Made by a program: the position numbers and the translations under genes. 64,000 nt of DNA. Source: Pseudanabaena sp. ABRG5-3. GTDB lineage: Bacteria > Cyanobacteriota > Cyanobacteriia > Pseudanabaenales > Pseudanabaenaceae. Of this stretch, positions 1 to 64,000 are shown piece after piece; within the stretch, counting starts at the first letter, position 1, and every line of letters begins with the position of its first letter. The notes below the pieces were generated by a model. The model did no database searches and had not been told where the DNA came from. It was given only the letters and a program-made list of their open reading frames with translations. The stretch is taken from the NCBI RefSeq assembly GCF_003967015.1, contig NZ_AP017560.1, forward strand, positions 1,984,001 to 2,048,000, given 5' to 3'.

Positions 1-533
1 AAGCTAAACTCCTGCGGTGTGAGATCGATCGCACTGCCCTTGAGCCTGACTTGTCGCTGAACTAAATCAATTTTTAATACGCCATAGTCAAGGCAAGCAG
101 GTGGTGCAGAGGTGCGTAATCTACGTGTTAAAGCTTCTACCCTTGCCAAAAACTCCTGCATTCCAAAGGGTTTCGTTAAATAATCATCCGCACCTGCTTT
201 CAAACCTTCCACGATGTCAGACTCACTCGTGCGCGATGAAATCACAAAGATCAAAGAACTTCTTTGCTTATGTAACCAACGGCATAGCTCAATTCCATCC
301 CCATCAGGCAAGTCTGTACTCAAAATCACCAAGCTTGGCTGTTGCTTTTGAAATACCAACTTTGCTTGCTGACCACTGACTGCCTGAAACACCGAATAGC
401 CAATCTGCTGTAAATGCCAACCCAAGAGAGAGGCAAGATTCGGATTACCTTCTACAATTTCTATACTGATCGGAATCAAAGAAATACTCTCCTGCCGAGT
501 AATGCCTATAGCTCTCGGATTATGAATCTGCAT
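1..533 (-). CDS. OmpR-type response regulator with degenerate receiver (partial)
   Basis: The reading frame starts at the ATG at 533 and runs off the left edge of the window, leaving about 177 codons. Residues 1 to about 130 form a receiver (REC) domain, recognised by the region ending DDYLTKPF, which keeps the conserved lysine. The following residues begin an OmpR/PhoB winged-helix DNA-binding domain (LTPQEFSL), which is cut off. The receiver is atypical. The phosphoacceptor position reads ILSTDLPDGDG where the family has (I/L)LDxxLP, so Ser replaces Asp. The usual acidic pair near the N terminus reads IEIVEGN instead of VDD. A nearby Asp two residues later might substitute. The protein is therefore probably a phosphorylation-independent regulator. 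Degenerate receivers of this kind occur in cyanobacteria (NblR-like proteins are one example), but I cannot assign an orthologue. Confidence 0.85.
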   Translation of the reverse strand, partial: MQIHNPRAIGITRQESISLIPISIEIVEGNPNLASLLGWHLQQIGYSVFQAVSGQQAKLVFQKQQPSLVILSTDLPDGDGIELCRWLHKQRSSLIFVISSRTSESDIVEGLKAGADDYLTKPFGMQEFLARVEALTRRLRTSAPPACLDYGVLKIDLVQRQVRLKGSAIDLTPQEFS

Positions 534-672
534 GATAACTTAGTGTCAAGCTGCATTTTGTAGCTGTAATTACCCTCTAAGACTTAGAAAGTAAAGCCTC
601 TCACCTTATAGTTGGGAATAATGTTTACATCTAGTCATACTCCATAAAAAATAAACCTTAGAAATTAAGCAA

Positions 673-1104
673 ATGGCTTATCGCAATCCTACTCCTACCG
701 TTGATATCATCATTGCCCTGCGCGATCGCCCCCATCAACCAATTGTATTAATTGAACGACTGAATCCACCCCATGGCTGGGCGATCGTAGGTGGCTTTGT
801 GGACTATGGTGAGCGTTTAGAGGATGCAGCGAGGCGCGAGGCTCAAGAAGAAACAGGTTTAAAGGTTGAATTAATCGATTTACTAGGAATTTACTCCGAT
901 CCCCGTCGCGATGAACGCTTACATACGATTAGTGCTGTATATATGGCAGAGGCAGTCGGTGAACCAAAAGCAGATGATGATGCTAAGTCTGTAGGAATTT
1001 TTGCGGCATGGGAAATGCCAAGCCAGTTATGTTTTGATCACGCCCAAATTTTGCAAGACTATTGGCGTTACCATAACTATGGCATTCGCCCCAAAATTGT
1101 TTAA
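673..1104 (+). CDS. NUDIX hydrolase
   Basis: A 143-residue single-domain NUDIX hydrolase. The NUDIX box is intact at about residues 38-60, with the GG preceding it and the core REAQEETGL matching REUXEEXGU, which binds Mg2+ for cleavage of a nucleoside diphosphate linked to another moiety. Small cyanobacterial members are often annotated as ADP-ribose pyrophosphatase. The substrate cannot be read from the sequence. The gene stands alone, and its last codons lie inside the left arm of a perfect 21-bp terminator palindrome. Confidence 0.9.
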
Positions 1105-1140
1105 AAAGACACCACTTAGGTGGTGTCTTTTTAAACAATT
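1095..1140 (+). terminator. Terminator palindrome after the NUDIX gene
   Basis: Perfect 21-bp arms (1095-1115 and 1120-1140) with a 4-nt loop. The inner part is a GC-rich stem followed by a T run, as in an intrinsic terminator. The outer part (aattgttt/aaacaatt) starts inside the gene, so the left arm encodes the C-terminal Ile-Val and the stop codon. Confidence 0.85.
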
Positions 1141-1161
1141 GGAAAAGTTTGGTTTTAGGTG

Positions 1162-1191
1162 TTGACAAACTAACAACTAAGTAGGTATCTT
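1162..1191 (+). promoter_or_regulatory. Sigma70-type promoter for tRNA-Glu
   Basis: A perfect -35 box TTGACA (1162-1167), an 18-nt spacer and a -10-like TATCTT (1186-1191) lie about 20 nt upstream of the first tRNA-Glu. The -10 is a 4/6 match. Position and spacing support use by the tRNA gene. Confidence 0.5.
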
Positions 1192-1209
1192 AATAAAGGT
1201 CAAGAACAC

Positions 1210-1282
1210 GCCCCCATCGTCTAGAGGCCTAGGACACATCCCTTTCACGGATGCGACGGGGATTCGAATTCCCCTGGGGGTA
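1210..1282 (+). tRNA. trnE-UUC: tRNA-Glu (UUC), copy 1
   Basis: A 73-nt tRNA without encoded CCA. The acceptor arms GCCCCCA and TGGGGGT pair with one G-U pair. The anticodon stem CATCC/GGATG encloses loop CTTTCAC with anticodon TTC. The T arm contains GGGGATTCGAATTCCCC. In cyanobacteria glutamyl-tRNA also feeds 5-aminolevulinate and tetrapyrrole synthesis. An identical copy lies 90 bp downstream. Confidence 0.97.
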
Positions 1283-1293
1283 TTCTTGACGAG

Positions 1294-1326
1294 CAAAAAA
1301 GCCTTTGCACTGCAAAGGCTTTTTTG
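1294..1326 (+). terminator. Terminator between the two tRNA-Glu genes
   Basis: Sixteen-bp inverted repeat (1294-1309 and 1311-1326) with A and T runs at the outer ends and a tiny loop. It sits 12 nt after the first tRNA-Glu, suggesting the two copies are separate transcription units. Confidence 0.8.
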
Positions 1327-1372
1327 TCGGAAAAGAAACTTAGCTGCATAAGCTAAAAAATAAAAACAATAC

Positions 1373-1445
1373 GCCCCCATCGTCTAGAGGCCTAGGACAC
1401 ATCCCTTTCACGGATGCGACGGGGATTCGAATTCCCCTGGGGGTA
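1373..1445 (+). tRNA. trnE-UUC: tRNA-Glu (UUC), copy 2
   Basis: Base-for-base identical to the tRNA at 1210-1282. Identity extends only about two nucleotides beyond each end. This indicates a recent duplication or ongoing gene conversion limited to the tRNA body. No clear separate promoter is visible, and a terminator lies between the two copies. Confidence 0.97.
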
Positions 1446-1449
1446 TTAA

Positions 1450-1490
1450 ATAAACAAAAAACACCTGCTCCGCAGGTGTTTTTTGTTTAT
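1450..1490. terminator. Bidirectional terminator for tRNA-Glu and dapB
   Basis: Perfect 19-bp arms (1450-1468 and 1472-1490) with loop tcc, an A run on one side and a T run on the other. It serves the plus-strand tRNA and the minus-strand dapB, whose stop codon (1487-1489) lies in the right arm. Confidence 0.85.
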
Positions 1491-2308
1491 AGAAGTTTCT
1501 CTAGTCCGTAAATGAGTGACTTGAGGGCAAGTACCTTGCGGACACAGAGCAACACCCCTGCCATATAGCAAGTGCGATCGCTAGCATTATGCTCAATTTT
1601 TAAAGTCTCCCCCATTGCTCCAAAAATTACTTCCTGACGAGCGACTAATCCCGGAACTCGGATACTGTGAATGCGGATATTTTCGCCATAGGTTGCACCC
1701 CTTGCGCCTGTGAGATGTTCTTTTTCATCAACAAGAGCAGGATTGAAGGATTGACCTAATTCTGAGAGCATTTGGGCGGTTTTAATTGCCGTGCCACTAG
1801 GGGCATCAGCTTTTTGGTTGTGGTGCAGTTCGATGATTTCCACATGCTGGAAATATTTGGCGGCAGCGATCGTTGCTTGTTGCATGAGGATTACGCCAAC
1901 GGAGAAATTAGGGGCAATGATGCAGCCTGTGCTTGCCTTGTCCGCAAAAATGGCGAGGTCATCAATTTGTTTTTCGCTTAAGCCTGTTGTGCCAACGACG
2001 GGACGCACGCCATAGGCGATCGCTGAGCGAATATTGTCATAGATGATGCTGGGGTGGGTGACATCAACCATCACGGGTAATTGTGATTCCTGCGCGGCTT
2101 GGGCAAGCACAACTTCGAGATTATCGGTCACAGGTATTTCTAATTCACCAATACCAACAACTTCGCCAATATCTTCGCCAAGGTGCTTCCGCCCGATCGC
2201 ACCAACGAGATACATATCTGGTGCTTGGGCGATCGCTTTGATAATTTCGCGCCCCATTTTGCCTGTCGCTCCAGAGACAACAACAGGAATTTGTGCATTA
2301 TTGGTCAT
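1487..2308 (-). CDS. dapB: 4-hydroxy-tetrahydrodipicolinate reductase
   Basis: DapB reduces 4-hydroxy-tetrahydrodipicolinate with NAD(P)H in the diaminopimelate/lysine pathway and acts in the cytoplasm. The 273-residue protein starts with a Rossmann nucleotide-binding loop ([12 protein letters not shown], about residues 11-22). It carries the family signature [15 protein letters not shown] with the catalytic histidine and the lysine that contacts substrate. Length is normal for the family. The gene stands alone on the minus strand and shares a terminator with the tRNA-Glu genes. Confidence 0.97.
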
Positions 2309-2385
2309 AAATAATTTTGCAGGTCTACACTTTGGCTAAATATAACGCTTTTCAAGCAAGTGAAGTTAGAGAGTTGTTGCCTTGC

Positions 2386-2721
2386 CTAAGCTACACCATA
2401 GCCCGTATATTTTCGTACTGCTGGCTCTTGGAAACCCAATACGATATCTTGCTTGGGAATACCTGCTGCGACTAGTTCATCGGTTATGCCGTCTTCAGTA
2501 CCGTCACGCTGTACCCAGAGGTGATTACCAATAATTTCGATATGAATTAAGCAACCATGTAAGTGTCTTACGCCATCCCAACCATCAGACATGATCAGGT
2601 ATTGTCCATGCTCATCATCAAAAACTGCAATGTTTCGTACAGGTACATTGGCATAGGTGATTTTCGTATAGGGTAGTAAGACATTACGGATAATTTGTTG
2701 ATAAATTTCTAATTTATCCAT
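2386..2721 (-). CDS. xisI: XisI family protein
   Basis: A 111-residue XisI-family protein, recognised by the N-terminal block MDKLEIYQQIIRNVLLPY, the central VFDDEHGQYLIMSDGWD and the downstream WVQRDGTEDGI block. In heterocystous Anabaena, XisH and XisI control excision of the fdxN element by XisF. In most cyanobacteria the pair occurs without that element, as here, and its role is unknown. The start overlaps the end of xisH by 13 nt, so the two are translationally coupled. Confidence 0.92.
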   Translation of the reverse strand: MDKLEIYQQIIRNVLLPYTKITYANVPVRNIAVFDDEHGQYLIMSDGWDGVRHLHGCLIHIEIIGNHLWVQRDGTEDGITDELVAAGIPKQDIVLGFQEPAVRKYTGYGVA

Positions 2722-3125
2722 CGTTTTAATACCTCCATTTCTGGATCAAACGTTAACAATTTCAGAACTTGTCTGTCTAACAAAAGCTTACCAATCGTCT
2801 CCTCAAATAAATCAACAAAAACTGACTCACGTACAGCTAAATACAAAATGCGATCGGGTTCAAGAACGCTAAGAATGTTTTGATATAAAACATACTGACC
2901 TAAAGCATTTTCTAAATCTCGGATTTCAGATTGGCTAACAAAGCTTTTGATCTCTACTGCAATTTTCTGATTGTTTTTTTCTGCTGCTAAAAGTTTCTCA
3001 GCTCCTAAATCCACGAAAAAATCCTTTTTCCCCATGCGTAAACTTAGCGGATCATGAGTAATTGTCCAGCCATCCTTGAGCAATGCCGCTTTAGCGCTGT
3101 CATGAAACATATCTTTTGCAGGCAT
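2709..3125 (-). CDS. xisH: XisH family protein (PD-(D/E)XK-like fold)
   Basis: A 138-residue XisH-family protein, opening MPAKDMFHDSAKAALLKDGW. The pattern VDLGAEKLLAAE followed by AVEIKSF supplies the Asp and Glu-x-Lys of a PD-(D/E)XK nuclease-like site. It is first in a two-gene operon with xisI and overlaps it by 13 nt. No XisF recombinase or nif gene is in the window, so a job in fdxN-element excision is unlikely at this locus. A nuclease or toxin-like role is inference only. Confidence 0.92.
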   Translation of the reverse strand: MPAKDMFHDSAKAALLKDGWTITHDPLSLRMGKKDFFVDLGAEKLLAAEKNNQKIAVEIKSFVSQSEIRDLENALGQYVLYQNILSVLEPDRILYLAVRESVFVDLFEETIGKLLLDRQVLKLLTFDPEMEVLKRWIN

Positions 3126-3194
3126 TTTTACCTCAATAAACTGGGAACCATAGCAAGTGCTTTATGTAGTACATCTATGAGATTAACCTACAAG

Positions 3195-3593
3195 TTAGAC
3201 AGTTTCTTGATTAATTACTCTATTCGTAAATTTAATCGCACCAATAATCAATAGAAAAATCACACAGCTTAATATTGCTAATATCGTTTCCTGCGGCTTA
3301 GGGGAAATAATTACAATAAACCCTTGATCTTTAATTAAAGATGAAAAGCTAGATACACAAAATGGCATGAGATACAGTCGAAATATTTGCCAATTGTCTA
3401 CTTTGTTATTGCTATTAGAAACACTTAATACTAGGGCAGTACCAATTACAGTACTTATTCCCATTGCATTGAGCCATATTTTAGGCGTAGGGTCAAAGTA
3501 AAAAGTGATGATCACTAAATACCAGATTAAATAACACCATAAAATCAATTTGTTGATTTTGATTTCTCGAAAATATTTCATTAACCATTTCAT
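3195..3593 (-). CDS. Four-helix membrane protein of unknown function
   Basis: A 132-residue protein with four hydrophobic segments (about residues 15-32, 40-60, 72-88 and 100-120) and charged ends, hence an inner-membrane protein. The stretch YFDPTPKIWLNAMGIS resembles small conserved cyanobacterial membrane proteins I have seen without assigned function. An internal ATG at residue 6 could also be the start. The base composition is more AT-rich than its neighbours. No partner gene is evident. Confidence 0.7.
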   Translation of the reverse strand: MKWLMKYFREIKINKLILWCYLIWYLVIITFYFDPTPKIWLNAMGISTVIGTALVLSVSNSNNKVDNWQIFRLYLMPFCVSSFSSLIKDQGFIVIISPKPQETILAILSCVIFLLIIGAIKFTNRVINQETV

Positions 3594-3674
3594 AGTTTCT
3601 ATTCCCCAAAAATTGCAATAAATCTCTAAGAGACTGATTTGCTTTCCTTCAAAACAAATTAGCCTCTCAGGGTT

Positions 3675-4046
3675 TTAGGAAGCTACTGTACTAATCAATA
3701 CAGGTTGATATCCTGCGGTAGCTGGTGAAACGGTGGAGATGAAAACTAACGGTTCTTCGCCATCGTTTAATACTCCATGCACAAAGCCTTTGGGTGCAAT
3801 CACGATATCTCCTGCGGCGATCGCTTCCGTATTTCCTTGTTGGTCTAAATAATATTTGCCTTTGCCCTGCAAAATAGTCCAAGTGTCCTGTCCGTGAGGA
3901 TGAAGATGGGGCGCAATTTCTTGATTGGGGTTAATATACCAAGCAACAACGACGGTATCTGGGGATTCTGTAACGACTGAGCGAATAGGCTCTCCGTCTG
4001 TTGATTGAAAAAACTTAGCACTATCAAAAATTCGGCTATTACTCAT
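3675..4046 (-). CDS. Cupin-domain protein
   Basis: A 123-residue single-domain cupin. Motif 1 reads HLHPHGQDTWTILQGKG, with metal-binding histidines and glutamine/aspartate in place of the usual glutamate. Motif 2 includes PKGFVHGV with the last metal ligand. Small cupins bind a metal and act as dioxygenases, isomerases or sensors, and which applies here cannot be told. The gene stands alone and is divergent from rpmB across a long palindrome. Confidence 0.85.
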   Translation of the reverse strand: MSNSRIFDSAKFFQSTDGEPIRSVVTESPDTVVVAWYINPNQEIAPHLHPHGQDTWTILQGKGKYYLDQQGNTEAIAAGDIVIAPKGFVHGVLNDGEEPLVFISTVSPATAGYQPVLISTVAS

Positions 4047-4166
4047 TTGTATCTATACTTTCCTACCAAGAATTTAGACGATCTATTCGCAACTTTAATT
4101 TTCCGACTAAATCTCTTTGCCGTTTGTCTAACTAATCACCGTGGCACAATTTTTTTATAGCAATCA

Positions 4167-4235
4167 AATCCTCAAAAACCAAAAGATGAGTTGCGGCGCT
4201 TTGCGCCGCAACTCATCTTTTGGTTTTTGAGGATT
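4167..4235. repeat. Perfect 33-bp palindrome, loop TTT
   Basis: Arms 4167-4199 and 4203-4235 are perfectly complementary around loop ttt, with core gcggcgc/gcgccgc. It lies between divergent genes (cupin and rpmB), so it is not a simple terminator. Its inner 26 bp match the palindrome at 7027-7081 except for one position changed in both arms and a different loop. Confidence 0.95.
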
Positions 4236-4298
4236 GCCTAAGTATGCTTTGAGGTTGTAGTATGGTTAGCTGGACTGAAAAAATAGGAGACTAGTACT

Positions 4299-4535
4299 AT
4301 GAGTCGCGTATGCCAACTAACAGGCAAAAAAGCCAATAATGCCGTATCGATTTCGTTCTCACACAAACGCCATAAGCACTTACAACACGTAAACTTACAA
4401 GATAAGAGAATTTGGTGGGAAGAAGGAAAGCGCTTTGTAAAATTACAAATTTCCACCAAAGCAATCAAGACTTTGCAAAAGAAAGGGCTTGCTGCATTTG
4501 CTAAGGAAGCTGGACTTGATCTCCGTAAATTCTAA
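4299..4535 (+). CDS. rpmB: 50S ribosomal protein L28
   Basis: The 78-residue protein has the family opening [12 protein letters not shown] and the basic FSHKRHKH segment, with the expected length. L28 is a component of the large ribosomal subunit near the E site. The gene is monocistronic, followed by its own terminator at 4542-4566. Confidence 0.98.
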
Positions 4536-4541
4536 TATGTG

Positions 4542-4566
4542 TAAAGGGGTGCAACGCACCCCTTTA
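4542..4566 (+). terminator. rpmB terminator
   Basis: Eleven-bp stem (aaaggggtgc core) with loop aac, 7 nt after the rpmB stop. The 3' T run is short (ttta). Confidence 0.75.
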
Positions 4567-4582
4567 TTGCATTGGAGCCTCT

Positions 4583-5461
4583 ATGAAAATTGGGATAGTC
4601 GGACTGGGATTAATTGGTGGATCGTTAGGTTTAGATCTTCTCGCTGCAAATCAAGATTCTAAACAAAATAATTATGTATGGGGTATCAGTCGTAATCCTG
4701 AAACCTGTAAACAAGCAGAAGCGATCGCTGCTGTAAATATTGCCAACACAAATATTGAAAATATTCCCGATCGCCTGTTGGCAGAAACAGAGATAGTCGT
4801 CATCTGTACGCCGATCGCTTCGATATTGCCAACGATTACGGCGATCGCGCCCAAGTTGCCAAGCCATGTAATTTTTACGGATGTTGGTTCGGTGAAAGCG
4901 GCGATCGTGGAACCTGCATCGAAAATTTGTGCGGAATTTGGGCAAAGATTTATCGGTAGTCATCCGATGGCAGGCACAGCATTTCAAGGCATCTTAGCCA
5001 CCGAAAGAAATCTTTTTCAAAATCGTCCCTGTGTAGTTACGCCGAGCGAAGATCTGGAAGCATTGGAGAAAGTGCGATCGCTTTGGCAATCTGTGGGTAT
5101 GAACATCCATGAATGTAGTCCTGAAGAACACGATCGGGCTGTCGCGATGATTAGCCATGCGCCTGTGATGATTAGCGCCAGTTTAATTGCTGCTTGTCAA
5201 CAGGAAAATGATCAAAAAGTTTTAAAATTAGCCCAAGATTTAGCCAGTTCGGGTTTTCGAGATACTAGCCGAGTGGGTGGTGGCAATCCTGAACTGGGGC
5301 GGCTAATGGCGGAATACAATCAATCGGCGGTATTGCGATCGCTCCATACCTATCAGCAATCTTTACAGGAAATTATCAATTTAATTGAGTCCAAAGAATG
5401 GGACAAACTCGAAGCTTTTTTAGCTAATACTCAGCGCGATCGTCTGTTTTATGTGGAATAA
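4583..5461 (+). CDS. tyrA: Prephenate/arogenate dehydrogenase
   Basis: TyrA oxidatively decarboxylates prephenate or arogenate in tyrosine synthesis. The 292-residue protein starts with a Rossmann motif GLGLIGGSLG (residues 7-16). It contains GSHPMAG (about 130) and the C-terminal FRDTSRVGGGNPELG block. Cyanobacterial members studied in Synechocystis are NADP-dependent arogenate dehydrogenases, so arogenate is the likelier substrate; this is inference from the family. It is 17 nt past the rpmB terminator and probably has its own promoter there. Confidence 0.93.
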   Translation: MKIGIVGLGLIGGSLGLDLLAANQDSKQNNYVWGISRNPETCKQAEAIAAVNIANTNIENIPDRLLAETEIVVICTPIASILPTITAIAPKLPSHVIFTDVGSVKAAIVEPASKICAEFGQRFIGSHPMAGTAFQGILATERNLFQNRPCVVTPSEDLEALEKVRSLWQSVGMNIHECSPEEHDRAVAMISHAPVMISASLIAACQQENDQKVLKLAQDLASSGFRDTSRVGGGNPELGRLMAEYNQSAVLRSLHTYQQSLQEIINLIESKEWDKLEAFLANTQRDRLFYVE

Positions 5462-5542
5462 AAACGAGCATTGCTTGGTTTGGCTGAATATATTGTCAAA
5501 TGTAGATTTGTCAGCTATATTAGCTATCAGGTTGAATAAACC

Positions 5543-5563
5543 TTTCGATGTCTGACATCGAAA
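5543..5563. repeat. Small hairpin upstream of the 24-codon ORF
   Basis: Nine-bp arms tttcgatgt/acatcgaaa around loop ctg, about 40 nt upstream of the candidate small gene. It could be a 5'-UTR structure. Confidence 0.5.
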
Positions 5564-5606
5564 CCCCGTTTGATAATAAACATTTAGACAACAGGAGGTG
5601 ATGCCC

Positions 5607-5681
5607 ATGCAATCAGATAGTAGTAACGGTAAACGTATGGGTCTTCAGGTTTCCGAGCTGTGCGCTGGGGCTGTTCTGTAA
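5607..5681 (+). CDS. Candidate 24-residue small protein
   Basis: An ATG at 5607 follows the 10-nt sequence aggaggtgat, complementary to the full anti-Shine-Dalgarno end of 16S rRNA, with a short spacer. This is the strongest ribosome-binding site I noticed in the window. The ORF ends with TAA at 5679. The product reads MQSDSSNGKRM then GLQVSELCAGAVL, with a short hydrophobic cysteine-containing tail. A small hairpin lies upstream and a strong terminator lies at 5782-5820. I do not recognise the protein. It could be a leader peptide or part of a small RNA. Confidence 0.45.
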   Translation: MQSDSSNGKRMGLQVSELCAGAVL

Positions 5682-5781
5682 GGTATCTAGTTAAATATCT
5701 CTAGTTCGCTAGTTTGATTTACTAGTAGACCTGAGATCCTTCCAGCAGTTGACTGTGACCTAAAGATCCTAAAGTATTCCG

Positions 5782-5820
5782 AAACAAAAAGACCGAGCCA
5801 TTGGCTCGGTCTTTTTGTTT
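5782..5820. terminator. Bidirectional terminator for the small ORF transcript and ychF
   Basis: Perfect 18-bp arms (5782-5799 and 5803-5820), loop att, with A and T runs. It abuts the ychF stop on the minus strand and closes the 360-nt gap on the plus strand. That gap holds no gene other than the candidate 24-codon ORF. Confidence 0.85.
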
Positions 5821-6915
5821 TTAAGCGCTAGTAAGGAATAAAATTACATCGCCTTCTTGAACGACATATTCCTTGCCTTCACTGCGGAGTAATCCTTTGG
5901 AACGCGCCGCACTCATCGATCCTGATTCTACAAGATCCTTAAAGGCAACGGTTTCGGCACGGATGAATGCTTTTTCAAAGTCAGAGTGAATTACACCTGC
6001 GGCTTGAGGAGCTTTCATGCCTGCGTGAATTGTCCATGCTCGCGCTTCTTTTGGTCCAACAGTGAAATAGGTGCGTAAACCTAAGAGATGATAGGTAGCG
6101 CGGATTAAGGATTTTAAGCCGCCTTCTTTCACACCAAGGGATTCTAGAAAATCTTGACGCTCTTCTTCGGGGAGTTCCAGTAATTCGGCCTCCACTTGGG
6201 CGGAGACAATGGTTACTTCTGCATTTTCTGCATCAGCGATCGCTCTGACCTTATCGACAAAAGCATTACCTGTTGCCAGATCATCCTCAGCAACATTGGC
6301 GGCGTAAATGGTTGGCTTGAGCGTTAACAACTGCAATACCGAAATCGCATTTTTTTCTTCATCCGTAAGATTAGCTAAACGCGCAGGCTTACCAGCATCA
6401 AGGACTTCGCGGACTTTTTCTAAAGCTGCCATTTCGACTTTGGCTTCAGAGTCATTACTGCGGACTCCTTTACGGGTGCGCTCAATGCGTCGCTCGACTT
6501 GAGCTAGATCTGAAAGCGCAAGTTCGAGGGTAATGATCTCAATATCACGGGCAGGATCGATTGAGGCTTCCACATGGATGATGTCATCGTTTTCAAAGCA
6601 TCGCACCACATGGACGATCGCATCGCAAACTCGGATATTTCCTAAAAACTGATTTCCTAAACCTTCACCCTTACTAGCACCTCTGACCAGTCCTGCAATA
6701 TCGACAAATTCGACTCTGGTGGGGATGATTTGTGCGGACTTACCAACTTCGGCGAGGGTTTTGAGGCGATCGTCAGGGACGGACACCGAGCCAACGTTGG
6801 GTTCGATCGTGCAAAAGGGAAAGTTGGCTGCTTCGGCTTTGGCGTTGGCAACTAGGGCATTAAATAACGTAGACTTGCCCACATTGGGTAGTCCGACAAT
6901 CCCAGCTTTGAGCAT
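5821..6915 (-). CDS. ychF: Redox-regulated ATPase YchF (Obg family)
   Basis: A 364-residue Obg-family P-loop protein. G1 is GLPNVGKST (residues 8-16) and G3 is [18 protein letters not shown]-terminal TGS domain includes [12 protein letters not shown] and [13 protein letters not shown]. YchF/OLA1 proteins hydrolyse ATP rather than GTP and associate with ribosomes in stress responses. Length matches the family. The gene is single and ends at a bidirectional terminator. Confidence 0.97.
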
Positions 6916-7026
6916 GGCTATCTAAACGAAAACTTTTTGATATTGTGCTTATAAATTTTGTCATAAAAGTCTCACTACATGGGACTTTTCGCAAAACAAA
7001 CAGTAATTCTCCGTTTTATAGCTAGG

Positions 7027-7081
7027 AAAAACCAAAAGATGAGTGGCGGCGCGAAGCGCCGCCACTCATCTTTTGGTTTTT
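7027..7081. repeat. Perfect 26-bp palindrome, loop GAA
   Basis: Arms 7027-7052 and 7056-7081 with apex gcgaagc. The right arm includes the stop codon of the histidine kinase gene (7080-7082). It is homologous to the palindrome at 4167-4235. At one position a T:A pair there is a G:C pair here in both arms, and the loop is gaa instead of ttt. Confidence 0.95.
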
Positions 7082-9590
7082 ATGCCCTAATTTTGAGCAT
7101 CCAATGCTCGAGCATTTCTTGGAGTTGTTTGCGGCGGATAGGTTTACTGAGGTAATCATCCATACCAACTGCTAAACAGCGATCGCGATCTTCTTTAAAG
7201 GCATTCGCGGTCATGGCGACAATAAATATATGCTTGAGTAGCTCCTGAGTCATTTCCATTTTTCGAATCGCTTGCGTAGTATCATATCCATCCAGCAAAG
7301 GCATCTGACAATCCATCAAGATGATGTCGTAATCTTTAGATTTGATTAATTGCAGTACCTGTTCTCCATTATCAGCTAAGTCTGCTTGACAGCTTAGCTG
7401 AGATAAGTAGGACATCATAATTTTCTGATTAACAACATTATCTTCAGCTAATAGGATCTTCAAATTACTAAGCCCTTCTACGGCAGAGTTCTCTCCTATA
7501 TTATTTTCCTGTTCAGTTACTAGTTGAGTAACAATCAAGTCATCAACGGAAGGTAATATGTCTATATCTAAAGCCAAGGATATAGCTTTTAACAACCTTT
7601 GTCTTTTAAAAGGTTTGGTGATATACCCACAAAATCCTTGATCAATCACTGTTTGGATTTTACCTTGGCGATTAGCCGTTAATATCGCAATTAGCGGTAT
7701 ATTTCTATTTTGTTGAAACTGAATTTGTTGAACTAATTCAACAGTATTAGACTCTGTTAGTTCCCAATCAATTAGAGCGATATCAATCTGCTTGTCTGTA
7801 TCCAAATAAGCGATCGCATCTAATATATTGGTCGCTTCATAGATATCTGTACCAAAATCCTTAAGGTAATAACAAATCGCCTCACGAGTATGTTGATTTT
7901 CGTCAACTACCAAAATAGTTCTCTTATGTAGAGGTTGATTTTCGTCTACTATTAATGATGATATATTGTGGGGCTGACGATAAAAAGGCACTCGAAACCA
8001 AAAGCAAGTACCTATTCCTTGCTCTGGACTAACTACGCCAATTTCTCCCTGCATCAGTTCCGCTAATTGACGACAAATTGCTAGTCCTAGACCAGTACCA
8101 CCAAAACGACGGGTTGTAGAAGCATCAACTTGAGAAAACGGCTGAAATAACTTGTCATAGTCTTTTTCATGAATGCCAATACCTGTATCGGTGATAGAAA
8201 ATTTTAAATAAATAGGAGGCTGATCTAAGTAGTTACTTGTTGCATTCATCTCTGAATCGTTTGCTGATTCCACTAAGGTTTGTTCAAATAGGCGATCGCG
8301 TTCAACCTTGACAAATACTTCTCCCTTATCGGTAAACTTAATCGCATTACCAATTAAATTCATTAGTATTTGCCGCAATCTGACTGTATCTCCTAATAGA
8401 AGATTTGGTAAGTTCTCTTCAAAGAGGACATTAAGCTCTAAACCCTTACTATGAGCTTGCAAAGAAAATATTTCTAAAGTCTCTTCCAAACATTGTTCTA
8501 AATGAAAAGCCAAGCTTTCCAATTCCAGTTTCCCTTCTTCTAATTTTGACAGGTCAAGAATACGATTAATTAAACTCAACAATAGATTGCCACTGAGCCG
8601 AATATTATCAACAAAATCTTGCTGACGAGCATCAAGATTTGTACCCAGCAATAAGTCCGTCATACCTAATACACCATTAATCGGAGTACGGATTTCATGG
8701 CTCATATTTGCTAAGAAAATATTTTTTGCTTGAGCAGCTTGTTCTGCAAATTGTCTAGCAGTTAACAGTTCCTGCTCTTTACGCTTAATTTCGGTAATAT
8801 CCCGTCCAACATATACAAAATGATGGCTTGGCTCAATATCATATTCTAATTGATGGTTAAATATTGTTGAGCAGGAAAACGAGATAAGAACTTCTTCCCT
8901 CTGTTTTGACAGACAGAGAATCTCAATGTTATAAAAGTTGCAATCTTCTTCTGTAACTTGTCCTTCATCGGATTGACAGGAAATAGTATCGAGCTGATGA
9001 GCATCATTAAAGATTACCGTGATTGGACTACCGATCAATTCATCTTGAGAATAGCCAAACAAATTTATAGTAGCGGTATTGATCGTTTTAATAATGCCTT
9101 GATGATCGGTAACAATTAAGGCATCTGCCATTGAGGAAATAATTTTATCAATATATTCCTTTGATTTTGTAAGTGCATTAGCTAGCAACTCTGACTCATT
9201 GATTCTTTGCAGCAAAATCTGAGATTGCATCATCATTTCTGTAACGTCTTCAATACAGATAATGATATTTTTGTCAGATTCTTCTAGCTCATTTGTACCG
9301 ATGATATAAAAATCAAAATAGAGATTTTTCTTTGTAGGAGAAGAGCGGCAAATTCCCTTAATTTCAAAACTAGTTGATTGATTAAGCCAAATATTATTGA
9401 AAATCTCCTCTAAGCCAATAGTCTCTGGGAATACTTGGCGAATATCTTTATCTAACAAAGACTCATACGGGCATTCAGAAAATCTTTCAGCTCCATGAGA
9501 TGTGTCTGTAATCACAAACTGTCGATCAATCGTTACAAAGGAGCGCTCTGAAGCAGTGAGAAGCTTTTTAAGAATTTTTGACTGTTTCAT
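7080..9590 (-). CDS. Hybrid sensor histidine kinase with two PAS and two receiver domains
   Basis: An 836-residue cytoplasmic hybrid kinase with no membrane segment. Two PAS-like domains (about residues 10-120 and 140-270) precede a HisKA domain with phospho-histidine in MSHEIRTPING (about 297). An HATPase_c domain follows with G box GGTGLGLAIC (about 497). Two receivers come next, with phosphoacceptor Asp in IALIDWEL (about 607) and ILMDCQMP (about 760). It lies 95 nt downstream of the Ras-like GTPase gene on the same strand and may be the last gene of that cluster. A perfect palindrome covers its stop codon. The signal sensed is unknown. Confidence 0.95.
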   Translation of the reverse strand: MKQSKILKKLLTASERSFVTIDRQFVITDTSHGAERFSECPYESLLDKDIRQVFPETIGLEEIFNNIWLNQSTSFEIKGICRSSPTKKNLYFDFYIIGTNELEESDKNIIICIEDVTEMMMQSQILLQRINESELLANALTKSKEYIDKIISSMADALIVTDHQGIIKTINTATINLFGYSQDELIGSPITVIFNDAHQLDTISCQSDEGQVTEEDCNFYNIEILCLSKQREEVLISFSCSTIFNHQLEYDIEPSHHFVYVGRDITEIKRKEQELLTARQFAEQAAQAKNIFLANMSHEIRTPINGVLGMTDLLLGTNLDARQQDFVDNIRLSGNLLLSLINRILDLSKLEEGKLELESLAFHLEQCLEETLEIFSLQAHSKGLELNVLFEENLPNLLLGDTVRLRQILMNLIGNAIKFTDKGEVFVKVERDRLFEQTLVESANDSEMNATSNYLDQPPIYLKFSITDTGIGIHEKDYDKLFQPFSQVDASTTRRFGGTGLGLAICRQLAELMQGEIGVVSPEQGIGTCFWFRVPFYRQPHNISSLIVDENQPLHKRTILVVDENQHTREAICYYLKDFGTDIYEATNILDAIAYLDTDKQIDIALIDWELTESNTVELVQQIQFQQNRNIPLIAILTANRQGKIQTVIDQGFCGYITKPFKRQRLLKAISLALDIDILPSVDDLIVTQLVTEQENNIGENSAVEGLSNLKILLAEDNVVNQKIMMSYLSQLSCQADLADNGEQVLQLIKSKDYDIILMDCQMPLLDGYDTTQAIRKMEMTQELLKHIFIVAMTANAFKEDRDRCLAVGMDDYLSKPIRRKQLQEMLEHWMLKIRA

Positions 9591-9685
9591 AGCAGCTAAT
9601 GATGTAAAAGAATATCGACCTTATTGTTCTTTTAGGATATTTTTATCAATATTTTTGTTATTCTATTAAACAAATAATAATGTAT

Positions 9686-10243
9686 TTATTCTAGCATTAG
9701 CATCTGATATGCTAGTGTTTGAAATATCTCATCAACACCTTCCCCTGTCTTCGCTGATGTCGCTTTCACTAATACTTTAAGTTCGGCAAATTCCGTAGGA
9801 ATAGATTGAAATAGAATCTCTTTTTCATGGACTGTAATTAAATCGACCTTATTCAAAGCAATGATGACATGGGAATGGGGATTAATTGATTGAAAAAGTT
9901 GGACATGTCCTTTCAGGCTCTGCATACTTGCTTGCCTCGTAACGTCGCCAACAATTAATGCCCCTTTAGCTCCTTGGAGATAGCTAGGAGCAATTCCTTG
10001 AAAGCGCGTACTTCCTTCAATATCCCAAACAATTAGTTGCAATTGTTTTAAATCATCCTCGGTGGTATTTGCAATTGAATTTGTAATAGATACGAGTTTA
10101 CGGGAGATTTTCACCCCGACTGTTGATAGATACTTATCACTAAATTGACGATCTACAAATTGACGGATCAAGCTAGTTTTGCCAACGCCGAAATCGCCAA
10201 CAAGACACATTTTTTGAGAAATTACTTTTGGTGAAGAATTCAT
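9686..10243 (-). CDS. Ras/Rab-like small GTPase
   Basis: A 185-residue small GTPase of the Ras superfamily. P loop GDFGVGKTS (about residues 17-25), switch I YLSTVGVKI with the Mg-binding Thr, G3 WDIEGSTRF, G4 NKVDL and G5 TSAKTG are all present. The residue after the G3 glycine is Ser rather than the catalytic Gln of Ras, so intrinsic hydrolysis may be slow and depend on a partner. The gene starts 22 nt after the OmpA/BON protein gene and must be co-transcribed with it. Prokaryotic small GTPases of this type (for example MglA) set cell polarity and work with roadblock/longin proteins. That role here is inference. Confidence 0.93.
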   Translation of the reverse strand: MNSSPKVISQKMCLVGDFGVGKTSLIRQFVDRQFSDKYLSTVGVKISRKLVSITNSIANTTEDDLKQLQLIVWDIEGSTRFQGIAPSYLQGAKGALIVGDVTRQASMQSLKGHVQLFQSINPHSHVIIALNKVDLITVHEKEILFQSIPTEFAELKVLVKATSAKTGEGVDEIFQTLAYQMLMLE

Positions 10244-10265
10244 TTAGTTAAATAGTCTCGGACAT

Positions 10266-13070
10266 TTATTTTAGCGTAGGTTCAAACTCTACCCATCTTG
10301 CTATTTGGTCAGAAGGTTGCTGAATAGATGGTTCTATTATCCCAGAAATATGTAACCGATTTGCATTGATGCCCTTCTGTAGTAGAGCATCACGTAATGC
10401 CTGAGTACGCTTTACCCCTAGTTGATAGTTCACTGTGCGATCGCCAATATTGTCACTTTTGGCAGAAATTTTGAGGCTGTAGTCAGGATACATATCCAGA
10501 AAAGCCTTAACTTCTATTAATTTTTCTAACTCTGATGGTTGGAGGATGGTTACACCAAAAGGGAAGTAAATACGAGTCGATAGCTTTGGCACTATGAGTA
10601 TCGTGGCATTAGTCACAGCAGTAATTCCCGCGATTTTGGTGAAAGTTTGAGTGATTTTAGGGATCATGCTAGGTTGCTCGACTTGCCCTGTAATCGTCAA
10701 TTGCCCATTATTGAACTGTGTAGCAATATTGACCCCTTGGGTATAGTTAAGCACTTTAGTAAGTCGTTGGACTTCTGCCGCAACGAGTATGGGATCTGGT
10801 GGGATATTAACTGTATAGATATTGTTGTTAATGTTGGCGATCGCTATTTCCGTTTTGGTTACTTCATTGGCAACTTGAAGGGCGCGATCGCGTAAATTTT
10901 GATTGGGTAATTTACCTGAGAGTTTGAGTTGTTGACCATTAGCAGCAACATTGAGGCGATAGACCGCAAGTTCTGGCGTACTTGCAAAGGCTTCTAAAAC
11001 TTTGGCTTCGATTTGGCGATCGCGCTGGGATTGATATTGATAAATTCCCATTGGCACAAAAACTAAGGCAAACAGGGCTAAACCCAGAAAAATCAGAGCT
11101 TTTGATGATTTTTTAGGCTGAGTCTTTTCTACTTCCATCAAAGTCTTCAGTTCGAGATGAACTTTAAAGGGAACTATACTGGGATCACCATCAAATTGTT
11201 TAAGGCGATCGCCATAGACTTGGACAATTTGACCAAATACATCGCGAATTTTCGTCACAAATTCGGAGTCTGGCTCCCCACGAATGATGACTGCGAGATA
11301 GCAATAGCCAGCGACTTCTAATAAAATTTGGGAGCCACTATAGTTAATTGCATCAATCTCAGCTTTTTCTTCTGATGATCGTGACATACATTCGTTGGCA
11401 AAGCTCCGAATCGCGGTTAGCATCCCCGCTAACATATCTGAGTCAAGCGGTTCGATCAGGGTATTCAGATCACTCTGTTGAATATCAACCATCACTAATC
11501 CCGAAAGATTATGAATCAAAAATATCGCTTGCACCTCAAAGGGAACTGATTCTTTGAGAATCAACTCTGCTTCTGAAACACCCTGAATTTTGGCTCGCAA
11601 TTTACGCTGTAAGCCTCCGACACTAAAGGTTTGCTCTACTTTTTCATTAATAGATCGAATAGCTTCAGCAAAATATTTGGCGATCGTATTGCCAATTACT
11701 GGATAAAGAGCATCTACCATTGAATCGCGTTCAAGGGCAATTTGGCGTTTGATTGCGGAACCCATCTCTGGGGCAATGGCATCAATAATTGCATCCCGAT
11801 CTAGACGAATTTGTTCACGAATAGCGGCTCCCATCTCTGGGGCGATCGCCTTCGCAATCCCTTCAGGGCTACTGTGAATATGCTCACTAATGGCACTTGG
11901 CAAAATATCAGAAATCGCATGACTCATGGCAACTCGATCTAGTTGCGATCGCTCAAAGATAACTTCCGCAATAATCGGCATGATCGCTTGACACATTGAT
12001 TCTCTAGATTCTGTCACCTTCAGACTAAGGATATCCGCAATCACTGGGAGCAAAAGTTGTACTAGTTCATCTGGTTCATTAATTCGATTTTCTAATTGAG
12101 CAACTCGCTCTCTGACACCAGCAATTTCGGTAGGGATATTATCATTCTCATTGTCAATTTCTGTAAGTCGTGAACCAAGATTACTCAGACCAAGAGAAGC
12201 ATTTTGAATTAAGCTCTCTAATCCCTCAATTTTATCCATTAAGGCAGGATTATTAACCTGACTTTCAACAATCCCGAGTTTTTGTTCGACAGAAACTTTG
12301 AAACTTCTGAGGTCTTCGATCTCTGGTACAACCAGAATATCTTGGAGAAGATGTAAGGCCTGATCATCTTCTAAGGAAGTTGATGCAGAAGTATAGGAAG
12401 ATGTATTTTTTTGATTGTTTTTTTGACTGCTTTGTTGATTAATGCTATCTAGTTTTTGTGGTTGAACTGCTGACTGTATTGGCAAATTAGCTTGAGATTT
12501 ACCAACCCTTAATTCATTTAATTCATTCTCTGTTGGCAAATTAGCTTGAGTTTGATCAAGTGTTAGTCCACCACCTAAGAGGAGATCATGAATAAGATTG
12601 ATAGTCTCACTTTCTTCTGCTTGTCCTAGTGGCAAAGATTCTCTAGCTTGTGAGGCAGTTCCATTACCATTATTCCGAACTGTATTAGAACGATTGTCAA
12701 TGTCATTATATTCAATGGGTTGGATATTCTTTAGAAAAGGTAACTCATCAAGAAGACTAGGGAATGGATAACCTGAAGGCGATCGCATTTCTAAAGGTTC
12801 ATCTAGAGATTCTTGAGACAAATCTAGATCTACCAATCTAGATTTGTTTTTTGGCTCTTCATACTCAGGGCTAATATCTACAAAGCTAGAGTTATACTCA
12901 TAGTCGGCAACCTGTTCTTCATATTCTGATTGCAAAACCAGTGACTGATTTTGATTCTCAGAGTTTCGAGTCTTTTGGGATTCAATAATATTGAGTTCGG
13001 AGAGCAGAAGGAAAAACTTCTCAACGTCGCTGAGAGAATTATCATTGATATTTCCATTTCTCTCTGACAT
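10266..13070 (-). CDS. Large membrane protein with longin/roadblock-like, BON and OmpA domains
   Basis: A 934-residue protein. Residues 1-240 are polar and low-complexity. About 250-490 is helical and contains near-repeats such as IAPEMGAAIREQI and IAPEMGSAIKRQI. About 505-640 reads like a longin/roadblock-type GTPase-partner domain (FLIHNLSGLVMVD, MLTAIRSFANE, YLAVIIRGEP). One transmembrane helix lies at about 655-677 (ALIFLGLALFALVFVPMG). Two BON-like domains (680-755 and 760-825) and an OmpA-type peptidoglycan-binding domain (about 830-930) follow. The cytoplasmic half would thus face a GTPase and the other half the cell wall. The GTPase gene follows after 22 nt, suggesting a physical pair. 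The longin/roadblock assignment is by eye and needs structure prediction. Confidence 0.85.
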   Translation of the reverse strand: MSERNGNINDNSLSDVEKFFLLLSELNIIESQKTRNSENQNQSLVLQSEYEEQVADYEYNSSFVDISPEYEEPKNKSRLVDLDLSQESLDEPLEMRSPSGYPFPSLLDELPFLKNIQPIEYNDIDNRSNTVRNNGNGTASQARESLPLGQAEESETINLIHDLLLGGGLTLDQTQANLPTENELNELRVGKSQANLPIQSAVQPQKLDSINQQSSQKNNQKNTSSYTSASTSLEDDQALHLLQDILVVPEIEDLRSFKVSVEQKLGIVESQVNNPALMDKIEGLESLIQNASLGLSNLGSRLTEIDNENDNIPTEIAGVRERVAQLENRINEPDELVQLLLPVIADILSLKVTESRESMCQAIMPIIAEVIFERSQLDRVAMSHAISDILPSAISEHIHSSPEGIAKAIAPEMGAAIREQIRLDRDAIIDAIAPEMGSAIKRQIALERDSMVDALYPVIGNTIAKYFAEAIRSINEKVEQTFSVGGLQRKLRAKIQGVSEAELILKESVPFEVQAIFLIHNLSGLVMVDIQQSDLNTLIEPLDSDMLAGMLTAIRSFANECMSRSSEEKAEIDAINYSGSQILLEVAGYCYLAVIIRGEPDSEFVTKIRDVFGQIVQVYGDRLKQFDGDPSIVPFKVHLELKTLMEVEKTQPKKSSKALIFLGLALFALVFVPMGIYQYQSQRDRQIEAKVLEAFASTPELAVYRLNVAANGQQLKLSGKLPNQNLRDRALQVANEVTKTEIAIANINNNIYTVNIPPDPILVAAEVQRLTKVLNYTQGVNIATQFNNGQLTITGQVEQPSMIPKITQTFTKIAGITAVTNATILIVPKLSTRIYFPFGVTILQPSELEKLIEVKAFLDMYPDYSLKISAKSDNIGDRTVNYQLGVKRTQALRDALLQKGINANRLHISGIIEPSIQQPSDQIARWVEFEPTLK

Positions 13071-13186
13071 AGGATACGTTATTCTATACGATAGCGTCTT
13101 TCAGGTTAGGCATAGGAATATTACTACCCTAACACTAAATTCACAACAGCAAAATATACAAGAGTTTGTGATTTACCTTTATTGTG

Positions 13187-13223
13187 GTAAGTATGGGCGG
13201 CGCGAAGCGCCGCCCATACTTAC
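13187..13223. repeat. Perfect 17-bp palindrome, loop GAA
   Basis: Arms 13187-13203 and 13207-13223 with apex gcgaagc. It lies between the coiled-coil gene and the OmpA/BON gene. It is homologous, including the left flank ttattgtg, to the palindrome at 24663-24701. One T:A pair here is a G:C pair there. Confidence 0.95.
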
Positions 13224-13242
13224 TTAATCTTAAACTAAGAAC

Positions 13243-13941
13243 CTATGAGAGTTTAGATTTAGAGCGAGCTGTGGTTTTCGTGGTGCTGCTTGAAGTTGGA
13301 TCTGACCCTAGTGAAGTTGATCGCTCATTTTTTGGCTCCGAACCAATTATGTTGACCTGCTCATATTTCTCATCAACTCTTTCTTCAGCCGCCTCACGCA
13401 ATTCAGGCACAAATTCTGACCCCTTCAGTCTCATGCCTAACTCAAATAGCAACTCCGCCAAATCATCTTTGGAGAGTTTGTCTTCACGGAGAATCGAAAA
13501 ATGACGGTCTAGTTCTTCTAAAACTAGCGATCGCAATTCACGGGTATCATTTTGCAAACTATCTCTAGTTTGCGCGAGTTCGTCACGTAGGGCAACTCGT
13601 TGGGCTTCAACGGTCTCATCAAGGGTTTCAATACTATTGGTAAACTTGCGATTAAGGCGATCGAACTGTTGACGAAGGTCGGCAGCTTCTTCTTGGGCAG
13701 TCGAACTAATCGTTTTTAGGCGTTTGTCAATCGACTCAACCGCAGTCCTTAATTCAGTAGCTAAAGTTACTTTTAGGTCATTCAGGCGATCGCGGACATC
13801 CTGTTGAATTGCCGAAATATCTGACTCTGCCTTATCTAGACGACTAGTATATTCGCGCAAATGTGCGCCGAAAATGATATCGCGAATTTGATCAATATTG
13901 CCTAAGCGTTCGCGGATTTCATCTCTGGTGATTTCACCCAT
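13243..13941 (-). CDS. Coiled-coil protein upstream of the GTPase/OmpA cluster
   Basis: A 232-residue soluble protein that is almost wholly helical. Residues 1-35 (ITRDEIRERLGNIDQIRDII) form a short domain, and about 35-150 is a heptad-rich coiled coil. A second helical block (DDLAELLFELGMRLKG) precedes a Ser/Thr/Lys-rich disordered tail. I do not recognise a named family. It precedes the OmpA/BON and GTPase genes on the same strand, separated by 172 nt and a palindrome, so it is probably part of the same functional cluster. Confidence 0.8.
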   Translation of the reverse strand: MGEITRDEIRERLGNIDQIRDIIFGAHLREYTSRLDKAESDISAIQQDVRDRLNDLKVTLATELRTAVESIDKRLKTISSTAQEEAADLRQQFDRLNRKFTNSIETLDETVEAQRVALRDELAQTRDSLQNDTRELRSLVLEELDRHFSILREDKLSKDDLAELLFELGMRLKGSEFVPELREAAEERVDEKYEQVNIIGSEPKNERSTSLGSDPTSSSTTKTTARSKSKLS

Positions 13942-14194
13942 TGGAGTACCTCTAGGAATGTTGGGAATAAATATAAAGTTTTAGCCAAAGTTTTAGCCAA
14001 AAATTCAGCTTTTGGTCTTTGCATATTCTGGCGATCGCCAATACAAAATAACCATAGCAAAGTCTTGCCATTTTTGCTGTATAGCTCATGAAGGCAAAAG
14101 TAAAAGCAGTGCTTACCATTGCTTTTTTTGGTTTCGGAATTGGGTAAGATAAACACAGCAATGCTATTTGGCAAAGCTTAATTATTAGCAAAAT

Positions 14195-15889
14195 ATGTCT
14201 GCGATCGCCCAATTACCTCCCAAAAAACTACGCTGGCAGAGAATTAAAAGCTCTTCCCTTGCCCGTCAACGAGAAGTGTTTTTAGCTACATTTACATTCC
14301 TGTTTTTTATATGGTGGGATAAGTTTTGGCAAATTGATACAGCGCGTACCCGCAACAAACGGGCTGAGTGGCTAGTTCGCAACATGCTCGAACTAGGTCC
14401 AACATTCATTAAGATTGGTCAATCGCTATCGACTCGCGTTGATATCTTGCCACCTGAGTACATCAGCAATTTATCGCAACTTCAAGATAAAGTACCAGCT
14501 TTTAGTGCTAAAGAAGCCAGAGACATCATTGAGTTAGAACTAGGCAAATCGCTCTATACCATCTATCGTGATTTCGATGAAGTGCCTCTTGCCGCCGCTA
14601 GTCTTGGACAAGTACATCGCGCTACATTGCATACAGGCGAAGATGTCGTTGTTAAAGTCCAACGTCCGGGGTTGAAAAGATTATTTGATCTCGACTTACT
14701 AGCCGTTGGTAAGCTGCTCAAATTTTTTGATCGCTATTTCGCTTGGACTCGCAAATATAATCTACAAGGGATTTATAACGAGTTTTTTACCATTCTTTAT
14801 CAAGAAATTGACTATGCGATCGAGGGGAGTAATGCCGATCGCTTTCGCAAAAATTTTGAAGGCTATCCACGCATAGTTGTTCCTAAAGTCTATTGGGAAT
14901 ATTCTACTTCGATGGTTTTAACTTTGGAATACGTTCCAGGGATCAAGGTGGATGATCGTCAAGCTCTTGAAGCTTGCGGGTTAAACCCTAAGGAAATCAA
15001 TCAATTAGGAATCTGTTGTTATCTCAAACAACTGCTCCAAGATGGCTTCTTTCATGCTGATCCTCACCCCGGAAATTTAGCCGTTAGTCCTAGCGGTAGT
15101 TTGATTTTCTATGACTACGGCATGATGGCAGAAGTCAAGACTATGGCAAAGGATCAAATGGTAAAGACCTTCTTTGCAGTACTACGGAAAGATACGAATG
15201 AAGTCGTTGATACCCTCATGAGCATGGGTTTTATTGAACCGATCGCCGATATGAGTCCCGTCAAACGGATGTTGAAATTCGTATTAGATCGCTTTACAGA
15301 ACGACCTGTCAATATCTATGAGTTTGAACAAATTAAAGGTGAAGTGGTTGCCATCTTTGAGAAACAGCCATTCCGTTTGCCACCACAGATGACCTATCTG
15401 CTCAAATCTCTAACAACCCTTGATGGGATTGCCAGAATTCTTGATCCTGAATACAACTTTTCTACGGCAGCTCAGCCCTTTGTTAAAAGTATTGTACTTA
15501 CCAGAGGTCGAGGTAATACTCTAGGAGCTTTAGCCCAACAAGCCAAAGACTTTCTGGTCTATCAGCTTAATAAACCAAGTCGCATGGAAATTTTGCTGGA
15601 ACGCTTGGAAGAAAGGATAGAACGGGGCGAATTGATGATTCAAGTCAAGTCTACTGAAAGCGATCGCACCCTCAAGCGAATTAATATTGCGGTTAAAGCT
15701 TTAATCTATGCCTGCTTAACAGGATTTTTACTGCTAGCGGGTGCTGTACTTTTAGTTGGGACAAATGGGGTGTATAGTGGCTGGGCGATCGCTGCTTTTG
15801 TGGGGGCAGGTTTTTCAGGTTTATCCTTGCTTCGAGCCTTAGTCCAGCTATCAATTCGCGAGAAAATTGATAATCTTGCTGAGCAATAG
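14195..15889 (+). CDS. ABC1 kinase (AarF/UbiB family), copy 1
   Basis: A 564-residue atypical kinase of the ABC1/UbiB family. The signature motif KIGQSLSTR (about residue 70), the invariant Lys in VVKVQRPG, the catalytic FHADPHPGN and a C-terminal transmembrane hairpin (about 500-550) are present. The metal-binding DFG reads YDYGMM here, a conservative Phe to Tyr change. Cyanobacterial and plastid members regulate prenylquinone metabolism and photoprotection. A second paralogue lies at 20837-22774, and the same ~107-bp repeat follows both. Confidence 0.93.
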   Translation: MSAIAQLPPKKLRWQRIKSSSLARQREVFLATFTFLFFIWWDKFWQIDTARTRNKRAEWLVRNMLELGPTFIKIGQSLSTRVDILPPEYISNLSQLQDKVPAFSAKEARDIIELELGKSLYTIYRDFDEVPLAAASLGQVHRATLHTGEDVVVKVQRPGLKRLFDLDLLAVGKLLKFFDRYFAWTRKYNLQGIYNEFFTILYQEIDYAIEGSNADRFRKNFEGYPRIVVPKVYWEYSTSMVLTLEYVPGIKVDDRQALEACGLNPKEINQLGICCYLKQLLQDGFFHADPHPGNLAVSPSGSLIFYDYGMMAEVKTMAKDQMVKTFFAVLRKDTNEVVDTLMSMGFIEPIADMSPVKRMLKFVLDRFTERPVNIYEFEQIKGEVVAIFEKQPFRLPPQMTYLLKSLTTLDGIARILDPEYNFSTAAQPFVKSIVLTRGRGNTLGALAQQAKDFLVYQLNKPSRMEILLERLEERIERGELMIQVKSTESDRTLKRINIAVKALIYACLTGFLLLAGAVLLVGTNGVYSGWAIAAFVGAGFSGLSLLRALVQLSIREKIDNLAEQ

Positions 15890-15896
15890 TCATGAT

Positions 15897-16003
15897 TTAC
15901 AGCGCTTTGCGCTCAAACCCAAATCAAGAGATTTTTTAAAAGGCTTGCAAAGCAAGCCTTTTAAAAAATCTCTTGTGGTTCGTTGGATCGGTAACTGCTG
16001 TAA
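15897..16003. repeat. Interspersed palindromic element, family A copy 1
   Basis: About 107 bp bounded by ttacagc and gctgtaa. It contains perfect 24-bp arms (15925-15948 and 15952-15975) with loop aaa. It starts 8 nt after the ABC1 kinase stop. Copy 2 (22785-22891) follows the other ABC1 kinase gene and differs by a base pair changed in both arms. Confidence 0.9.
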
Positions 16004-16035
16004 GCCCAATACTTAAACCATTTGCAATGTCTCTT

Positions 16036-16080
16036 TTCAAAGATAAAAGTCGGCGCGATGAGCCGACTTTTATCTTTGAA
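16036..16080. repeat. Nineteen-bp palindrome after the pentapeptide-repeat gene
   Basis: Arms 16036-16054 and 16062-16080 with a 7-nt loop containing gcgat. It lies 3 nt from the stop of the minus-strand pentapeptide-repeat gene and may serve as its terminator or 3' stabiliser, though it lacks a T run. Confidence 0.85.
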
Positions 16081-16083
16081 GTT

Positions 16084-17085
16084 TTAATTTTGAACAGAGC
16101 CATCAGGCATAATTGTCCCAAACAATTTTGCCTCTGACAAACTGACTTCATTGAGATTTGCTAATCTTAAATTAGCTTTTGCTAAATTAGTACCAATTAA
16201 AAATGCTGCATCTAATTTTGCAGAAATCAATTGAGCACCATTCAAAGTTGCACCACTTAGATTGGCATTACTTAAAACTGCATCACTTAAAATTGTATCT
16301 TCCAAATTACTATTGCTTAGATCAGCATGACTAAGAATAGCGTTACTAAGGACAGCACTTCTAAGATTCGCATTACTTAAGTTCGCATTACTTAAATTCA
16401 CATTACTGAGAACGGCATCGGTTAGATTCGCGTAGCTCAAGTTTGATTGATTGATCGTGGCATTGCTCAGATCACATTCTTGCAAATTAGCGTTACTCAA
16501 ATTTGCTGTACCAAGTTTGGCATCAGATAAATTAGCATTACTCAAATCAGCAAATTCTAAATTTGCATTTGTTAAATCACTACGTCTCAAATCTGCATTG
16601 GTGAGGCTTGCATTACTCAAAATGGCATTGCTGAGATTAGTCTCACTCAAGTTTGCATTCCTTAAATCGCTAGAATCTAAATCTGCCCCACTCAAATTAG
16701 CTCCATTAAAAGAAGCCTCAGTTAAATCGGTTCCATAAAGATTTGACAAACTCAGGTTACATCTTTGCAAACAAGCTTCACGTAGGTGTGCCTTACTCAA
16801 ATAAGCTCCACTAACTTCAGCATCCCTTAAATTTGCCTTATACAAATCTGCTTCTCTGAGGTTTGCTTTTACTAAGTCAGAGCTACTTAGATTCGCACCT
16901 AGTAAATTAGCATTACTTAGATTTGTCCACCGTAAATTTACTCCACTTAAATCGGCTTCGCGGAGATTAGCTCTTCTCAAATTAGTACCACTAAGATTGG
17001 GAATAATCTCAGGATTCTCTAGTCGCCATAGATTCCAGCTAGCTACTCCTTGTTTCAGTATTGCAAGATGTTCCGAGTTTCCCAT
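16084..17085 (-). CDS. Pentapeptide-repeat protein
   Basis: A 333-residue protein. From about residue 30 to 325 it consists of some 60 tandem A(N/D)LxX pentapeptides with frequent SNANL units, which fold into a right-handed quadrilateral beta helix. There is no signal peptide or added catalytic domain. Such proteins are numerous in cyanobacteria and mostly without assigned function. The repetitive DNA creates spurious antisense ORFs here. Confidence 0.93.
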   Translation of the reverse strand: MGNSEHLAILKQGVASWNLWRLENPEIIPNLSGTNLRRANLREADLSGVNLRWTNLSNANLLGANLSSSDLVKANLREADLYKANLRDAEVSGAYLSKAHLREACLQRCNLSLSNLYGTDLTEASFNGANLSGADLDSSDLRNANLSETNLSNAILSNASLTNADLRRSDLTNANLEFADLSNANLSDAKLGTANLSNANLQECDLSNATINQSNLSYANLTDAVLSNVNLSNANLSNANLRSAVLSNAILSHADLSNSNLEDTILSDAVLSNANLSGATLNGAQLISAKLDAAFLIGTNLAKANLRLANLNEVSLSEAKLFGTIMPDGSVQN

Positions 17086-17634
17086 ATGTCTCTTCCTATG
17101 ACCCCTTGATCTGGTTGGATGTAGCTATTTTTTAAGTATTTATTTTTATTTAAGAGCGCAGAGTGAGCGCTGTATGAAATTTAGACTAAATTTTGAATGG
17201 CTTATCTTGCCACTAAATTAGCCATTAGCGAAACAAGAAAAAATCAGGTTTTTATGGATCCGATGATAAATAAAAATGAGATACATCGATTCACACCACA
17301 TCGGATCTCTAGATTTTTTGTTCATACTTCTCTCCCACCTAAGAATTAGCTATGCGGCGCTTTGCGCCGCATAGCTAATTCTTAGGTTTTAATGTCTCGC
17401 ACGCAAATCGAACTTGATTTAATCAAAGGGCAATTAGCGGCTAGGTACAATTCCTGAAACTCTATCCCATTTTTTTGCAAAGCTTATTTAAATCAGCTTG
17501 TATCTAGCAATACCCGTAATTCACGTTAGTTTACGTTAGTTAACATTTTAGCTACACAATCAGTCTAAAGAGTTAGGATACTGAAATGGGAGTAGAGCAA
17601 AGTTTCTAACTACATAATATTAATTTTTTGAAAT
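17086..17634. other. 549-nt gap with inverted repeats, no gene seen
   Basis: No convincing gene on either strand. It holds the palindrome at 17337-17387, an inverted repeat gatccgatg/catcggatc (17257-17265 and 17299-17307), and a third pair aatggct/agccatt (17198-17204 and 17219-17225). Near 17520 lies the short direct repeat acgttagttta/acgttagttaa just upstream of the next gene, which could be a regulatory site. Confidence 0.6.
17337..17387. repeat. Perfect 24-bp palindrome, loop TTT
   Basis: Arms 17337-17360 and 17364-17387 with core gcggcgc/gcgccgc around ttt. It lies in the middle of a 549-nt gap between divergent genes. Confidence 0.95.
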
Positions 17635-18252
17635 ATGTCTTCTTTTAAATCAGAACCATTTTTATGGATTCATCTATCGGGAATTGTGGCTTTTCCAATC
17701 TTTTTGGGAATTACTTGGTTGGGCTTATCCGTCAGCGATCACTCATCTACATTCGGACTAGAAATATTGCTAATGATCGTAATTGGCATCCTTCCTATTT
17801 TTCTCATGCAGTGGGCTCGTCCTTTTGAGATTTTTAGTTTACTCATCCTCGCGATGAAGCCCGATAAGATCTCCTGTCAACAACGCCAAATTTTGAGTTT
17901 ATTTAAAGCCCCAAAGCAACGTATTCTCAGCACAGCAACGGCGATCGCAATGATTGTAATATTGTACGGTCTATATCAATTGCCTCCCTTAACAATGATT
18001 GAGTTACCTATACTGACTCAATTACTTCGTCAATCCCATCTTCTGGGGCTAGTGGTTGCCTGTGGCGCTTTTCTGGGAGCTAATCTGTTTTTGCAAGTCC
18101 CCATCAGCGTTTTAGGAGTACTGCTCAGCAACGAACAAGAGTTTGCGGCGATCGCACCCTATCCCACTGACAAAATTACACAGGATTTTACCTTGGCGGG
18201 TTTTTGGGTCGATAAAATTATCGCGATCAATCTAGTAACTCCACAAAAATAA
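17635..18252 (+). CDS. Low-complexity-tail-type membrane protein
   Basis: A 205-residue protein with about five hydrophobic segments (residues 12-32, 42-60, 98-116, 135-158 and a further one). The opening FKSEPFLWIHLSGI and the WARPFEIFSLL block match a conserved cyanobacterial membrane family usually annotated as low-complexity tail membrane protein. This copy has little of the low-complexity tail. Function is unknown. A short direct repeat precedes it. Confidence 0.75.
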   Translation: MSSFKSEPFLWIHLSGIVAFPIFLGITWLGLSVSDHSSTFGLEILLMIVIGILPIFLMQWARPFEIFSLLILAMKPDKISCQQRQILSLFKAPKQRILSTATAIAMIVILYGLYQLPPLTMIELPILTQLLRQSHLLGLVVACGAFLGANLFLQVPISVLGVLLSNEQEFAAIAPYPTDKITQDFTLAGFWVDKIIAINLVTPQK

Positions 18253-18344
18253 ATAAAAATTAAAATCGCTAGTAAAAATTAAAATCGCTTATTTCGGTAT
18301 AGTTTTCCTAGTAGTTGATGGCTGGCTCCAAGCAGGAAAGGAAA

Positions 18345-19568
18345 ATGAACCGATATTCGCTCTCGATCGCAGTTCTGATTACCTGTATTAGCGGATTTCC
18401 TACTTTTAGTCACAACTTATCCGTTTGGGCAGAATCAACAAATTCTTCACCAGCTATTGCATCACAGATTGTCACACCTCAGAAAGCGATCGCTCGGTTA
18501 CTTAATTCCCAAAAGCCAAAAGCTGAATGGTTTACCACTGAATTATTAGCCAAACTATCTCTTACCCAAATTGAGCAAATTGTTGCCAATCTCCAAATAG
18601 TTGTCGGAAATTGTCAGCAAGTGCAAGGTCAAGATGTCAGCTATCTAGCAATTTGCGATCGCGGTAATGTGCCAATCAAAATCAAGCTCAATCCATAAGG
18701 GAAAATCGCTGCATTTTTCTTAGGTAAACATCAACAAACCTTTGAGCAAGCTGTTGCTAGTTTTAAAGCCATAGACGGCAAAGTTAGCCTTTTGGTGATG
18801 GAAGGCAAAAATCAACGGGCAGGCATCCAAGCTGATAGTCCGATGGCAGTGGGTTCCGCTTTTAAATTAGCAGTACTAAATGCTTTAAAAAAGCAAATTG
18901 CTGAAGGAAAAATCACTTGGGATAAAGTTGTCTCACTTCAGGCAAACCAACAAAGCCTACCAACAGGACTATTACAAAACTGGTCAGCAGGTTCGCTTTT
19001 AACTGTTCAGACTTTGGCAAGTTTAATGATTTCCCTCAGTGACAATACAGCTACAGATACATTGATCGATCTCATTGGTAGAAATGCAATAGAACGTTTC
19101 TCACTGCGTAATCGTCCATTGCTCAAAACCCGTGAAATGTTTACATTGCGAAGTGCGAAGAATGCAAATCTATTAAAGAAATATCGACTTGCAAATACTA
19201 GCGATCGCCTACAAATATTGCAAGAGATTTCGCGTCAAGATTTGCCTGATGTGATGGAGTTCGTAACCAATCCTCAGGTTTCTCTCGATGTTGAATGGAT
19301 TTTTACAGTACGGGAGTTATGCGCTCTTATTGAAGATGTTGCTGATTTACCATTGATGTCATTTAACGCAGGTGTAGCCGATCCGACAGCATGGAAAAAG
19401 ATTGCTTTCAAAGGTGGCTCAGATGCAGGTGTTTTAAATTTTACAACCTTGCTCCAGTCCAAAAATGGTAAATCCTATTGTGTTTCTGCAACATGGAATA
19501 ATACTAAGCCTGTCAGTGACGTTCAGTTTGCTACTCTATATAAAGGATTAATTGATATGCTTCCATAG
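18345..19568 (+). pseudogene. Serine hydrolase (class A beta-lactamase-like), interrupted by an in-frame stop
   Basis: Two parts in one frame, separated by a single TAA at 18696-18698. Part 1 (from ATG 18345, after ggaaagg) has a signal peptide and a 118-residue N-terminal region. Part 2 continues without frameshift after the stop and has the serine beta-lactamase/transpeptidase motifs: SAFK (SxxK), SDN in LSDNTATD and KGG in FKGGSDAG. A periplasmic hydrolase of this fold is clear for part 2. Part 2 could restart only at TTG 18792, GTG 18795 or ATG 18798, which would lack a signal peptide. Nonsense mutation is the simplest reading; two coupled genes or a sequencing error remain possible. Confidence 0.8.
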
Positions 19569-19588
19569 TAAAAATATAAACTTAAGCT

Positions 19589-20308
19589 ATGAAAATTGCT
19601 GTAAGAATTACAATTAAAACTTTGATACTGAGTTTAGTGTTTGCAGATAGTCTATTCGCTCAAACCCTTAAATTACCTGCAAATCTAATTCCTTTTAACT
19701 CTATAGAAGGGGAAAAGCTATTAATTAATAGTCAGTTTAGAAATGACTATTTTCCCTTAAGTATTCATTTTGTTACTCAAAAAAATCAGGCTTATTGTGG
19801 GGTTGCTAGTATGGTAATGGTGCTAAATGCTTTAAATATTGCTGCCCCTGAAGCCCCTGAATATCCCAGTTTTCATACCTTTACTCAAGACAATTTTTTT
19901 GACAATGAGAAAACCAGACAGATTTCTTCTGCCAAAGTCATTTCTAGGCGAGGGATGAACCTAGAGAAATTAGGTAAATTATTGGAAAGCTATGATGTTA
20001 AAGCAAAGGTTTATCGTGCTGCGGACATTGATATATCACAATTTCGCCGACTAATTACTGACAATTTAAAACAACCAAATAACTTTGTCATTGTTAATTA
20101 TTTACGAAAATCTATTGGACAAGAACAAGGAGGACATATCTCACCGATCGCTGCTTATGATCAATCCACAGATCGATTTTTAATTCTTGATGTTTCCCGT
20201 TATAAATATCCGCCAGTTTGGGTAAAAGCGGAAGAATTATGGCAAGCAATTTCTACTGTCGATTTTGATGGTGGTAAGACACGCGGTTTTGTCATCATCA
20301 GCCAATAG
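19589..20308 (+). CDS. Prokaryotic phytochelatin synthase-like peptidase (C83)
   Basis: A 239-residue secreted or periplasmic protein with an N-terminal signal peptide (about residues 1-24). The papain-like catalytic triad is readable: Cys in QAYCGVASM (about 69), His in GGHISPIAAYD and Asp in ILDVSRYKYPPVW. These match peptidase C83 domains. Bacterial half-size enzymes, such as the studied one from Nostoc, mainly remove glycine from glutathione and make little phytochelatin. It lies 20 nt after the broken hydrolase gene. Confidence 0.92.
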   Translation: MKIAVRITIKTLILSLVFADSLFAQTLKLPANLIPFNSIEGEKLLINSQFRNDYFPLSIHFVTQKNQAYCGVASMVMVLNALNIAAPEAPEYPSFHTFTQDNFFDNEKTRQISSAKVISRRGMNLEKLGKLLESYDVKAKVYRAADIDISQFRRLITDNLKQPNNFVIVNYLRKSIGQEQGGHISPIAAYDQSTDRFLILDVSRYKYPPVWVKAEELWQAISTVDFDGGKTRGFVIISQ

Positions 20309-20361
20309 CTAAAGAAGTGATAATGTGCCACGATATCCACAGCAAATTATCACTTCTTTAG
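20309..20361. repeat. Inverted repeat after the C83 peptidase gene
   Basis: Sixteen-bp arms ctaaagaagtgataat/attatcacttctttag (20309-20324 and 20346-20361) with a 21-nt loop, immediately after the stop codon. It is a likely 3' hairpin, with no T run. Confidence 0.75.
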
Positions 20362-20418
20362 GAATACTAATTAAGTTGTTAGTTTCATCTATCACATGCT
20401 TTTTAAATAGTTTAAAAA

Positions 20419-20721
20419 ATGCGAGCCAAGATTGATAACGAAGTTCTATTTATTCACCGTGATGATGTGCCGAAGTATAACAAACAAGGCTCTATCGTCC
20501 GTAATAGTTACTTTTGGGCTTTGCGATCGATCGCAGGTCGGTCAAACTCTCGCTATGATTGGGAATTTGAATCGGAAATATGGATTGCCTTACAGCGCAT
20601 GTTACTCTCTTTCGGCGAGTCAGGCTATTTGCCAACTCGTGAAACTCAGTTAGAATTTGCCCCTGATACAGAAGATATTCCCCAAGTTTTGCGATTAGTA
20701 TCCACCATTGCAGACCCATAG
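20419..20721 (+). CDS. Hypothetical protein, 100 residues
   Basis: A 100-residue soluble protein with mixed charge and no signal peptide or membrane segment. I do not recognise a family. Codon use is like the neighbours and the reading frame is open from an ATG. A 16-bp palindrome begins inside the gene, so the last residues Ile-Ala-Asp-Pro and the stop are encoded by its left arm. Function unknown. Confidence 0.55.
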   Translation: MRAKIDNEVLFIHRDDVPKYNKQGSIVRNSYFWALRSIAGRSNSRYDWEFESEIWIALQRMLLSFGESGYLPTRETQLEFAPDTEDIPQVLRLVSTIADP

Positions 20722-20741
20722 CATTGCTATGGATCTGCAAT
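20707..20741. repeat. Palindrome overlapping a gene end, loop ATT
   Basis: Sixteen-bp arms (20707-20722 and 20726-20741) with one C-A mismatch. The left arm is the 3' end of the upstream coding sequence including its TAG. Confidence 0.85.
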
Positions 20742-20836
20742 CGCAAAACATAATCCTAGAGAGCTATCCCAGATTGTGTAACAAATTGTTAAACTAATCT
20801 ATACGCTGAGTCTAAAAGTGAGCCTACAAAAGTCCT

Positions 20837-22774
20837 ATGTCCGCACCAAAATCAGACTTTGAGTTAGATCGTTATGATATCAATGCGATCGCCAATTATT
20901 ACCGTAACCAACCTCTGCGAGTCTGGTGGCGCTGTGTCGTGATTTTTGTGCCACTAATTTGGTTGTTTCTCAGATTGCGCCTCAATACTAAAGCGTCAGC
21001 CGAAAAATTAAAAAAATTGGCGATCGAATCACGGGAACTAGTAACTCGCCTTGGCCCCGCATTTATCAAAATAGGGCAAGCCCTCTCTACTCGTCCAGAC
21101 ATCGTACCACCAGTATTCATGGACGAGCTTGCGGAGTTGCAAGATCAACTACCTGCGTTTCCCAATGAGATCGCCTTTCAATTTATTCGTGATGCACTAG
21201 GAGCCGATCCCTCAGAAGTCTATGCGGAAATATCGGAAAATCCGATCGCAGCAGCATCCCTTGGGCAAGTCTACAAGGGCAGACTGAAAACAGGTGAACT
21301 CGTAGCTATCAAAGTCCAGCGTCCCGACATCGCCGCAGGCATTGCCCTTGATATGTATATTCTGCGAGGCATTGCCACATGGATGAAAAAGACCTTTAAA
21401 TTTGTTCGCACTAATTTAGCCGCAATTCTTGACGAATTTGCTAGTCGCATTTTTGAAGAAATGGACTATACCTTTGAAGGACAAAATGCAGAAAAATTCG
21501 CTAAATATTATGGCGAATTAGAAGGAATTTATGTGCCAAGAATCTATTGGCAATACACTGCTAAGCGAGTGTTGACCATGGAATGGATTGAAGGCATTAA
21601 GCTCACCAACGTTCAAAAAGTCAAAGAAGCTGGTTTTGATAGTCGCCAGATTATTGAAGTTGGTGTGCAATGTTCTTTGCGTCAATTGCTTGATTATGGT
21701 TATTTCCATGCCGATCCCCACCCAGGCAATTTATTAGTCATGAATGATGGCAAACTCGCCTATCTAGATTTTGGCATGATGAGTGAAGTTTCCGCTGAAC
21801 AAAGATTTGGTCTGATTGAAGCGATCGTGCATTTGGTAAATCGTGATTTTGATGCTTTGTCTAAGGATTATGTGCGTTTAGGATTCTTGACTGAAGATAT
21901 TGATTTTGGAGCGATCGTACCTGCTCTGTCAGATGTCTTTAATCCGCCCGAAGGTCAGAGTCTTACGCAAATGGATTTTAAAGACATGACCGATCAACTA
22001 TCACAGATCATGTATGACTATCCATTTCAAGTACCTGCCTACTATGCGTTGATTATCCGATCGCTTGTCACACTAGAAGGTATTGCCTTTAGCGTCGATC
22101 CGAATTTCAAAGTCTTAGCGGTTGCCTATCCCTATGTCGCCAACCGCTTGCTCAATGACTCAGCCCCAGAATTAAGGATGGCGCTCAAGGACTTACTCTT
22201 CCGTGATGGCGAGTTTCGCTGGAATCGCCTTGAGAATTTACTGAGTAATGCCCAAATCAACCCAGACTATAACTTAAATGGAACTATTGATAAGGGCATA
22301 GATTTCCTACTTTCCGAACGCAGTGAATTTATGCATGATCGCATTATCGATGAAATCGTCAAAGGTATTGAGGTAGAAGCGAGCAAGCGTTTACCTGCCA
22401 ATCTCCGCACCTCTCTAATTGGCGATATCGTTGTTGATCCTCAAGTTAAAGAAAAAATCACAAAAGCTGGAACCCCTTCTAGTTTGGGCTATATTGCAAG
22501 ATTATGGTCAATCTTGCAAAAAGATAAGGCAATTACTCCCAATGAGATGCTACCCTTAGCTACTCGAATTTTGAGTAAGCCCCAAACCCTAACACTCGGT
22601 CGCGATGTCATCTCTAAACTAGCTCAGCGATCGCTAGTCAGAACAGTAAGGGGAATGTTACTACGCGATGAGAAAAAGTATCAGACGGAGAAACAAGAAC
22701 AGGAAGAAGAAAGAGAACTAGTTGGTTCTGCACCTTCAGGCTTGAGGCGATTAGTCAATGGACGCAGTTGGTAG
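20837..22774 (+). CDS. ABC1 kinase (AarF/UbiB family), copy 2
   Basis: A 645-residue ABC1/UbiB kinase. KIGQALSTRPD (about residue 75), VAIKVQRPD, FHADPHPGNLL and LDFGMM with a normal DFG are present. A membrane segment lies near residues 30-50, and a long C-terminal extension rich in charged residues follows. Cyanobacterial members act on prenylquinone pathways. It is longer than the paralogue at 14195 and differs in the metal-binding motif. The family A repeat follows it directly. Confidence 0.93.
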   Translation: MSAPKSDFELDRYDINAIANYYRNQPLRVWWRCVVIFVPLIWLFLRLRLNTKASAEKLKKLAIESRELVTRLGPAFIKIGQALSTRPDIVPPVFMDELAELQDQLPAFPNEIAFQFIRDALGADPSEVYAEISENPIAAASLGQVYKGRLKTGELVAIKVQRPDIAAGIALDMYILRGIATWMKKTFKFVRTNLAAILDEFASRIFEEMDYTFEGQNAEKFAKYYGELEGIYVPRIYWQYTAKRVLTMEWIEGIKLTNVQKVKEAGFDSRQIIEVGVQCSLRQLLDYGYFHADPHPGNLLVMNDGKLAYLDFGMMSEVSAEQRFGLIEAIVHLVNRDFDALSKDYVRLGFLTEDIDFGAIVPALSDVFNPPEGQSLTQMDFKDMTDQLSQIMYDYPFQVPAYYALIIRSLVTLEGIAFSVDPNFKVLAVAYPYVANRLLNDSAPELRMALKDLLFRDGEFRWNRLENLLSNAQINPDYNLNGTIDKGIDFLLSERSEFMHDRIIDEIVKGIEVEASKRLPANLRTSLIGDIVVDPQVKEKITKAGTPSSLGYIARLWSILQKDKAITPNEMLPLATRILSKPQTLTLGRDVISKLAQRSLVRTVRGMLLRDEKKYQTEKQEQEEERELVGSAPSGLRRLVNGRSW

Positions 22775-22784
22775 AGTGTTTGTC

Positions 22785-22891
22785 CTACAACACTCTGCGC
22801 TCAAAACCAAACCAAGAGATTTTTTGAAAGGCTTGCGAAGCAAGCCTTTCAAAAAATCTCTTGTGGTTCGTTTGATCGGCAATTGCTGTAA
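22785..22891. repeat. Interspersed palindromic element, family A copy 2
   Basis: About 107 bp, homologous over its whole length to 15897-16003. It has perfect 24-bp arms (caagag to cttgc) around loop gaa and a right end gctgtaa. The left end is ctacaac, a diverged ttacagc. Compared with copy 1, one A:T pair in the stem is G:C. Like copy 1 it lies directly downstream of an ABC1 kinase gene. Confidence 0.9.
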
Positions 22892-22980
22892 TTCTTTAGT
22901 GACGATTACTATAATTATTTGTATAATGAGGCTAATCTGCTATTGTGAATTGGCAGACAAAATTAGTCTCATCAACTTCT

Positions 22981-23054
22981 GGGAATGTAGCTCAGTTGGA
23001 TAGAGCGAGCGCCTCCTAAGCGCTAGGTCATCGGTTCGATCCCGATCATTCCTG
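22981..23054 (+). tRNA. trnR-CCU: tRNA-Arg (CCU)
   Basis: A 74-nt tRNA without encoded CCA. Acceptor GGGAATG pairs with CATTCCT (one G-U pair) and the discriminator is G. The anticodon stem AGCGC/GCGCT holds loop CTCCTAA with anticodon CCT. D and T arms are normal, with TTCGATC in the T loop. It reads the rare AGG codon. Confidence 0.97.
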
Positions 23055-23092
23055 TTCCTTACAAAGCTTAGAGCTTGAATAATGTAAATGCT

Positions 23093-24547
23093 TTAATATG
23101 CACCCTTGCCAAATATTACTAGTCTGACTGTTTCTATCAGAATTTCTAGATCGAAGTTTAACGACCACCGATCAATATAAAACAAATCTAATTTCGCAAC
23201 ATCATCAATCGTATCTAAATCCGATCGCCCCGAAATTTGCCAGAGTCCAGTAATCCCCGGCATCACTAAATGACGGGTATGATGCCAGCTAGTGAACCGT
23301 GCGACATCACGCACAGGTAAAGGACGTGGACCCACTAAACTCATTTGCCCAAGCAATACATTAAATAACTGAGGTAGCTCATCGAGACTTGTACAGCGCA
23401 AAAAATGTCCAATGGGAATAATCCTTGGATCACGCTCGATTTTAAACATCACACCATCAGCACTTTTATTGAGATGCTCTAATTCAGCTTGGCGGCGATC
23501 AGCATCCATAAACATACTGCGAAATTTCCACATACGGAATACATGCCCTTGTAAGCCAATGCGCTCTTGGGTATAGAAAACACTCCCTTTAGAGCTAGTT
23601 TTAATCGCGATCGCGATCACCACAAATACAGGTGACAGGACAATCAAGCCAACTAAAGCTGCAACAAAATCTAAACAACGCTTAAAGACATATTCCCAAT
23701 TAGCCAAAAGTGATGGTTCAATCCGAATCATAGGCATAGAGGCAAAAATTTCAGGATTGCCACGCCGATGTAGCAACATTAAACTCGATGGCACTAGCCT
23801 TAACCCAATTCCTGCATTGCGAAGTTGCCAATATAACTGGGAAGCTAGCTGCGTTTCGGGCAACCCTTCGGCAATGACCTCCTTTGCTCCCGAGTTCATA
23901 ATTGCTTGAATGGAGTGGGAAGAATTAGCTAATGAAGAAGCTAGAACGCCCACAACCCTATAGCCTGTGCGTTTTTCAACAATCTTTGCCAAGTATGAAA
24001 GGCGATCACTAGGGGCGATGATAAAAACAGGAGTATGGGTTCGGGCGATTGGAAACTGATCGAAAATCAGCGTCAGTAATAACCGCAAGCCAATTATCAT
24101 CACTACACTGCCAAGCCATGCTGGTAAAAAAAGCGATCGCGGTGCATCTACCTTAGGATCGTAAAAGTAACAAACCACCAATGACGATAAATAAACACCA
24201 CTAATAAATTGCGCTTGTTTTACATAGTTGCGCCATTGTGACTCACTTTTATAAAAATTGTGATAGGCAAAGCCCGTGACGATTACCGCCGCAAATGCCC
24301 AAAACAAACCAGTTAACCCTGCAAATTCTCCCCAATTTAGTTCTGGTGGCAAAGTTGAAAAAGCTTGATTAAAATTTAGTGAGACTTTCCAAACGATCCC
24401 TAAACCCAAAATATCGCTCAAAATCAGTAATAGCGTTCGCAACCAATTAAACTCAATCACATTCCTTTGCTGGAAATGATTTCCTGCCCGAAGGTCACGC
24501 TTTATAGAACGCTTTTCGGTTGGTTGGCGATCGCTACTCACTCTCAT
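23093..24547 (-). CDS. Polyprenyl-phosphate sugar phosphotransferase (WbaP-like)
   Basis: A 484-residue integral membrane enzyme that attaches the first sugar phosphate to undecaprenyl phosphate for exopolysaccharide or O-antigen synthesis. Four N-terminal membrane helices (about residues 35-165) precede a degenerate Rossmann region with YRVVGVL. A fifth membrane segment (about 295-315) leads into the catalytic bacterial sugar transferase domain with YTQERIG, WKFRSM, ELPQLFNVL and SLVGPRP. The gene stands alone, so the specific sugar is unknown. Confidence 0.94.
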   Translation of the reverse strand: MRVSSDRQPTEKRSIKRDLRAGNHFQQRNVIEFNWLRTLLLILSDILGLGIVWKVSLNFNQAFSTLPPELNWGEFAGLTGLFWAFAAVIVTGFAYHNFYKSESQWRNYVKQAQFISGVYLSSLVVCYFYDPKVDAPRSLFLPAWLGSVVMIIGLRLLLTLIFDQFPIARTHTPVFIIAPSDRLSYLAKIVEKRTGYRVVGVLASSLANSSHSIQAIMNSGAKEVIAEGLPETQLASQLYWQLRNAGIGLRLVPSSLMLLHRRGNPEIFASMPMIRIEPSLLANWEYVFKRCLDFVAALVGLIVLSPVFVVIAIAIKTSSKGSVFYTQERIGLQGHVFRMWKFRSMFMDADRRQAELEHLNKSADGVMFKIERDPRIIPIGHFLRCTSLDELPQLFNVLLGQMSLVGPRPLPVRDVARFTSWHHTRHLVMPGITGLWQISGRSDLDTIDDVAKLDLFYIDRWSLNFDLEILIETVRLVIFGKGAY

Positions 24548-24662
24548 CTTCCTCTTTTCTCTGACCCTGATTTTGCACTACAACAGATACTCTGTTAAAT
24601 CCTGCTTATTATCTTGCCCAAATTTAGTAGTGCTTAGTCCTAAAAAGACAAGGATTTATTGT

Positions 24663-24701
24663 GGTAAGGATGGGCGGCGCGAAGCGCCGCCCATCCTTAC
24701 C
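24663..24701. repeat. Perfect 18-bp palindrome, loop GAA
   Basis: Arms 24663-24680 and 24684-24701 with apex gcgaagc. It is homologous to 13187-13223, with one stem pair changed in both arms. It lies between divergent genes. The rest of the 359-nt gap holds an imperfect AT-rich inverted repeat (aattttttg/caaaaaatt near 24770-24810) and no gene. Confidence 0.95.
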
Positions 24702-24906
24702 TACTTAGCACTACCTAGTAGTGATTAAGGCAATAACTAAAAGCTAATGAATGAAAGCTATTAGAGCCAATTTTTTGAGTCAAGTTTTTGCTATGCCACA
24801 AAAAATTGACTCTTTGAACCCTTAGCCTCTAGCTATGAGTTTTGTCCAAGCTTTATGCTATTATCACTAAGGCAAAAAATACGGCTTTGGAGTCTTGATT
24901 CGCTCA

Positions 24907-25329
24907 ATGAATACAGAAATTGCAGAAGATTTATTCACTCAAGGTTTAGAACGCTACAAACAAGGTGAATCTGCGGCGACCTTAATTCCTGTGTTTGAAA
25001 AAGTGTGCGATCGCCAACCCAAAGTTGCAAGTGGTTGGATTTGTCTGTCTTGGTTGTATTTGCTAGACAACAATGCCAAGCTTGCTGTCAAAGCTGCCCA
25101 AAAAGCAGTCAAAATTGCTCCTGAAGATCCTCAAGGACGCATTAACCTTGCGATCGCTATGTTGGAATTGTCTCAAAAGGGTGTGCGCGAACAAATCGAA
25201 GCTGCTCAAAATTGGCTAATGATTTTGAAGGATATTAAGCCAGAGATTGTTGAGAATTTTGAAGAAGGTTTACGCCGTCGTCCAGACTGGAAAGCGCTTG
25301 AAAAGGTTAGAGATTGGGTACTCAACTAA
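24907..25329 (+). CDS. TPR-like protein
   Basis: A 140-residue soluble helical protein with about two TPR-like helix pairs: ASGWICLSWLYLLDNNAKLA and LAVKAAQKAVKIAPEDPQGR. I start it at the ATG at 24907 rather than the TTG twelve bases upstream. It is conserved-looking and probably a scaffold or interaction protein. Function is unknown, with no co-transcribed neighbour. Confidence 0.8.
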   Translation: MNTEIAEDLFTQGLERYKQGESAATLIPVFEKVCDRQPKVASGWICLSWLYLLDNNAKLAVKAAQKAVKIAPEDPQGRINLAIAMLELSQKGVREQIEAAQNWLMILKDIKPEIVENFEEGLRRRPDWKALEKVRDWVLN

Positions 25330-25569
25330 AATTTCAGCGACAACTTTAAATGGTTATTAATATTTGTTAAAGCTAATTGTTTAAGTTAGGGATATAACTT
25401 TACCTAAACTCATATAACTTCATAACTATCATCACTTTGTCAGAAAAACTTAACACAGGTTTTTTGTCAAGAGTGTTAGGCTACCTAAATATAAACGACT
25501 GATAAGGTTGTTAAATTTTTTTTATTGCTGATAGTTGTACATCTTTGTATTGAAAAGGAAGTTAGTCCC

Positions 25570-25782
25570 ATGATATTAGAAAACGTCAGAGTCAAGCCCG
25601 ATACCCGTAATCACAAAGGCTTTTTTGTATTGGAAGCTTCTTACAAATTGATTAATATTGATGGCAATGGTTGGGCCTTGATTTGTTTAGATGATTATGC
25701 CTGTCATTACGTCGATCCTGACGATCTAAAGTTACCTAGAGGATGGAAAAAAACAACTAGCAACCAAGTTGTCAACGCTTAG
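25570..25782 (+). CDS. Hypothetical protein, 70 residues
   Basis: A 70-residue soluble protein starting at ATG 25570 after ribosome-binding site aaggaag at 25554-25560. It is beta-rich in appearance (FFVLEASYKLINIDGNGWAL), with a cysteine pair and a basic tail. I do not recognise the family. A strong terminator follows at 25844. Confidence 0.7.
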   Translation: MILENVRVKPDTRNHKGFFVLEASYKLINIDGNGWALICLDDYACHYVDPDDLKLPRGWKKTTSNQVVNA

Positions 25783-25843
25783 CGATCGTCGTTCTGCCTT
25801 CTCCCTATAATGGATATTGAAAAAATACCGATTTTTAAAGACA

Positions 25844-25894
25844 AATTAATCATAAAAAAGAGCGAACTATGTTCGCTCTTTTTTATGATTAATT
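25844..25894 (+). terminator. Terminator after the 70-residue protein gene
   Basis: Perfect 24-bp arms (25844-25867 and 25871-25894) with loop tat, a GC stem gagcgaac and flanking A and T runs. It is a strong intrinsic terminator. Confidence 0.9.
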
Positions 25895-26231
25895 GCAATA
25901 AAAAATCCAGAGGTAAGATGTCACCTCTGGAAGATGTAATAAAAAAGTTCAACAGTTAATATCTGTAGTATCCAATAAAATCCCCACTTAGCAGTCACAT
26001 AAATAACCGTACAAATCTTAGATATACTTAGCCAGAAAATAAAATAAATCGGGCTAAATATATTAGCTTTATTAGCGACGACCCCATAACCAAATCTACA
26101 TTTGCACTATTTGTCACGATAAACACCGTTTTTAATAGAGACAAGTATTTATGATTATGTGTAGAACGCTAAGAAAGTAACACGGACTTTAATAGTGAGG
26201 CTTTTTATTGTTCTGATGAGTTGATAAAAAT
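25895..26231. other. 337-nt AT-rich gap
   Basis: Contains a 9-bp hairpin (tccagaggt/acctctgga, 25906-25931) and otherwise nothing I can assign. No ORF of credible composition is present on either strand. Confidence 0.5.
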
Positions 26232-26540
26232 TTATCTAGATACAGCAAGTGCAACTTCTCTTTCTTCGGGCGGTTTCAGACTAGGAAACAAGAAGTGATT
26301 TTCTTCAACATACTGTGCTCCAAATAGTCCTTTTTCTGCCCAGAAGTATCGATCTGTTGTATGCTCGTTGCGTCTTACAAGCAACAGTGCTGGAGGAAGA
26401 ATGCCGTGGGTATGGATGTACTTGCGTGCAGCCGTCACTGGCTTATCTTCACCGCTATCGATACTAAATTGAGGAATATGTTCTAGGATTTTGCGCCCTT
26501 CTTGGCGACGTCTACTCTTGCGCTTACGTCTCCTTGCCAA
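26232..26540 (-). CDS. DUF3155-type basic conserved cyanobacterial protein
   Basis: A 102-residue protein. The N terminus is strongly basic (ARRRKRKSRRRQEGRK). The conserved tail has TTDRYFWAEKGLFGAQYVEE. This matches the cyanobacteria-specific DUF3155 family as I know it. I choose the TTG at 26540 as start because it lies 7 nt after a perfect aggagg and gives the usual (M)ARRRKRKSRRR opening. An ATG 51 bases upstream would add an unrelated leader. Function unknown; the basic end suggests RNA or DNA binding. Confidence 0.85.
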   Translation of the reverse strand: MARRRKRKSRRRQEGRKILEHIPQFSIDSGEDKPVTAARKYIHTHGILPPALLLVRRNEHTTDRYFWAEKGLFGAQYVEENHFLFPSLKPPEEREVALAVSR

Positions 26541-26756
26541 ATCAATACCTCCTAATTTAGACCCTGAAATGCGATCGGGATTACAAAACATAGCTATTAT
26601 AGCTAGGGTAAATAAAAAATTTCAACTTTTCTTTACAAATTTTTGTTAGTTGTCATTAAGTGTGCTTTAGCCTGATACACTTTATAGACTATAAATATGC
26701 CTGTCAGCCTATAAATTGCCAATTTATAGCCATGCAAAAAATGTCAGTGTGATTTA

Positions 26757-27209
26757 CTACTTAGCGTCAAAGTGATTTAAAGCCTCGGCAAAATCTCGCA
26801 CTCCACGAAACTGTCGATATACTGACGCAAAGCGTACATAGGCAACTTCGTTAATATCTTGCAAATATTGCAAAACCATCTCGCCAATCTCTACGCTAGA
26901 GACTTGATGCCGATCGCGTGTTTGTAGTTGTGCTTCGATTTCATCAATGATTGATTCGAGGGTGGTCTGTGATACCCCAGTTTTTTCACAGGCGCGGATC
27001 ATGCCTCGCAATAATTTAGAGCGATCGAAGGACTCACTCACACCATCGCGCTTTAACACCGTAATGGGTACAAACTCGATGCGCTCGTAGGTAGTAAAGC
27101 GACGCTGACAACTGAGACATTCCCGCCTGCGCCGAATACTACTGCCTGCCTCTGCCGAACGGGATTCTAAAACACGGCTATCGGTATGCTGGCAAAACGG
27201 ACAGAGCAT
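26757..27209 (-). CDS. nrdR: Transcriptional repressor NrdR
   Basis: A nucleotide-sensing repressor of ribonucleotide reductase genes. A zinc ribbon with CPFC and CLSC (residues 3-34) precedes an ATP-cone domain ([20 protein letters not shown], about residues 50-140). I start at the ATG at 27209 so that the protein opens MLCPFC as in the family. An ATG four codons upstream is the alternative. A hairpin at 27228-27257 lies in the 5' region. Confidence 0.97.
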
Positions 27210-27227
27210 GACATATCTCAAAACTTG

Positions 27228-27257
27228 GTATATAGTGCAGCGCTTAGCGCTATATAC
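27228..27257. repeat. Hairpin upstream of nrdR
   Basis: Inverted repeat gtatatagtgc/gcgctatatac (one G-T pair) with an 8-nt loop, in the nrdR 5' region. It has no resemblance to the published NrdR box, so autoregulation through it is not supported. Confidence 0.6.
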
Positions 27258-27303
27258 AACTGTAAATTATGATGGTCAATTATCTCGCAATATGTTGGAG
27301 GCA

Positions 27304-27337
27304 ATTATTTCAAGAGTTCCATTATTTCAAGAGTTCC
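27304..27337. repeat. Tandem 17-bp direct duplication
   Basis: The 17-mer attatttcaagagttcc occurs twice head to tail (27304-27320 and 27321-27337), at the 3' end of the ATPase relic. It is likely slippage or a deletion scar. Confidence 0.9.
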
Positions 27338-27432
27338 ATTGCATAAGGAGCGTTACCATCGTCTGATTTCCTAAATGCTTCATCGATAACCACAAACCTA
27401 AGAGATCTTGACTTTCCTGTACTTTGGTTAAG
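27322..27432 (-). pseudogene. Relic of a JetC/SbcC-type ATPase (Walker B end)
   Basis: Read on the minus strand, the frame gives STGKSRSLRF, then FVVIDEAFRKSDDGNA and YAMELLK before a stop at 27322. The hydrophobic-DE Walker B followed by AFRKSDDGNA..AMEL resembles the C-terminal ATPase half of large SMC-like proteins such as JetC of the Wadjet anti-plasmid system (COG4913) and SbcC/MukB relatives. Only about 37 codons remain, without a start or any other domain. The direct duplication just downstream in the reading sense marks the broken end. Identification is by motif memory and should be checked by search. Confidence 0.55.
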
Positions 27433-27505
27433 CCCCAACAGCTAATCAGGGATCGCCTATCCATCCCCATAACCCACGATCGCCTCTCAATCAAAAAGAA
27501 AGCTA

Positions 27506-28408
27506 TTACTTTATGAGTCTTAATCGAGATAATAAATTTGTAAAGTCTTTGTAAGAAGCATTAGAAGAAATTTGTAGAATTTTATTGCTACCGCGAATCA
27601 GTCCTGTAAAAACATATGACTGACCAATTTTAGAAATAACAATATAGCCAGCAATTTCGCCTACTTGGTAATTAAATATTTCAACTTCAGTTGGTTCTTT
27701 CTCTCCTCTAATATTCGTTTTATACCCAACAGCCAAAACAGCTTGCTTTTTTAAGCTCATCGAAGAATCTCTATCGATCATATTAATATCTAAAGATTCA
27801 TAACCTTGCCCTCCTCTACCTCCATTTTTAATACATTGAAATAATGCAAAATAATTCGGATGTAAAATTTTAACAGATCCATCTTGCTCCTTGATAGAGC
27901 GATAGTTGCTTGGTATATCTACTTCAATCCCGTAATGTTCTAATTTAATTGTTCTAAAGTTTTTAGAATTTGGCTCAAAATTATTACCGACAGTACATAA
28001 TCTTTGCCTGTCTTGTACATTGTTTTGGGAGACTATAGAATTTTCTACACTTTGGTTTCTCCACCAACAAATTATAACTCCACTTTTTTTGGACTCCAAA
28101 CAATTTTTTTGAGTTGAATTTTTGCTATCAGGTGATTCGATTGATTTTGCTTCATATCCATCTATTGTCCAGTTATTTAAATAACCCCAAGCACCTTTAA
28201 ATTCATTTGTTACGCCATCTGACCAAGATATTTTGCCTGTAGTATAACCTTGTCCACTAGCTCCTTCGATAATACATCTATCCCTAATAGGAGGCTTACC
28301 TAATTTTTGATATGAACATTCCACTGTGTCTTTGAAAACCCGTCCGTAGGCAGGCATTGTTAAAATTGACGAAGAAAGTACATAAATAAGAAGTGTTGGA
28401 ATTTTCAT
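27506..28408 (-). CDS. Secreted protein of unknown function
   Basis: A 300-residue protein with a signal peptide (about residues 1-22, ending PAYG). The mature part is polar and asparagine/serine-rich, with seven cysteines. Its N-terminal half looks beta-rich (WSDGVTNEFKGAWGYL). The C-terminal half (about 150-300) resembles small periplasmic proteins that bind membranes or walls, but I do not recognise a family. It is more AT-rich than its neighbours, which with the relic DNA beside it suggests an accessory locus. Confidence 0.65.
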   Translation of the reverse strand: MKIPTLLIYVLSSSILTMPAYGRVFKDTVECSYQKLGKPPIRDRCIIEGASGQGYTTGKISWSDGVTNEFKGAWGYLNNWTIDGYEAKSIESPDSKNSTQKNCLESKKSGVIICWWRNQSVENSIVSQNNVQDRQRLCTVGNNFEPNSKNFRTIKLEHYGIEVDIPSNYRSIKEQDGSVKILHPNYFALFQCIKNGGRGGQGYESLDINMIDRDSSMSLKKQAVLAVGYKTNIRGEKEPTEVEIFNYQVGEIAGYIVISKIGQSYVFTGLIRGSNKILQISSNASYKDFTNLLSRLRLIK

Positions 28409-28491
28409 AAAAGCTGAAACAATTAATTTTTATCTTTATCAATAAGTTTATCAAGCCACTGCAAACTCTGTTAACTTCCTATTTTATAGAG

Positions 28492-28602
28492 TGCGTTAAT
28501 GAAATGTAACGCACATTTTCTTATGAAATGAATAGGTGATCGCCATGCTCATGAATCTATCAACAAGCAATCAAGCGATTTTACCTATGAAATGAATAGG
28601 CG
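28492..28602. repeat. Hairpin and direct repeats in the 28.4-28.7 kb gap
   Basis: A hairpin gtgcgtta/taacgcac (28492-28515) is followed by two copies of tatgaaatgaatagg(t/c)gatcgc near 28522 and 28587, each ending in a HIP1-like site. No gene is seen in this 297-nt gap. Confidence 0.6.
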
Positions 28603-28705
28603 ATCGCTTTATATATTATTTAACTCGATTAAAAACAACCAATATTTTTATAATTTGGGCAAGTATCGAGTTGTTTCTTGTGAGACACCCATTTAGCCAT
28701 CTTGC

Positions 28706-30073
28706 CTAACCTGCATAGGGATGTAAAACGACAGCTTTGAGAATGCGATCGCCTTTCCAGAGTGGTAAAGACAGCCATAGTTTGCCTGCATCGATCCATT
28801 GTTGTCGTAGGAGCGCACTACTAAGGTTTGGATTATTAGATTTCAAACAGATAATATTTAGAGTTGGTTCACAAACTAGTTCTAATTCGGGTGATGCTTC
28901 TACCCATTGCTGCAAATTATCGGAGAGATCTAGCGATCGCTCGACGAGATAGCGACAACCTGAAATTCCCATCGCCTTCAGTGCCATCCATAGCTTCAGA
29001 CTATCAGTACGGCGCGTTCCCTGTAGGTTAAGATTGCCAAAATTGAGAGTGCGATCATCCATATAGGGAAGTTCGCCATCAAAGCCATCGACGAGATGCT
29101 GCTTATCTTTGACGATGAGCATGGCACAGGTTCGCGCTACCCATAGCCATTTTTGCGGATTAAAGGTGATCGAGTCCGCAAGTTCACAGCCTTGAAATAG
29201 CGGTTGTAACTTCGGCGAAAAAATTCCTGCGCCACCGTAGGCAGCATCGATATGAAACCAACATTCATAGCGTTTAGCAATTTCGCCCACGGATTGAATC
29301 GCATCAACTGCGCCTGTGACTGTCGTTCCTGCGATCGCAGCTACAAAAAAAGGTTGCTTTCCTTGTCTAATCGCTTTTTGGATTTCCAGTTCTAATTCTT
29401 CGATAATAATTTCACCGCGATCATTAGTGAGAACGCGCACTAAGTTCTCTTTGCCAACACCGATCACATTCATTGCCTTCTCAAAGGAAGTATGGGCCGC
29501 ATCGGAAACAAAAGCAACTAAATTATGGGCATTACCTAAAGTTTTGCTCTGTGGTTGTTTCCAGTTTCGCGCTAATAATAATGCGGAAATATTAGCGAGA
29601 CTTCCCCCTGCGGTCAATGTGCCAAAACAATCGCTTCCCATTCCGAAAAGATTCCCAAACCATTGCATCAGTTGTGCTTCCATTTCTGTAAATACGGGAG
29701 CGAGTTCATAACTGAGCATATTGTTGTTAATTGCCGAGATCAGCGCATCCGCCCAGATCGTAATCGCGGTAGGCACACTGTCCATATGTCCCATGTAGCG
29801 GGAATTCTGGAAATTAACAGTACGAGGTAAAACCTGCGATCTCACTTCTGCTAATAAATCCACAAGTTTATCGCCATGTTCAGGAATATTGATCTTAAAG
29901 GAGGATTCATCCTGAACGAAGGCTTGATTTTGTGTATCTAGAACTGCATCAACAATGAGATCGACAAAGGCATAGCCCAACTTGCGGATGTCTTCAAGAT
30001 TAGAGCGATCGGGATTAAGAAAGTGGGAATCAAGAAAATTTTGCGGTAAAAAATCGGGAGGGAAATCGGGCAT
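28706..30073 (-). CDS. Pyridoxal-phosphate-dependent decarboxylase (group II)
   Basis: A 455-residue group II decarboxylase of the aromatic amino acid/glutamate/tyrosine decarboxylase type. The PLP lysine sits in FNPQKWLWV, preceded by HIDAAYGGAG and DAAHTSFEKA. Length fits the family. The amino acid substrate cannot be told by eye. It starts 162 nt downstream of the oligopeptide ABC ATPase gene on the same strand, with a palindrome between them. Confidence 0.92.
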   Translation of the reverse strand: MPDFPPDFLPQNFLDSHFLNPDRSNLEDIRKLGYAFVDLIVDAVLDTQNQAFVQDESSFKINIPEHGDKLVDLLAEVRSQVLPRTVNFQNSRYMGHMDSVPTAITIWADALISAINNNMLSYELAPVFTEMEAQLMQWFGNLFGMGSDCFGTLTAGGSLANISALLLARNWKQPQSKTLGNAHNLVAFVSDAAHTSFEKAMNVIGVGKENLVRVLTNDRGEIIIEELELEIQKAIRQGKQPFFVAAIAGTTVTGAVDAIQSVGEIAKRYECWFHIDAAYGGAGIFSPKLQPLFQGCELADSITFNPQKWLWVARTCAMLIVKDKQHLVDGFDGELPYMDDRTLNFGNLNLQGTRRTDSLKLWMALKAMGISGCRYLVERSLDLSDNLQQWVEASPELELVCEPTLNIICLKSNNPNLSSALLRQQWIDAGKLWLSLPLWKGDRILKAVVLHPYAG

Positions 30074-30097
30074 TGTCGCAGTTAATGAGTTATATGC

Positions 30098-30132
30098 GTT
30101 ATAGAAATGATGCTTCGCATCATTTCTATAAC
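30098..30132. repeat. Perfect 16-bp palindrome, loop TTC
   Basis: Arms 30098-30113 and 30117-30132, which abut the stop codon of the ABC ATPase gene. Read on the minus strand the apex is gcgaagc. Confidence 0.95.
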
Positions 30133-31911
30133 CTAATTATTGACATAGGGAATACGTGGAATCGAAGCGATTAAAGACTTGGTATATTCATGTTGGGGAT
30201 TGGTCAACACTGCCTCAGTACTGCCCTGCTCTACAATTTTACCCCTACGCATCACTGCAATGCGATCGCAGAAAAATTGAGCCACTGCGAGGTCATGGGT
30301 AATAAAGATATAAGTTAGCTTAAATTCCTGTTTGAGGTCGTGCATCAATTGCAAAACTTGGCTCTGAATCGACGCATCGAGCATACTCACAGGCTCATCG
30401 CAAATAATAAATTTAGGATTCGTAATCAAAGCGCGGGCGATCGCTACCCGTTGCAATTGACCACCTGACAAGTCCGAGGGATAGCGATCGGCAAGCTCGG
30501 AATTAAGTCCCACTTTTTCAAGAATCGCATAGACTTTATCCTTAGCCGCTTCGAGATTGGGGACAAAGTTATGAATTATTAAAGGATCGGCAACGCTATT
30601 AAAGACTGTCATATAGGGACTAAAGCAAGCGCGAGGATCTTGGAAGATCATTTGCATTTGCGATCGCATTTGGCGCAATTGTTCACCCTTGAGTCTGGTT
30701 AACTCTACGCCATTAAAGCGGACAGAACTACCGCGATCGGGCTTAATTAATTGCAAAATTGCCCGACCCGTCGTACTTTTGCCAGAGCCGCTTTCGCCAA
30801 TAATGCCAAAGGTTTCTCCTGTAATTATTTCTAGATCGATGCCATCAACGGCTTTGACTAAACCACTAGAAGGATCAACGAAGCGCGTTAGTGGATTTCC
30901 GCCCGTAACATAATGCTTTTGTAGACGATTGACATGGAGAATTACTCTGGGGGCTGGTTTCACAGAAGTCACTGACTTCTCAATCATCGCAAATTCTTGA
31001 CTATTCCCTTGAGCATTAGTCTGTTCTTGACCATCTTCTAGAATATTGGCATCGGAAGCTACGGGAACATCGTCTGCAATCTTTTGATTAATTTCCTCGC
31101 CAGTTTCTCGATCTTGAGATTCAGATTCATCTGTACTGATAGTTAATGCTTCTGGATTGAAATGGAGAACTGAAGATAGCAAACTTTTGGTGTAGAGATG
31201 TTGGGGATCGCGGAAAATTTGTTCCACATAGCCAGTTTCCACGATGTTTCCGTTATACATTACAGCAATGCGATCGCAATATTCGGCAACCATACCGAGG
31301 TCATGGGTAACTAACAATAAGCCCATTGATCGTGTTTTGCGAAGTACCGTTAGCTCTTTGAGAATATCGGTGGCAACGGTGACATCGAGGCTCGTAGTTG
31401 GCTCATCGGCAATTAATAAAACTGGATTTAGTAGAAGTGATAAGGCGATCGCCACTCTCTGCCGCATCCCGCCGCTAAATTCGTGGGGATATTGCTTAGC
31501 GCGACTAGGATCGATGCGAACCGAGCGCAACGCCTCATGTATCCGTTGTTTTGCCGATTGCGATGAAAGTTTAGGATAGTGGGAAGACAACACTTCTAAG
31601 CCATGATCTTCGATGCTCATCAAGGGATCAAGCCTTGTCATCGGATCTTGGAAAATTAAGCCAACCTTTTCGCCGCGCCATGTTCCATCTTTTTTCTCAG
31701 CAATTTCTTCCCCATCGACGCAAATCGTCCCCTCGACATTGGCATATTTAGGTAATAGTTTGATCAGCGATCGCCCAATAGTCGATTTGCCACAACCGCT
31801 TTCACCAATTAATCCCAGCGCTTCACCTGCTTGCAAATGAAAAGTCACGCGATCGACCGCAGGCGTTGCTTCGCCATAACGAACAGTCAAGTTGTCAACT
31901 TCAAGCAGCAT
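30133..31911 (-). CDS. Oligopeptide/dipeptide ABC transporter, fused double ATPase
   Basis: A 592-residue protein made of two ABC ATPase domains, comparable to fused DppD-DppF or YejF. Domain 1 (about 1-250) has Walker A GESGCGKST and signature FSGGMRQR. Domain 2 (about 315-590) has GESGSGKST and LSGGQLQR. Both have the C-terminal extension typical of peptide importers. It energises uptake of oligopeptides, nickel or microcins. No permease gene is in the window. A matching substrate-binding lipoprotein gene lies at 58760-60550. Confidence 0.95.
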   Translation of the reverse strand: MLLEVDNLTVRYGEATPAVDRVTFHLQAGEALGLIGESGCGKSTIGRSLIKLLPKYANVEGTICVDGEEIAEKKDGTWRGEKVGLIFQDPMTRLDPLMSIEDHGLEVLSSHYPKLSSQSAKQRIHEALRSVRIDPSRAKQYPHEFSGGMRQRVAIALSLLLNPVLLIADEPTTSLDVTVATDILKELTVLRKTRSMGLLLVTHDLGMVAEYCDRIAVMYNGNIVETGYVEQIFRDPQHLYTKSLLSSVLHFNPEALTISTDESESQDRETGEEINQKIADDVPVASDANILEDGQEQTNAQGNSQEFAMIEKSVTSVKPAPRVILHVNRLQKHYVTGGNPLTRFVDPSSGLVKAVDGIDLEIITGETFGIIGESGSGKSTTGRAILQLIKPDRGSSVRFNGVELTRLKGEQLRQMRSQMQMIFQDPRACFSPYMTVFNSVADPLIIHNFVPNLEAAKDKVYAILEKVGLNSELADRYPSDLSGGQLQRVAIARALITNPKFIICDEPVSMLDASIQSQVLQLMHDLKQEFKLTYIFITHDLAVAQFFCDRIAVMRRGKIVEQGSTEAVLTNPQHEYTKSLIASIPRIPYVNN

Positions 31912-32042
31912 GATTTTTTCGGGCTTTTTAAGGATTAATTTATAAGCATCTCAAGCTAAAATATCATGCTATTGCTACTTAATCGCCGCAAATTATTGCT
32001 GAGGTGACATTTGGGGAATTTAAAGTTGGAGTTGGTGGTTAA

Positions 32043-32065
32043 GGGCAGAGCATTCCCAATTTGAT
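32043..32065. repeat. AGAGCATT-type dispersed repeat, single arm
   Basis: gggcagagcattccca followed by atttga matches the left arm of the hairpin at 32880-32944, but no partner arm is found nearby. It lies in the 274-nt gap before the ABC ATPase promoter region. Confidence 0.6.
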
Positions 32066-32185
32066 GCGATCGCGCCATCAGTTCCTTGCGGGGCGATTCC
32101 ACCAGTGTGAAGTTGAATGTCTTGATTTAAGGTAACGGATCAAACATTTGAAACTTACTCATCTTTACTGACTTTTGCTGCAATT

Positions 32186-32446
32186 TTATAAGTCTCGATA
32201 AATTTCGCGCCGATGTCCTATGCGTCTTAAATTTACGATTTTGCTACTATCATCAATATCGTATAGAACGCGATAATCTCCAATTCGTAAACGAAAACCT
32301 TGTCCTCCTTTCATTTGTAAAGAGTTGACGGGTCTAGGTTCTTCTTGTAACTGCACTAAAGCCTTTAAAATTCGTTGTTTTAGTTCCTGTGGTAAGGTGT
32401 TCAGTTGTTTCTGGACAGTTTTAGGTAAATTGACTTGATAGCTCAT
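32186..32446 (-). CDS. RelE/ParE-family toxin
   Basis: An 86-residue RelE/ParE-superfamily protein. LKALVQLQEEPRP, GFRLRIGDYRVLYDI and the C-terminal RRIGHRREIYRDL match the mRNA interferase-type toxins. It follows the antitoxin gene with a 9-nt gap. RelE members cleave mRNA on the ribosome and ParE members poison gyrase; the residues favour RelE, though not decisively. Confidence 0.9.
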   Translation of the reverse strand: MSYQVNLPKTVQKQLNTLPQELKQRILKALVQLQEEPRPVNSLQMKGGQGFRLRIGDYRVLYDIDDSSKIVNLRRIGHRREIYRDL

Positions 32447-32455
32447 CAGAATTAC

Positions 32456-32665
32456 CTATGCTTCGGCTGCTAGGTAACTATCTAGAGTGACAAAATCACC
32501 ATTAGCTATTTCTGAATCAGTTTCTTCAACTGCTTGTTGATACCCTCTCCAGCATAAGAATTCGTCCATTTCATCCAGTAATTTTTGATAAGCTTCAATA
32601 TTAAGGATGACAGCGATGCGATCGCCTTGAGCATTGGTAATATATTGTTCTTGGAGTTGCAGCAT
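32456..32665 (-). CDS. Antitoxin of the type II pair
   Basis: A 69-residue small acidic protein immediately upstream of the toxin gene. The opening YITNAQGDRIAVILNIEAYQKLLD resembles the Phd/YefM/DUF-type antitoxin N terminus that binds DNA, with a disordered acidic tail for toxin binding. Order (antitoxin first) and spacing are typical of RelBE-like loci, which usually autoregulate from the upstream promoter. Confidence 0.88.
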   Translation of the reverse strand: MLQLQEQYITNAQGDRIAVILNIEAYQKLLDEMDEFLCWRGYQQAVEETDSEIANGDFVTLDSYLAAEA

Positions 32666-33034
32666 AGAAAAAGATGGGTTGATGATGCCAATATTTTAGC
32701 AAAAAGCAATTTTATTCAAGGAAAAGGTAAAAAGAAAAATATTTGTAGGGGTAGAGCATTTGCACCACTATCTCGAAACTCTCCACTACAATCTTCATTC
32801 GCAAATGCTCTACCCTCTTTGCTTTTACAGATAGCTGATTCCTGCGATTTGGGAATTGTCGGTGAATGTTGGAGGTTTAGGGCAGAGCATTCCCAATTTG
32901 AGATGATTGCAGAATTTATAGATTATGGTGGGAATGCTCTGCCCCTACAGGATGATAGGTAACAAAAGTGCTGGAAGGCTTATTATGTCGTAGAAATAGG
33001 ATTGTAACAAAAGCTTAATATTGAGATGTGATTT
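32666..33034. other. 369-nt gap with two AGAGCATT stem-loops
   Basis: Holds two adjacent inverted repeats. The first, gggtagagcatttgc/gcaaatgctctaccc, occupies 32749-32763 and 32801-32815. The second, gggcagagcattccca/tgggaatgctctgccc, occupies 32880-32895 and 32929-32944. Both share AGAGCATT and have 33-37-nt loops. This type is distinct from the short-loop palindromes elsewhere. No gene is seen. Confidence 0.75.
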
Positions 33035-34606
33035 TTATGTGTTACAAAGCAAGATCTTCAATGCGATAGCAGAGAACACTACTTCCCAACTACTACGCCT
33101 CCCATCCCATCGCCATCGCCTCCAACTATCACATACATAAAACGGAAGACTTGCTGTGAGAGCATTCTTCGCATTATTAGTGTCATTCATAAATCCATAA
33201 TGCGTCCTCCAGTCATTATTTTGTGGATGATACCAACCAACCTTTGCTGCAAATTTTTTCCACACTTTATAATCATATTTCCCAATTGTGCCACCGCATT
33301 CTAGCCAGATTTTTTTTTGAATGCTAAAGCCAAATCTGCCATCACTGTAATGCACCCATAATTGGTCAATTGTCCGCAAATCCTCACAGGGAAAAGCATC
33401 AATATGTTTAGTACTTAACCATTCATCTTCCGCAACCTGCAACATTAACTTAGCTGTGAGTTTATCGGCTTTGCTCCATTCTTGCGACTTCAACAATTTC
33501 TCCAACTCTTGATAATCAATCCCCTTCGCACTCACCAATTCCACAGGATTATTCTTGACCTCTTGGACTGGCTGTGTTTCTCTACTGATAATTTCTCTCT
33601 TAAACTCTTTAGGAACCACAGGGGGCGAAACAGTTGGCGCTGATGGGGATTTACTACCCTCAGCCTTAATAGTTACAGTTGGTTGTGGATTATCCGTAGA
33701 TTGCCTATTAGCCAAACGCATAAAAGCGTCAAACACATCTGAATCTGTACCACTTGAAGCAGCATTAACCATCTTCCATATTTGTTCGGCTAATTCAATA
33801 TTTCCGCTAATTTCTGCTTTGAGCGCATCGTTTTTAAGCGCCGTAATATCAGTAAGATTGGCAAACTTCGGCAACAAAATATAATGTAACTTCGTTGCAG
33901 GTTCGATTATCGCATAAGGCGTTTGAACATAGTTTTTATGCCGTTGAGTGAGTTTCGGTACTTGAGTTCCCAAAAATTGATAAAAACGCTCCACCGTCGC
34001 ACAATTTCCCTCACCCTGAATCCGCAACGCCTCCAACAATACATTTGTAAACGCCCCTTGCCCAATCTCATCAATCTCATAGGAAACCTGTGATGGGCTG
34101 CAAGAAAAAAACGTAATTACACCCTGTTGCTTCTCATCACCGATGCCCATACCCGCATTCTTCGTGCCATCACTGCGACAAGCATCGATCAACATCACCA
34201 CATTATCCGCCCCACTCCGCCGCAAGCGTTCCGTCACATAACCAATCGGAATCGCCAGATCGGGCATAGAACGCGGATTACCATCACTAGGCAACAGATA
34301 ATCGCGCCCCTCACAGGGCATCCCATGACCGCTAAAGTAAAACCACAGCGTATCCCCTGCGGATAAAAAGGGATCGGCAAAGCGATCGCCTAAAAAAGAT
34401 TTGAGCGTGCCATAGGTCGGCTGAGTCTTGCGCCCCTGAGCATTGCGCGGCGAGTCATCGGTGAAAAAGTACAGATCGTCATGACTAACGCCCAAATCCT
34501 GCATGAAAAAATCACGCATCCTCTCAGCATCGCTCTTGGCATACTTCAAAGGCGAAATCTCATCGTAGTCATTAATTCCAACAATTACCGCACAATTTCT
34601 CGCCAT
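33035..34606 (-). CDS. Caspase-like peptidase (C14) fused to a GUN4 domain
   Basis: A 523-residue protein. Residues 1-250 form a caspase fold (orthocaspase/metacaspase, peptidase C14) with both catalytic residues: His in FYFSGHG (about 94) and Cys in LIDACRSDG (about 145). Residues 250-365 are a linker. Residues about 365-515 form a GUN4 domain (DYQELEKLLKSQEWSKADK, HYSDGRFGFSIQKKIW), the fold that binds tetrapyrroles in GUN4. The fusion could couple tetrapyrrole or bilin level to proteolysis. It is the last gene of a four-gene operon. No signal peptide is present, so it acts in the cytoplasm. Confidence 0.93.
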   Translation of the reverse strand: MARNCAVIVGINDYDEISPLKYAKSDAERMRDFFMQDLGVSHDDLYFFTDDSPRNAQGRKTQPTYGTLKSFLGDRFADPFLSAGDTLWFYFSGHGMPCEGRDYLLPSDGNPRSMPDLAIPIGYVTERLRRSGADNVVMLIDACRSDGTKNAGMGIGDEKQQGVITFFSCSPSQVSYEIDEIGQGAFTNVLLEALRIQGEGNCATVERFYQFLGTQVPKLTQRHKNYVQTPYAIIEPATKLHYILLPKFANLTDITALKNDALKAEISGNIELAEQIWKMVNAASSGTDSDVFDAFMRLANRQSTDNPQPTVTIKAEGSKSPSAPTVSPPVVPKEFKREIISRETQPVQEVKNNPVELVSAKGIDYQELEKLLKSQEWSKADKLTAKLMLQVAEDEWLSTKHIDAFPCEDLRTIDQLWVHYSDGRFGFSIQKKIWLECGGTIGKYDYKVWKKFAAKVGWYHPQNNDWRTHYGFMNDTNNAKNALTASLPFYVCDSWRRWRWDGRRSSWEVVFSAIALKILLCNT

Positions 34607-34644
34607 AGCTGACTATAAGTTCTTAGTTGTTTTTGACTTGCGAT

Positions 34645-34920
34645 TCAATCAGTGATGTTTTCCAACTCATCAGCAATTAGCTCCTGTAGATCGTCGTCAC
34701 AATGGGACTGCAAATGGATTATAGAAGCATTTAACTCTGCCAATACATCAACCTTTTGGCGATCGCTAATATTTGGTAATTGCAGTTGATGCACCAGCAT
34801 GATCACCCTCTGACATTCAACCCCTAACTCAGCAATCAAAGTACTAAGAGTCGGATTTGCGATCGCCTTTGGTCTATAGGAATTCACTAGAGAATTTATC
34901 GGTAACTCTGTAACCTGCAT
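34645..34920 (-). CDS. Small helical protein in the caspase operon
   Basis: A 91-residue acidic, largely helical protein (PTLSTLIAELGVECQRVIML), separated by 2 nt from the upstream gene and 38 nt from the caspase gene. I do not recognise a family. Its tight placement suggests a subunit or regulator of the caspase-GUN4 protein. Confidence 0.75.
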   Translation of the reverse strand: MQVTELPINSLVNSYRPKAIANPTLSTLIAELGVECQRVIMLVHQLQLPNISDRQKVDVLAELNASIIHLQSHCDDDLQELIADELENITD

Positions 34921-34922
34921 AT

Positions 34923-35108
34923 TTATCTCCTCAGTCTTTTTTGTGCTTTTTCAATACCGAGTTCAAAGGCGCGAATCTCTTTTTGCCAATGACGAATTAG
35001 TCCCAAGTCGGGATAGTCTTTCAGTAGCTCCATGTCGATTTTTTGCTGATGCTCAATAATTCGTTGTTTAAGCGAATTAATTGATTTTTCATGATTCTTT
35101 TTACCCAT
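34923..35108 (-). CDS. Short coiled-coil protein in the caspase operon
   Basis: A 61-residue very basic protein predicted as one long helix with heptad-like spacing (SINSLKQRIIEHQQKIDMEL). It is separated by 3 nt from the upstream Pepco-like gene and 2 nt from the downstream gene. Family unknown; probably an adaptor. Confidence 0.7.
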   Translation of the reverse strand: MGKKNHEKSINSLKQRIIEHQQKIDMELLKDYPDLGLIRHWQKEIRAFELGIEKAQKRLRR

Positions 35109-35111
35109 TAT

Positions 35112-35507
35112 TTATTTAGATGGATCAATCCTTTTAAATTTTAACTCGATCGCCCCTTTGCCACCCAACTTGCCACCTGTACCCAGTAACTTAATTTCAC
35201 CCTCACCGCTAATTTCTACTGTCAAGGTAATCTCATCTAGATGCAGACCTGCCTGTGGCTCTACCTGCTTCTCAACAGTTGCAAACACCTTACTGACTAC
35301 CCGCACAAACTGAGACATTTGTGCTGCTAAAGTCTCTGCTTTGACACGACTTTCTTTTAGTTCTTCACCCGATACCGTAGCCTTGGAAGTACTATAAGGA
35401 TTAAAGTCACGGGTTGGACTTTTTTGTCCTGTTTGCACTTCTTGGACATTTGGCGAGCTAGCGGTGACAATCCACAACTCCTCATCACCCCAATTTTGTT
35501 CTTGCAT
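35112..35507 (-). CDS. Pepco/trypco-like protein, first gene of the caspase operon
   Basis: A 131-residue protein from the ATG at 35507 (agagg 8 nt upstream; an in-frame ATG seven codons earlier is the alternative). The C-terminal half (LDEITLTVEISGEGEIKLLG, then GTGGKLGGKGAIELKFKR) resembles the peptidase-associated Pepco/trypco domains that accompany caspases and trypsins in NTP-dependent conflict systems (work of Kaur, Aravind and colleagues). That family assignment is by pattern. It heads the operon caspase-GUN4 belongs to. Confidence 0.7.
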   Translation of the reverse strand: MQEQNWGDEELWIVTASSPNVQEVQTGQKSPTRDFNPYSTSKATVSGEELKESRVKAETLAAQMSQFVRVVSKVFATVEKQVEPQAGLHLDEITLTVEISGEGEIKLLGTGGKLGGKGAIELKFKRIDPSK

Positions 35508-35589
35508 GGTTTTGCCTCTAGACTGCATATTTCTAGTAATTATCCATTATTTTCTCATGTTTAATAAGGAGCTTACTAAAGATTAAAGT

Positions 35590-35707
35590 CACTATGGCTT
35601 CGACTTCTCTCAGCCAACCTTAGCAACCTTGGTCAGCTAATCTAAGTGGTTACTGTGCCCCGTTAGCTGAGTGAAGTCGAAGCTAATCCTGCGCGAAGTC
35701 GAAGCTA
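35590..35707. repeat. Degenerate cttcgactt/aagtcgaag repeats
   Basis: cttcgacttc at 35594 and inverted aagtcgaagc copies at 35663 and 35695 form an imperfect hairpin in the 221-nt gap before the caspase operon. It resembles a common dispersed intergenic repeat. Confidence 0.55.
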
Positions 35708-35728
35708 AATCACTTAGGACAGCTACAA

Positions 35729-36304
35729 TTACCAAATTTCTGTAAGACTCAAAACAAAATCAGGTAAAACATCTTCTCCAGAGAGAGAACTCGGATTTTG
35801 CAAAACTTCCTTAGGCTTGCCAATGCGATAAACCTCTACTTCCCGATCTTTGCGATTAATTAGCCAGCCAAGCCTTGCGCCATTATCTTGATATTCCTGC
35901 ATCTTCGCTTGCGTAACCTTCAAGTTATCACTAGGCGACATCAATTCAATTACAAAATCGGGACAAATTGGCGCAAATCGCGATCGCTGTTCAGCCGTTA
36001 ACGCTTCCCATCGTGACCTCAAAATCCATGAAGCATCAGGAGAGCGATCGCTACCATTAGGAAGCTTAAAACCTGTGGACGAGCCAAAAGTAACCCCTAG
36101 CTTAGTTTGGCGATTCCAAATTGCTAAATCGGTGGTGATGCTAGCACTACGCATCCCTGTTTCGCCACCCTCTGGAGCCATGACTGTAATATCTCCTTGA
36201 GCATTGCGCTCGAATCTAAGATCGCTATTTTTTCGACAAAGTTGAAAGAACTGTTCATCGGTAAGATCGATCACCGACTCTAGGCTGATTGTTAAAGCAT
36301 TCAT
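35729..36304 (-). CDS. Uma2-family nuclease-fold protein, copy 1
   Basis: A 191-residue Uma2 (PD-(D/E)XK endonuclease-like) protein. RSPDASWI, CPDFVIELMSP and the QEYQDNGARLGWLINR block are family hallmarks. I start at ATG 36304; fourteen further codons upstream are open but unlike the family start. Uma2 genes are expanded in cyanobacteria and their role is unknown. It lies 221 nt upstream of the caspase operon on the same strand. Confidence 0.9.
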   Translation of the reverse strand: MNALTISLESVIDLTDEQFFQLCRKNSDLRFERNAQGDITVMAPEGGETGMRSASITTDLAIWNRQTKLGVTFGSSTGFKLPNGSDRSPDASWILRSRWEALTAEQRSRFAPICPDFVIELMSPSDNLKVTQAKMQEYQDNGARLGWLINRKDREVEVYRIGKPKEVLQNPSSLSGEDVLPDFVLSLTEIW

Positions 36305-36433
36305 AGTTCTCAGTAAAGTTTTGAGCCTACAACCTGATTTTATCACGAGCGACGAGTCCCAGTACTTAGGGCGATCGCGATATAATCACTGATGTTACGC
36401 ATAGATAGAAAAACTTTAGTAAAACTCATGGTA

Positions 36434-38368
36434 ATGTCTCCCTACGGTTCTTGGAAATCGCCGATTAGTTCTGATTTGATTGTTTCTAGTAGTATTCGCC
36501 TTGGCGCGATCGCCATTGATGGTGGTTATGTCTATTGGAATGAGGGCAGACCGACGGAGGGAGGACGCAATGTGATTATGCGCTATGACAGCGAAGAGAA
36601 CTATCGCGAGATGACTCCTGCCACTTTAAATGTGCGATCGCTAGTTCATGAATATGGCGGCGGCGAATATTTGGTAGATGATGGCAGAATTTATTTCTCG
36701 AACTTTAGCGATCGCTGTATCTATCGCAAAGTTGGTGGTGGCTCCTGCAAACCCTTAACCACTGAAAGTGCCTATCGTTACGCAGATTTTGTATGGAATC
36801 GGCTCTATGGCAAATTGATTTGTGTGCGCGAAGACCATACCGCAGGAGGGGAACCGATTAACACTTTAGTGGCGGTAAATACCAGCAATGGAGAAGATAT
36901 TCAAGTCTTAGTCTCAGGTGCAGATTTCTATGCTTCGCCCTGCTTGAATCCTACGGGTGATAAGCTGGCATGGATTAGTTGGCATCATCCAAATATGCCT
37001 TGGGATGGAACAGAACTGTGGGTTGCTGACTTAGTGGAAACCGAAGTAGGGGTTCTATCGATTCAAAATCCGCAATTAGTAGCTGGTAGAGAGAATGAAT
37101 CCATTTTTCAGCCTCGCTGGTCGCCCGATGGCAATCTCTATTTTGTCAGCGATCGCACTGGTTGGTGGAATCTCTATCGCGCCGCCGATGATCTGACAAT
37201 TCAAGCCCTTGCCCCAATGGAAGCCGAATTTGGCTTGCCGCAATGGGTTTTCGGGATGTCCACCTATGACTTTACAGGCGACGGCAAAATCCTCTGCTCC
37301 TATACACAGCATGGTAAATCCCATTTAGCAATTCTCGATCCCGCAAATCTGGAAGCAGGTTTACAAGAAATTCCATTACCCTTTACTTCTATCTCAGGTA
37401 TCCAGTGCGAAGCAGATCGGGCTGTCTTTCATGGTGGCTCGGCAACGGAACCGACAGCGATTGTTTTACTAGATATCACTAAGGGAACTTGGCAAAAAGT
37501 GCGGGTTGCTTCCGACTTGCAGCTTGACCCCGAATATATTTCGGCAGCTCAGCCTGTAGAATTTCCGACCGAAAATGGAAAGACGGCTCATGGTTTATTC
37601 TATCCACCCAAAAACAAAGACTTCCAAGCTGAACCTAACGAGAAACCACCACTCCTAGTCAAAAGTCATGGGGGCCCTACCGCATCCACTTCAGGCAGTT
37701 TGAGCCTCGGTATTCAATATTGGACAAGTCGTGGCTTTGCGGTGTTAGATGTCAACTATGGTGGTAGCACAGGCTATGGGCGCGAATATCGCGATCGCCT
37801 CAAGGGAAATTGGGGCATTGTCGATGTCGATGATTGCGCTAACGGGGCAAAATTCCTTGCGGACAAGGGTTTAGTCGATGGCGATCGCTTAGCAATTTCG
37901 GGCGGCAGTGCGGGCGGCTATACGACCCTTTGCGCCTTGACTTTCCGTGATGATTTCAAAGCTGGGGCAAGCCATTACGGCATTTGCGATTTGGAAGCCC
38001 TTGCCACCGATACTCATAAATTTGAATCCCGCTATCTCGATAGTTTGATCGGCAAATATCCCGAACAAAAGGATTTATATATTCAGCGATCACCCATTCA
38101 TTTCACCGACAAGCTCTCCTGCGCGATCGCCTTTTTCCAAGGACTAGAAGATAAAGTTGTCCCGCCAAATCAAGCGGAAATGATGGTGGAGGCTTTACGC
38201 AAAAAAGGTTTGCCCGTTGCCTACGTTCCCTTTGAAGGTGAGCAGCACGGCTTCCGTAAAGCCGAAAACATTAAACGCGCCCTTGATGGTGAGTTCTATT
38301 TCTATTCCCAGATTTTCGGATTTACGCCTGCCGATGCGATCGAGGCGATTGAGATTGAAAACAAGTAG
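36434..38368 (+). CDS. S9-family prolyl oligopeptidase-like peptidase
   Basis: A 644-residue serine peptidase (dipeptidyl/acylaminoacyl-peptidase type). An N-terminal beta-propeller (about 1-370; repeats such as PRWSPDGNLYFVSDRTG) precedes an alpha/beta-hydrolase domain. That domain has nucleophile Ser in ISGGSAGGY, Asp in GLEDKVVPP and His in GEQHGF. I start at ATG 36434 (MSPYGSW); ATGs at 36428 and 36392 are possible. Its last codons lie inside a palindrome shared with the convergent gene, so both proteins end Ile-Glu-Asn-Lys. Confidence 0.94.
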   Translation: MSPYGSWKSPISSDLIVSSSIRLGAIAIDGGYVYWNEGRPTEGGRNVIMRYDSEENYREMTPATLNVRSLVHEYGGGEYLVDDGRIYFSNFSDRCIYRKVGGGSCKPLTTESAYRYADFVWNRLYGKLICVREDHTAGGEPINTLVAVNTSNGEDIQVLVSGADFYASPCLNPTGDKLAWISWHHPNMPWDGTELWVADLVETEVGVLSIQNPQLVAGRENESIFQPRWSPDGNLYFVSDRTGWWNLYRAADDLTIQALAPMEAEFGLPQWVFGMSTYDFTGDGKILCSYTQHGKSHLAILDPANLEAGLQEIPLPFTSISGIQCEADRAVFHGGSATEPTAIVLLDITKGTWQKVRVASDLQLDPEYISAAQPVEFPTENGKTAHGLFYPPKNKDFQAEPNEKPPLLVKSHGGPTASTSGSLSLGIQYWTSRGFAVLDVNYGGSTGYGREYRDRLKGNWGIVDVDDCANGAKFLADKGLVDGDRLAISGGSAGGYTTLCALTFRDDFKAGASHYGICDLEALATDTHKFESRYLDSLIGKYPEQKDLYIQRSPIHFTDKLSCAIAFFQGLEDKVVPPNQAEMMVEALRKKGLPVAYVPFEGEQHGFRKAENIKRALDGEFYFYSQIFGFTPADAIEAIEIENK

Positions 38369-38410
38369 ATAAATATGGGCTTTGCCCATATTTATCTACT
38401 TGTTTTCAAT
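38354..38410. repeat. Perfect 27-bp palindrome spanning two gene ends
   Basis: Arms 38354-38380 and 38384-38410, loop ttt. Each arm contains the last four sense codons and the TAG of the gene on its strand (S9 peptidase on plus, peroxiredoxin-like on minus). The arms remain perfect through the coding parts. Confidence 0.97.
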
Positions 38411-39187
38411 TAGGTTCTTTTGAAATAAGAAGTCTAAGGGATAGCTCGGATTTGCCGCAAATCCGAGAATACCGCGATCGCGATGTTCATAAATTAATTC
38501 GCCTTGGGCATCGAAGAGAAATGTTGCCCCTCGCTGAGTCATGTATGAGGCATTAGGAACATAGGCGTTCCAATTGCCTAGAACTTCTGCCATATTTCGT
38601 AAGCGGAGGGTGGCAAGCTCAAAGGGACGCTGAAATCCTGAACCACCAGCCCACTTAAAAAAAGAACCTTTTAATGGTGGTAACGGTGCAGCTTTGATTA
38701 CTTCATCATCGGCAATTAATTGTGGTGCATGGCGATCGCCTTTATATCCTCGAAAGACTTCCTTTAATGTGCCTTGGCTACCAATCCCCGCACACATCAG
38801 CATCAGATTCACCCATGCGCTCTGTCCAGAGGATAGGAAGGGAAACTTTGTTGTAAGTCCAGAGTATAGATTTAGCTGTCGGTGCAGTTCTCCTGTGCTA
38901 TCCATAAACATCCAACTAGGATCGAAACCTGTAAATTTACAGAAATATTCTCCCGACTGGCGATCGCCTATGCCTACAGCCCTAACTGTAATTCCTTCAG
39001 CTTTAATTCTGTCAATTTCCCTTTGTATCCACCAAATATATTCGAGGCTATCGAAGTCACCTAGTTGAGGCAGTATTAAAATTAGTTTACGCGAGGTAGA
39101 TGGGCAGCTATCAAATATTGAAGCGATCGCGCCATCACTTACCCGTTGTCGTTGAGTCTGGCTAAGGATTTCGTAGGTATTTTGCAT
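38396..39187 (-). CDS. Peroxiredoxin-like (AhpC/TSA_2-type) protein lacking the peroxidatic Cys
   Basis: A 263-residue protein with a thioredoxin-like fold resembling the AhpC/TSA_2 (PRXL2-like) family: LILILPQLGDFDSLEYIWW, AVGIGD and TFLFDAQGELIYEHRD. The place where a peroxidatic cysteine is expected, after the first strand, reads LPQLGDFD with no Cys, so peroxidase activity is doubtful. Remaining cysteines are scattered. It converges on the S9 peptidase gene and shares its terminal palindrome. Confidence 0.8.
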   Translation of the reverse strand: MQNTYEILSQTQRQRVSDGAIASIFDSCPSTSRKLILILPQLGDFDSLEYIWWIQREIDRIKAEGITVRAVGIGDRQSGEYFCKFTGFDPSWMFMDSTGELHRQLNLYSGLTTKFPFLSSGQSAWVNLMLMCAGIGSQGTLKEVFRGYKGDRHAPQLIADDEVIKAAPLPPLKGSFFKWAGGSGFQRPFELATLRLRNMAEVLGNWNAYVPNASYMTQRGATFLFDAQGELIYEHRDRGILGFAANPSYPLDFLFQKNLIENK

Positions 39188-39226
39188 AGTTCAGATAAAT
39201 AGGGAGTATTACATTACATTAACCTA

Positions 39227-39490
39227 CTGATATCGTTCCAGAAAATCCAATCCGCAGAAGTCAAAGAAAAAGCATTTCGATTTGATGGCATTTTTACGCC
39301 TACCACCATCGAGAAACCGATCTTTCTCATCGAAGTCCAATTTCAGTCAAAAGAAGACTTTTACTGGGAATTTTTATCAGAAATATTTCTGTATCTTAAC
39401 CAACAACTGCGATCCGTCCGACTTACCACCCCCCTTAAACCAACTCATCAGCACCTAGACTCGCTAATTATTGATGTGTTATTGGCTTAA
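39227..39490 (+). pseudogene. Relic of a DUF2887/Rpn-type nuclease gene
   Basis: An open stretch without start codon gives AFRFDGIFTP, then KPIFLIEVQFQ and FYWEFLSEIFLYLNQQLR, ending at TAA 39488. This is the core of the DUF2887 family (PD-(D/E)XK, related to recombination-promoting nucleases), which has FDGxF and EVQFQ. About 200 residues would be missing from the C terminus and the first residues are missing too. Confidence 0.75.
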
Positions 39491-39505
39491 ACACCATGAT
39501 GATCC

Positions 39506-39700
39506 ATACGACTCCAAGATACCAACCAATGGCGTAATTGCGGCAATCAAGAAGTCTTTGAATATGAGTTAGAAAATGGCGATCGCATTAAAGCCACTAA
39601 GGATCATAAGTTCATGACGACTGATGGTGAGATGGTAGCGATCAATGAGATTTTTGAGCGTGGTTTAGATTTGCTTTGTTACAATAACGATCAAGATTAA
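39506..39700 (+). pseudogene. Relic of the N-terminal half of a DnaE split intein, copy 1
   Basis: Sixty-four open codons give [19 protein letters not shown], then [14 protein letters not shown] and [11 protein letters not shown], ending at TAA. In the Npu DnaE intein the corresponding part reads QWHDRGEQEVFEY, then [14 protein letters not shown] and IDEIFERELDL. The block B TxxH (T and H of ATKDHKF) is preserved. The first ~45 residues with the catalytic Cys1 are missing, so it cannot splice. It lies 15 nt after the DUF2887 relic and 25 nt before a Uma2 gene. Confidence 0.88.
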
Positions 39701-39725
39701 ATATAGTCAGAGAGGTTACAAACTG

Positions 39726-40289
39726 ATGACTGTTACCACTACTAGAAAAATCACCTTTGAAGAATATCTGACCTATGATGACGGCACTGATAAGCGTTAT
39801 GACTTTAATGATGGAGAACTAATTGAAGTGACTCCAGCGACTGCCTTTCATAATGCTTTAATGATGTTTTTCTCTTTTGTCTTGCAGTTAGAAATCCGCC
39901 AAAAAAGTTATCCCTATTGTGTGCGTGTTAATAGCACTGAATTACTTATCAGTAAACGCACGCGCCGCCCCGATGTATTGGTGATGACTCTGGATCAATC
40001 CCAAGGATTAGGTAATCAGCCTGATATGTTGTATGAGCCTTGCCTATTAGCAATTGAGATTGTGAGTCTAACTTGTCGTACTGTAGATACTGTAGAAAAA
40101 CGCGAAGAATATGCTCAATTTGGTATTCCTGAATATTGGATCGTTGATTTTCTCTTAGGTACTTTTTCTGTACTTATTTTAGTTAATGGAAATTATGTTG
40201 AGAAAGTTTATCGAGAGAATGACCAAATTATTTCTAATGTTTTTCCTAAGCTCAGTTTGTCCATGAATCAGGTTATGGCAGACAGATGA
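39726..40289 (+). CDS. Uma2-family nuclease-fold protein, copy 2
   Basis: A 187-residue Uma2 protein with ITFEEYLTYDDGTDKRYD, FNDGELIEVTPATAFHNAL, RRPDVLVMT and LLAIEIVS. EYAQFGIPEYWIVD is the typical C-terminal signature. Active-site acidic residues are present. It follows the split-intein relic directly on the same strand. Confidence 0.93.
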   Translation: MTVTTTRKITFEEYLTYDDGTDKRYDFNDGELIEVTPATAFHNALMMFFSFVLQLEIRQKSYPYCVRVNSTELLISKRTRRPDVLVMTLDQSQGLGNQPDMLYEPCLLAIEIVSLTCRTVDTVEKREEYAQFGIPEYWIVDFLLGTFSVLILVNGNYVEKVYRENDQIISNVFPKLSLSMNQVMADR

Positions 40290-40341
40290 TCGCACTAAAG
40301 CTACATGGGTTAGATTTGAAGATCGCTAGGGTTTCTTAGAG

Positions 40342-43179
40342 TTATGCGATCGCATAAATAACTAGATGTTCTCTAATGCCATCAAATTCAGGATCTTTTT
40401 TTGCTCGATTTTTTGTTTCTTCAGGTTGTTGATTGATCGCTAGGGCAAGATATTTGAGAGACTCGTCAATGTTGCGCTGTAAGGCATAGCAGCAAGACAT
40501 GCCATATAACGCATCAACATCATTAGGATTTTGTTGTAATACTTGTTCGCATTGCCAAATTGCTTCATCATATCTTCCCATCCAAGCAAACAAGACCCCT
40601 CGATTGATTTGAAACTGTATTTCATTGGGATCTAGATACATAGCATGATTGAAATGTTCAAGGGCTTGGTCATATTTTCCAAGTCTAGTTAAAGCAATTC
40701 CTCTCTTAGACCAAGCTTGAGCATAGTTAGGATTTAGCTCAATTGCTTTATCATGATCAGCGATCGCCTCTTCATACCGTTGTAGATTTTCTTTGGCATC
40801 ACCTCGAAACGACCAAGCTTGAGCATAGTTAGGATTTAGCTCAATTGCTTTATCATAATCAGCGATAGCTTCTTCATACCTTTGTAGATTTTCTTTCATC
40901 CCACCTTGAAACGACCAAGCTTCAGCATAGTTGGGATTTATCTGAATCGCTTTGTCATAATCAGAGATCGATTCTTCATACCTTTGTAGATTTCCCTTTG
41001 CAGTACCTCGATTAACCCATCCTTTGGCATGGTTAGGATTTAGCTCAATTACTTTGTCAAAATCAGCAATCGCTTCTTTATGCCTTTTTAGATTACCTTT
41101 TGCAATACCTCGATTAAACCAAGCTTTAACATAGTTGGGATTTAGCTCAATTGCTTTATCAAAATCGGTGATTGCTTCTTCATATTGCTCTAAAGAATTA
41201 AACAAATTGCCAACCTCTAGAAAAAGTTGACTGCGATAAATTGCTTCAATTTTTGGTTCAAGGAGATGAGCTTGTGCTTCTGCTTGTTTGGCAATGTCAA
41301 ATACTCTAGTTCGATGAGCGCGTAAACACTTGCAAATCAAGGCAATACATTTTGATAGTCCATCAGGTAAAGCATCAACCTTTTCTAAGGATTTCTTGAT
41401 CGCATTTTCAATTCTTTCTAATAAAGCTTTTGGCAAACTAACTTCATCAATTTCAACCTCAGTGTGTGGAGGGGAATTGACTAACAACCAGCCTACAGGC
41501 AATAACAGTTTTACGCTCTCCAAAAACTTTTTGTTCTCCTGTGGTAGAAGATGATTGTCATCAAATTCTGCATCCGAAGCAAGCGCCGCAAATGCAGGTG
41601 TGTCCATAACTTCAAATTGGTCGAAATAACGCGAAGCAAAAAAATGTTTCAGGAAATAAACTTGCCAACCATCTCGACGCAAATTAAAAAATGCGTGATA
41701 CATCGCCTCGGCAGTATATGTACACCAAACAGAATTCTCATACTTTTCTCCATCCCAACACTCAGGAGGCACTTCTTGGTCAGCCAGATCCTCAAAATAT
41801 TGCTGTAAGTGCGCGTGAATTTCTTTACGTTCATTAGGCTCTAAAGAGAAGTGAATGATATCCCGTGCTACATCACCTAAACGATAGCGCCCATTGCTTC
41901 CCGTAAATTCCACAAAGTCGCGCTCTTTGAGCCAATCAAAACAGTTAAGACCAGTATCAACACCCTTCGCAAAGTCTAGCTCCTGCCAATTAGCTAAACT
42001 CGTGATCGCCGTTCGATCAAACCATCGACAACAAGCTGCATACCTAACCAGTTTTTTCTGGATTTCATTTAGTCCCACTAGTAAACGCTTTTCAATCGCC
42101 TCATCGCTATCAATAGCAATGCCCTGCTCTTTTTGTTGAGCGATGAGATGCAAATGGAAAGGTAAACCATTAGTTTTTTTATAAAATTTCTCAATCTCTC
42201 TCTTATCCGTAATCCCAATTTTTTCTAGATAGTTCTTGACCTTATCCTTCTCAAACTCCCTCAACGGCAATTCCTGCACCAATCGCTCCCCAGTGATCAA
42301 ATCACTCCAGCCTTCTCTTTTAAGTAGTTGATATCGCCCTGCCGTCACCACCCTAAGCTGGCTATTCTTTAGAGCTTTATTTTTGAGAAATATCTGTCTG
42401 AGCCAAGTATCAAAATCAACCGATGCCTTTTCATAGGTATCTAGCACCAGCACCACAGGCGTTTTATGAGCATGATTTACCAAACTCTCGACAAAAGCCT
42501 GAGTAAGTTTAGGCAAAGGATCGAGCATTAACTCGCGCACCTCTGCATCCTTGGTGGCTTCATGTTTGAGTAACAACTCATCCATCAATTTATCTTTTAG
42601 TGATAATGCCGAGGCTGCTCCATCAATAGTTAGGTCTAATACACTACCAACCGCCGAAGTTGTCACGGAAGCAGCGAACTCTGTCATCGGATTGCTCACA
42701 CCTCCCGAAGCGGCGGTTTTACCTGCCCAAATCCCCGCATTTGCTACAAGCTTAGTTAGTTGTTTAACACGATCAAGCTGATCTCTCTCAACTTTTTCCT
42801 TGCCTTTAACTGGTGCATTATTTAAATTCGCCAGAGTCTCTTTGTAAGTCTTATATTTTTCACTAAAAACATCTTTTGCCAAAACATCTCTTTTCAAAAA
42901 AGAAATTTCGGGTAAATCCTTATGCAGAGCAACCATGACATCTAATGGTGTTGCGTAGTTGTCATCAAAGGTAATTGTGGCGAAGTGGATCTGCTTACCC
43001 TGTATGCGATCGCTTAAACCTTCTTGAAATTTTCTGAGCAGTGTGGACTTCCCAACTCCACCAATTCCCCAAATATTAAACATCACAGGCGAATGATCAG
43101 GTTTAGCGATCGACTCAGCGACTTCATTAATCAGTTTTTCTTCTTGTTTGTGAGGAAGGTGGAGATCTTGACTTGCCAT
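40342..43179 (-). CDS. STAND NTPase with C-terminal TPR repeats
   Basis: A 945-residue protein. An N-terminal STAND/NB-ARC-like NTPase has Walker A GIGGVGKST (about residues 37-45), Walker B VVLVLDTYEKA (about 240-250) and a winged-helix region with QELPLREFEKDKVKNYL. The C-terminal quarter has about six TPRs with near-identical 34-residue units (AIADYDKAIELNPNYAQAW). There is no recognisable effector domain at either end, so it may be a sensor or switch acting on another protein. The caspase-GUN4 operon is 5 kb away on the same strand. Function is inferred from the family only. Confidence 0.93.
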   Translation of the reverse strand: MASQDLHLPHKQEEKLINEVAESIAKPDHSPVMFNIWGIGGVGKSTLLRKFQEGLSDRIQGKQIHFATITFDDNYATPLDVMVALHKDLPEISFLKRDVLAKDVFSEKYKTYKETLANLNNAPVKGKEKVERDQLDRVKQLTKLVANAGIWAGKTAASGGVSNPMTEFAASVTTSAVGSVLDLTIDGAASALSLKDKLMDELLLKHEATKDAEVRELMLDPLPKLTQAFVESLVNHAHKTPVVLVLDTYEKASVDFDTWLRQIFLKNKALKNSQLRVVTAGRYQLLKREGWSDLITGERLVQELPLREFEKDKVKNYLEKIGITDKREIEKFYKKTNGLPFHLHLIAQQKEQGIAIDSDEAIEKRLLVGLNEIQKKLVRYAACCRWFDRTAITSLANWQELDFAKGVDTGLNCFDWLKERDFVEFTGSNGRYRLGDVARDIIHFSLEPNERKEIHAHLQQYFEDLADQEVPPECWDGEKYENSVWCTYTAEAMYHAFFNLRRDGWQVYFLKHFFASRYFDQFEVMDTPAFAALASDAEFDDNHLLPQENKKFLESVKLLLPVGWLLVNSPPHTEVEIDEVSLPKALLERIENAIKKSLEKVDALPDGLSKCIALICKCLRAHRTRVFDIAKQAEAQAHLLEPKIEAIYRSQLFLEVGNLFNSLEQYEEAITDFDKAIELNPNYVKAWFNRGIAKGNLKRHKEAIADFDKVIELNPNHAKGWVNRGTAKGNLQRYEESISDYDKAIQINPNYAEAWSFQGGMKENLQRYEEAIADYDKAIELNPNYAQAWSFRGDAKENLQRYEEAIADHDKAIELNPNYAQAWSKRGIALTRLGKYDQALEHFNHAMYLDPNEIQFQINRGVLFAWMGRYDEAIWQCEQVLQQNPNDVDALYGMSCCYALQRNIDESLKYLALAINQQPEETKNRAKKDPEFDGIREHLVIYAIA

Positions 43180-43364
43180 TCAGTTCAGGATATTAAGCTG
43201 TAAACAAGCTAAAAAAATACGTTAAACGATTATAACTGAATGTCAGATTGGAAATGATAGCGATAATCCATTTACTCGCAGCACATCCTGTATTTATTCG
43301 CCTTGCTAATTTGTGATGATGGATTTTGGCGATCGCTAAATAACTTCGCCTTATCTTCTAATGA

Positions 43365-43490
43365 CATGATCGCGGTAATCAAGAAGTCTTTGAGTATGAG
43401 TTAGAAAATGGCGATCGCCTTCAAGCTACTAAGGATCATAAGTTCATGACTACTGATAGTGAGATGAAAAGCGATCGCAAAATTTTTTGA
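43365..43490 (+). pseudogene. Relic of the N-terminal half of a DnaE split intein, copy 2
   Basis: A second decayed copy, homologous to 39506-39700. The frame gives [17 protein letters not shown] and [14 protein letters not shown] before a frameshift or stop at 43488, after which IFER-like sequence continues out of frame. It preserves HDRG, which copy 1 has lost, and the block B TxxH. It lies in the 339-nt gap between the STAND gene and the cyclotransferase gene. Neither copy carries the Cys1 region. Confidence 0.88.
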
Positions 43491-43518
43491 GCGGAGTTTC
43501 TATGAGGTTCCTATAAAT

Positions 43519-44094
43519 TTAGCCACATTCTTGATAGTTATAGGACTGTAACTTGTAAATGTGATAGAACAATTGCCAAAAGTACTTCTCGGTCAAGCCG
43601 CAAGTAGATGCACCACGCAGTACCACATTGGAATACCAATCATTCGGCGCAAGTTCGCGAGCAAGCTTATTAACAACGCTATAGGTTCTCACATTTGGAT
43701 AAACCTTGTCATCAACAGTGACAGTGATCAACTCATGTTGATAGCCACCGTGCGATACATCTTCACGAATATCCAAGCGATCGCTTAGACGCATCGGTAA
43801 GCAATATAAAACCCCTTCTACATAGGAATTGGGATCTTTAACAATATCTAAGCAACCACAACCACGATGAGGCGATCGATAGTAAAAACCAAGTTTATAA
43901 CCACTTAAACGCGCCACACCAACAACATAGTTATGGGTTGGCTCACCCAGAGTTCTCTTTAAATCCACAGGACACATACAGGAACCGTAAGCAAAGTAGT
44001 AAAACATCGGCTCAGATTGACGACATAACTCCGAATCAGGACTTGCTGAAGTCTGTAACTGTTGTATCTGCTGTGATTTAAGCGAATCTACCAT
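43519..44094 (-). CDS. Gamma-glutamylcyclotransferase-like protein
   Basis: A 191-residue (or 162, starting at the MFYYFAYGS ATG at 44007) member of the gamma-glutamylcyclotransferase fold. The substrate-binding YGSNL motif is YGSCM here. REDVSHGGYQHELITV supplies the usual acidic residue, and VEGVLYCLP is typical. Unusually, nine cysteines are present. It would act on gamma-glutamyl compounds or related amides; this is inference. Confidence 0.85.
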   Translation of the reverse strand: MVDSLKSQQIQQLQTSASPDSELCRQSEPMFYYFAYGSCMCPVDLKRTLGEPTHNYVVGVARLSGYKLGFYYRSPHRGCGCLDIVKDPNSYVEGVLYCLPMRLSDRLDIREDVSHGGYQHELITVTVDDKVYPNVRTYSVVNKLARELAPNDWYSNVVLRGASTCGLTEKYFWQLFYHIYKLQSYNYQECG

Positions 44095-44214
44095 ATCTGT
44101 TGCTTGGCAAAAACTATTGAGTATTCTGGGATACTTACAAGAAGTATAGGGCTTTGTGTATGCTCATCTAATGATTTTGATAACTGAGTATGTCGCACAT
44201 AATTAGAAAAAAAT

Positions 44215-45429
44215 ATGCCTGAGTATACAAAACAAGATTCAGGGCTAGAAAATTCCTTGGATGATCAAGTTCAGGAAACTCAGTTAGCTAAAAAACCTTC
44301 CCTATGGGATTTAGCGATAGTCTTTAGCAAGTTGGGGACGATCGCCTTCGGAGGTCCTGCTGCCCATATTGCTCAGATTGATTTAGAGGTAGTCCAAAAT
44401 CGTCGCTGGCTCAGTCGAGACAAGCTATTGGACATGTTAAGTATTAGCAATTTAATCCCTGGACCAAACTCAACGGAGTTAGCAATCCATGTGGGTTTAG
44501 AACAAGCAGGATGGCAAGGGGCAATCGTAGCGGGAGCTTGCTTTATCATTCCTGCGATGCTGTTGGTATGGGGATTAGCAATTATTTATATGGAATACCA
44601 AACAGTTCCTGCGGTTGGTTGGCTGCTGTATGGAGTCAAACCTGTAATTATTGCGATTATTGTTCAAGCGCTATGGAAGCTAGGAAAATCAGCATTAAAA
44701 AACATCCCAACTTGGTGCATAGGAATTTTCGTTTTAGGTTTATATTTTCTCAAAATCAATGAAATTGTGCTGATGCTAGGGGCAGGTGTTGCTGTTAGTC
44801 TAGTAAGTAATTTATCTAAAGAAAATTCTAAATCCTTCTCAATCTTCCTTTTTCCCTTTTCCTCTTTTCCCTTAGGAGCGATCGCTACTGAAGCCCATTC
44901 TAAAACTTGGACAGCCGTATTTCTCAGCTTTCTCAAAATTGGCGCTGTTCTCTATGGTGGTGGTTATGTATTGTTAGCCTTTGTGCAGCAAGAGTTTGTC
45001 GATCGCACCCATTGGCTAACTTCACAACAGTTACTCGATGCTGTGGCGATCGGGCAATTTACCCCCGGTCCAGTATTAACCACAGCTACGTTTATCGGTT
45101 ACATCTTGGCAGGGCATTTGGGCGCGATCGCGGCAACGATTGGAATTTTTTTGCCCGCATTTATTCTCGTTCCTGCCATCAATCCCTTTGTCTCCCAACT
45201 ACGCAAATCTCCTTGGACAGCAGGTTTCTTAGATGGAGTGAATGCAGCTTCCATTGGTTTGATGGCAGCCGTAGCTTGGGAGCTAGGACGTGGCACTTTG
45301 ATTGATATTTGGACAGTTGTAGTTGCGATCGCCAGTCTTGCTATTCTTCTCAAGTTCCCCAAAATCAATTCAGCTTGGCTAGTAATTGCTGGCGGTGCGA
45401 TCGGTTGGCTGCTTAAATTTAATCAATAA
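44215..45429 (+). CDS. chrA: Chromate transporter
   Basis: A 404-residue membrane protein of the CHR family with two homologous halves. Half 1 contains KLGTIAFGGPAAHIAQI and NLIPGPNSTELA. Half 2 contains KIGAVLYGGGYVLLAF and GQFTPGPVLTTA. About ten to twelve helices are expected. ChrA expels chromate from the cytoplasm by proton antiport. The gene stands alone. A palindrome follows it. Confidence 0.95.
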   Translation: MPEYTKQDSGLENSLDDQVQETQLAKKPSLWDLAIVFSKLGTIAFGGPAAHIAQIDLEVVQNRRWLSRDKLLDMLSISNLIPGPNSTELAIHVGLEQAGWQGAIVAGACFIIPAMLLVWGLAIIYMEYQTVPAVGWLLYGVKPVIIAIIVQALWKLGKSALKNIPTWCIGIFVLGLYFLKINEIVLMLGAGVAVSLVSNLSKENSKSFSIFLFPFSSFPLGAIATEAHSKTWTAVFLSFLKIGAVLYGGGYVLLAFVQQEFVDRTHWLTSQQLLDAVAIGQFTPGPVLTTATFIGYILAGHLGAIAATIGIFLPAFILVPAINPFVSQLRKSPWTAGFLDGVNAASIGLMAAVAWELGRGTLIDIWTVVVAIASLAILLKFPKINSAWLVIAGGAIGWLLKFNQ

Positions 45430-45433
45430 AAGG

Positions 45434-45468
45434 TAATGATGTCCTGCGCTCCGCACAGGACATCATTA
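45434..45468. repeat. Palindrome after chrA, loop TCC
   Basis: Thirteen-bp perfect outer arms (taatgatgtcctg/caggacatcatta) plus two inner pairs and one C-A mismatch. It lies 4 nt after the chrA stop and may serve as a 3' hairpin. Confidence 0.85.
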
Positions 45469-45524
45469 GCCAACGCTATACTAAACAAAGCAAATTATTC
45501 AATTTTGCGGTTGAGGTCAATTTT

Positions 45525-46250
45525 ATGGTTCTCCAAGTCTCACCCATTAAAATAGAGCCAAACATTACTTGGCAAGCTTTACCTGCCGACTTCGTATTAC
45601 CTGATGATCCTGTGGAAAATATTCAACAACCGATTTTGGCTGCGGCTCTCACCGATGCGTTAGGAGCCGCAGGACTAATTCGACCAGAAATGCTGATTGG
45701 TTCTAACTTTGGTTTAGTTGCTTCGGTAAATTCACGAACTATTGTTAAAGCCCCTGATTGGTTCTATGTGCCTAAGGTTTATCCCATTAGCGAAGAATTT
45801 ACTCGGCGTAGTTATACCCCAAATCTAGAAGGTGAACCTGTAGCGATTGCGATGGAGTTTCTCTCAGAGACAGAGGGAGGGGAACTTTCGATCAGGGCAA
45901 CGCCTCCCTATGGCAAGCTTTATTTTTACGAAAGGATTTTGCAAGTACCGACCTATGTTATTTACGATCCTGCTGTCTCAAGTTTAGAAGTACGATGCTT
46001 ACAAAATGGTTGTTATGTACTGCAAGAGCCTAATACTCAAGGACAGGTATGGATTCCAGAATTAGAACTATTTCTAGGAATCTGGTCAGGAACGAGGTTA
46101 GGGCAGTCGATAAATTGGCTGCGTTGGTACGATCGCTCTGGCAAGTTGCTATTATGGAGCGCTGAACAAGTAGAACAAGAACGGCAAAGAGCCGAAATAC
46201 TAGCAGCGAAGTTACGTGAACTCGGTGTTGATCCCGATACTTTGACTTAA
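45525..46250 (+). CDS. Uma2-family nuclease-fold protein, copy 3
   Basis: A 241-residue Uma2 protein with KAPDWFYVPK and VAIAMEFLSETEGGELS supplying the acidic active-site positions, YGKLYFYERILQVPTYVIYD, and a C-terminal coiled coil (EQVEQERQRAEILAAKLREL) often seen in the family. It ends 7 nt from the convergent dnaG stop. This is the third Uma2 gene in the window. Confidence 0.92.
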   Translation: MVLQVSPIKIEPNITWQALPADFVLPDDPVENIQQPILAAALTDALGAAGLIRPEMLIGSNFGLVASVNSRTIVKAPDWFYVPKVYPISEEFTRRSYTPNLEGEPVAIAMEFLSETEGGELSIRATPPYGKLYFYERILQVPTYVIYDPAVSSLEVRCLQNGCYVLQEPNTQGQVWIPELELFLGIWSGTRLGQSINWLRWYDRSGKLLLWSAEQVEQERQRAEILAAKLRELGVDPDTLT

Positions 46251-46257
46251 ATTAATT

Positions 46258-48222
46258 TTAAAACTCGATAATATTTTTCTCACTTGTGCTAGTACCAGTA
46301 CCAGAAAGATCAAGGTAATTAACTTCTATCTGTTTACGAATTTCGGCTTTACGTTGTCTGGCTTCCTTAATCTTGGCTTGACATTCATAACCAAACTCTG
46401 GATTAGCAATTACATCAACAGTTTGATATTTGCTGAGCCAGTCCTTTTCATGTTTCTCGCACATGATGTATTGAATCTTGGCGATCGCAGTTCTGACAAC
46501 AATTTGCGGACGCAATAAACCGATGCGTGAGTTTTCATCGAGCCAGAGTAAATGCTGCAATTGTTGGGCAACATCTTCCTTCTCGGCACAGAGAATCTGT
46601 AGTTGCTGTACTAAATGATCGGGATATGGTTCCTCGGCAGCAAGGGAAGTTTTGTTTGCTTGGAGCAGATTGAGAATTGTTTGCCAAAGATAGCGATGAT
46701 TAGATTGCGTAAATTCAACATTCTCTTCTTCGGCAATCTCTTGATATAAATAGGCGCGATGTTGGGGGAAATGGAGGTAGATTTGTAAAAGTTGGGTTTC
46801 GGCAATATGTAAGGCGTTGGTGGTAGTGGTTAGAGAAGGTGCAGGCTTATTACTATTCCAGCGTGTATTGCGTAACTGACGGCGGAGATCTTGCTCTAGG
46901 CGCAATGCAAGATAGGAATTTCCTTGGGATAATTTTTGAGCAGAAGTATGGATGTAATGGGTGCGAAAGAAGGAATCAACGGGTAGATTATTTAATAATT
47001 GGGCGATCGCTTGACTACTCTTTTGAAAGCGATCGGCTTGGTTAAGATCCTGCCCTGCAAGGATTTGATCAATCTGCCAATCGAGAAATAGGGGTGCATT
47101 TTTGAGCAAATCTCGATATGCCTCAGCGCTGTGTTGTTTGAGATATTCATCGGCATCTTTGCCATTGGGCATCGTCAACACCCGTAATTGCACCGTGCCG
47201 TTAAAGACTAACTCCTTAAAACCTGCGATCGCCTTTTCTGCTGCTGTAATTCCTGCCTTATCCGCATCGAAGTTTAAAATTACATTTTTCGATTCCGTAT
47301 AGCGCAGTAGTTGCTTCATTTGGTCAGCATTGAGAGCAACACCCATCGTGGCGAGCGCTTGACCAATTCCCGCTTGATGCAAGGCGATCGCATCAAAATA
47401 GCCCTCCACCACAATCGCTTGATCGGATTTGGCAATTTCATCTCGTGCCTTATCCATTGCAAAGAGAACTGTCCCCTTGCTAAAGAGTTCCGTTTCAGGA
47501 GAGTTTAAATATTTGGGTTCCTCATCACCAAGGGATCGCCCACCAAAGGCAATTACCCGACCGCGAGTATCGTGAATGGGAATCATCAAGCGATCGCGAA
47601 AGCGATCGTAAAAGCCATTACCTGTTTTGCGTGGCACGATTAGCCCAGCTTCTTCCACTAACTTCATAGGAATCTGCTTTTGCTGCACTAGATATCCCAT
47701 CAGGGTTTCCCAACCCGCAGGCGCATAACCCAGTTGAAATTTCTGGATTGTCTCTTTGCTCATTTGCCGCTTTTCGGAGAGATAAGCTAGAGCCTCACGC
47801 CCCTGTGGCGCGTACAGTGCATGTTGATAAAAACTTGTCGTTAATGCCATTACCTCGTATAGGCGATCGCGATGGGAAATTTGACGTTGGATTTCCTTCG
47901 CTTTTTCTGGCTCTACAGTTTGAATGGGAACGTTGTAGCGCTTTGCTAAATCTAAAACTACGTCAGAGAACGATCGCTTATCGATCTCCATTAAGAACTT
48001 AACTGCACCACCTGCTGCCCCACAGTTAAAGCAGTGGTACATCTGCCGCGATGGATTGACCGTTAAAGCTGTGGCGTTTGTACCGTTATGAAAAGGGCAA
48101 GCTCCCCGAAAATTTGCTCCACTTTTGCGTAGCACAACCCGCTCAGACACGATATCTACGATGTCTGCCCTTTGACTTACTTGGTCAATAGTATCTTTGT
48201 GGATCTGAAATTGTGCAGACAT
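46258..48222 (-). CDS. dnaG: DNA primase
   Basis: A 654-residue primase that makes RNA primers at the replication fork. An N-terminal CHC2 zinc finger has ligands CPFH at about 41-44 and CFNC at about 64-67. A TOPRIM catalytic domain has VVEGYFDAIA and LNFDADKAG (about 275-330). A C-terminal helicase-binding region follows. Length and order are normal for cyanobacteria. Confidence 0.97.
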   Translation of the reverse strand: MSAQFQIHKDTIDQVSQRADIVDIVSERVVLRKSGANFRGACPFHNGTNATALTVNPSRQMYHCFNCGAAGGAVKFLMEIDKRSFSDVVLDLAKRYNVPIQTVEPEKAKEIQRQISHRDRLYEVMALTTSFYQHALYAPQGREALAYLSEKRQMSKETIQKFQLGYAPAGWETLMGYLVQQKQIPMKLVEEAGLIVPRKTGNGFYDRFRDRLMIPIHDTRGRVIAFGGRSLGDEEPKYLNSPETELFSKGTVLFAMDKARDEIAKSDQAIVVEGYFDAIALHQAGIGQALATMGVALNADQMKQLLRYTESKNVILNFDADKAGITAAEKAIAGFKELVFNGTVQLRVLTMPNGKDADEYLKQHSAEAYRDLLKNAPLFLDWQIDQILAGQDLNQADRFQKSSQAIAQLLNNLPVDSFFRTHYIHTSAQKLSQGNSYLALRLEQDLRRQLRNTRWNSNKPAPSLTTTTNALHIAETQLLQIYLHFPQHRAYLYQEIAEEENVEFTQSNHRYLWQTILNLLQANKTSLAAEEPYPDHLVQQLQILCAEKEDVAQQLQHLLWLDENSRIGLLRPQIVVRTAIAKIQYIMCEKHEKDWLSKYQTVDVIANPEFGYECQAKIKEARQRKAEIRKQIEVNYLDLSGTGTSTSEKNIIEF

Positions 48223-48360
48223 GGTCGCGATCGCCTATTTGAAAACCGCAGTTATGCTTTTATTATTTTATCGCAGTCAACATCATAATTTCTGATCCCC
48301 TAAATGGATTGTCCTAAAGATAGTCGGCATTTTGTGACAACCATCTTTTTAAATAGTCCT

Positions 48361-48393
48361 ACAGATGGTTGGTGCGAAGCGCCAACCATCTGT
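48361..48393. repeat. Fifteen-bp palindrome, loop GAA
   Basis: Arms 48361-48375 and 48379-48393 with one G-T pair and apex gcgaagc. It abuts the stop of the minus-strand helicase gene. Confidence 0.9.
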
Positions 48394-51018
48394 TTAAATC
48401 ACTTCATTAACAGGGAAGCGATCTATTAATTGAGCAGCTTGTTTGGCGGCTTGATAAAGCTGTGATGGCAAATTCGGCACATGGGGAATTTGGTATAGCA
48501 AGTCAATGGTGCGGCGCATGAGGCGCACAATATCACCTTCATCAAGATTTGTGTTTTGACATAGCTCTACCCATTCCATTCCTAACGCCCATTGCTCGAC
48601 TAGTCCCGTCAGCTCGTAATCTAACCATGCAGGAATATCGACTAAATGACGACGCTGTACCTGCATCAACTCACGACGGCGATCGCGTAAACCATCGAGG
48701 GCATCTTCAACCGTTGGCGACAATCCAAACTTGATCCAGTTGTCAGGACGACTATTTTCACTAACGATCGCGGCGCAGACAGTAGCAAGATGATGGGGTA
48801 AGAGATTATCTAACTCGCCTGAAATCAGGGCTAGGGCTAACCAAAGTTCATTTTCACCCCGTAATGCGGCGACGACTTGACCTGTTGCTGTCGGCTGCGT
48901 TTCTTGGAGGCAGCCGTAGGATTGCAAGATATTGACTAAGCTCATGAACTCTTGCCAATGTCTCTGTCGGCGTTCATTGACTACCTTTTGCTGAAATTCG
49001 ATTTGGCGTTGCAACTGTTCAAGTCGATTCACTTTTTTGAACACTGCACCGCGATCGCTCATTTTCGAGACAGGATGTTTATCCATTTCCGATTCGATCG
49101 CCATCACTTTTGCCTGTTGCTTGATCACTTCAGGAGCTAAATCTGGATCGGGCAGTGGCGTAATTTTTTGAGCGATCGCTAAACTAGTCTCATCACCATC
49201 AATGGATTGCCCCGGTTTTAATGTCAACTTAGCTGGATATTCGATATCACCATCGAGTAGTAAATCACTACCAACGAGGACAATATCCTTGTAACCTGCC
49301 ACATACCAGCGATTATCACGCCCAAGACAGACAAACCAAGGGAATTGACCAGAACCTTGCACCTTTGCTGCCAGTACCGTATGTACAATCAAGCCTTTAT
49401 TGGTGCGAATCGTCAGCGGTGAACCTGATAATAAATAGGGCGCATAGGATGCTAAATCATGGAGACGAGTCTCTTCAGCTTGTTGGGCAAGAAGCTTGAG
49501 CAGTCGCCGTTCTTCTCGAAGGCGATCGCGCAGTTTGTCATAAACTTCCAATTGTTTCAAATCAACGGAAGCAAGATCCTTTTCTAATTTCGCAATTTGT
49601 TCTATTACCAATTCTAGATTTTGGATTTGGGGGGCAAGATTGAGATCAGCGAGATATTGACCAAAGCTACGTTCTACCAGATCTCTAGCTTGATCGAGGG
49701 AGTGAGTTTGCAGCAAGTTCATTACCATCCCGTAGCTAGGTGCAAACTGGCTCACGAGGGGATCAGCAGAGGATGTGGCAAGATGGGCAGCTTCCTTCGC
49801 ACCTTCAAAGGGAGTTTGCACCGTTACAACATAGCCAACTTCATCCATCCCTCTTCGTCCTGCTCGTCCTGCCATTTGCAGAAACTCTGAAGCGGTAAGT
49901 AACCGATGTCCGCGATCGGTACGTTTGGAAATACTGGAAATCACTGTAGTTCTAGCGGGCATATTAATTCCTGCAGCCAGAGTTTCCGTCGCGAATACAA
50001 CTTTAATTAGCCCTTGTTGAAATAATTCTTCGACAAAGCCTTTCCATGCAGGTAAAATTCCCGCGTGATGGGCAGCAATGCCACGGTAGAGGGCATCAAT
50101 ATGTAGGGGTTTACCAATTTCAGGATTCGCGGCGATGAAGGCATCAATTTGAGGTTTGAGGCGTATTGACTCTTCAGCATTAACAAGGGAAACATTGCCT
50201 AAATCTGTTACGGATTTATCGCAACCCCGACGGCTAAAGATGAAGTAAATTGCGGGGAGCATATCCCGCTGACGTAGATGGGAAATGACAGCTCCGATCG
50301 CAGGGACAATTTTATGTCTTTCTTCTTTAGTGGGTGGTTTATTGGTGAGAGGCTTAAGGCGCGGATTAATTTTTTGATTGGAACTATCTAACAGAGGGAA
50401 GAAACCTTTGCTATTACAGAACGAATGTTGTAGGGGAACTGGTCGAAAATCTGAATAGATTAATTCTGTATCCCCATGTACTTTATGAATCCAGTCGGTT
50501 AGTTGTTGGCTATTTGCCACGGTTGCTGAGAGTGCCACCAACTGTACTTCCGCAGGACAATACACAATGGATTCTTCCCAAACTGTACCGCGTTGGCGAT
50601 CATTCATGTAGTGACATTCATCCAGTACTACCACTTCTACGCCTGTGAGGGAAGTACCCACTTCACCAATGGGAGTGCCATAGAGCATGTTCCGAAAGAT
50701 CTCGGTGGTCATCACCAAAATCGGCGCATCACGATTTACAGAGGTATCGCCCGTTAGCAAGCCCACATTGTTCTCTCCAAACTGTTGCCGAAAATCGCGC
50801 AATTTCTGATTGGACAGGGCTTTGAGAGGAGTAGTATAAAAAACGCGCCGATTGCCTGCTAGTGCGGCATGGATAGCATATTCGCCGATTAAGGTTTTTC
50901 CTGAACCAGTGGGCGCACAAACAACGACCGACTTACCTGCTTGCAAGGCGGCGATCGCCTGTAACTGAAACTGGTCAAGTTGAAATGGATATAGTTCTTG
51001 TGGGTCTAATGCTTGCAC
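48394..51018 (-). CDS. Ski2/Mtr4-like DExH RNA helicase
   Basis: An 874-residue helicase. Walker A APTGSGKT (about 35-42), DEAD-box variant DECH, SAT in ALSATVANS and QMAGRAGRRGMD are present, followed by a C-terminal DSHCT-like domain. Related proteins include yeast Ski2/Mtr4, which feed RNA to exosome-type nucleases, and plant ISE2. Cyanobacterial orthologues probably act in RNA processing. It is single-copy here and monocistronic. Confidence 0.95.
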   Translation of the reverse strand: MQALDPQELYPFQLDQFQLQAIAALQAGKSVVVCAPTGSGKTLIGEYAIHAALAGNRRVFYTTPLKALSNQKLRDFRQQFGENNVGLLTGDTSVNRDAPILVMTTEIFRNMLYGTPIGEVGTSLTGVEVVVLDECHYMNDRQRGTVWEESIVYCPAEVQLVALSATVANSQQLTDWIHKVHGDTELIYSDFRPVPLQHSFCNSKGFFPLLDSSNQKINPRLKPLTNKPPTKEERHKIVPAIGAVISHLRQRDMLPAIYFIFSRRGCDKSVTDLGNVSLVNAEESIRLKPQIDAFIAANPEIGKPLHIDALYRGIAAHHAGILPAWKGFVEELFQQGLIKVVFATETLAAGINMPARTTVISSISKRTDRGHRLLTASEFLQMAGRAGRRGMDEVGYVVTVQTPFEGAKEAAHLATSSADPLVSQFAPSYGMVMNLLQTHSLDQARDLVERSFGQYLADLNLAPQIQNLELVIEQIAKLEKDLASVDLKQLEVYDKLRDRLREERRLLKLLAQQAEETRLHDLASYAPYLLSGSPLTIRTNKGLIVHTVLAAKVQGSGQFPWFVCLGRDNRWYVAGYKDIVLVGSDLLLDGDIEYPAKLTLKPGQSIDGDETSLAIAQKITPLPDPDLAPEVIKQQAKVMAIESEMDKHPVSKMSDRGAVFKKVNRLEQLQRQIEFQQKVVNERRQRHWQEFMSLVNILQSYGCLQETQPTATGQVVAALRGENELWLALALISGELDNLLPHHLATVCAAIVSENSRPDNWIKFGLSPTVEDALDGLRDRRRELMQVQRRHLVDIPAWLDYELTGLVEQWALGMEWVELCQNTNLDEGDIVRLMRRTIDLLYQIPHVPNLPSQLYQAAKQAAQLIDRFPVNEVI

Positions 51019-51340
51019 GCACTTCTGCCTGAGTAAATATACTTGAGTCTGATTCTATCTTTTCGCTAATTACGGTGCTGGGCGTAGCAATTAACGAAAA
51101 TTTAAAGATTGAGCGAGTTGCAAGTGACGGTAAATACTTGCTTAGCCTTCTATAGTATCCCATTGCTTAGAATTGCCAAAACTAATACCAATAGGACTGT
51201 AGGTAGCTGGGCGCAATTAAATATAAAAAACCAAAACCTGTAGCGCACACTGCGCGTGTGCTACAGGTTTTGGCTCTATTTTTTAATTATGCCTAGCTAC
51301 TTATTCTTTAGCCCGCTCTAGCCAAATTTTGTTTAGGGAC
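51019..51340. other. 322-nt gap with long imperfect palindrome
   Basis: Contains no gene I can support. It is dominated by an imperfect palindrome from 51203 to 51300, from gtagctgg to cctagctac. The inner arms (ccaaaacctgtagc/gctacaggttttgg, 51231-51244 and 51260-51273) enclose a GC-rich centre, while the outer AT-rich arms are more diverged. Confidence 0.7.
51203..51300. repeat. Long imperfect palindrome after the helicase gene promoter region
   Basis: Ninety-eight bp whose two halves pair imperfectly. Fourteen-bp inner arms are perfect and outer ends gtagctgggc/gcctagctac differ by one G-T pair. Unlike most other palindromes here it has a larger centre and bulges. Confidence 0.75.
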
Positions 51341-52054
51341 TTAAGGCTTGCCGATCTCCTTGAGGACAATATTATATTGTTCTAAATCACCTTGCTGCTT
51401 AAAGAGTTCAGCAGCTTTTTTTAAGTCTGATTTTTCTCCCTGTCTATCTTTTAAGTTAGATTTGGCTAAACCACGATTGTAGTAGGCGGCAGCAGCACTT
51501 CTAATTCCCCAATTGCGATCAATCTTCAGTGCTTCGTTATAGTCAGCGATCGCTCCTTTAGGATCACCTAAGGTATATTTCGCGACTCCGCGATTATAGT
51601 AGGCAAGCGCAAAGTCGGGCTTAAGGCGAATCGCTTCATTCCAGTCTGCGATCGCACCTTGATAATCTTTTAAGGTGTACTTTACTAAGCCGCGATCGCC
51701 ATAGGCTTTAGCATCATCAAGTGGAGAGCTGATCGCTTGCTTGTGATCATCCTTCTTGGCAGATTCGCGATTGTAAGCGTCAAGGAAATATTCAGGGTTG
51801 AGCCTGATCGCATCACTCCAGTCTGCGATCGCGCCTTTATAATCTTTCTTCGCAGCTTTTTCGCTACCACTGTTAGCTAGGGATTGGGCTTTGCTATCTT
51901 TATCGGACTTGGGTGTTGGGGCAATCTCACTTTTTGGATTTAATGCAGGATTGTCCGTCTTTGGTTGGAGTAGAAAATAGGTTACTGCTGCCAAGCCACC
52001 AACGAGCAGAAAGGCAACTATGAAAACTACAATTTTTTGATTACTTTTTGCCAT
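51341..52054 (-). CDS. Membrane-anchored TPR protein
   Basis: A 237-residue protein with an N-terminal membrane anchor (VVFIVAFLLVGGLAAVTYFLL, about residues 8-28) and a serine-rich linker. Three or more TPRs follow (AIADWNEAIRLKPDFALAYY, AIADYNEALKID). It starts 64 nt downstream of the adenylate cyclase gene on the same strand and is probably its operon partner. The role is likely scaffolding. Confidence 0.9.
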   Translation of the reverse strand: MAKSNQKIVVFIVAFLLVGGLAAVTYFLLQPKTDNPALNPKSEIAPTPKSDKDSKAQSLANSGSEKAAKKDYKGAIADWSDAIRLNPEYFLDAYNRESAKKDDHKQAISSPLDDAKAYGDRGLVKYTLKDYQGAIADWNEAIRLKPDFALAYYNRGVAKYTLGDPKGAIADYNEALKIDRNWGIRSAAAAYYNRGLAKSNLKDRQGEKSDLKKAAELFKQQGDLEQYNIVLKEIGKP

Positions 52055-52117
52055 AGCTTGAGATTAATGAGGCGAAGCGATTATTGAGTTGTTTTAGAAG
52101 ATGATCCAGTGCATCAT

Positions 52118-54793
52118 TTATTTCTCTGTGAGTCTCCATACGCCATCCCAGTCATCCTCAGGGGCATTAAGCAAGAAGTGTTGACAACGGGTAATATGAA
52201 TATTTGCAGCTTTATTACTCTTGTCAAGCTCTAGCACCTCGGCAAATTCAGCCACCGCTTTACTAAACTTGCGAGCGAGGTAATGCTCACGTCCTGCATG
52301 ATAATGTTCAATAATCCGTGTTTGAATTTCACTTAAAGGATCGGACTTTAAGCCGATTAATTCATAAACACTGACGGGTTGATTTTTTCCCTTAACTTGG
52401 ATGCGATCTAGTTCGCGTACCCAGATGCGATCGCCACAAAGTTTATAGGTAGTCTCGCTAATAATGGCATCCGTACCATATTGTTTACTAGCTCCCTCCA
52501 GCCTTGAGCCAAGATTTACACCATCACCGATCGCTGTAAATTCCATGCGCCGTGTGGAGCCAATATTGCCACTAATCACCGTATCGGAGTTAATGCCAAT
52601 CCCGATTTTGATCGTTGCCATATCGATTTCTTTCTGGGTCTGAGGCTTTAGCTTCTCGATGCGCTTGATATTAAACTCTTGCAGACGATGGCGCATATCG
52701 ATCGCCGTTTGCACAGCCATCCACGCATGGTCGGGAATTGGTAGAGGTGAGCCAAAGACCGCCATAATTGCATCACCGATATATTTGTCGAGCGTGCCTT
52801 TGTAATTAAAGACCGCCTCCACCATCGTTTCAAAATACTCGTTCAGCATCATGACCACATCTTCGGCAGCGAGGGATTCCGTCAGCGTCGTATAGCTACG
52901 AATATCAGAAAAGAGTACCGAAACCTCTTTGCGATCGCCACCCATTTTGGCATCACCACCTGCTAAGAGCTGTTCCGCCAGTTCTTGAGTCATGTAGCGG
53001 TACATCGTACTCTTGAGGCGTTTTTCTTGGCTAATGTCCTCCATAACTACGAGTGCGCCACGGACACCTTCACCTTCATCACTTTCGGACATGGTATTGA
53101 TGGAGATATTGATGCTGTGCTGCTCACCATCGGTAGAACGGAGGGTTTGGTCAGGATAATATTGCTTACGAGACTTATCGTCGCCACCCGCTAAGCTGGT
53201 ATCAAACCACTTTGCAAAGTTAGCGGTCTCAATATCAATGAGTTCATAAACCGATCGCCCTTCGAGGGAAGTATTGCCCACACCGAGTAAGTCATAGGCT
53301 CGTTCATTTGCCGCGATGATTTTGCCATGCTTATCAGTAGAGATCACACCATCGGATAGACTTCGCAGAATATCCTTTTGCATTTGCTGCTCTTGTTTGA
53401 CCTTCGCGAACAGTTTGGCATTTTCCAGAGCTACGCCAGCTTGTACGTTGAAGACTTTCATGAATTCTTCGTCATTGCTATTAAAGCTAGCTTTGAAGCG
53501 ATCGGGAGCTGTGGGCCATCTGGTGGGATCATATTCAGGAAAATCGCCACGCTGCACTTTGTTAACTAATTGTGTGACCCCAATTAATTCTTTATTGGAG
53601 TTAAAAATTGGCATACAAAGCAAGCTGCAAGTACGATAACCATTGGCTTGATCAAATTTCTTCGAGTTATCGGCATCGGGATGTTCGTAAAGGTCGAAGG
53701 GAATATTTAATACTTCGCCTGTAATTGCCACGCGCCCTGCATAACCGACACCCATTGGCACGCGCAATTCTTTGGTTAAGCCATGTTGATCGACAATTTG
53801 TGTCCAGAGATCGTTACGATCGCGATCGATTAACCACAATGTACTGCGATCGGCATTCATCAGGAGCTTGGCTTCGTCCATGACCTTTTTCAAGGTTGCC
53901 TCTAGGTCTAAACTCTGCCCTAGGGACATCGCCGCTTTCATCAGCGCATCCGCAGCACGTTGCTTTTGGGCGGCAGAATAAAAGGCTTGGGAGCTTTCTA
54001 AAATGAGCCGCATCGATGGTGCAAACTGAGCAAATAGGGCTTGATCTTCTTCGGTAAAGCCAATGTTATCGACACGATCTTCAAGGGGGATTGAAGGATC
54101 GTTAATCTGTAATTTATTGATTAGTTGCACCACAGCCACTAGTTGATCGTTATCGTTCAACAGGGGCATGGCAAGCATAGAATAGGTACGATAGCCTGTG
54201 CGCTCAAATTGCTTCTTGGCTTGAGTCGATCGCGGATCGTCAAAAAAATCGAAGGGAATGTTAACAATGCGTCCGTAGGTAGCAACTTCACCTGCGATGC
54301 TGGTTGGCTCAGTGGAAATGCGAATTTCAATATTTTTGCCATCTTCACTGGGTACATTCGTCCAGAGCTGATTCTTGTCGGCATCTAATAAAAAAATTGT
54401 GGTGCGATCGGCGGAAAGTAATTCACCAATTTTGCCGCGAATCGCTTGCAGCATTTCATCAAGGATCACATCAAAATCGGTATTGAGCATTCCGAGGGTT
54501 TGATTGACGATCCTCAGCCGTTGTTCGACATCATTAACAACTTGACTGAATTTTTCGGGAGTCAGTGGGGCAAGTACTGATGCAAAATTACCAGCCTTGG
54601 TTACAGCTAACGCACTGGAAGTAGGATCGGAATTATCTGGAAAACTCGATGGAACTAATGACGTTTGGCTGTGCTTGGCAGATGGAAATTCACTCTCTGC
54701 AATCACATCAATTGTAGCGGGCGTATCTATGGATGGTATGCGAGAAGGGGGTGATTGTGTCATATCAGCACTAAGATTTTCGGTTAGTCCCAA
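52118..54793 (-). CDS. GAF-GAF-PAS adenylate cyclase (class III, CyaB-like)
   Basis: An 891-residue soluble enzyme. GAF-A (about 90-265), GAF-B (285-465), PAS (475-595), a class III cyclase domain (about 605-800) and a TPR-like tail occur in that order, as in Anabaena CyaB1/CyaB2. The cyclase metal Asp residues are in VLFSDIRSYTTL, and LDKYIGDAIMAVF and FTAIGDGVNLG fit ATP specificity. GAF-B has the complete NKXnFX3DE motif (NK, then FNSNDE) that binds cyclic nucleotide; GAF-A ends DQ instead of DE. cAMP feedback on the enzyme is inferred from the Anabaena homologues. ATG at 54763 is an alternative start. Confidence 0.94.
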   Translation of the reverse strand: MGLTENLSADMTQSPPSRIPSIDTPATIDVIAESEFPSAKHSQTSLVPSSFPDNSDPTSSALAVTKAGNFASVLAPLTPEKFSQVVNDVEQRLRIVNQTLGMLNTDFDVILDEMLQAIRGKIGELLSADRTTIFLLDADKNQLWTNVPSEDGKNIEIRISTEPTSIAGEVATYGRIVNIPFDFFDDPRSTQAKKQFERTGYRTYSMLAMPLLNDNDQLVAVVQLINKLQINDPSIPLEDRVDNIGFTEEDQALFAQFAPSMRLILESSQAFYSAAQKQRAADALMKAAMSLGQSLDLEATLKKVMDEAKLLMNADRSTLWLIDRDRNDLWTQIVDQHGLTKELRVPMGVGYAGRVAITGEVLNIPFDLYEHPDADNSKKFDQANGYRTCSLLCMPIFNSNKELIGVTQLVNKVQRGDFPEYDPTRWPTAPDRFKASFNSNDEEFMKVFNVQAGVALENAKLFAKVKQEQQMQKDILRSLSDGVISTDKHGKIIAANERAYDLLGVGNTSLEGRSVYELIDIETANFAKWFDTSLAGGDDKSRKQYYPDQTLRSTDGEQHSINISINTMSESDEGEGVRGALVVMEDISQEKRLKSTMYRYMTQELAEQLLAGGDAKMGGDRKEVSVLFSDIRSYTTLTESLAAEDVVMMLNEYFETMVEAVFNYKGTLDKYIGDAIMAVFGSPLPIPDHAWMAVQTAIDMRHRLQEFNIKRIEKLKPQTQKEIDMATIKIGIGINSDTVISGNIGSTRRMEFTAIGDGVNLGSRLEGASKQYGTDAIISETTYKLCGDRIWVRELDRIQVKGKNQPVSVYELIGLKSDPLSEIQTRIIEHYHAGREHYLARKFSKAVAEFAEVLELDKSNKAANIHITRCQHFLLNAPEDDWDGVWRLTEK

Positions 54794-54960
54794 CTTTAAA
54801 ATTCTTGATGTTTCAGACTTGATGTTGATCCAAGCACTCTTGTTCCACTTTTATAGGTTTTCTTAGGACTAAGTAAAGTCACTCTGTAGTCAACCAGATA
54901 GTCAAACAGAAAAAAACATCTTAGCATCCCTCAGATTGTGAGCGCAAACCTAGAAGATCA

Positions 54961-54983
54961 AGGCGGCGCTTTGCACCACCTTA
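54961..54983. repeat. Decayed short palindrome, loop TTT
   Basis: aaggcggcgc/gcaccacctt around ttt. Both mismatches are C-A, as if two G to A changes had hit one arm only. It lies 4 nt from the aroK stop. Confidence 0.75.
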
Positions 54984-54987
54984 GATA

Positions 54988-55536
54988 CTAATGGTCGTGT
55001 TTAAGGCGATTAGGCTCAATTCGGTTCAGGATCATATCGAGAAGGCGATCGCTAACTGCTTCGGGTGTTTCATCGGCATTGACCATGATCGAGATGTCTG
55101 CTTGGGCATAGCGATCGCGCCTTTGTTCGTAGATATCGCTCAAGCGTTGCAGAGGATCTTCAGTTTGCAAGAGGGGGCGATGCTCAGATTCGTTTTTAAG
55201 GCGATCGTACAAAATTTCGACAGGGACATCGATCCAAACGACGATGCCATCATGTAAATGTGACCAATTCAGAGATCGCAGGACGATGCCACCACCTGTC
55301 GCGACAACTAAACGGGTATAGGCAGATAATTGTGAAAGTACCTGTTGTTCAAGATCACGAAAAGTATCTTCACCATCATCGGCAAAAATTTCAGTAATTG
55401 ATTTGCCTGCACATTGCTCGATTAATGGATCAGTATCGACAAAGTTGTAATTTGCTTTGTGCGCTAAAAGCTTGCCGATGGTGCTTTTGCCAGCCCCCAT
55501 CATTCCAATCAAAAAAATATTTGTTCCGTTGAGCAT
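54988..55536 (-). CDS. aroK: Shikimate kinase
   Basis: A 182-residue kinase that phosphorylates shikimate in the chorismate pathway. P loop GMMGAGKSTIGKLLA (residues 11-25), shikimate-binding DTD in FVDTDPLIEQ, GGG in VATGGGIVLR and the LID with RPLLQ are all present. Length is normal. The gene stands alone, 194 nt downstream of the cyclase promoter region. Confidence 0.97.
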   Translation of the reverse strand: MLNGTNIFLIGMMGAGKSTIGKLLAHKANYNFVDTDPLIEQCAGKSITEIFADDGEDTFRDLEQQVLSQLSAYTRLVVATGGGIVLRSLNWSHLHDGIVVWIDVPVEILYDRLKNESEHRPLLQTEDPLQRLSDIYEQRRDRYAQADISIMVNADETPEAVSDRLLDMILNRIEPNRLKHDH

Positions 55537-55557
55537 GTACTTAGGATTCTGCGATTT

Positions 55558-55618
55558 AATAAAGAATCAATTTTTTGTAGTGTGGCTTTGCCACACTACA
55601 AAAAATTGGTTCTTTATT
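55558..55618. repeat. Twenty-nine-bp palindrome, loop TTT
   Basis: Arms 55558-55586 and 55590-55618 with one G-T pair and core gtgtggc/gccacac. It lies between divergent genes (aroK and the DUF697 GTPase). Confidence 0.93.
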
Positions 55619-55769
55619 TTACTGCACGTCCCTTAGAGTGAAAAATTAGCATAGGCATCGCTTAGAACCGCCTATTCTAATCATTCTACGAAAGTTGTTT
55701 AAAAATCACCTAGAATCATTTATTGTCATCCTGACGTTTGTTGTGAAACTGAAAAAGAGTACGTTGTGA

Positions 55770-57320
55770 ATGCTGAACTCGCGCATGGTCTTGTCTCGCA
55801 AAAGTTGGTTTATCGGTTTAGGAGTTGTCAGTGTTGCCGCGATCGCTAATGCGCTGTTTTCACTGGAACATGATTGGCACTTGCTCACTATTAGCACCCT
55901 GATGGTAGGTGGCACACTTTTGTTCGCGAATGTGCGCCAGAGTTTTGCAGCAGTAGTTGATCAGCCCCAAGTCATTGATCGCAATTTTTTGTTTAAAGAA
56001 CTGCAACAGGCACAGAAGGCGATCGCTAAAATTGCTGATGCTAATAAACGTGCAGACTTAAACGAGCAAGCTCAACAAATTACCAGCAATTTACAAAAAA
56101 ATAATTTTCGGATTGTTATTTTCGGTACTGGCTCCGCAGGTAAGACCTCGGTAATTAATGCTCTGTTGGGTCGCAAGGCAGGCAATACAGGAGCTACAAT
56201 CGGCACAACGATCACTCGCGAAGAATATAGTTATCAGGGTATTGATTTCTCGCCTGTCGGGATCACCCCAATTCATACTGAAAAGATCAAGCGTCAAGTA
56301 TCTCTGTTAGATACGTCAGGGATACAGGAAATGGGCGAAATGGGGCAAGCGCGTGAGTTAGAAGCCCTAAAACTTGCTCAAAATGCAGACCTGATGGTGT
56401 TTGTGACTTCAGGGGATTTGACTAATACTGAATATCGTGAATTTGATCGCCTTGCAGGTTTGGGTAAGCGCGTCATTCTTGCCTTTAATAAAACGGATTT
56501 ATACTTACCAAGCGATCGCGAACAGGTTTTAACGAAACTCAGGGAACGCACTCAGCAATTTTTAACAGCAACCGATATTGTGGCGATCGCCGCCAAACCC
56601 AGCCCCATCAAAGTGCGTCAATATGCCAATGCCGAAGCTTCGGTCAGTCATAACGCTAGCCAAGAATGGTGGGAAGATGTACCACCCGATGTGTCAGCTT
56701 TGAAAGAACGCATTGAAACAATTTTATCTAACGAGTGGGAAGAGTTACTAATTCATAACACCCATCTCCAAATCCAAAATCTGCTACAGGAAATCAATGG
56801 CACGATCAATCAAGAACGCCGCCAAGATGCCACCACAATTATCAATCGCTACCAAATACTTGCTGCTACTACGGTTTTTGCAAATCCAATTCCTGCCATT
56901 GATTTACTTGCAGGAGCCGCCATTAATACCCAAATGTTGATTGATCTCGCCAAAATTTATGATCGTCCCTTAAATTTCAAACAGGCTCAGCAACTTGCAA
57001 TGACGATCGCTCAGCAATTATTACAACTTGGCTGCATCGAGATTGCCACTTCAGCGATCGCTTCTTGCTTTAAGGTAAATGCGATCACCTACGCGATCGG
57101 TGGATCCATGCAGGCAGTTACTGCGGCATACTTGACCCATATCGGCGGGATGAGTTTTGTGGAATATCTAGAGCAGCAACCGCAAGTCACTATCAGTGAT
57201 CATCCTGAAGTCACAAATAAACTGCAACAAATATGTCAAAGGACATTTAAGGCATTACAAAGCGATCGCTTCTTCATCGATTTTGTCACCAATATTTCCA
57301 GACGTATCGCCATCACATAA
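55770..57320 (+). CDS. GTPase with C-terminal DUF697-type domain
   Basis: A 516-residue protein. One or two N-terminal membrane segments (about residues 13-55) precede an Era/YcjF-like GTPase domain with P loop GTGSAGKTSVINALL (about 119-133), DTSG (G3) and NKTD (G4). The C-terminal region (about 350-516) has small alternating hydrophobic helices (IDLLAGAAINTQMLIDLA) as in DUF697. Such proteins are conserved in cyanobacteria and plastid lineages, with roles suggested in thylakoid or envelope maintenance. ATG at 55785 is an alternative start. Confidence 0.9.
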   Translation: MLNSRMVLSRKSWFIGLGVVSVAAIANALFSLEHDWHLLTISTLMVGGTLLFANVRQSFAAVVDQPQVIDRNFLFKELQQAQKAIAKIADANKRADLNEQAQQITSNLQKNNFRIVIFGTGSAGKTSVINALLGRKAGNTGATIGTTITREEYSYQGIDFSPVGITPIHTEKIKRQVSLLDTSGIQEMGEMGQARELEALKLAQNADLMVFVTSGDLTNTEYREFDRLAGLGKRVILAFNKTDLYLPSDREQVLTKLRERTQQFLTATDIVAIAAKPSPIKVRQYANAEASVSHNASQEWWEDVPPDVSALKERIETILSNEWEELLIHNTHLQIQNLLQEINGTINQERRQDATTIINRYQILAATTVFANPIPAIDLLAGAAINTQMLIDLAKIYDRPLNFKQAQQLAMTIAQQLLQLGCIEIATSAIASCFKVNAITYAIGGSMQAVTAAYLTHIGGMSFVEYLEQQPQVTISDHPEVTNKLQQICQRTFKALQSDRFFIDFVTNISRRIAIT

Positions 57321-57322
57321 AA

Positions 57323-57355
57323 ACAAAAAAGCCTCGCATTGCGAGGCTTTTTTGT
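57323..57355. terminator. Bidirectional terminator for DUF697 GTPase and psb30
   Basis: Perfect 15-bp arms (57323-57337 and 57341-57355), loop att, with A and T runs on the two sides. It serves the plus-strand GTPase gene and the minus-strand psb30. Confidence 0.9.
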
Positions 57356-57368
57356 AGGTTAGCGAAAA

Positions 57369-57500
57369 TTATAGGTCGCCACTGTTAGCGGATAGTAAGA
57401 AGATGATGACGGGGCCAGAGATAACAATCAAAGCTAAGCTGGTCAATTGAAAAATTAGCTGAAAGTTGATGCTCGACAAGGCAGAAGTTACAAAGTCCAT
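57369..57500 (-). CDS. psb30: Photosystem II protein Psb30/Ycf12
   Basis: A 43-residue single-helix membrane protein. Reading: MDFVTSALSSINFQLIFQLT, SLALIVISGPVIIFLLSANS, GDL. The IFQLT, GPxxIFLL and terminal GDL match Psb30 (Ycf12) of Synechocystis and other cyanobacteria (pattern IFQLTFVxLI, GPxxxFLL and GxL end). It is a peripheral photosystem II subunit in the thylakoid. It is too short to be found by length-limited ORF calling. A bidirectional terminator lies 14 nt after its stop. Confidence 0.92.
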   Translation of the reverse strand: MDFVTSALSSINFQLIFQLTSLALIVISGPVIIFLLSANSGDL

Positions 57501-57603
57501 AGCAGTTTTCTTAAATATGATTAATTAATCGAACAAAATTCTAGAGTTATTCTAGCAAGCATCGCCACTCAAAAAAACGTCTCCCACACATAAAACTAAA
57601 AGA

Positions 57604-57695
57604 ACGTGAGTTCAATGTAACCATTTGCGCTTTGCTTCGCACGGCGCAAATATTAGGAAATGGTAAGAAGCGCTTTGCGCTTCTTACCATTTGAC
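57604..57695. repeat. Dispersed element family C, copy 1
   Basis: Starts acgtgagttcaatg (57604), contains the degenerate hairpin catttgcgc/gcgcaaat, and ends with the perfect 16-bp palindrome 57658-57692 (aaatggtaagaagcgc, loop ttt). Two further copies of the acgtgagttcga start lie at 62481 and 63855. Confidence 0.7.
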
Positions 57696-57805
57696 ATAAA
57701 AAGAGAATGGTACTGCAAAGTAGCACAGCTCTCTTTTTTACGGTTTTGATAAAGAAGCGCTATCATTTGAAATACATACATCCACAATTGGTAAGAGTTA
57801 TACCT

Positions 57806-58699
57806 GTGCGTTATCGAATTTGGTTGCTGTCAATTCTTGCGTCTGTTAGCGTTGGAGCCTCTCCACTACTCGCTCAAGCCCTTCTACCCCATACGACTCG
57901 GATCAACTTTGGCAACTTAGAAGAGCAAGCGCTCAACTTGGCAAGGGAGGCAGCACAACTTGCTCAATTTGAACAATTTGATTTGGCTTTGCCCCGTGCG
58001 CGTCTCGCTGCCCAATTAGCACCTAAAGCCTTCCAGACTCAAGGCATTCTCGGCAGTATTTACCTACGCCAAGAGAAATATGCTGAGGCGATCGCGGCTC
58101 TAAGTACAGCAAATACGCTCAAAAAGGATGAACCCACAATTTTATTTAGCTTGGGGGCTGCCTATCTGCGTAACAAAAACTATCCTGAAGCGATCGGCAA
58201 CCTCAAAAAAGGTTTGGCTCTTGAGCCAAAGGCTGCTTCAGCGATGTTTGATCTCGGCAATGCCTATTTCTTAACCAAGCGTTATGACGAAGCAGTAACT
58301 ATTTACAATGATGTTCTAACCCTTGATACAAAATTCTGGGCAGCTACTAACAACATTGGTTTAGTTGAATATGAGCGCGGCAATATCGATCAAGCGATTA
58401 CCAAATGGCAAAATTCGCTCAAGCAAGCTGAAAAAGTTGAGTTTCTAGCGGCTGAGCCAACCCTTGCCCTTGCGACTGCTTTTTACCGCAAAGGCGATCG
58501 CGACAAGGCAATTCAACTAGCAGTTCAGGCGATGAAAATCGATCCGCGCTACGGCAAAATTTCCTACTTGATAGAAAACCTGTGGGGTGATCGCTTAGTT
58601 GCGGATGTGCAGTTAGTTTTATCGCATCCTCAAGTCAAGCAAATTTTGGACGAGAGCGATCTTTCCACCCGCCAAGTCCCCAAATTACGTCGTAACTAA
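57806..58699 (+). CDS. Periplasmic TPR-repeat protein
   Basis: A 298-residue protein. I start at the GTG at 57806, which gives a signal peptide (VRYRIWLLSILASVSVGAS, ending LLAQA). An ATG at 57707 adds 33 residues and starts only 13 nt past a palindrome. About five TPRs span residues 55-230 (AFQTQGILGSIYLRQEKYAE, DEPTILFSLGAAYLRNKNYP). The function is unknown, probably an assembly or scaffold role in the envelope. Confidence 0.85.
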   Translation: MRYRIWLLSILASVSVGASPLLAQALLPHTTRINFGNLEEQALNLAREAAQLAQFEQFDLALPRARLAAQLAPKAFQTQGILGSIYLRQEKYAEAIAALSTANTLKKDEPTILFSLGAAYLRNKNYPEAIGNLKKGLALEPKAASAMFDLGNAYFLTKRYDEAVTIYNDVLTLDTKFWAATNNIGLVEYERGNIDQAITKWQNSLKQAEKVEFLAAEPTLALATAFYRKGDRDKAIQLAVQAMKIDPRYGKISYLIENLWGDRLVADVQLVLSHPQVKQILDESDLSTRQVPKLRRN

Positions 58700-58700
58700 C

Positions 58701-58753
58701 AAATTCAAGAAGAGAATTGCGGCGCGCAGCGCCGCAATTCTCTTCTTGAATTT
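58701..58753. repeat. Perfect 25-bp palindrome, loop GCA
   Basis: Arms 58701-58725 and 58729-58753 with core ttgcggcgc/gcgccgcaa. It lies between convergent genes (TPR protein and peptide-binding lipoprotein) and is related to 62604-62654 in its inner arms. Confidence 0.95.
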
Positions 58754-58759
58754 TGATTT

Positions 58760-60550
58760 TTAAGACTTGAGTTTGAGTTGTTCCACATTCCACAATGCGC
58801 CTGTCACGCCAGTACTACCAGCAAGAGCCGATGGTTGGACATTTTCTACGCGATCGCGAATAGCTACTAAGTACAGTGGAACCGTTAAATGAATAAGTGG
58901 TAACTGCTCCTGTACTAACTGCTGATATTCGGCATAGATTTCTTTACGCTTAGTTTCATCAAGTTCTTGAGCGCCCTTAATCATTAGATCGTGAATTTTT
59001 TGTTCCCAGTCAGCAATCTCGCGACCGGGAAAAGGTTTTTCATCCCCAACAGGTCCCTTATTAAATAGATGGGAGTCGCCATCGGTTGCCCATAGATTAA
59101 TGCCACTATTTGGTTCTGCGCCGCCAGTGAAGCCGAGGAGCGACGCATCCCACTGCTTAGAGTTATCGAGCTTATCAGTAATAATCCGAAAATCAACGGG
59201 ATTAAAATCAACTTTCATCCCAATTTTTTCGAGGTCATTTTTAATTTGCGCTCCCATTGCGACCCTACCACCTGTGGGAGCCATCAAGGTAAAGCGGACT
59301 AGATTGCCCTGAGCATCAAGTAATTGCTGTTCAGAATTGTATTTATATCCTGCCTGTAAAAGAATTTCCTTTGACTTCTCAGGCTGATAATCATAAACCT
59401 TGAGTCCCTTTTCAGGAGGTAAGAAATAGGGACTAGGAATAGAAATTGGTGAGTTTTGCGTTTGGGCTAAGCCACGGGAAAGATTGGTAATTATCGCTTC
59501 GCGATTAATGGCATAGGCAACTGCACGACGGAAGTTGACATCATTAAACCATTTCGATTTAATCGGTTCTACGAAGGGTTGATTGGTTTTTGGATCTTTG
59601 CCTTTATTGAGGTTAAACATCAAGAATGCTTGTCCTGTGGCAGGTCCAGCATTGTAGATTTTGTAGCGATCGCGCTTTTCAAACCGCTTGAGTAGTTGGT
59701 AATCTTCTCCACGCAAACGATACATATCGAGATCACCTGAACGAAATCGTAATAGAGCTGTGTCAGGAGATTCCACAATCTGCATTACCAACTTGTCGAT
59801 GTAGGGAGTTCCCTTTTTCCAATAGTAGGGATTGGGTTTATAGATTAACCTTTCCGATGGGCGATATTCTTGAATGAGATAGGGACCATTCCCAACTAGC
59901 TGGCTCACGGGAGTACTGAGAGTCCATGTTTCTAAGAACTTTAATTTTTTGTCAGTAGAGCTTTCTGTCAGGGTTGGTGCAAAAACATGCTTAGGCAAAA
60001 TACCAGTGCCGCCAATGGTTCGTAGTGCTGGCGCAAAGGGTTCATCCATAGAGAAAGAGATACGGCGATCGTCTAACTTCTCAACTCTAGGTAAAGTCTG
60101 TGACTTGCCAATTCTTAATACATCTCGACTACCTGAAGGAATCTTCTCATTGAAAATAATGTCTTGGAAAGTAAATAGCACATCATCAACAGTGAGTGGA
60201 TATCCATCTGACCATTTGAGATCTGGACGCATCGTGAAAATAAGTTGTTTACCATCTTGTTGAAATTCCCATTTCTCCGCTAGTTCGGGATCTAGGTCTT
60301 TAGTAATTGCATTTTCAGTAATCAGACCAGTTAGGGTATAGCCGATCGCAATGCCACTATAGGCATCATTAATTAAAACAGGATTAAAGGTTTTGATATC
60401 ACTATCTAATGGAACTATTAAGCGATCTTTGAGAACTTCCGATTTAATCGAGCAACCCCAAAGCAGCAGCGAACACATACCAATGATCAACAGCAATATT
60501 ACTGCTTTCCACTGTTTGACTTTAACCCGTTTCGGCATACTTCTTTTCAC
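58760..60550 (-). CDS. Peptide ABC transporter substrate-binding lipoprotein
   Basis: A 596-residue solute-binding protein of family 5 (DppA/OppA). A lipoprotein signal has lipobox LLLWGC (Cys about residue 33). Family signatures include WEFQQDGKQLIFTMRPDLKWSD and VAYAINREAIITNL. It binds oligopeptides outside the membrane. The probable ATPase partner, a fused double ATPase, lies 27 kb away at 30133-31911; no permease gene is linked. Confidence 0.94.
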   Translation of the reverse strand: MKRSMPKRVKVKQWKAVILLLIIGMCSLLLWGCSIKSEVLKDRLIVPLDSDIKTFNPVLINDAYSGIAIGYTLTGLITENAITKDLDPELAEKWEFQQDGKQLIFTMRPDLKWSDGYPLTVDDVLFTFQDIIFNEKIPSGSRDVLRIGKSQTLPRVEKLDDRRISFSMDEPFAPALRTIGGTGILPKHVFAPTLTESSTDKKLKFLETWTLSTPVSQLVGNGPYLIQEYRPSERLIYKPNPYYWKKGTPYIDKLVMQIVESPDTALLRFRSGDLDMYRLRGEDYQLLKRFEKRDRYKIYNAGPATGQAFLMFNLNKGKDPKTNQPFVEPIKSKWFNDVNFRRAVAYAINREAIITNLSRGLAQTQNSPISIPSPYFLPPEKGLKVYDYQPEKSKEILLQAGYKYNSEQQLLDAQGNLVRFTLMAPTGGRVAMGAQIKNDLEKIGMKVDFNPVDFRIITDKLDNSKQWDASLLGFTGGAEPNSGINLWATDGDSHLFNKGPVGDEKPFPGREIADWEQKIHDLMIKGAQELDETKRKEIYAEYQQLVQEQLPLIHLTVPLYLVAIRDRVENVQPSALAGSTGVTGALWNVEQLKLKS

Positions 60551-60621
60551 GATCGCTCTTTCCTCAAAAAATAAACACTAGTATCTCAACAAGTTAAAAG
60601 CTAATTGCTAATTGCTAATTG

Positions 60622-61104
60622 CTATTCACCTTTAACCAACAACACCACTGCATGAACGGCGATCGCCTCCTTTTGTCCGATCGCATCCTGTCCTTCATTG
60701 GTAGTAGCCTTGACACTGACACAATCAATCGGTAAATTCATCGCTTGCGACAGGCGATCGCGCATTGCTTTAATATGGGGTTTAAGTTTAGGAGCTTCAG
60801 CGATCACCATGGCATCAAGGTTATTCACTCGCCAACCCTGTGCGCCAATTAAATCCTGTACCTGCTGCAATAGCATCATGCTATCGGCTCCTGCCCATTG
60901 AGGATCAGAAGGTGGGAAATAATGCCCAATATCACCAAGTGCAAGCGCTCCTAGCATCGCATCCATGATCGCATGGGTTAACACATCGGCATCGCTATGT
61001 CCTAGCAGTCCTTTTTCATGGGGGATTTCGACACCACCAAGGATCAAGCGGCGATCACTAACGAGTCGATGCAGGTCATAACCATTGCCAATGCGGATAT
61101 TCAT
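60622..61104 (-). CDS. ispF: 2-C-methyl-D-erythritol 2,4-cyclodiphosphate synthase
   Basis: A 160-residue enzyme of the non-mevalonate isoprenoid pathway that makes the cyclic diphosphate intermediate for carotenoid and phytol precursors. The N-terminal NGYDLHRL (DxH zinc ligands), [20 protein letters not shown] and the C-terminal [14 protein letters not shown] are conserved. Length is exact. It stands alone. Confidence 0.98.
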
Positions 61105-61256
61105 AGATGATTTCTGTAGCTTAACTATCTACCATATTAGACAAATTTGAGGCGATGATTTTGAAGTTTTGAGAACTTGCGGTACATAACTATCCAAGAT
61201 CAACCAAAATCAATTTTTATAGCTGCCATAATTTAGCTTAGTTATTGACAAACTGT

Positions 61257-62474
61257 ATGAGCGATCGCCTGCAAAAACATCTCATCGACAAAAATGTAGA
61301 TACGACTGCTGAATTCTCGAACCTATGCCATGCTCTTGAAGGCTGTGTGTTGGTTGTTGATGACAATCCCACTAACTTGAGTGTATTAGTCAATTTATTG
61401 CGGGATGTGGGGCTAAGAGTATTAGTGGCAACCGATGGCGAAAGTGCGATCGAGCAAATTGAATATGTCAAGCCTGATCTGATTTTGCTAGATGTAATGA
61501 TGCCTGGGATCGACGGTTTTGAGACTTGTCAACGACTCAAGGCAAACGTTGATACGGCAAAGATTCCGATCATTTTTATGACCGCACTCTCGGAAACAGT
61601 GGATAAAGTGCGTGGTTTGTCCTTGGGAGCAGTGGACTATATAACAAAACCCTTTGAGCATGAAGAGGTCTTAGTAAGGATTCGTACTCACTTAATGCTG
61701 GCGAAACAACGTCAAACCATTGAATTACAAAATATTGAACTGCAAACAGAAATTGCGGAACGTAAACGGGCTGAGGAAGCTTTAACAATTTTTCTTCATG
61801 CCGTTTCCCATGATTTGCGTAATCCTGTTACAGGATTAATAATGGTACTTGAGCAGTTGAGTAATAACAGTAAAACTGCCGATGAGCCTATTCTCTTACC
61901 CAGAACGACTCTGGAACGAATGCGTCAAAGTGGCGATCGCCAGTTAGCCTTAATTAATTCGTTGTTAGAGTCTCATGTGAATGATGTACATGGAATTATC
62001 ATCCATCCTCAACTTGTGGCAATTGGAGATATCATATCGGCGGTTATCTACGATCTTCAGCCCATTTTAGAAAAAGAAGATGCAACGGTAGTGGTACAAA
62101 TAGAGCCTGAGTTGAATCCTATTTGGGTCGATGCGGCTCATATCTATAGAGTCTTCCAAAACCTGATTGTTAATGCCATCAAACATAACCCACCTAACCT
62201 CAAGCTAACGATTTCGGCAAATAACCATACTGAGAACATGATCCTGTGCGAAGTTATTGATAATGGAGTAGGCATGACGCATGAACAGAGCGAAATCCTG
62301 TTTGAACTATATGCTCAAGGTAATGCTCAAAACAAACTTAATCGGCGATCGCTTAGTCTCGGTTTAGGCTTGTATATCTGTCGCCAAATTGTGCAAGCTC
62401 ATGGTGGTGCGATCGGCGCAATTGGCGAACTAAATGTCGGCTCTCGTTTTTGGTTTACCTTAGCCAATTCCTAA
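61257..62474 (+). CDS. Response regulator-histidine kinase (REC first)
   Basis: A 405-residue soluble protein. REC (about 30-150; phospho-Asp in LILLDVMMPGIDG, Lys in YITKPF) and a short coiled coil (IELQTEIAERKRAEEAL) precede HisKA with His in AVSHDLRNPV (about 185). HATPase_c follows with N box FQNLIVNAIKHN and G box SLGLGLYIC. The architecture puts phosphorylation input upstream of kinase output, typical of a phosphorelay intermediate. I start at ATG 61257; a TTG 12 bases upstream is also in frame. No cognate partner gene is adjacent. Confidence 0.94.
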   Translation: MSDRLQKHLIDKNVDTTAEFSNLCHALEGCVLVVDDNPTNLSVLVNLLRDVGLRVLVATDGESAIEQIEYVKPDLILLDVMMPGIDGFETCQRLKANVDTAKIPIIFMTALSETVDKVRGLSLGAVDYITKPFEHEEVLVRIRTHLMLAKQRQTIELQNIELQTEIAERKRAEEALTIFLHAVSHDLRNPVTGLIMVLEQLSNNSKTADEPILLPRTTLERMRQSGDRQLALINSLLESHVNDVHGIIIHPQLVAIGDIISAVIYDLQPILEKEDATVVVQIEPELNPIWVDAAHIYRVFQNLIVNAIKHNPPNLKLTISANNHTENMILCEVIDNGVGMTHEQSEILFELYAQGNAQNKLNRRSLSLGLGLYICRQIVQAHGGAIGAIGELNVGSRFWFTLANS

Positions 62475-62480
62475 CATAAT

Positions 62481-62588
62481 AACGTGAGTTCGACGAAGGT
62501 GGAAAATGGTAAAAATCGCTAAGCGATTTTTACCATTTTCCGCCATTTACGCCGTGCTTTGCATAGCGCAAATGGCGATCACGTTTAT
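62481..62588. repeat. Dispersed element family C, copy 2
   Basis: Bounded by aacgtgagttcg and the inverted cgatcacgttt. It contains the perfect 19-bp palindrome 62501-62541 (loop taa) and a second hairpin gccatttacgc/gcgcaaatggc with one mismatch. It lies 6 nt after the stop of the REC-kinase gene. Confidence 0.8.
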
Positions 62589-62603
62589 AGCAGTAGCCGA
62601 GAC

Positions 62604-62654
62604 AAACTCAAAAGAGAATTGCGGCACTTAGTGCCGCAATTCTCTTTTGAGTTT
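62604..62654. repeat. Perfect 24-bp palindrome, loop TTA
   Basis: Arms 62604-62627 and 62631-62654. The inner part agagaattgcggc is shared with 58701-58753; there a G:C pair replaces the A:T pair next to the apex. It lies 23 nt from the NERD gene stop. Confidence 0.95.
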
Positions 62655-62676
62655 ATCCTAACTTGCCTTAGCTATA

Positions 62677-63756
62677 TTACGTAGAAGAATTTGTATGGAA
62701 CAGTCGTGATGTACTGCATTTGCCACACTCAGTAAAAAACTGCAAACCACTCTTCCGAAGCTTTTCGCGATCGCCACAGCTTGAACAAATATTTTTAATC
62801 GCCGTATTTTTATCGCAGTCGTTACATTTAAAAAAGTAACTATGCACATACAAAATTGACAGATTTGAACTTTGACAATGGGCGCAAATATTTTGAGAAC
62901 TTAGATTGATTTTTACACCTGATTTTACGACTGGTTTATGATTAATATCTGCTTTTTGGGGCAATTCTGAGGTAGTAGAAATAATTTTCTTTCGAGATAA
63001 ATCTGGTTTTACTTTTGCGATCGATTTCAAGGTTGGGTCAGATCCAACACTTGTCTGAGGAACATTAGAAAATATGGGTGCGCTATCATCTTTCACAACT
63101 CTAGCCTTTGTTGGTCTATGTTGTGCTAGTAAGAACTGGCTAATTCTTAGGACTTCATCTTTAGCCAAATCATAGGGAATTTCTAAACTAAGATTGAATA
63201 AACTATCTTTTTTGCGATAGTCTGCCACAAGCGCCTGCACCCTTACAGATACTTGATCGGCTTTGCAGACAATATCAAGCTTGTCATTCTTCGGACGATT
63301 AATAATGCCAGAATCTGAAATTGCTACTAACACATTGATCGGCATTCTTGTAAAGTGAACCTGTCTGCCAATAATTGTCTTATTGAGAAGATCTCCAACA
63401 TGATCCTCCAAATAGTCTTTGAGAAATTTCCCCTGTCGTTGCGCTTGCAAAATTGGTGATGGCATTCCTTGCCAAGCATTGTTAAACCAACGTTTCCATT
63501 CACCGAGTTCATTTACTTCTACACGAGTTGTAACGCTCTTACTTTCAATGATGACCATTCCATAACGATGTAATAGCAAATGATCGATCTGACAGGCATC
63601 ACCATCTTTTTCCAACCGTAAATTATTGAAAACTAGTATTTGGGGATCGTCTTTAAATTCCCTTTTTAAATAAAAAGCTAGTTGAGATTCAGCATGATAT
63701 CCAGCCTGTCCAAATTTATCGGTTGCTTCTATGTGATCTAGTTCTTTAATAATCAT
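62677..63756 (-). CDS. NERD-domain nuclease with C-terminal zinc ribbons
   Basis: A 359-residue protein. The N-terminal NERD domain (about residues 15-150) has GDACQIDHLLLHRYGMVIIESKS, giving the Asp and Glu-x-Lys of a PD-(D/E)XK-like nuclease. The C terminus (about 295-355) has two cysteine clusters, CAHC..CNDC and CSSC..CGKC, forming zinc ribbons. NERD domains are linked to DNA processing and defence. The gene stands alone and no helicase partner is visible. Confidence 0.9.
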   Translation of the reverse strand: MIIKELDHIEATDKFGQAGYHAESQLAFYLKREFKDDPQILVFNNLRLEKDGDACQIDHLLLHRYGMVIIESKSVTTRVEVNELGEWKRWFNNAWQGMPSPILQAQRQGKFLKDYLEDHVGDLLNKTIIGRQVHFTRMPINVLVAISDSGIINRPKNDKLDIVCKADQVSVRVQALVADYRKKDSLFNLSLEIPYDLAKDEVLRISQFLLAQHRPTKARVVKDDSAPIFSNVPQTSVGSDPTLKSIAKVKPDLSRKKIISTTSELPQKADINHKPVVKSGVKINLSSQNICAHCQSSNLSILYVHSYFFKCNDCDKNTAIKNICSSCGDREKLRKSGLQFFTECGKCSTSRLFHTNSST

Positions 63757-63854
63757 TGCTTTTATAAACCCCCAAACATTTTTTAATTTTTATCTCAGCA
63801 GATGTAGAAGCCCTTAATCATTCACTCTAGGATGATTTTTTAGTCCTTAAAAAA

Positions 63855-63906
63855 ACGTGAGTTCGATAACGCCATTTGCGCGGCGCGAAGCGCCGCGCAA
63901 ATGGCG
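63855..63906. repeat. Dispersed element family C, copy 3
   Basis: Starts acgtgagttcgataac and contains the perfect 17-bp palindrome 63870-63886/63890-63906 (loop gaa, apex gcgaagc). The rest of the final 244 nt holds no gene. Confidence 0.85.
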
Positions 63907-64000
63907 GAAAACGGCAAAAAAATAATCATTTAGATTGGGATTTTGTGAAATCCTGTATCGATCTCTTTGCCTCAGATTATCTTCACTTTTATTCTCTAAT

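Follow-up and report, generated by a model that had tools for sequence, protein, structure and literature searches.

dnaE-N tail copies in the window

The window, i.e., the whole stretch of 64,000 nucleotides of Pseudanabaena sp. ABRG5-3 DNA that was analysed, is located on contig C1 of this genome (5.66 Mb, referred to below as G000). The part of the window considered here contains the following features, given with window coordinates and strand:

39236..39490, plus strand: remaining 3′ part of a DUF2887 gene, immediately preceding copy 1 (PF11103, E 8e-20)
39527..39700, plus strand: copy 1, a putatively displaced dnaE-N split-intein tail, open to its stop codon, without a start codon and with the first ~10 codons decayed
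39527..40357 (831 bp), plus strand: segment duplicated in G000 (tail, Uma2 gene and ~65 bp), 729/838 columns (87%) against the dnaE-N 3′ end and the Uma2 pseudogene downstream of it
39527..43243, plus strand: block consisting of tail 1, the Uma2 gene and the STAND-like gene, ~93% colinear with the region behind the intact dnaE-N of a relative, G025
39726..40289, plus strand: intact Uma2-family nuclease gene (PF05685, E 6e-27)
40342..43179, minus strand: STAND-like AAA and TPR gene (Pfam AAA_16 and TPR matches)
43360..43493, plus strand: copy 2, a putatively displaced and decayed dnaE-N split-intein tail (blastn and genome searches), with 34 residues before the frame is lost
43519..44094, minus strand: AIG2/GGACT-like gene that closes the array, as it closes the dnaE-N array of the syntenic genome G022

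As can be seen, two related fragments located on the same strand, 3.8 kb apart, flank a Uma2 gene and a STAND-like gene, just as the original prediction, made from the letters of the sequence alone, had claimed. The Uma2 protein scored 94.6 bits with PF05685 (cut-off 27 bits). The finer details of the prediction also held: HDRG is present in copy 2 and RNCG in copy 1, the gtctttgaatatgagttag region is common to both, and the frame of copy 2 breaks at IFER.

DNA and protein searches bore out the proposal that the fragments are two decayed copies of the C-terminal end of a split N-intein. A blastn comparison with a 19.7-kb stretch containing the intact dnaE-N aligned copy 2 with the 3′ end of this gene at 115 of 134 positions (86% identity, E ~1e-38), and the alignment of copy 1 continued through the Uma2 gene (87%, 838 columns). 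A genome-wide DNA search with 43300-43560 as the query, i.e., the count of further copies that had been suggested, retrieved three strong places: copy 2 itself, the intact dnaE-N at G000:C1:2057610-2057742 (minus strand) and copy 1. Beyond these, two short matches of 30-37 bp were found. A protein search of the genome with the tail returned the same three strong places, with copy 2 interrupted by one stop. The many intact Hint-domain genes that would have made the copies ordinary fragments did not appear in the tail search, which revealed one intact parent, dnaE-N, the remaining matches being weak (E 0.24 or worse). Judging by these alignments, the fragments are what is left of the 3′ end of dnaE-N, the half of the split gene that carries the N-part of the cyanobacterial DnaE split intein. 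While the window tails correspond to the end of the N-half of this intein (dnaE-N / dnaE-C), they differ from it in being remnants and not splicing proteins. Neither forms an open frame joined to a dnaE extein, as copy 1 has no start codon or extein and copy 2 contains a stop.

A repeat of ~37 bp (window 43300-43336) leads into a HIP1 octamer beside copy 2. The repeat is also present at G000:C1:125161-125197, beside a separate MazEF locus, and pieces resembling it are found near MazEF in relatives.

The intact dnaE-N of G000 codes for 1267 aa and ends at approximately C1:2057570 on the opposite strand, ~9.6 kb past the right edge of the window; it is thus ~30 kb away from the window copies and inverted relative to them. 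The protein contains PHP, DNA_pol3_alpha and finger domains, as identified by Pfam, and a second, internal intein carrying a LAGLIDADG domain. The dnaE-C gene, with the C-half of the split intein, is located apart from dnaE-N, at C1:1833301. Throughout the genus, the length of the dnaE-N open frame varies by genome from ~865 to 1300 aa, suggesting that the internal LAGLIDADG intein was gained, lost or reduced in size.

Origin of the window block

Copy 1 is not an isolated fragment, a point missed by the original prediction: its homology to dnaE-N loci extends far downstream of the tail. The homology to the dnaE-N locus of G025 begins exactly at the 5′ border of copy 1 (39527) and comprises window positions 39527-42435 at 93.4%, followed by 42434-43243 at 93.5%. 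The G025 version of the block is interrupted by ~1.06 kb of extra DNA with transposase-like ORFs (named from sequence, not from Pfam). G017 resembles G025 as far as the G017 contig reaches. Since copy 1, the Uma2 gene and the STAND-like gene are colinear with the region at the 3′ end of G025 dnaE-N, copy 1 looks like a displaced former functional 3′ end of dnaE-N and not like a copied fragment.

The overall interpretation offered earlier stands for the split-intein end, the two copies and their recurrence, and falls for the supposed duplication of a segment that had already lost its front part. Two variants distinguish both copies from the dnaE-N of G000 itself, CAAGAAGTC and GGTGAG; these are the usual state in the intact genes of relatives, and so provide no evidence that one copy was derived from the other. 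We reject the copying of a truncated piece on the basis of these tail variants, the absence of the upstream 600 nt from displaced copies (see below) and the colinearity with G025; it is not needed as an explanation. The 5′ limit common to both copies appears to be a property of the site.

At position 43471, within copy 2, colinearity with G022 sets in, namely with the flank at the closing end of its dnaE-N array (92% over 2000 columns). Because the block is like G025 up to 43243 and the flank is like G022 from 43471, copy 2 is located at the junction of the two. Long stretches of G022 align colinearly with G000 (91-96%), and G022 contains dnaE-N, the array, the AIG2 gene and ChrA in this order in one run. 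Its AIG2 gene follows dnaE-N at a distance of 5 kb. Wherever else the two genes share a contig, they are at least 80 kb apart, though draft contigs may hide further cases. Compared with G022, the stretch of G000 that starts with the AIG2 gene is inverted relative to dnaE-N, and the two tail-Uma2 segments of G000 are in inverted orientation at the ends of the presumed inversion. The window block would accordingly be a tail array of this kind that was parted from dnaE-N by a rearrangement, the simplest being a single inversion that broke at the 3′ end of dnaE-N. In G000, the Uma2 gene immediately following the intact dnaE-N contains one in-frame TGA (between ORFs 9957-10199 and 10209-10520 of locus L012, numbered in the direction of dnaE-N); the Uma2 gene of the window is open.

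The DUF2887 remnant upstream of copy 1 is a candidate relic of the cassette that displaced this tail. Two pieces of ~65 bp resembling it are present in the G022 array. In G129, three head-to-tail DUF2887-type genes, two of them matched by Pfam, are located directly behind dnaE-N.

Tail-cassette arrays in Pseudanabaena and beyond

We searched 26 Pseudanabaena genomes with the 61-aa tail and obtained 61 match rows in 25 genomes, i.e., one intact gene per genome and 36 extra rows, some of which are halves of one broken copy. Extra decayed tails were present in 17 of the 25 intein-bearing genomes, and the same 17 were recovered in a repeat search; no extra tail was found in the other 8 genomes with dnaE-N. 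The piece is thus dispersed both within G000 and across the genus, as had been supposed. In 13 of the 17 genomes, the extra tails are located on the dnaE-N contig, on the same strand and downstream, with cassette genes between the tails. Those of G003 are on other contigs, with none in the 10 kb behind dnaE-N; those of G000 are the ~30-kb distant copies of the window; and for G009 and G010, whose contigs end behind dnaE-N, no position of the extra tails relative to the gene can be given. These counts are counts of genomes and not of independent events, and several contigs of the genus end just behind dnaE-N and may hide copies. As old tails are decayed, alignments are short there and only some of the junctions are exact.

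As a control, recurrence of the last 183 nt of a gene within the same fetched stretch was scored. Such recurrence was detected for 13 of 25 dnaE-N genes and for 2 of 163 other ORFs of at least 200 aa (one dnaE-N was reassigned to the dnaE-N set for these counts), which speaks against a general duplication of gene 3′ ends.

None of the 8 genomes with a match from other genera of the order contained a second tail match. The class sample comprised 338 genomes, of which 155 had a tail match, 122 of these outside the order. A second profile match was found in five genomes outside the order. One of these, G316, contains a clear array; in G242, the copy and dnaE-N are on different contigs. The second matches in G233 and G306 were discarded as weak and far from dnaE-N, and that in G046 consists of two rows 8 bp apart that look like one tail in two pieces. 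In G316, which belongs to another family (L099 1421-5798), dnaE-N is followed by a gene pair that resembles UPF0175/DUF3368, a 218-bp tail copy (93%) and a ParE-type toxin gene. A copy detectable at the DNA level was present in one of 39 regions outside the genus (L142 of G260), where a YafQ-type toxin gene is followed by a 94-bp tail copy (84%); G316 is not among these 39 regions, having been found by the profile search.

A set of 19 proteins of the cassette type was scanned with Pfam. Five gave no match; the others matched MazE/PemK, Phd with a ParE- or YoeB-type toxin, PIN_3, HTH_3 with Gp49, DUF2442 with DUF4160, the ‘Cytotoxic’ domain and Mrr. A Uma2 gene, identified by Pfam in the window and by likeness elsewhere, is located behind 6 of 25 dnaE-N genes of the genus, and an Mrr gene behind 3 of 25. 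MazEF is present in 19 of 26 Pseudanabaena genomes and within a tail array or beside a tail in only 4; it follows that the cassettes are not confined to the dnaE-N site. Among 73 ORFs near dnaE-N in 39 genomes outside the genus were 7 dnaE-C, 5 Uma2, 2 LAGLIDADG, 2 UPF0175 and 2 NERD ORFs. The far set used for comparison (50 ORFs from the same 39 genomes) was assessed among the top 25 families, so that rarer or tied families are possible in it.

dnaE-N ends and tail borders are linked to neighbouring genes

The C-terminal residues encoded by dnaE-N vary with the gene behind it. The end LLCYNx(D/Y)QD (with SI added in G017) is found in 6 of 6 genomes with Uma2 behind dnaE-N and in none of the 19 others. 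LLCY lacking QD is also present in two genomes that have no Uma2 behind, G002 and G005. The end DI(T/V)KI(L/I)-stop is present in 3 of 3 genomes with Mrr behind dnaE-N and, among the rest of the 25, solely in G012, whose dnaE-N is followed by the relic of an Mrr end. The spacer after the dnaE-N stop codon, like the last codons, depends on the gene behind.

On the other side of the cassettes, the start point of a displaced tail, read by eye against gene ends, is mostly fixed by the gene in front of it. Tails begin at approximately codon 5 behind 4 of 4 Cytotoxic cassettes, at codons 16-18 behind four PIN cassettes (one truncated), at codons 20-22 behind three DUF4160 cassettes and at approximately codon 8 behind two MazF ends. 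Variation within families was also observed: codons 3, 6 and 31 for Phd/ParE, codons 25 and 39 for YoeB and, for Mrr, approximately codon 8 in three cases and codon 25 in one. Overall, the 5′ borders differ by cassette family, from approximately codon 3 to codon 25, with a border at codon 1 in G010 and slightly upstream of codon 1 in G316. Since borders differ both between and within families, they do not single out one crossover point. When the 600 nt upstream of tail codon 1 were used as the query, no matches at E <= 1e-4 were found downstream in any of the 25 genus regions or in the window. The linked ends and borders, together with the absence of the upstream 600 nt, point to recombination inside the tail, with a new end and cassette being brought in and the older end being displaced.

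A comparison of G006 with G007 (L076, L083) revealed 16 differences in 4916 compared bases, of which 7 are concentrated in a 53-nt part of the tail (L083 4034-4086). We read this cluster as a recent recombination or conversion tract.

On a tree built from the first 690 dnaE-N codons of 25 genomes, with 7 of 22 inner branches left open, cassette types are scattered (5 changes for Uma2, 4 for Mrr and 13 for all labels). Despite their synteny, G000 and G022 do not form a sister pair on this tree. With cassette labels assigned by us, the dnaE-N end tracked the cassette in every independent pair of both comparisons (4 of 4, p 0.125, and 3 of 3, p 0.25; sets too small for significance alone).

In three of the cassette families (DUF4160, Uma2 and the pair with L068 7811-8345), the borders start at the HIP1 octamer GCGATCGC, which occurs at 1.8 per kb in the window. 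Microhomology at HIP1 may have aided joining.

Adjacent dnaE halves in other cyanobacteria

A comparison of positions showed that dnaE-N and dnaE-C are located on one strand within 2.3 kb of each other in at least 26 genomes outside the order. When the ORFs of all 26 gaps were inspected, a nuclease gene was found between the halves in 13 of them, LAGLIDADG in four and Uma2 in nine:

dnaE-N / LAGLIDADG / dnaE-C: L117 (G185), L130, L165 and L168
dnaE-N and dnaE-C with Uma2 between: L131, L138, L139, L147, L156, L159, L161, L166 and L169

The free-standing LAGLIDADG genes are those of G185 (taken as Leptolyngbya sp. PCC 7375), G042, G152 and G155, and both LAGLIDADG-type motifs are present in them. 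Uma2 was recognized by Pfam in G227, G121, G060, G054, G087, G295, G136 and G267, and in G110 by likeness to G121 and the family count. The gap of G267 also contains a MazE-like/PIN pair and that of G197 a PemK toxin gene. Three gaps of less than 200 bp contain no ORF, and other genes are found in the remaining ones.

The position at which DnaE is split is, as we assume, the insertion site of the intein endonuclease. In the available text of one paper, the endonuclease insertion site in inteins is called extremely conserved (PMC6801210), and the available text of one review places the DnaE halves in different parts of the genome (PMC7765530). At the dnaE-N / LAGLIDADG / dnaE-C loci, where the three genes are side by side, the endonuclease of the intein seems to have become a gene of its own. 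Such loci may be living intermediates in the evolution of the split DnaE intein, and they open the old question of how it became split to a direct test.

Proposed origin of the arrays and alternative explanations

We consider it probable that the tail copies are scars left when cassettes were repeatedly inserted at the 3′ end of dnaE-N and the gene was restored each time, with the ~150-bp tail as their recurrent landing place. According to this insert-and-restore proposal, the last ~150 bp of dnaE-N, which code for the end of the intein N-half, would receive cassettes that are mainly type II toxin-antitoxin pairs or nucleases of the restriction type. The arriving DNA would bring its own version of the tail ahead of the cassette, and recombination within the tail would join the incoming tail to the resident dnaE-N, so that the essential gene is restored with new last codons and with the cassette behind it. 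The old 3′ end, from the join onward and together with the older cassette, would be pushed downstream and decay, and repetition would generate arrays in which tails and cassettes alternate. The G000 array (tail 1, Uma2, STAND-like gene, tail 2) would later have been separated from dnaE-N, most simply by the inversion. Joining is most likely RecA-type homologous recombination between tails, combined with end-joining on the far side of the cassette, and a cut made at the site by a nuclease may assist it. Neither an intermediate of recombination nor a circle or a donor was seen.

Such a cut, if it is itself the driving event, is a serious rival, although we do not think it the likely one. Uma2, Mrr or the former LAGLIDADG enzyme of the intein would cut the tail near codons 3-8, and repair would copy the donor tail with its cassette and rejoin the downstream end, leaving a displaced tail. 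The lack of anything from the 600 nt upstream of codon 1 in displaced genus copies agrees with nuclease-driven homing, as does the position of the borders, many of which are at codons 3-8 and others further downstream, as expected for a cut followed by resection. Nuclease genes are also frequent at the site (Uma2 in 6/25 and Mrr in 3/25 of the genus, LAGLIDADG or Uma2 between adjacent dnaE halves in 13/26 other genomes). However, most cassette types are toxin-antitoxin pairs without a known DNA endonuclease, and Uma2 is so common in G000 (24 matches) that neighbourhood alone proves little. A wider version of this idea, which we put forward as speculative and rather unlikely, is that the split point, once the seat of the intein homing endonuclease, is still a live capture site at which free-standing LAGLIDADG/Uma2 nucleases cut, drive cassette exchange and build integron-like defence/toxin-antitoxin arrays with the coding sequence of an essential polymerase as the ‘attachment site’.

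The arrays resemble what is described for prophage e14 in icd, where, in the available text of the source, the incoming copy replaces the 3′ end of the gene and a 163-bp old end is left behind (PMC6379469). The dnaE-N arrays share this anatomy, with a restored 3′ end and, on the far side, a displaced 3′ fragment of similar size (~130-220 bp for the better kept tails). Site-specific integration would then make the tail attB and the element tails attP, the cassettes being non-autonomous or stripped-down elements. We regard this as quite improbable. The dnaE-N arrays have very small cargo, serial events and variable junctions, the borders vary per cassette with no one common core, and no tyrosine recombinase (PF00589) was detected within 30 kb of dnaE-N or the array in 12 genomes (G316 and 11 Pseudanabaena genomes), within the limits of the contigs, several of which are short (28 kb in G316, 40 kb in G019). 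The closest match sharing a contig with dnaE-N, that of G020, is at a distance of 34 kb. By this search, which was directed at tyrosine recombinases, a tyrosine integrase acting in cis is unlikely.

Ordinary random segmental duplication followed by decay, with no special site, is hardly credible: the genomes are rearranged and the window block itself is located at a rearrangement, but the control (13/25 against 2/163), the ties of ends and borders to specific neighbour genes and the recurrence in another family all argue against it.

Relation to integrons and fractured genes

Integrons consist of small gene cassettes, many of them toxin-antitoxin genes, that are split by a recurrent repeat and have a fixed gene at the head. 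The dnaE-N arrays are similar in all of these respects, with tail copies downstream of dnaE-N separating small cassettes in 13 genomes, but differ in that their repeat is the coding sequence of an essential gene. An attC-like hairpin was not found in the tail: the intact tail had folding z-scores of -0.61 on one strand and -0.17 on the other, and the copies had z-scores of -1.46 and -1.69. Neither was an integron-type tyrosine integrase found beside the array in the PF00589 search just described. The integron reading was rejected on these two grounds.

Fractured genes, reportedly described by Dassa and colleagues in 2009, are said to be intein genes in split form, accompanied at the split by a free-standing endonuclease gene, the nucleases belonging to the EDxHD family. 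The dnaE genes of other cyanobacteria are similar in that a split intein gene has a free-standing nuclease gene at the split, an arrangement found in 13 of the 26 other genomes with adjacent halves. It is not found in G000, where dnaE-C is elsewhere. The cargo in the genus also differs, being mainly toxin-antitoxin genes, and the LAGLIDADG/Uma2 nucleases differ from the EDxHD family.

Significance

The titles and opening parts of abstracts of the literature searched contained no description of tail-cassette arrays or of adjacent dnaE halves, which is no proof of absence. If the insert-and-restore proposal holds, the split-intein end of an essential replication gene would be a safe and reusable landing place for toxin-antitoxin and nuclease genes, with the host gene being rebuilt each time. 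This would explain the spread of such modules in cyanobacteria without an integron at the site.
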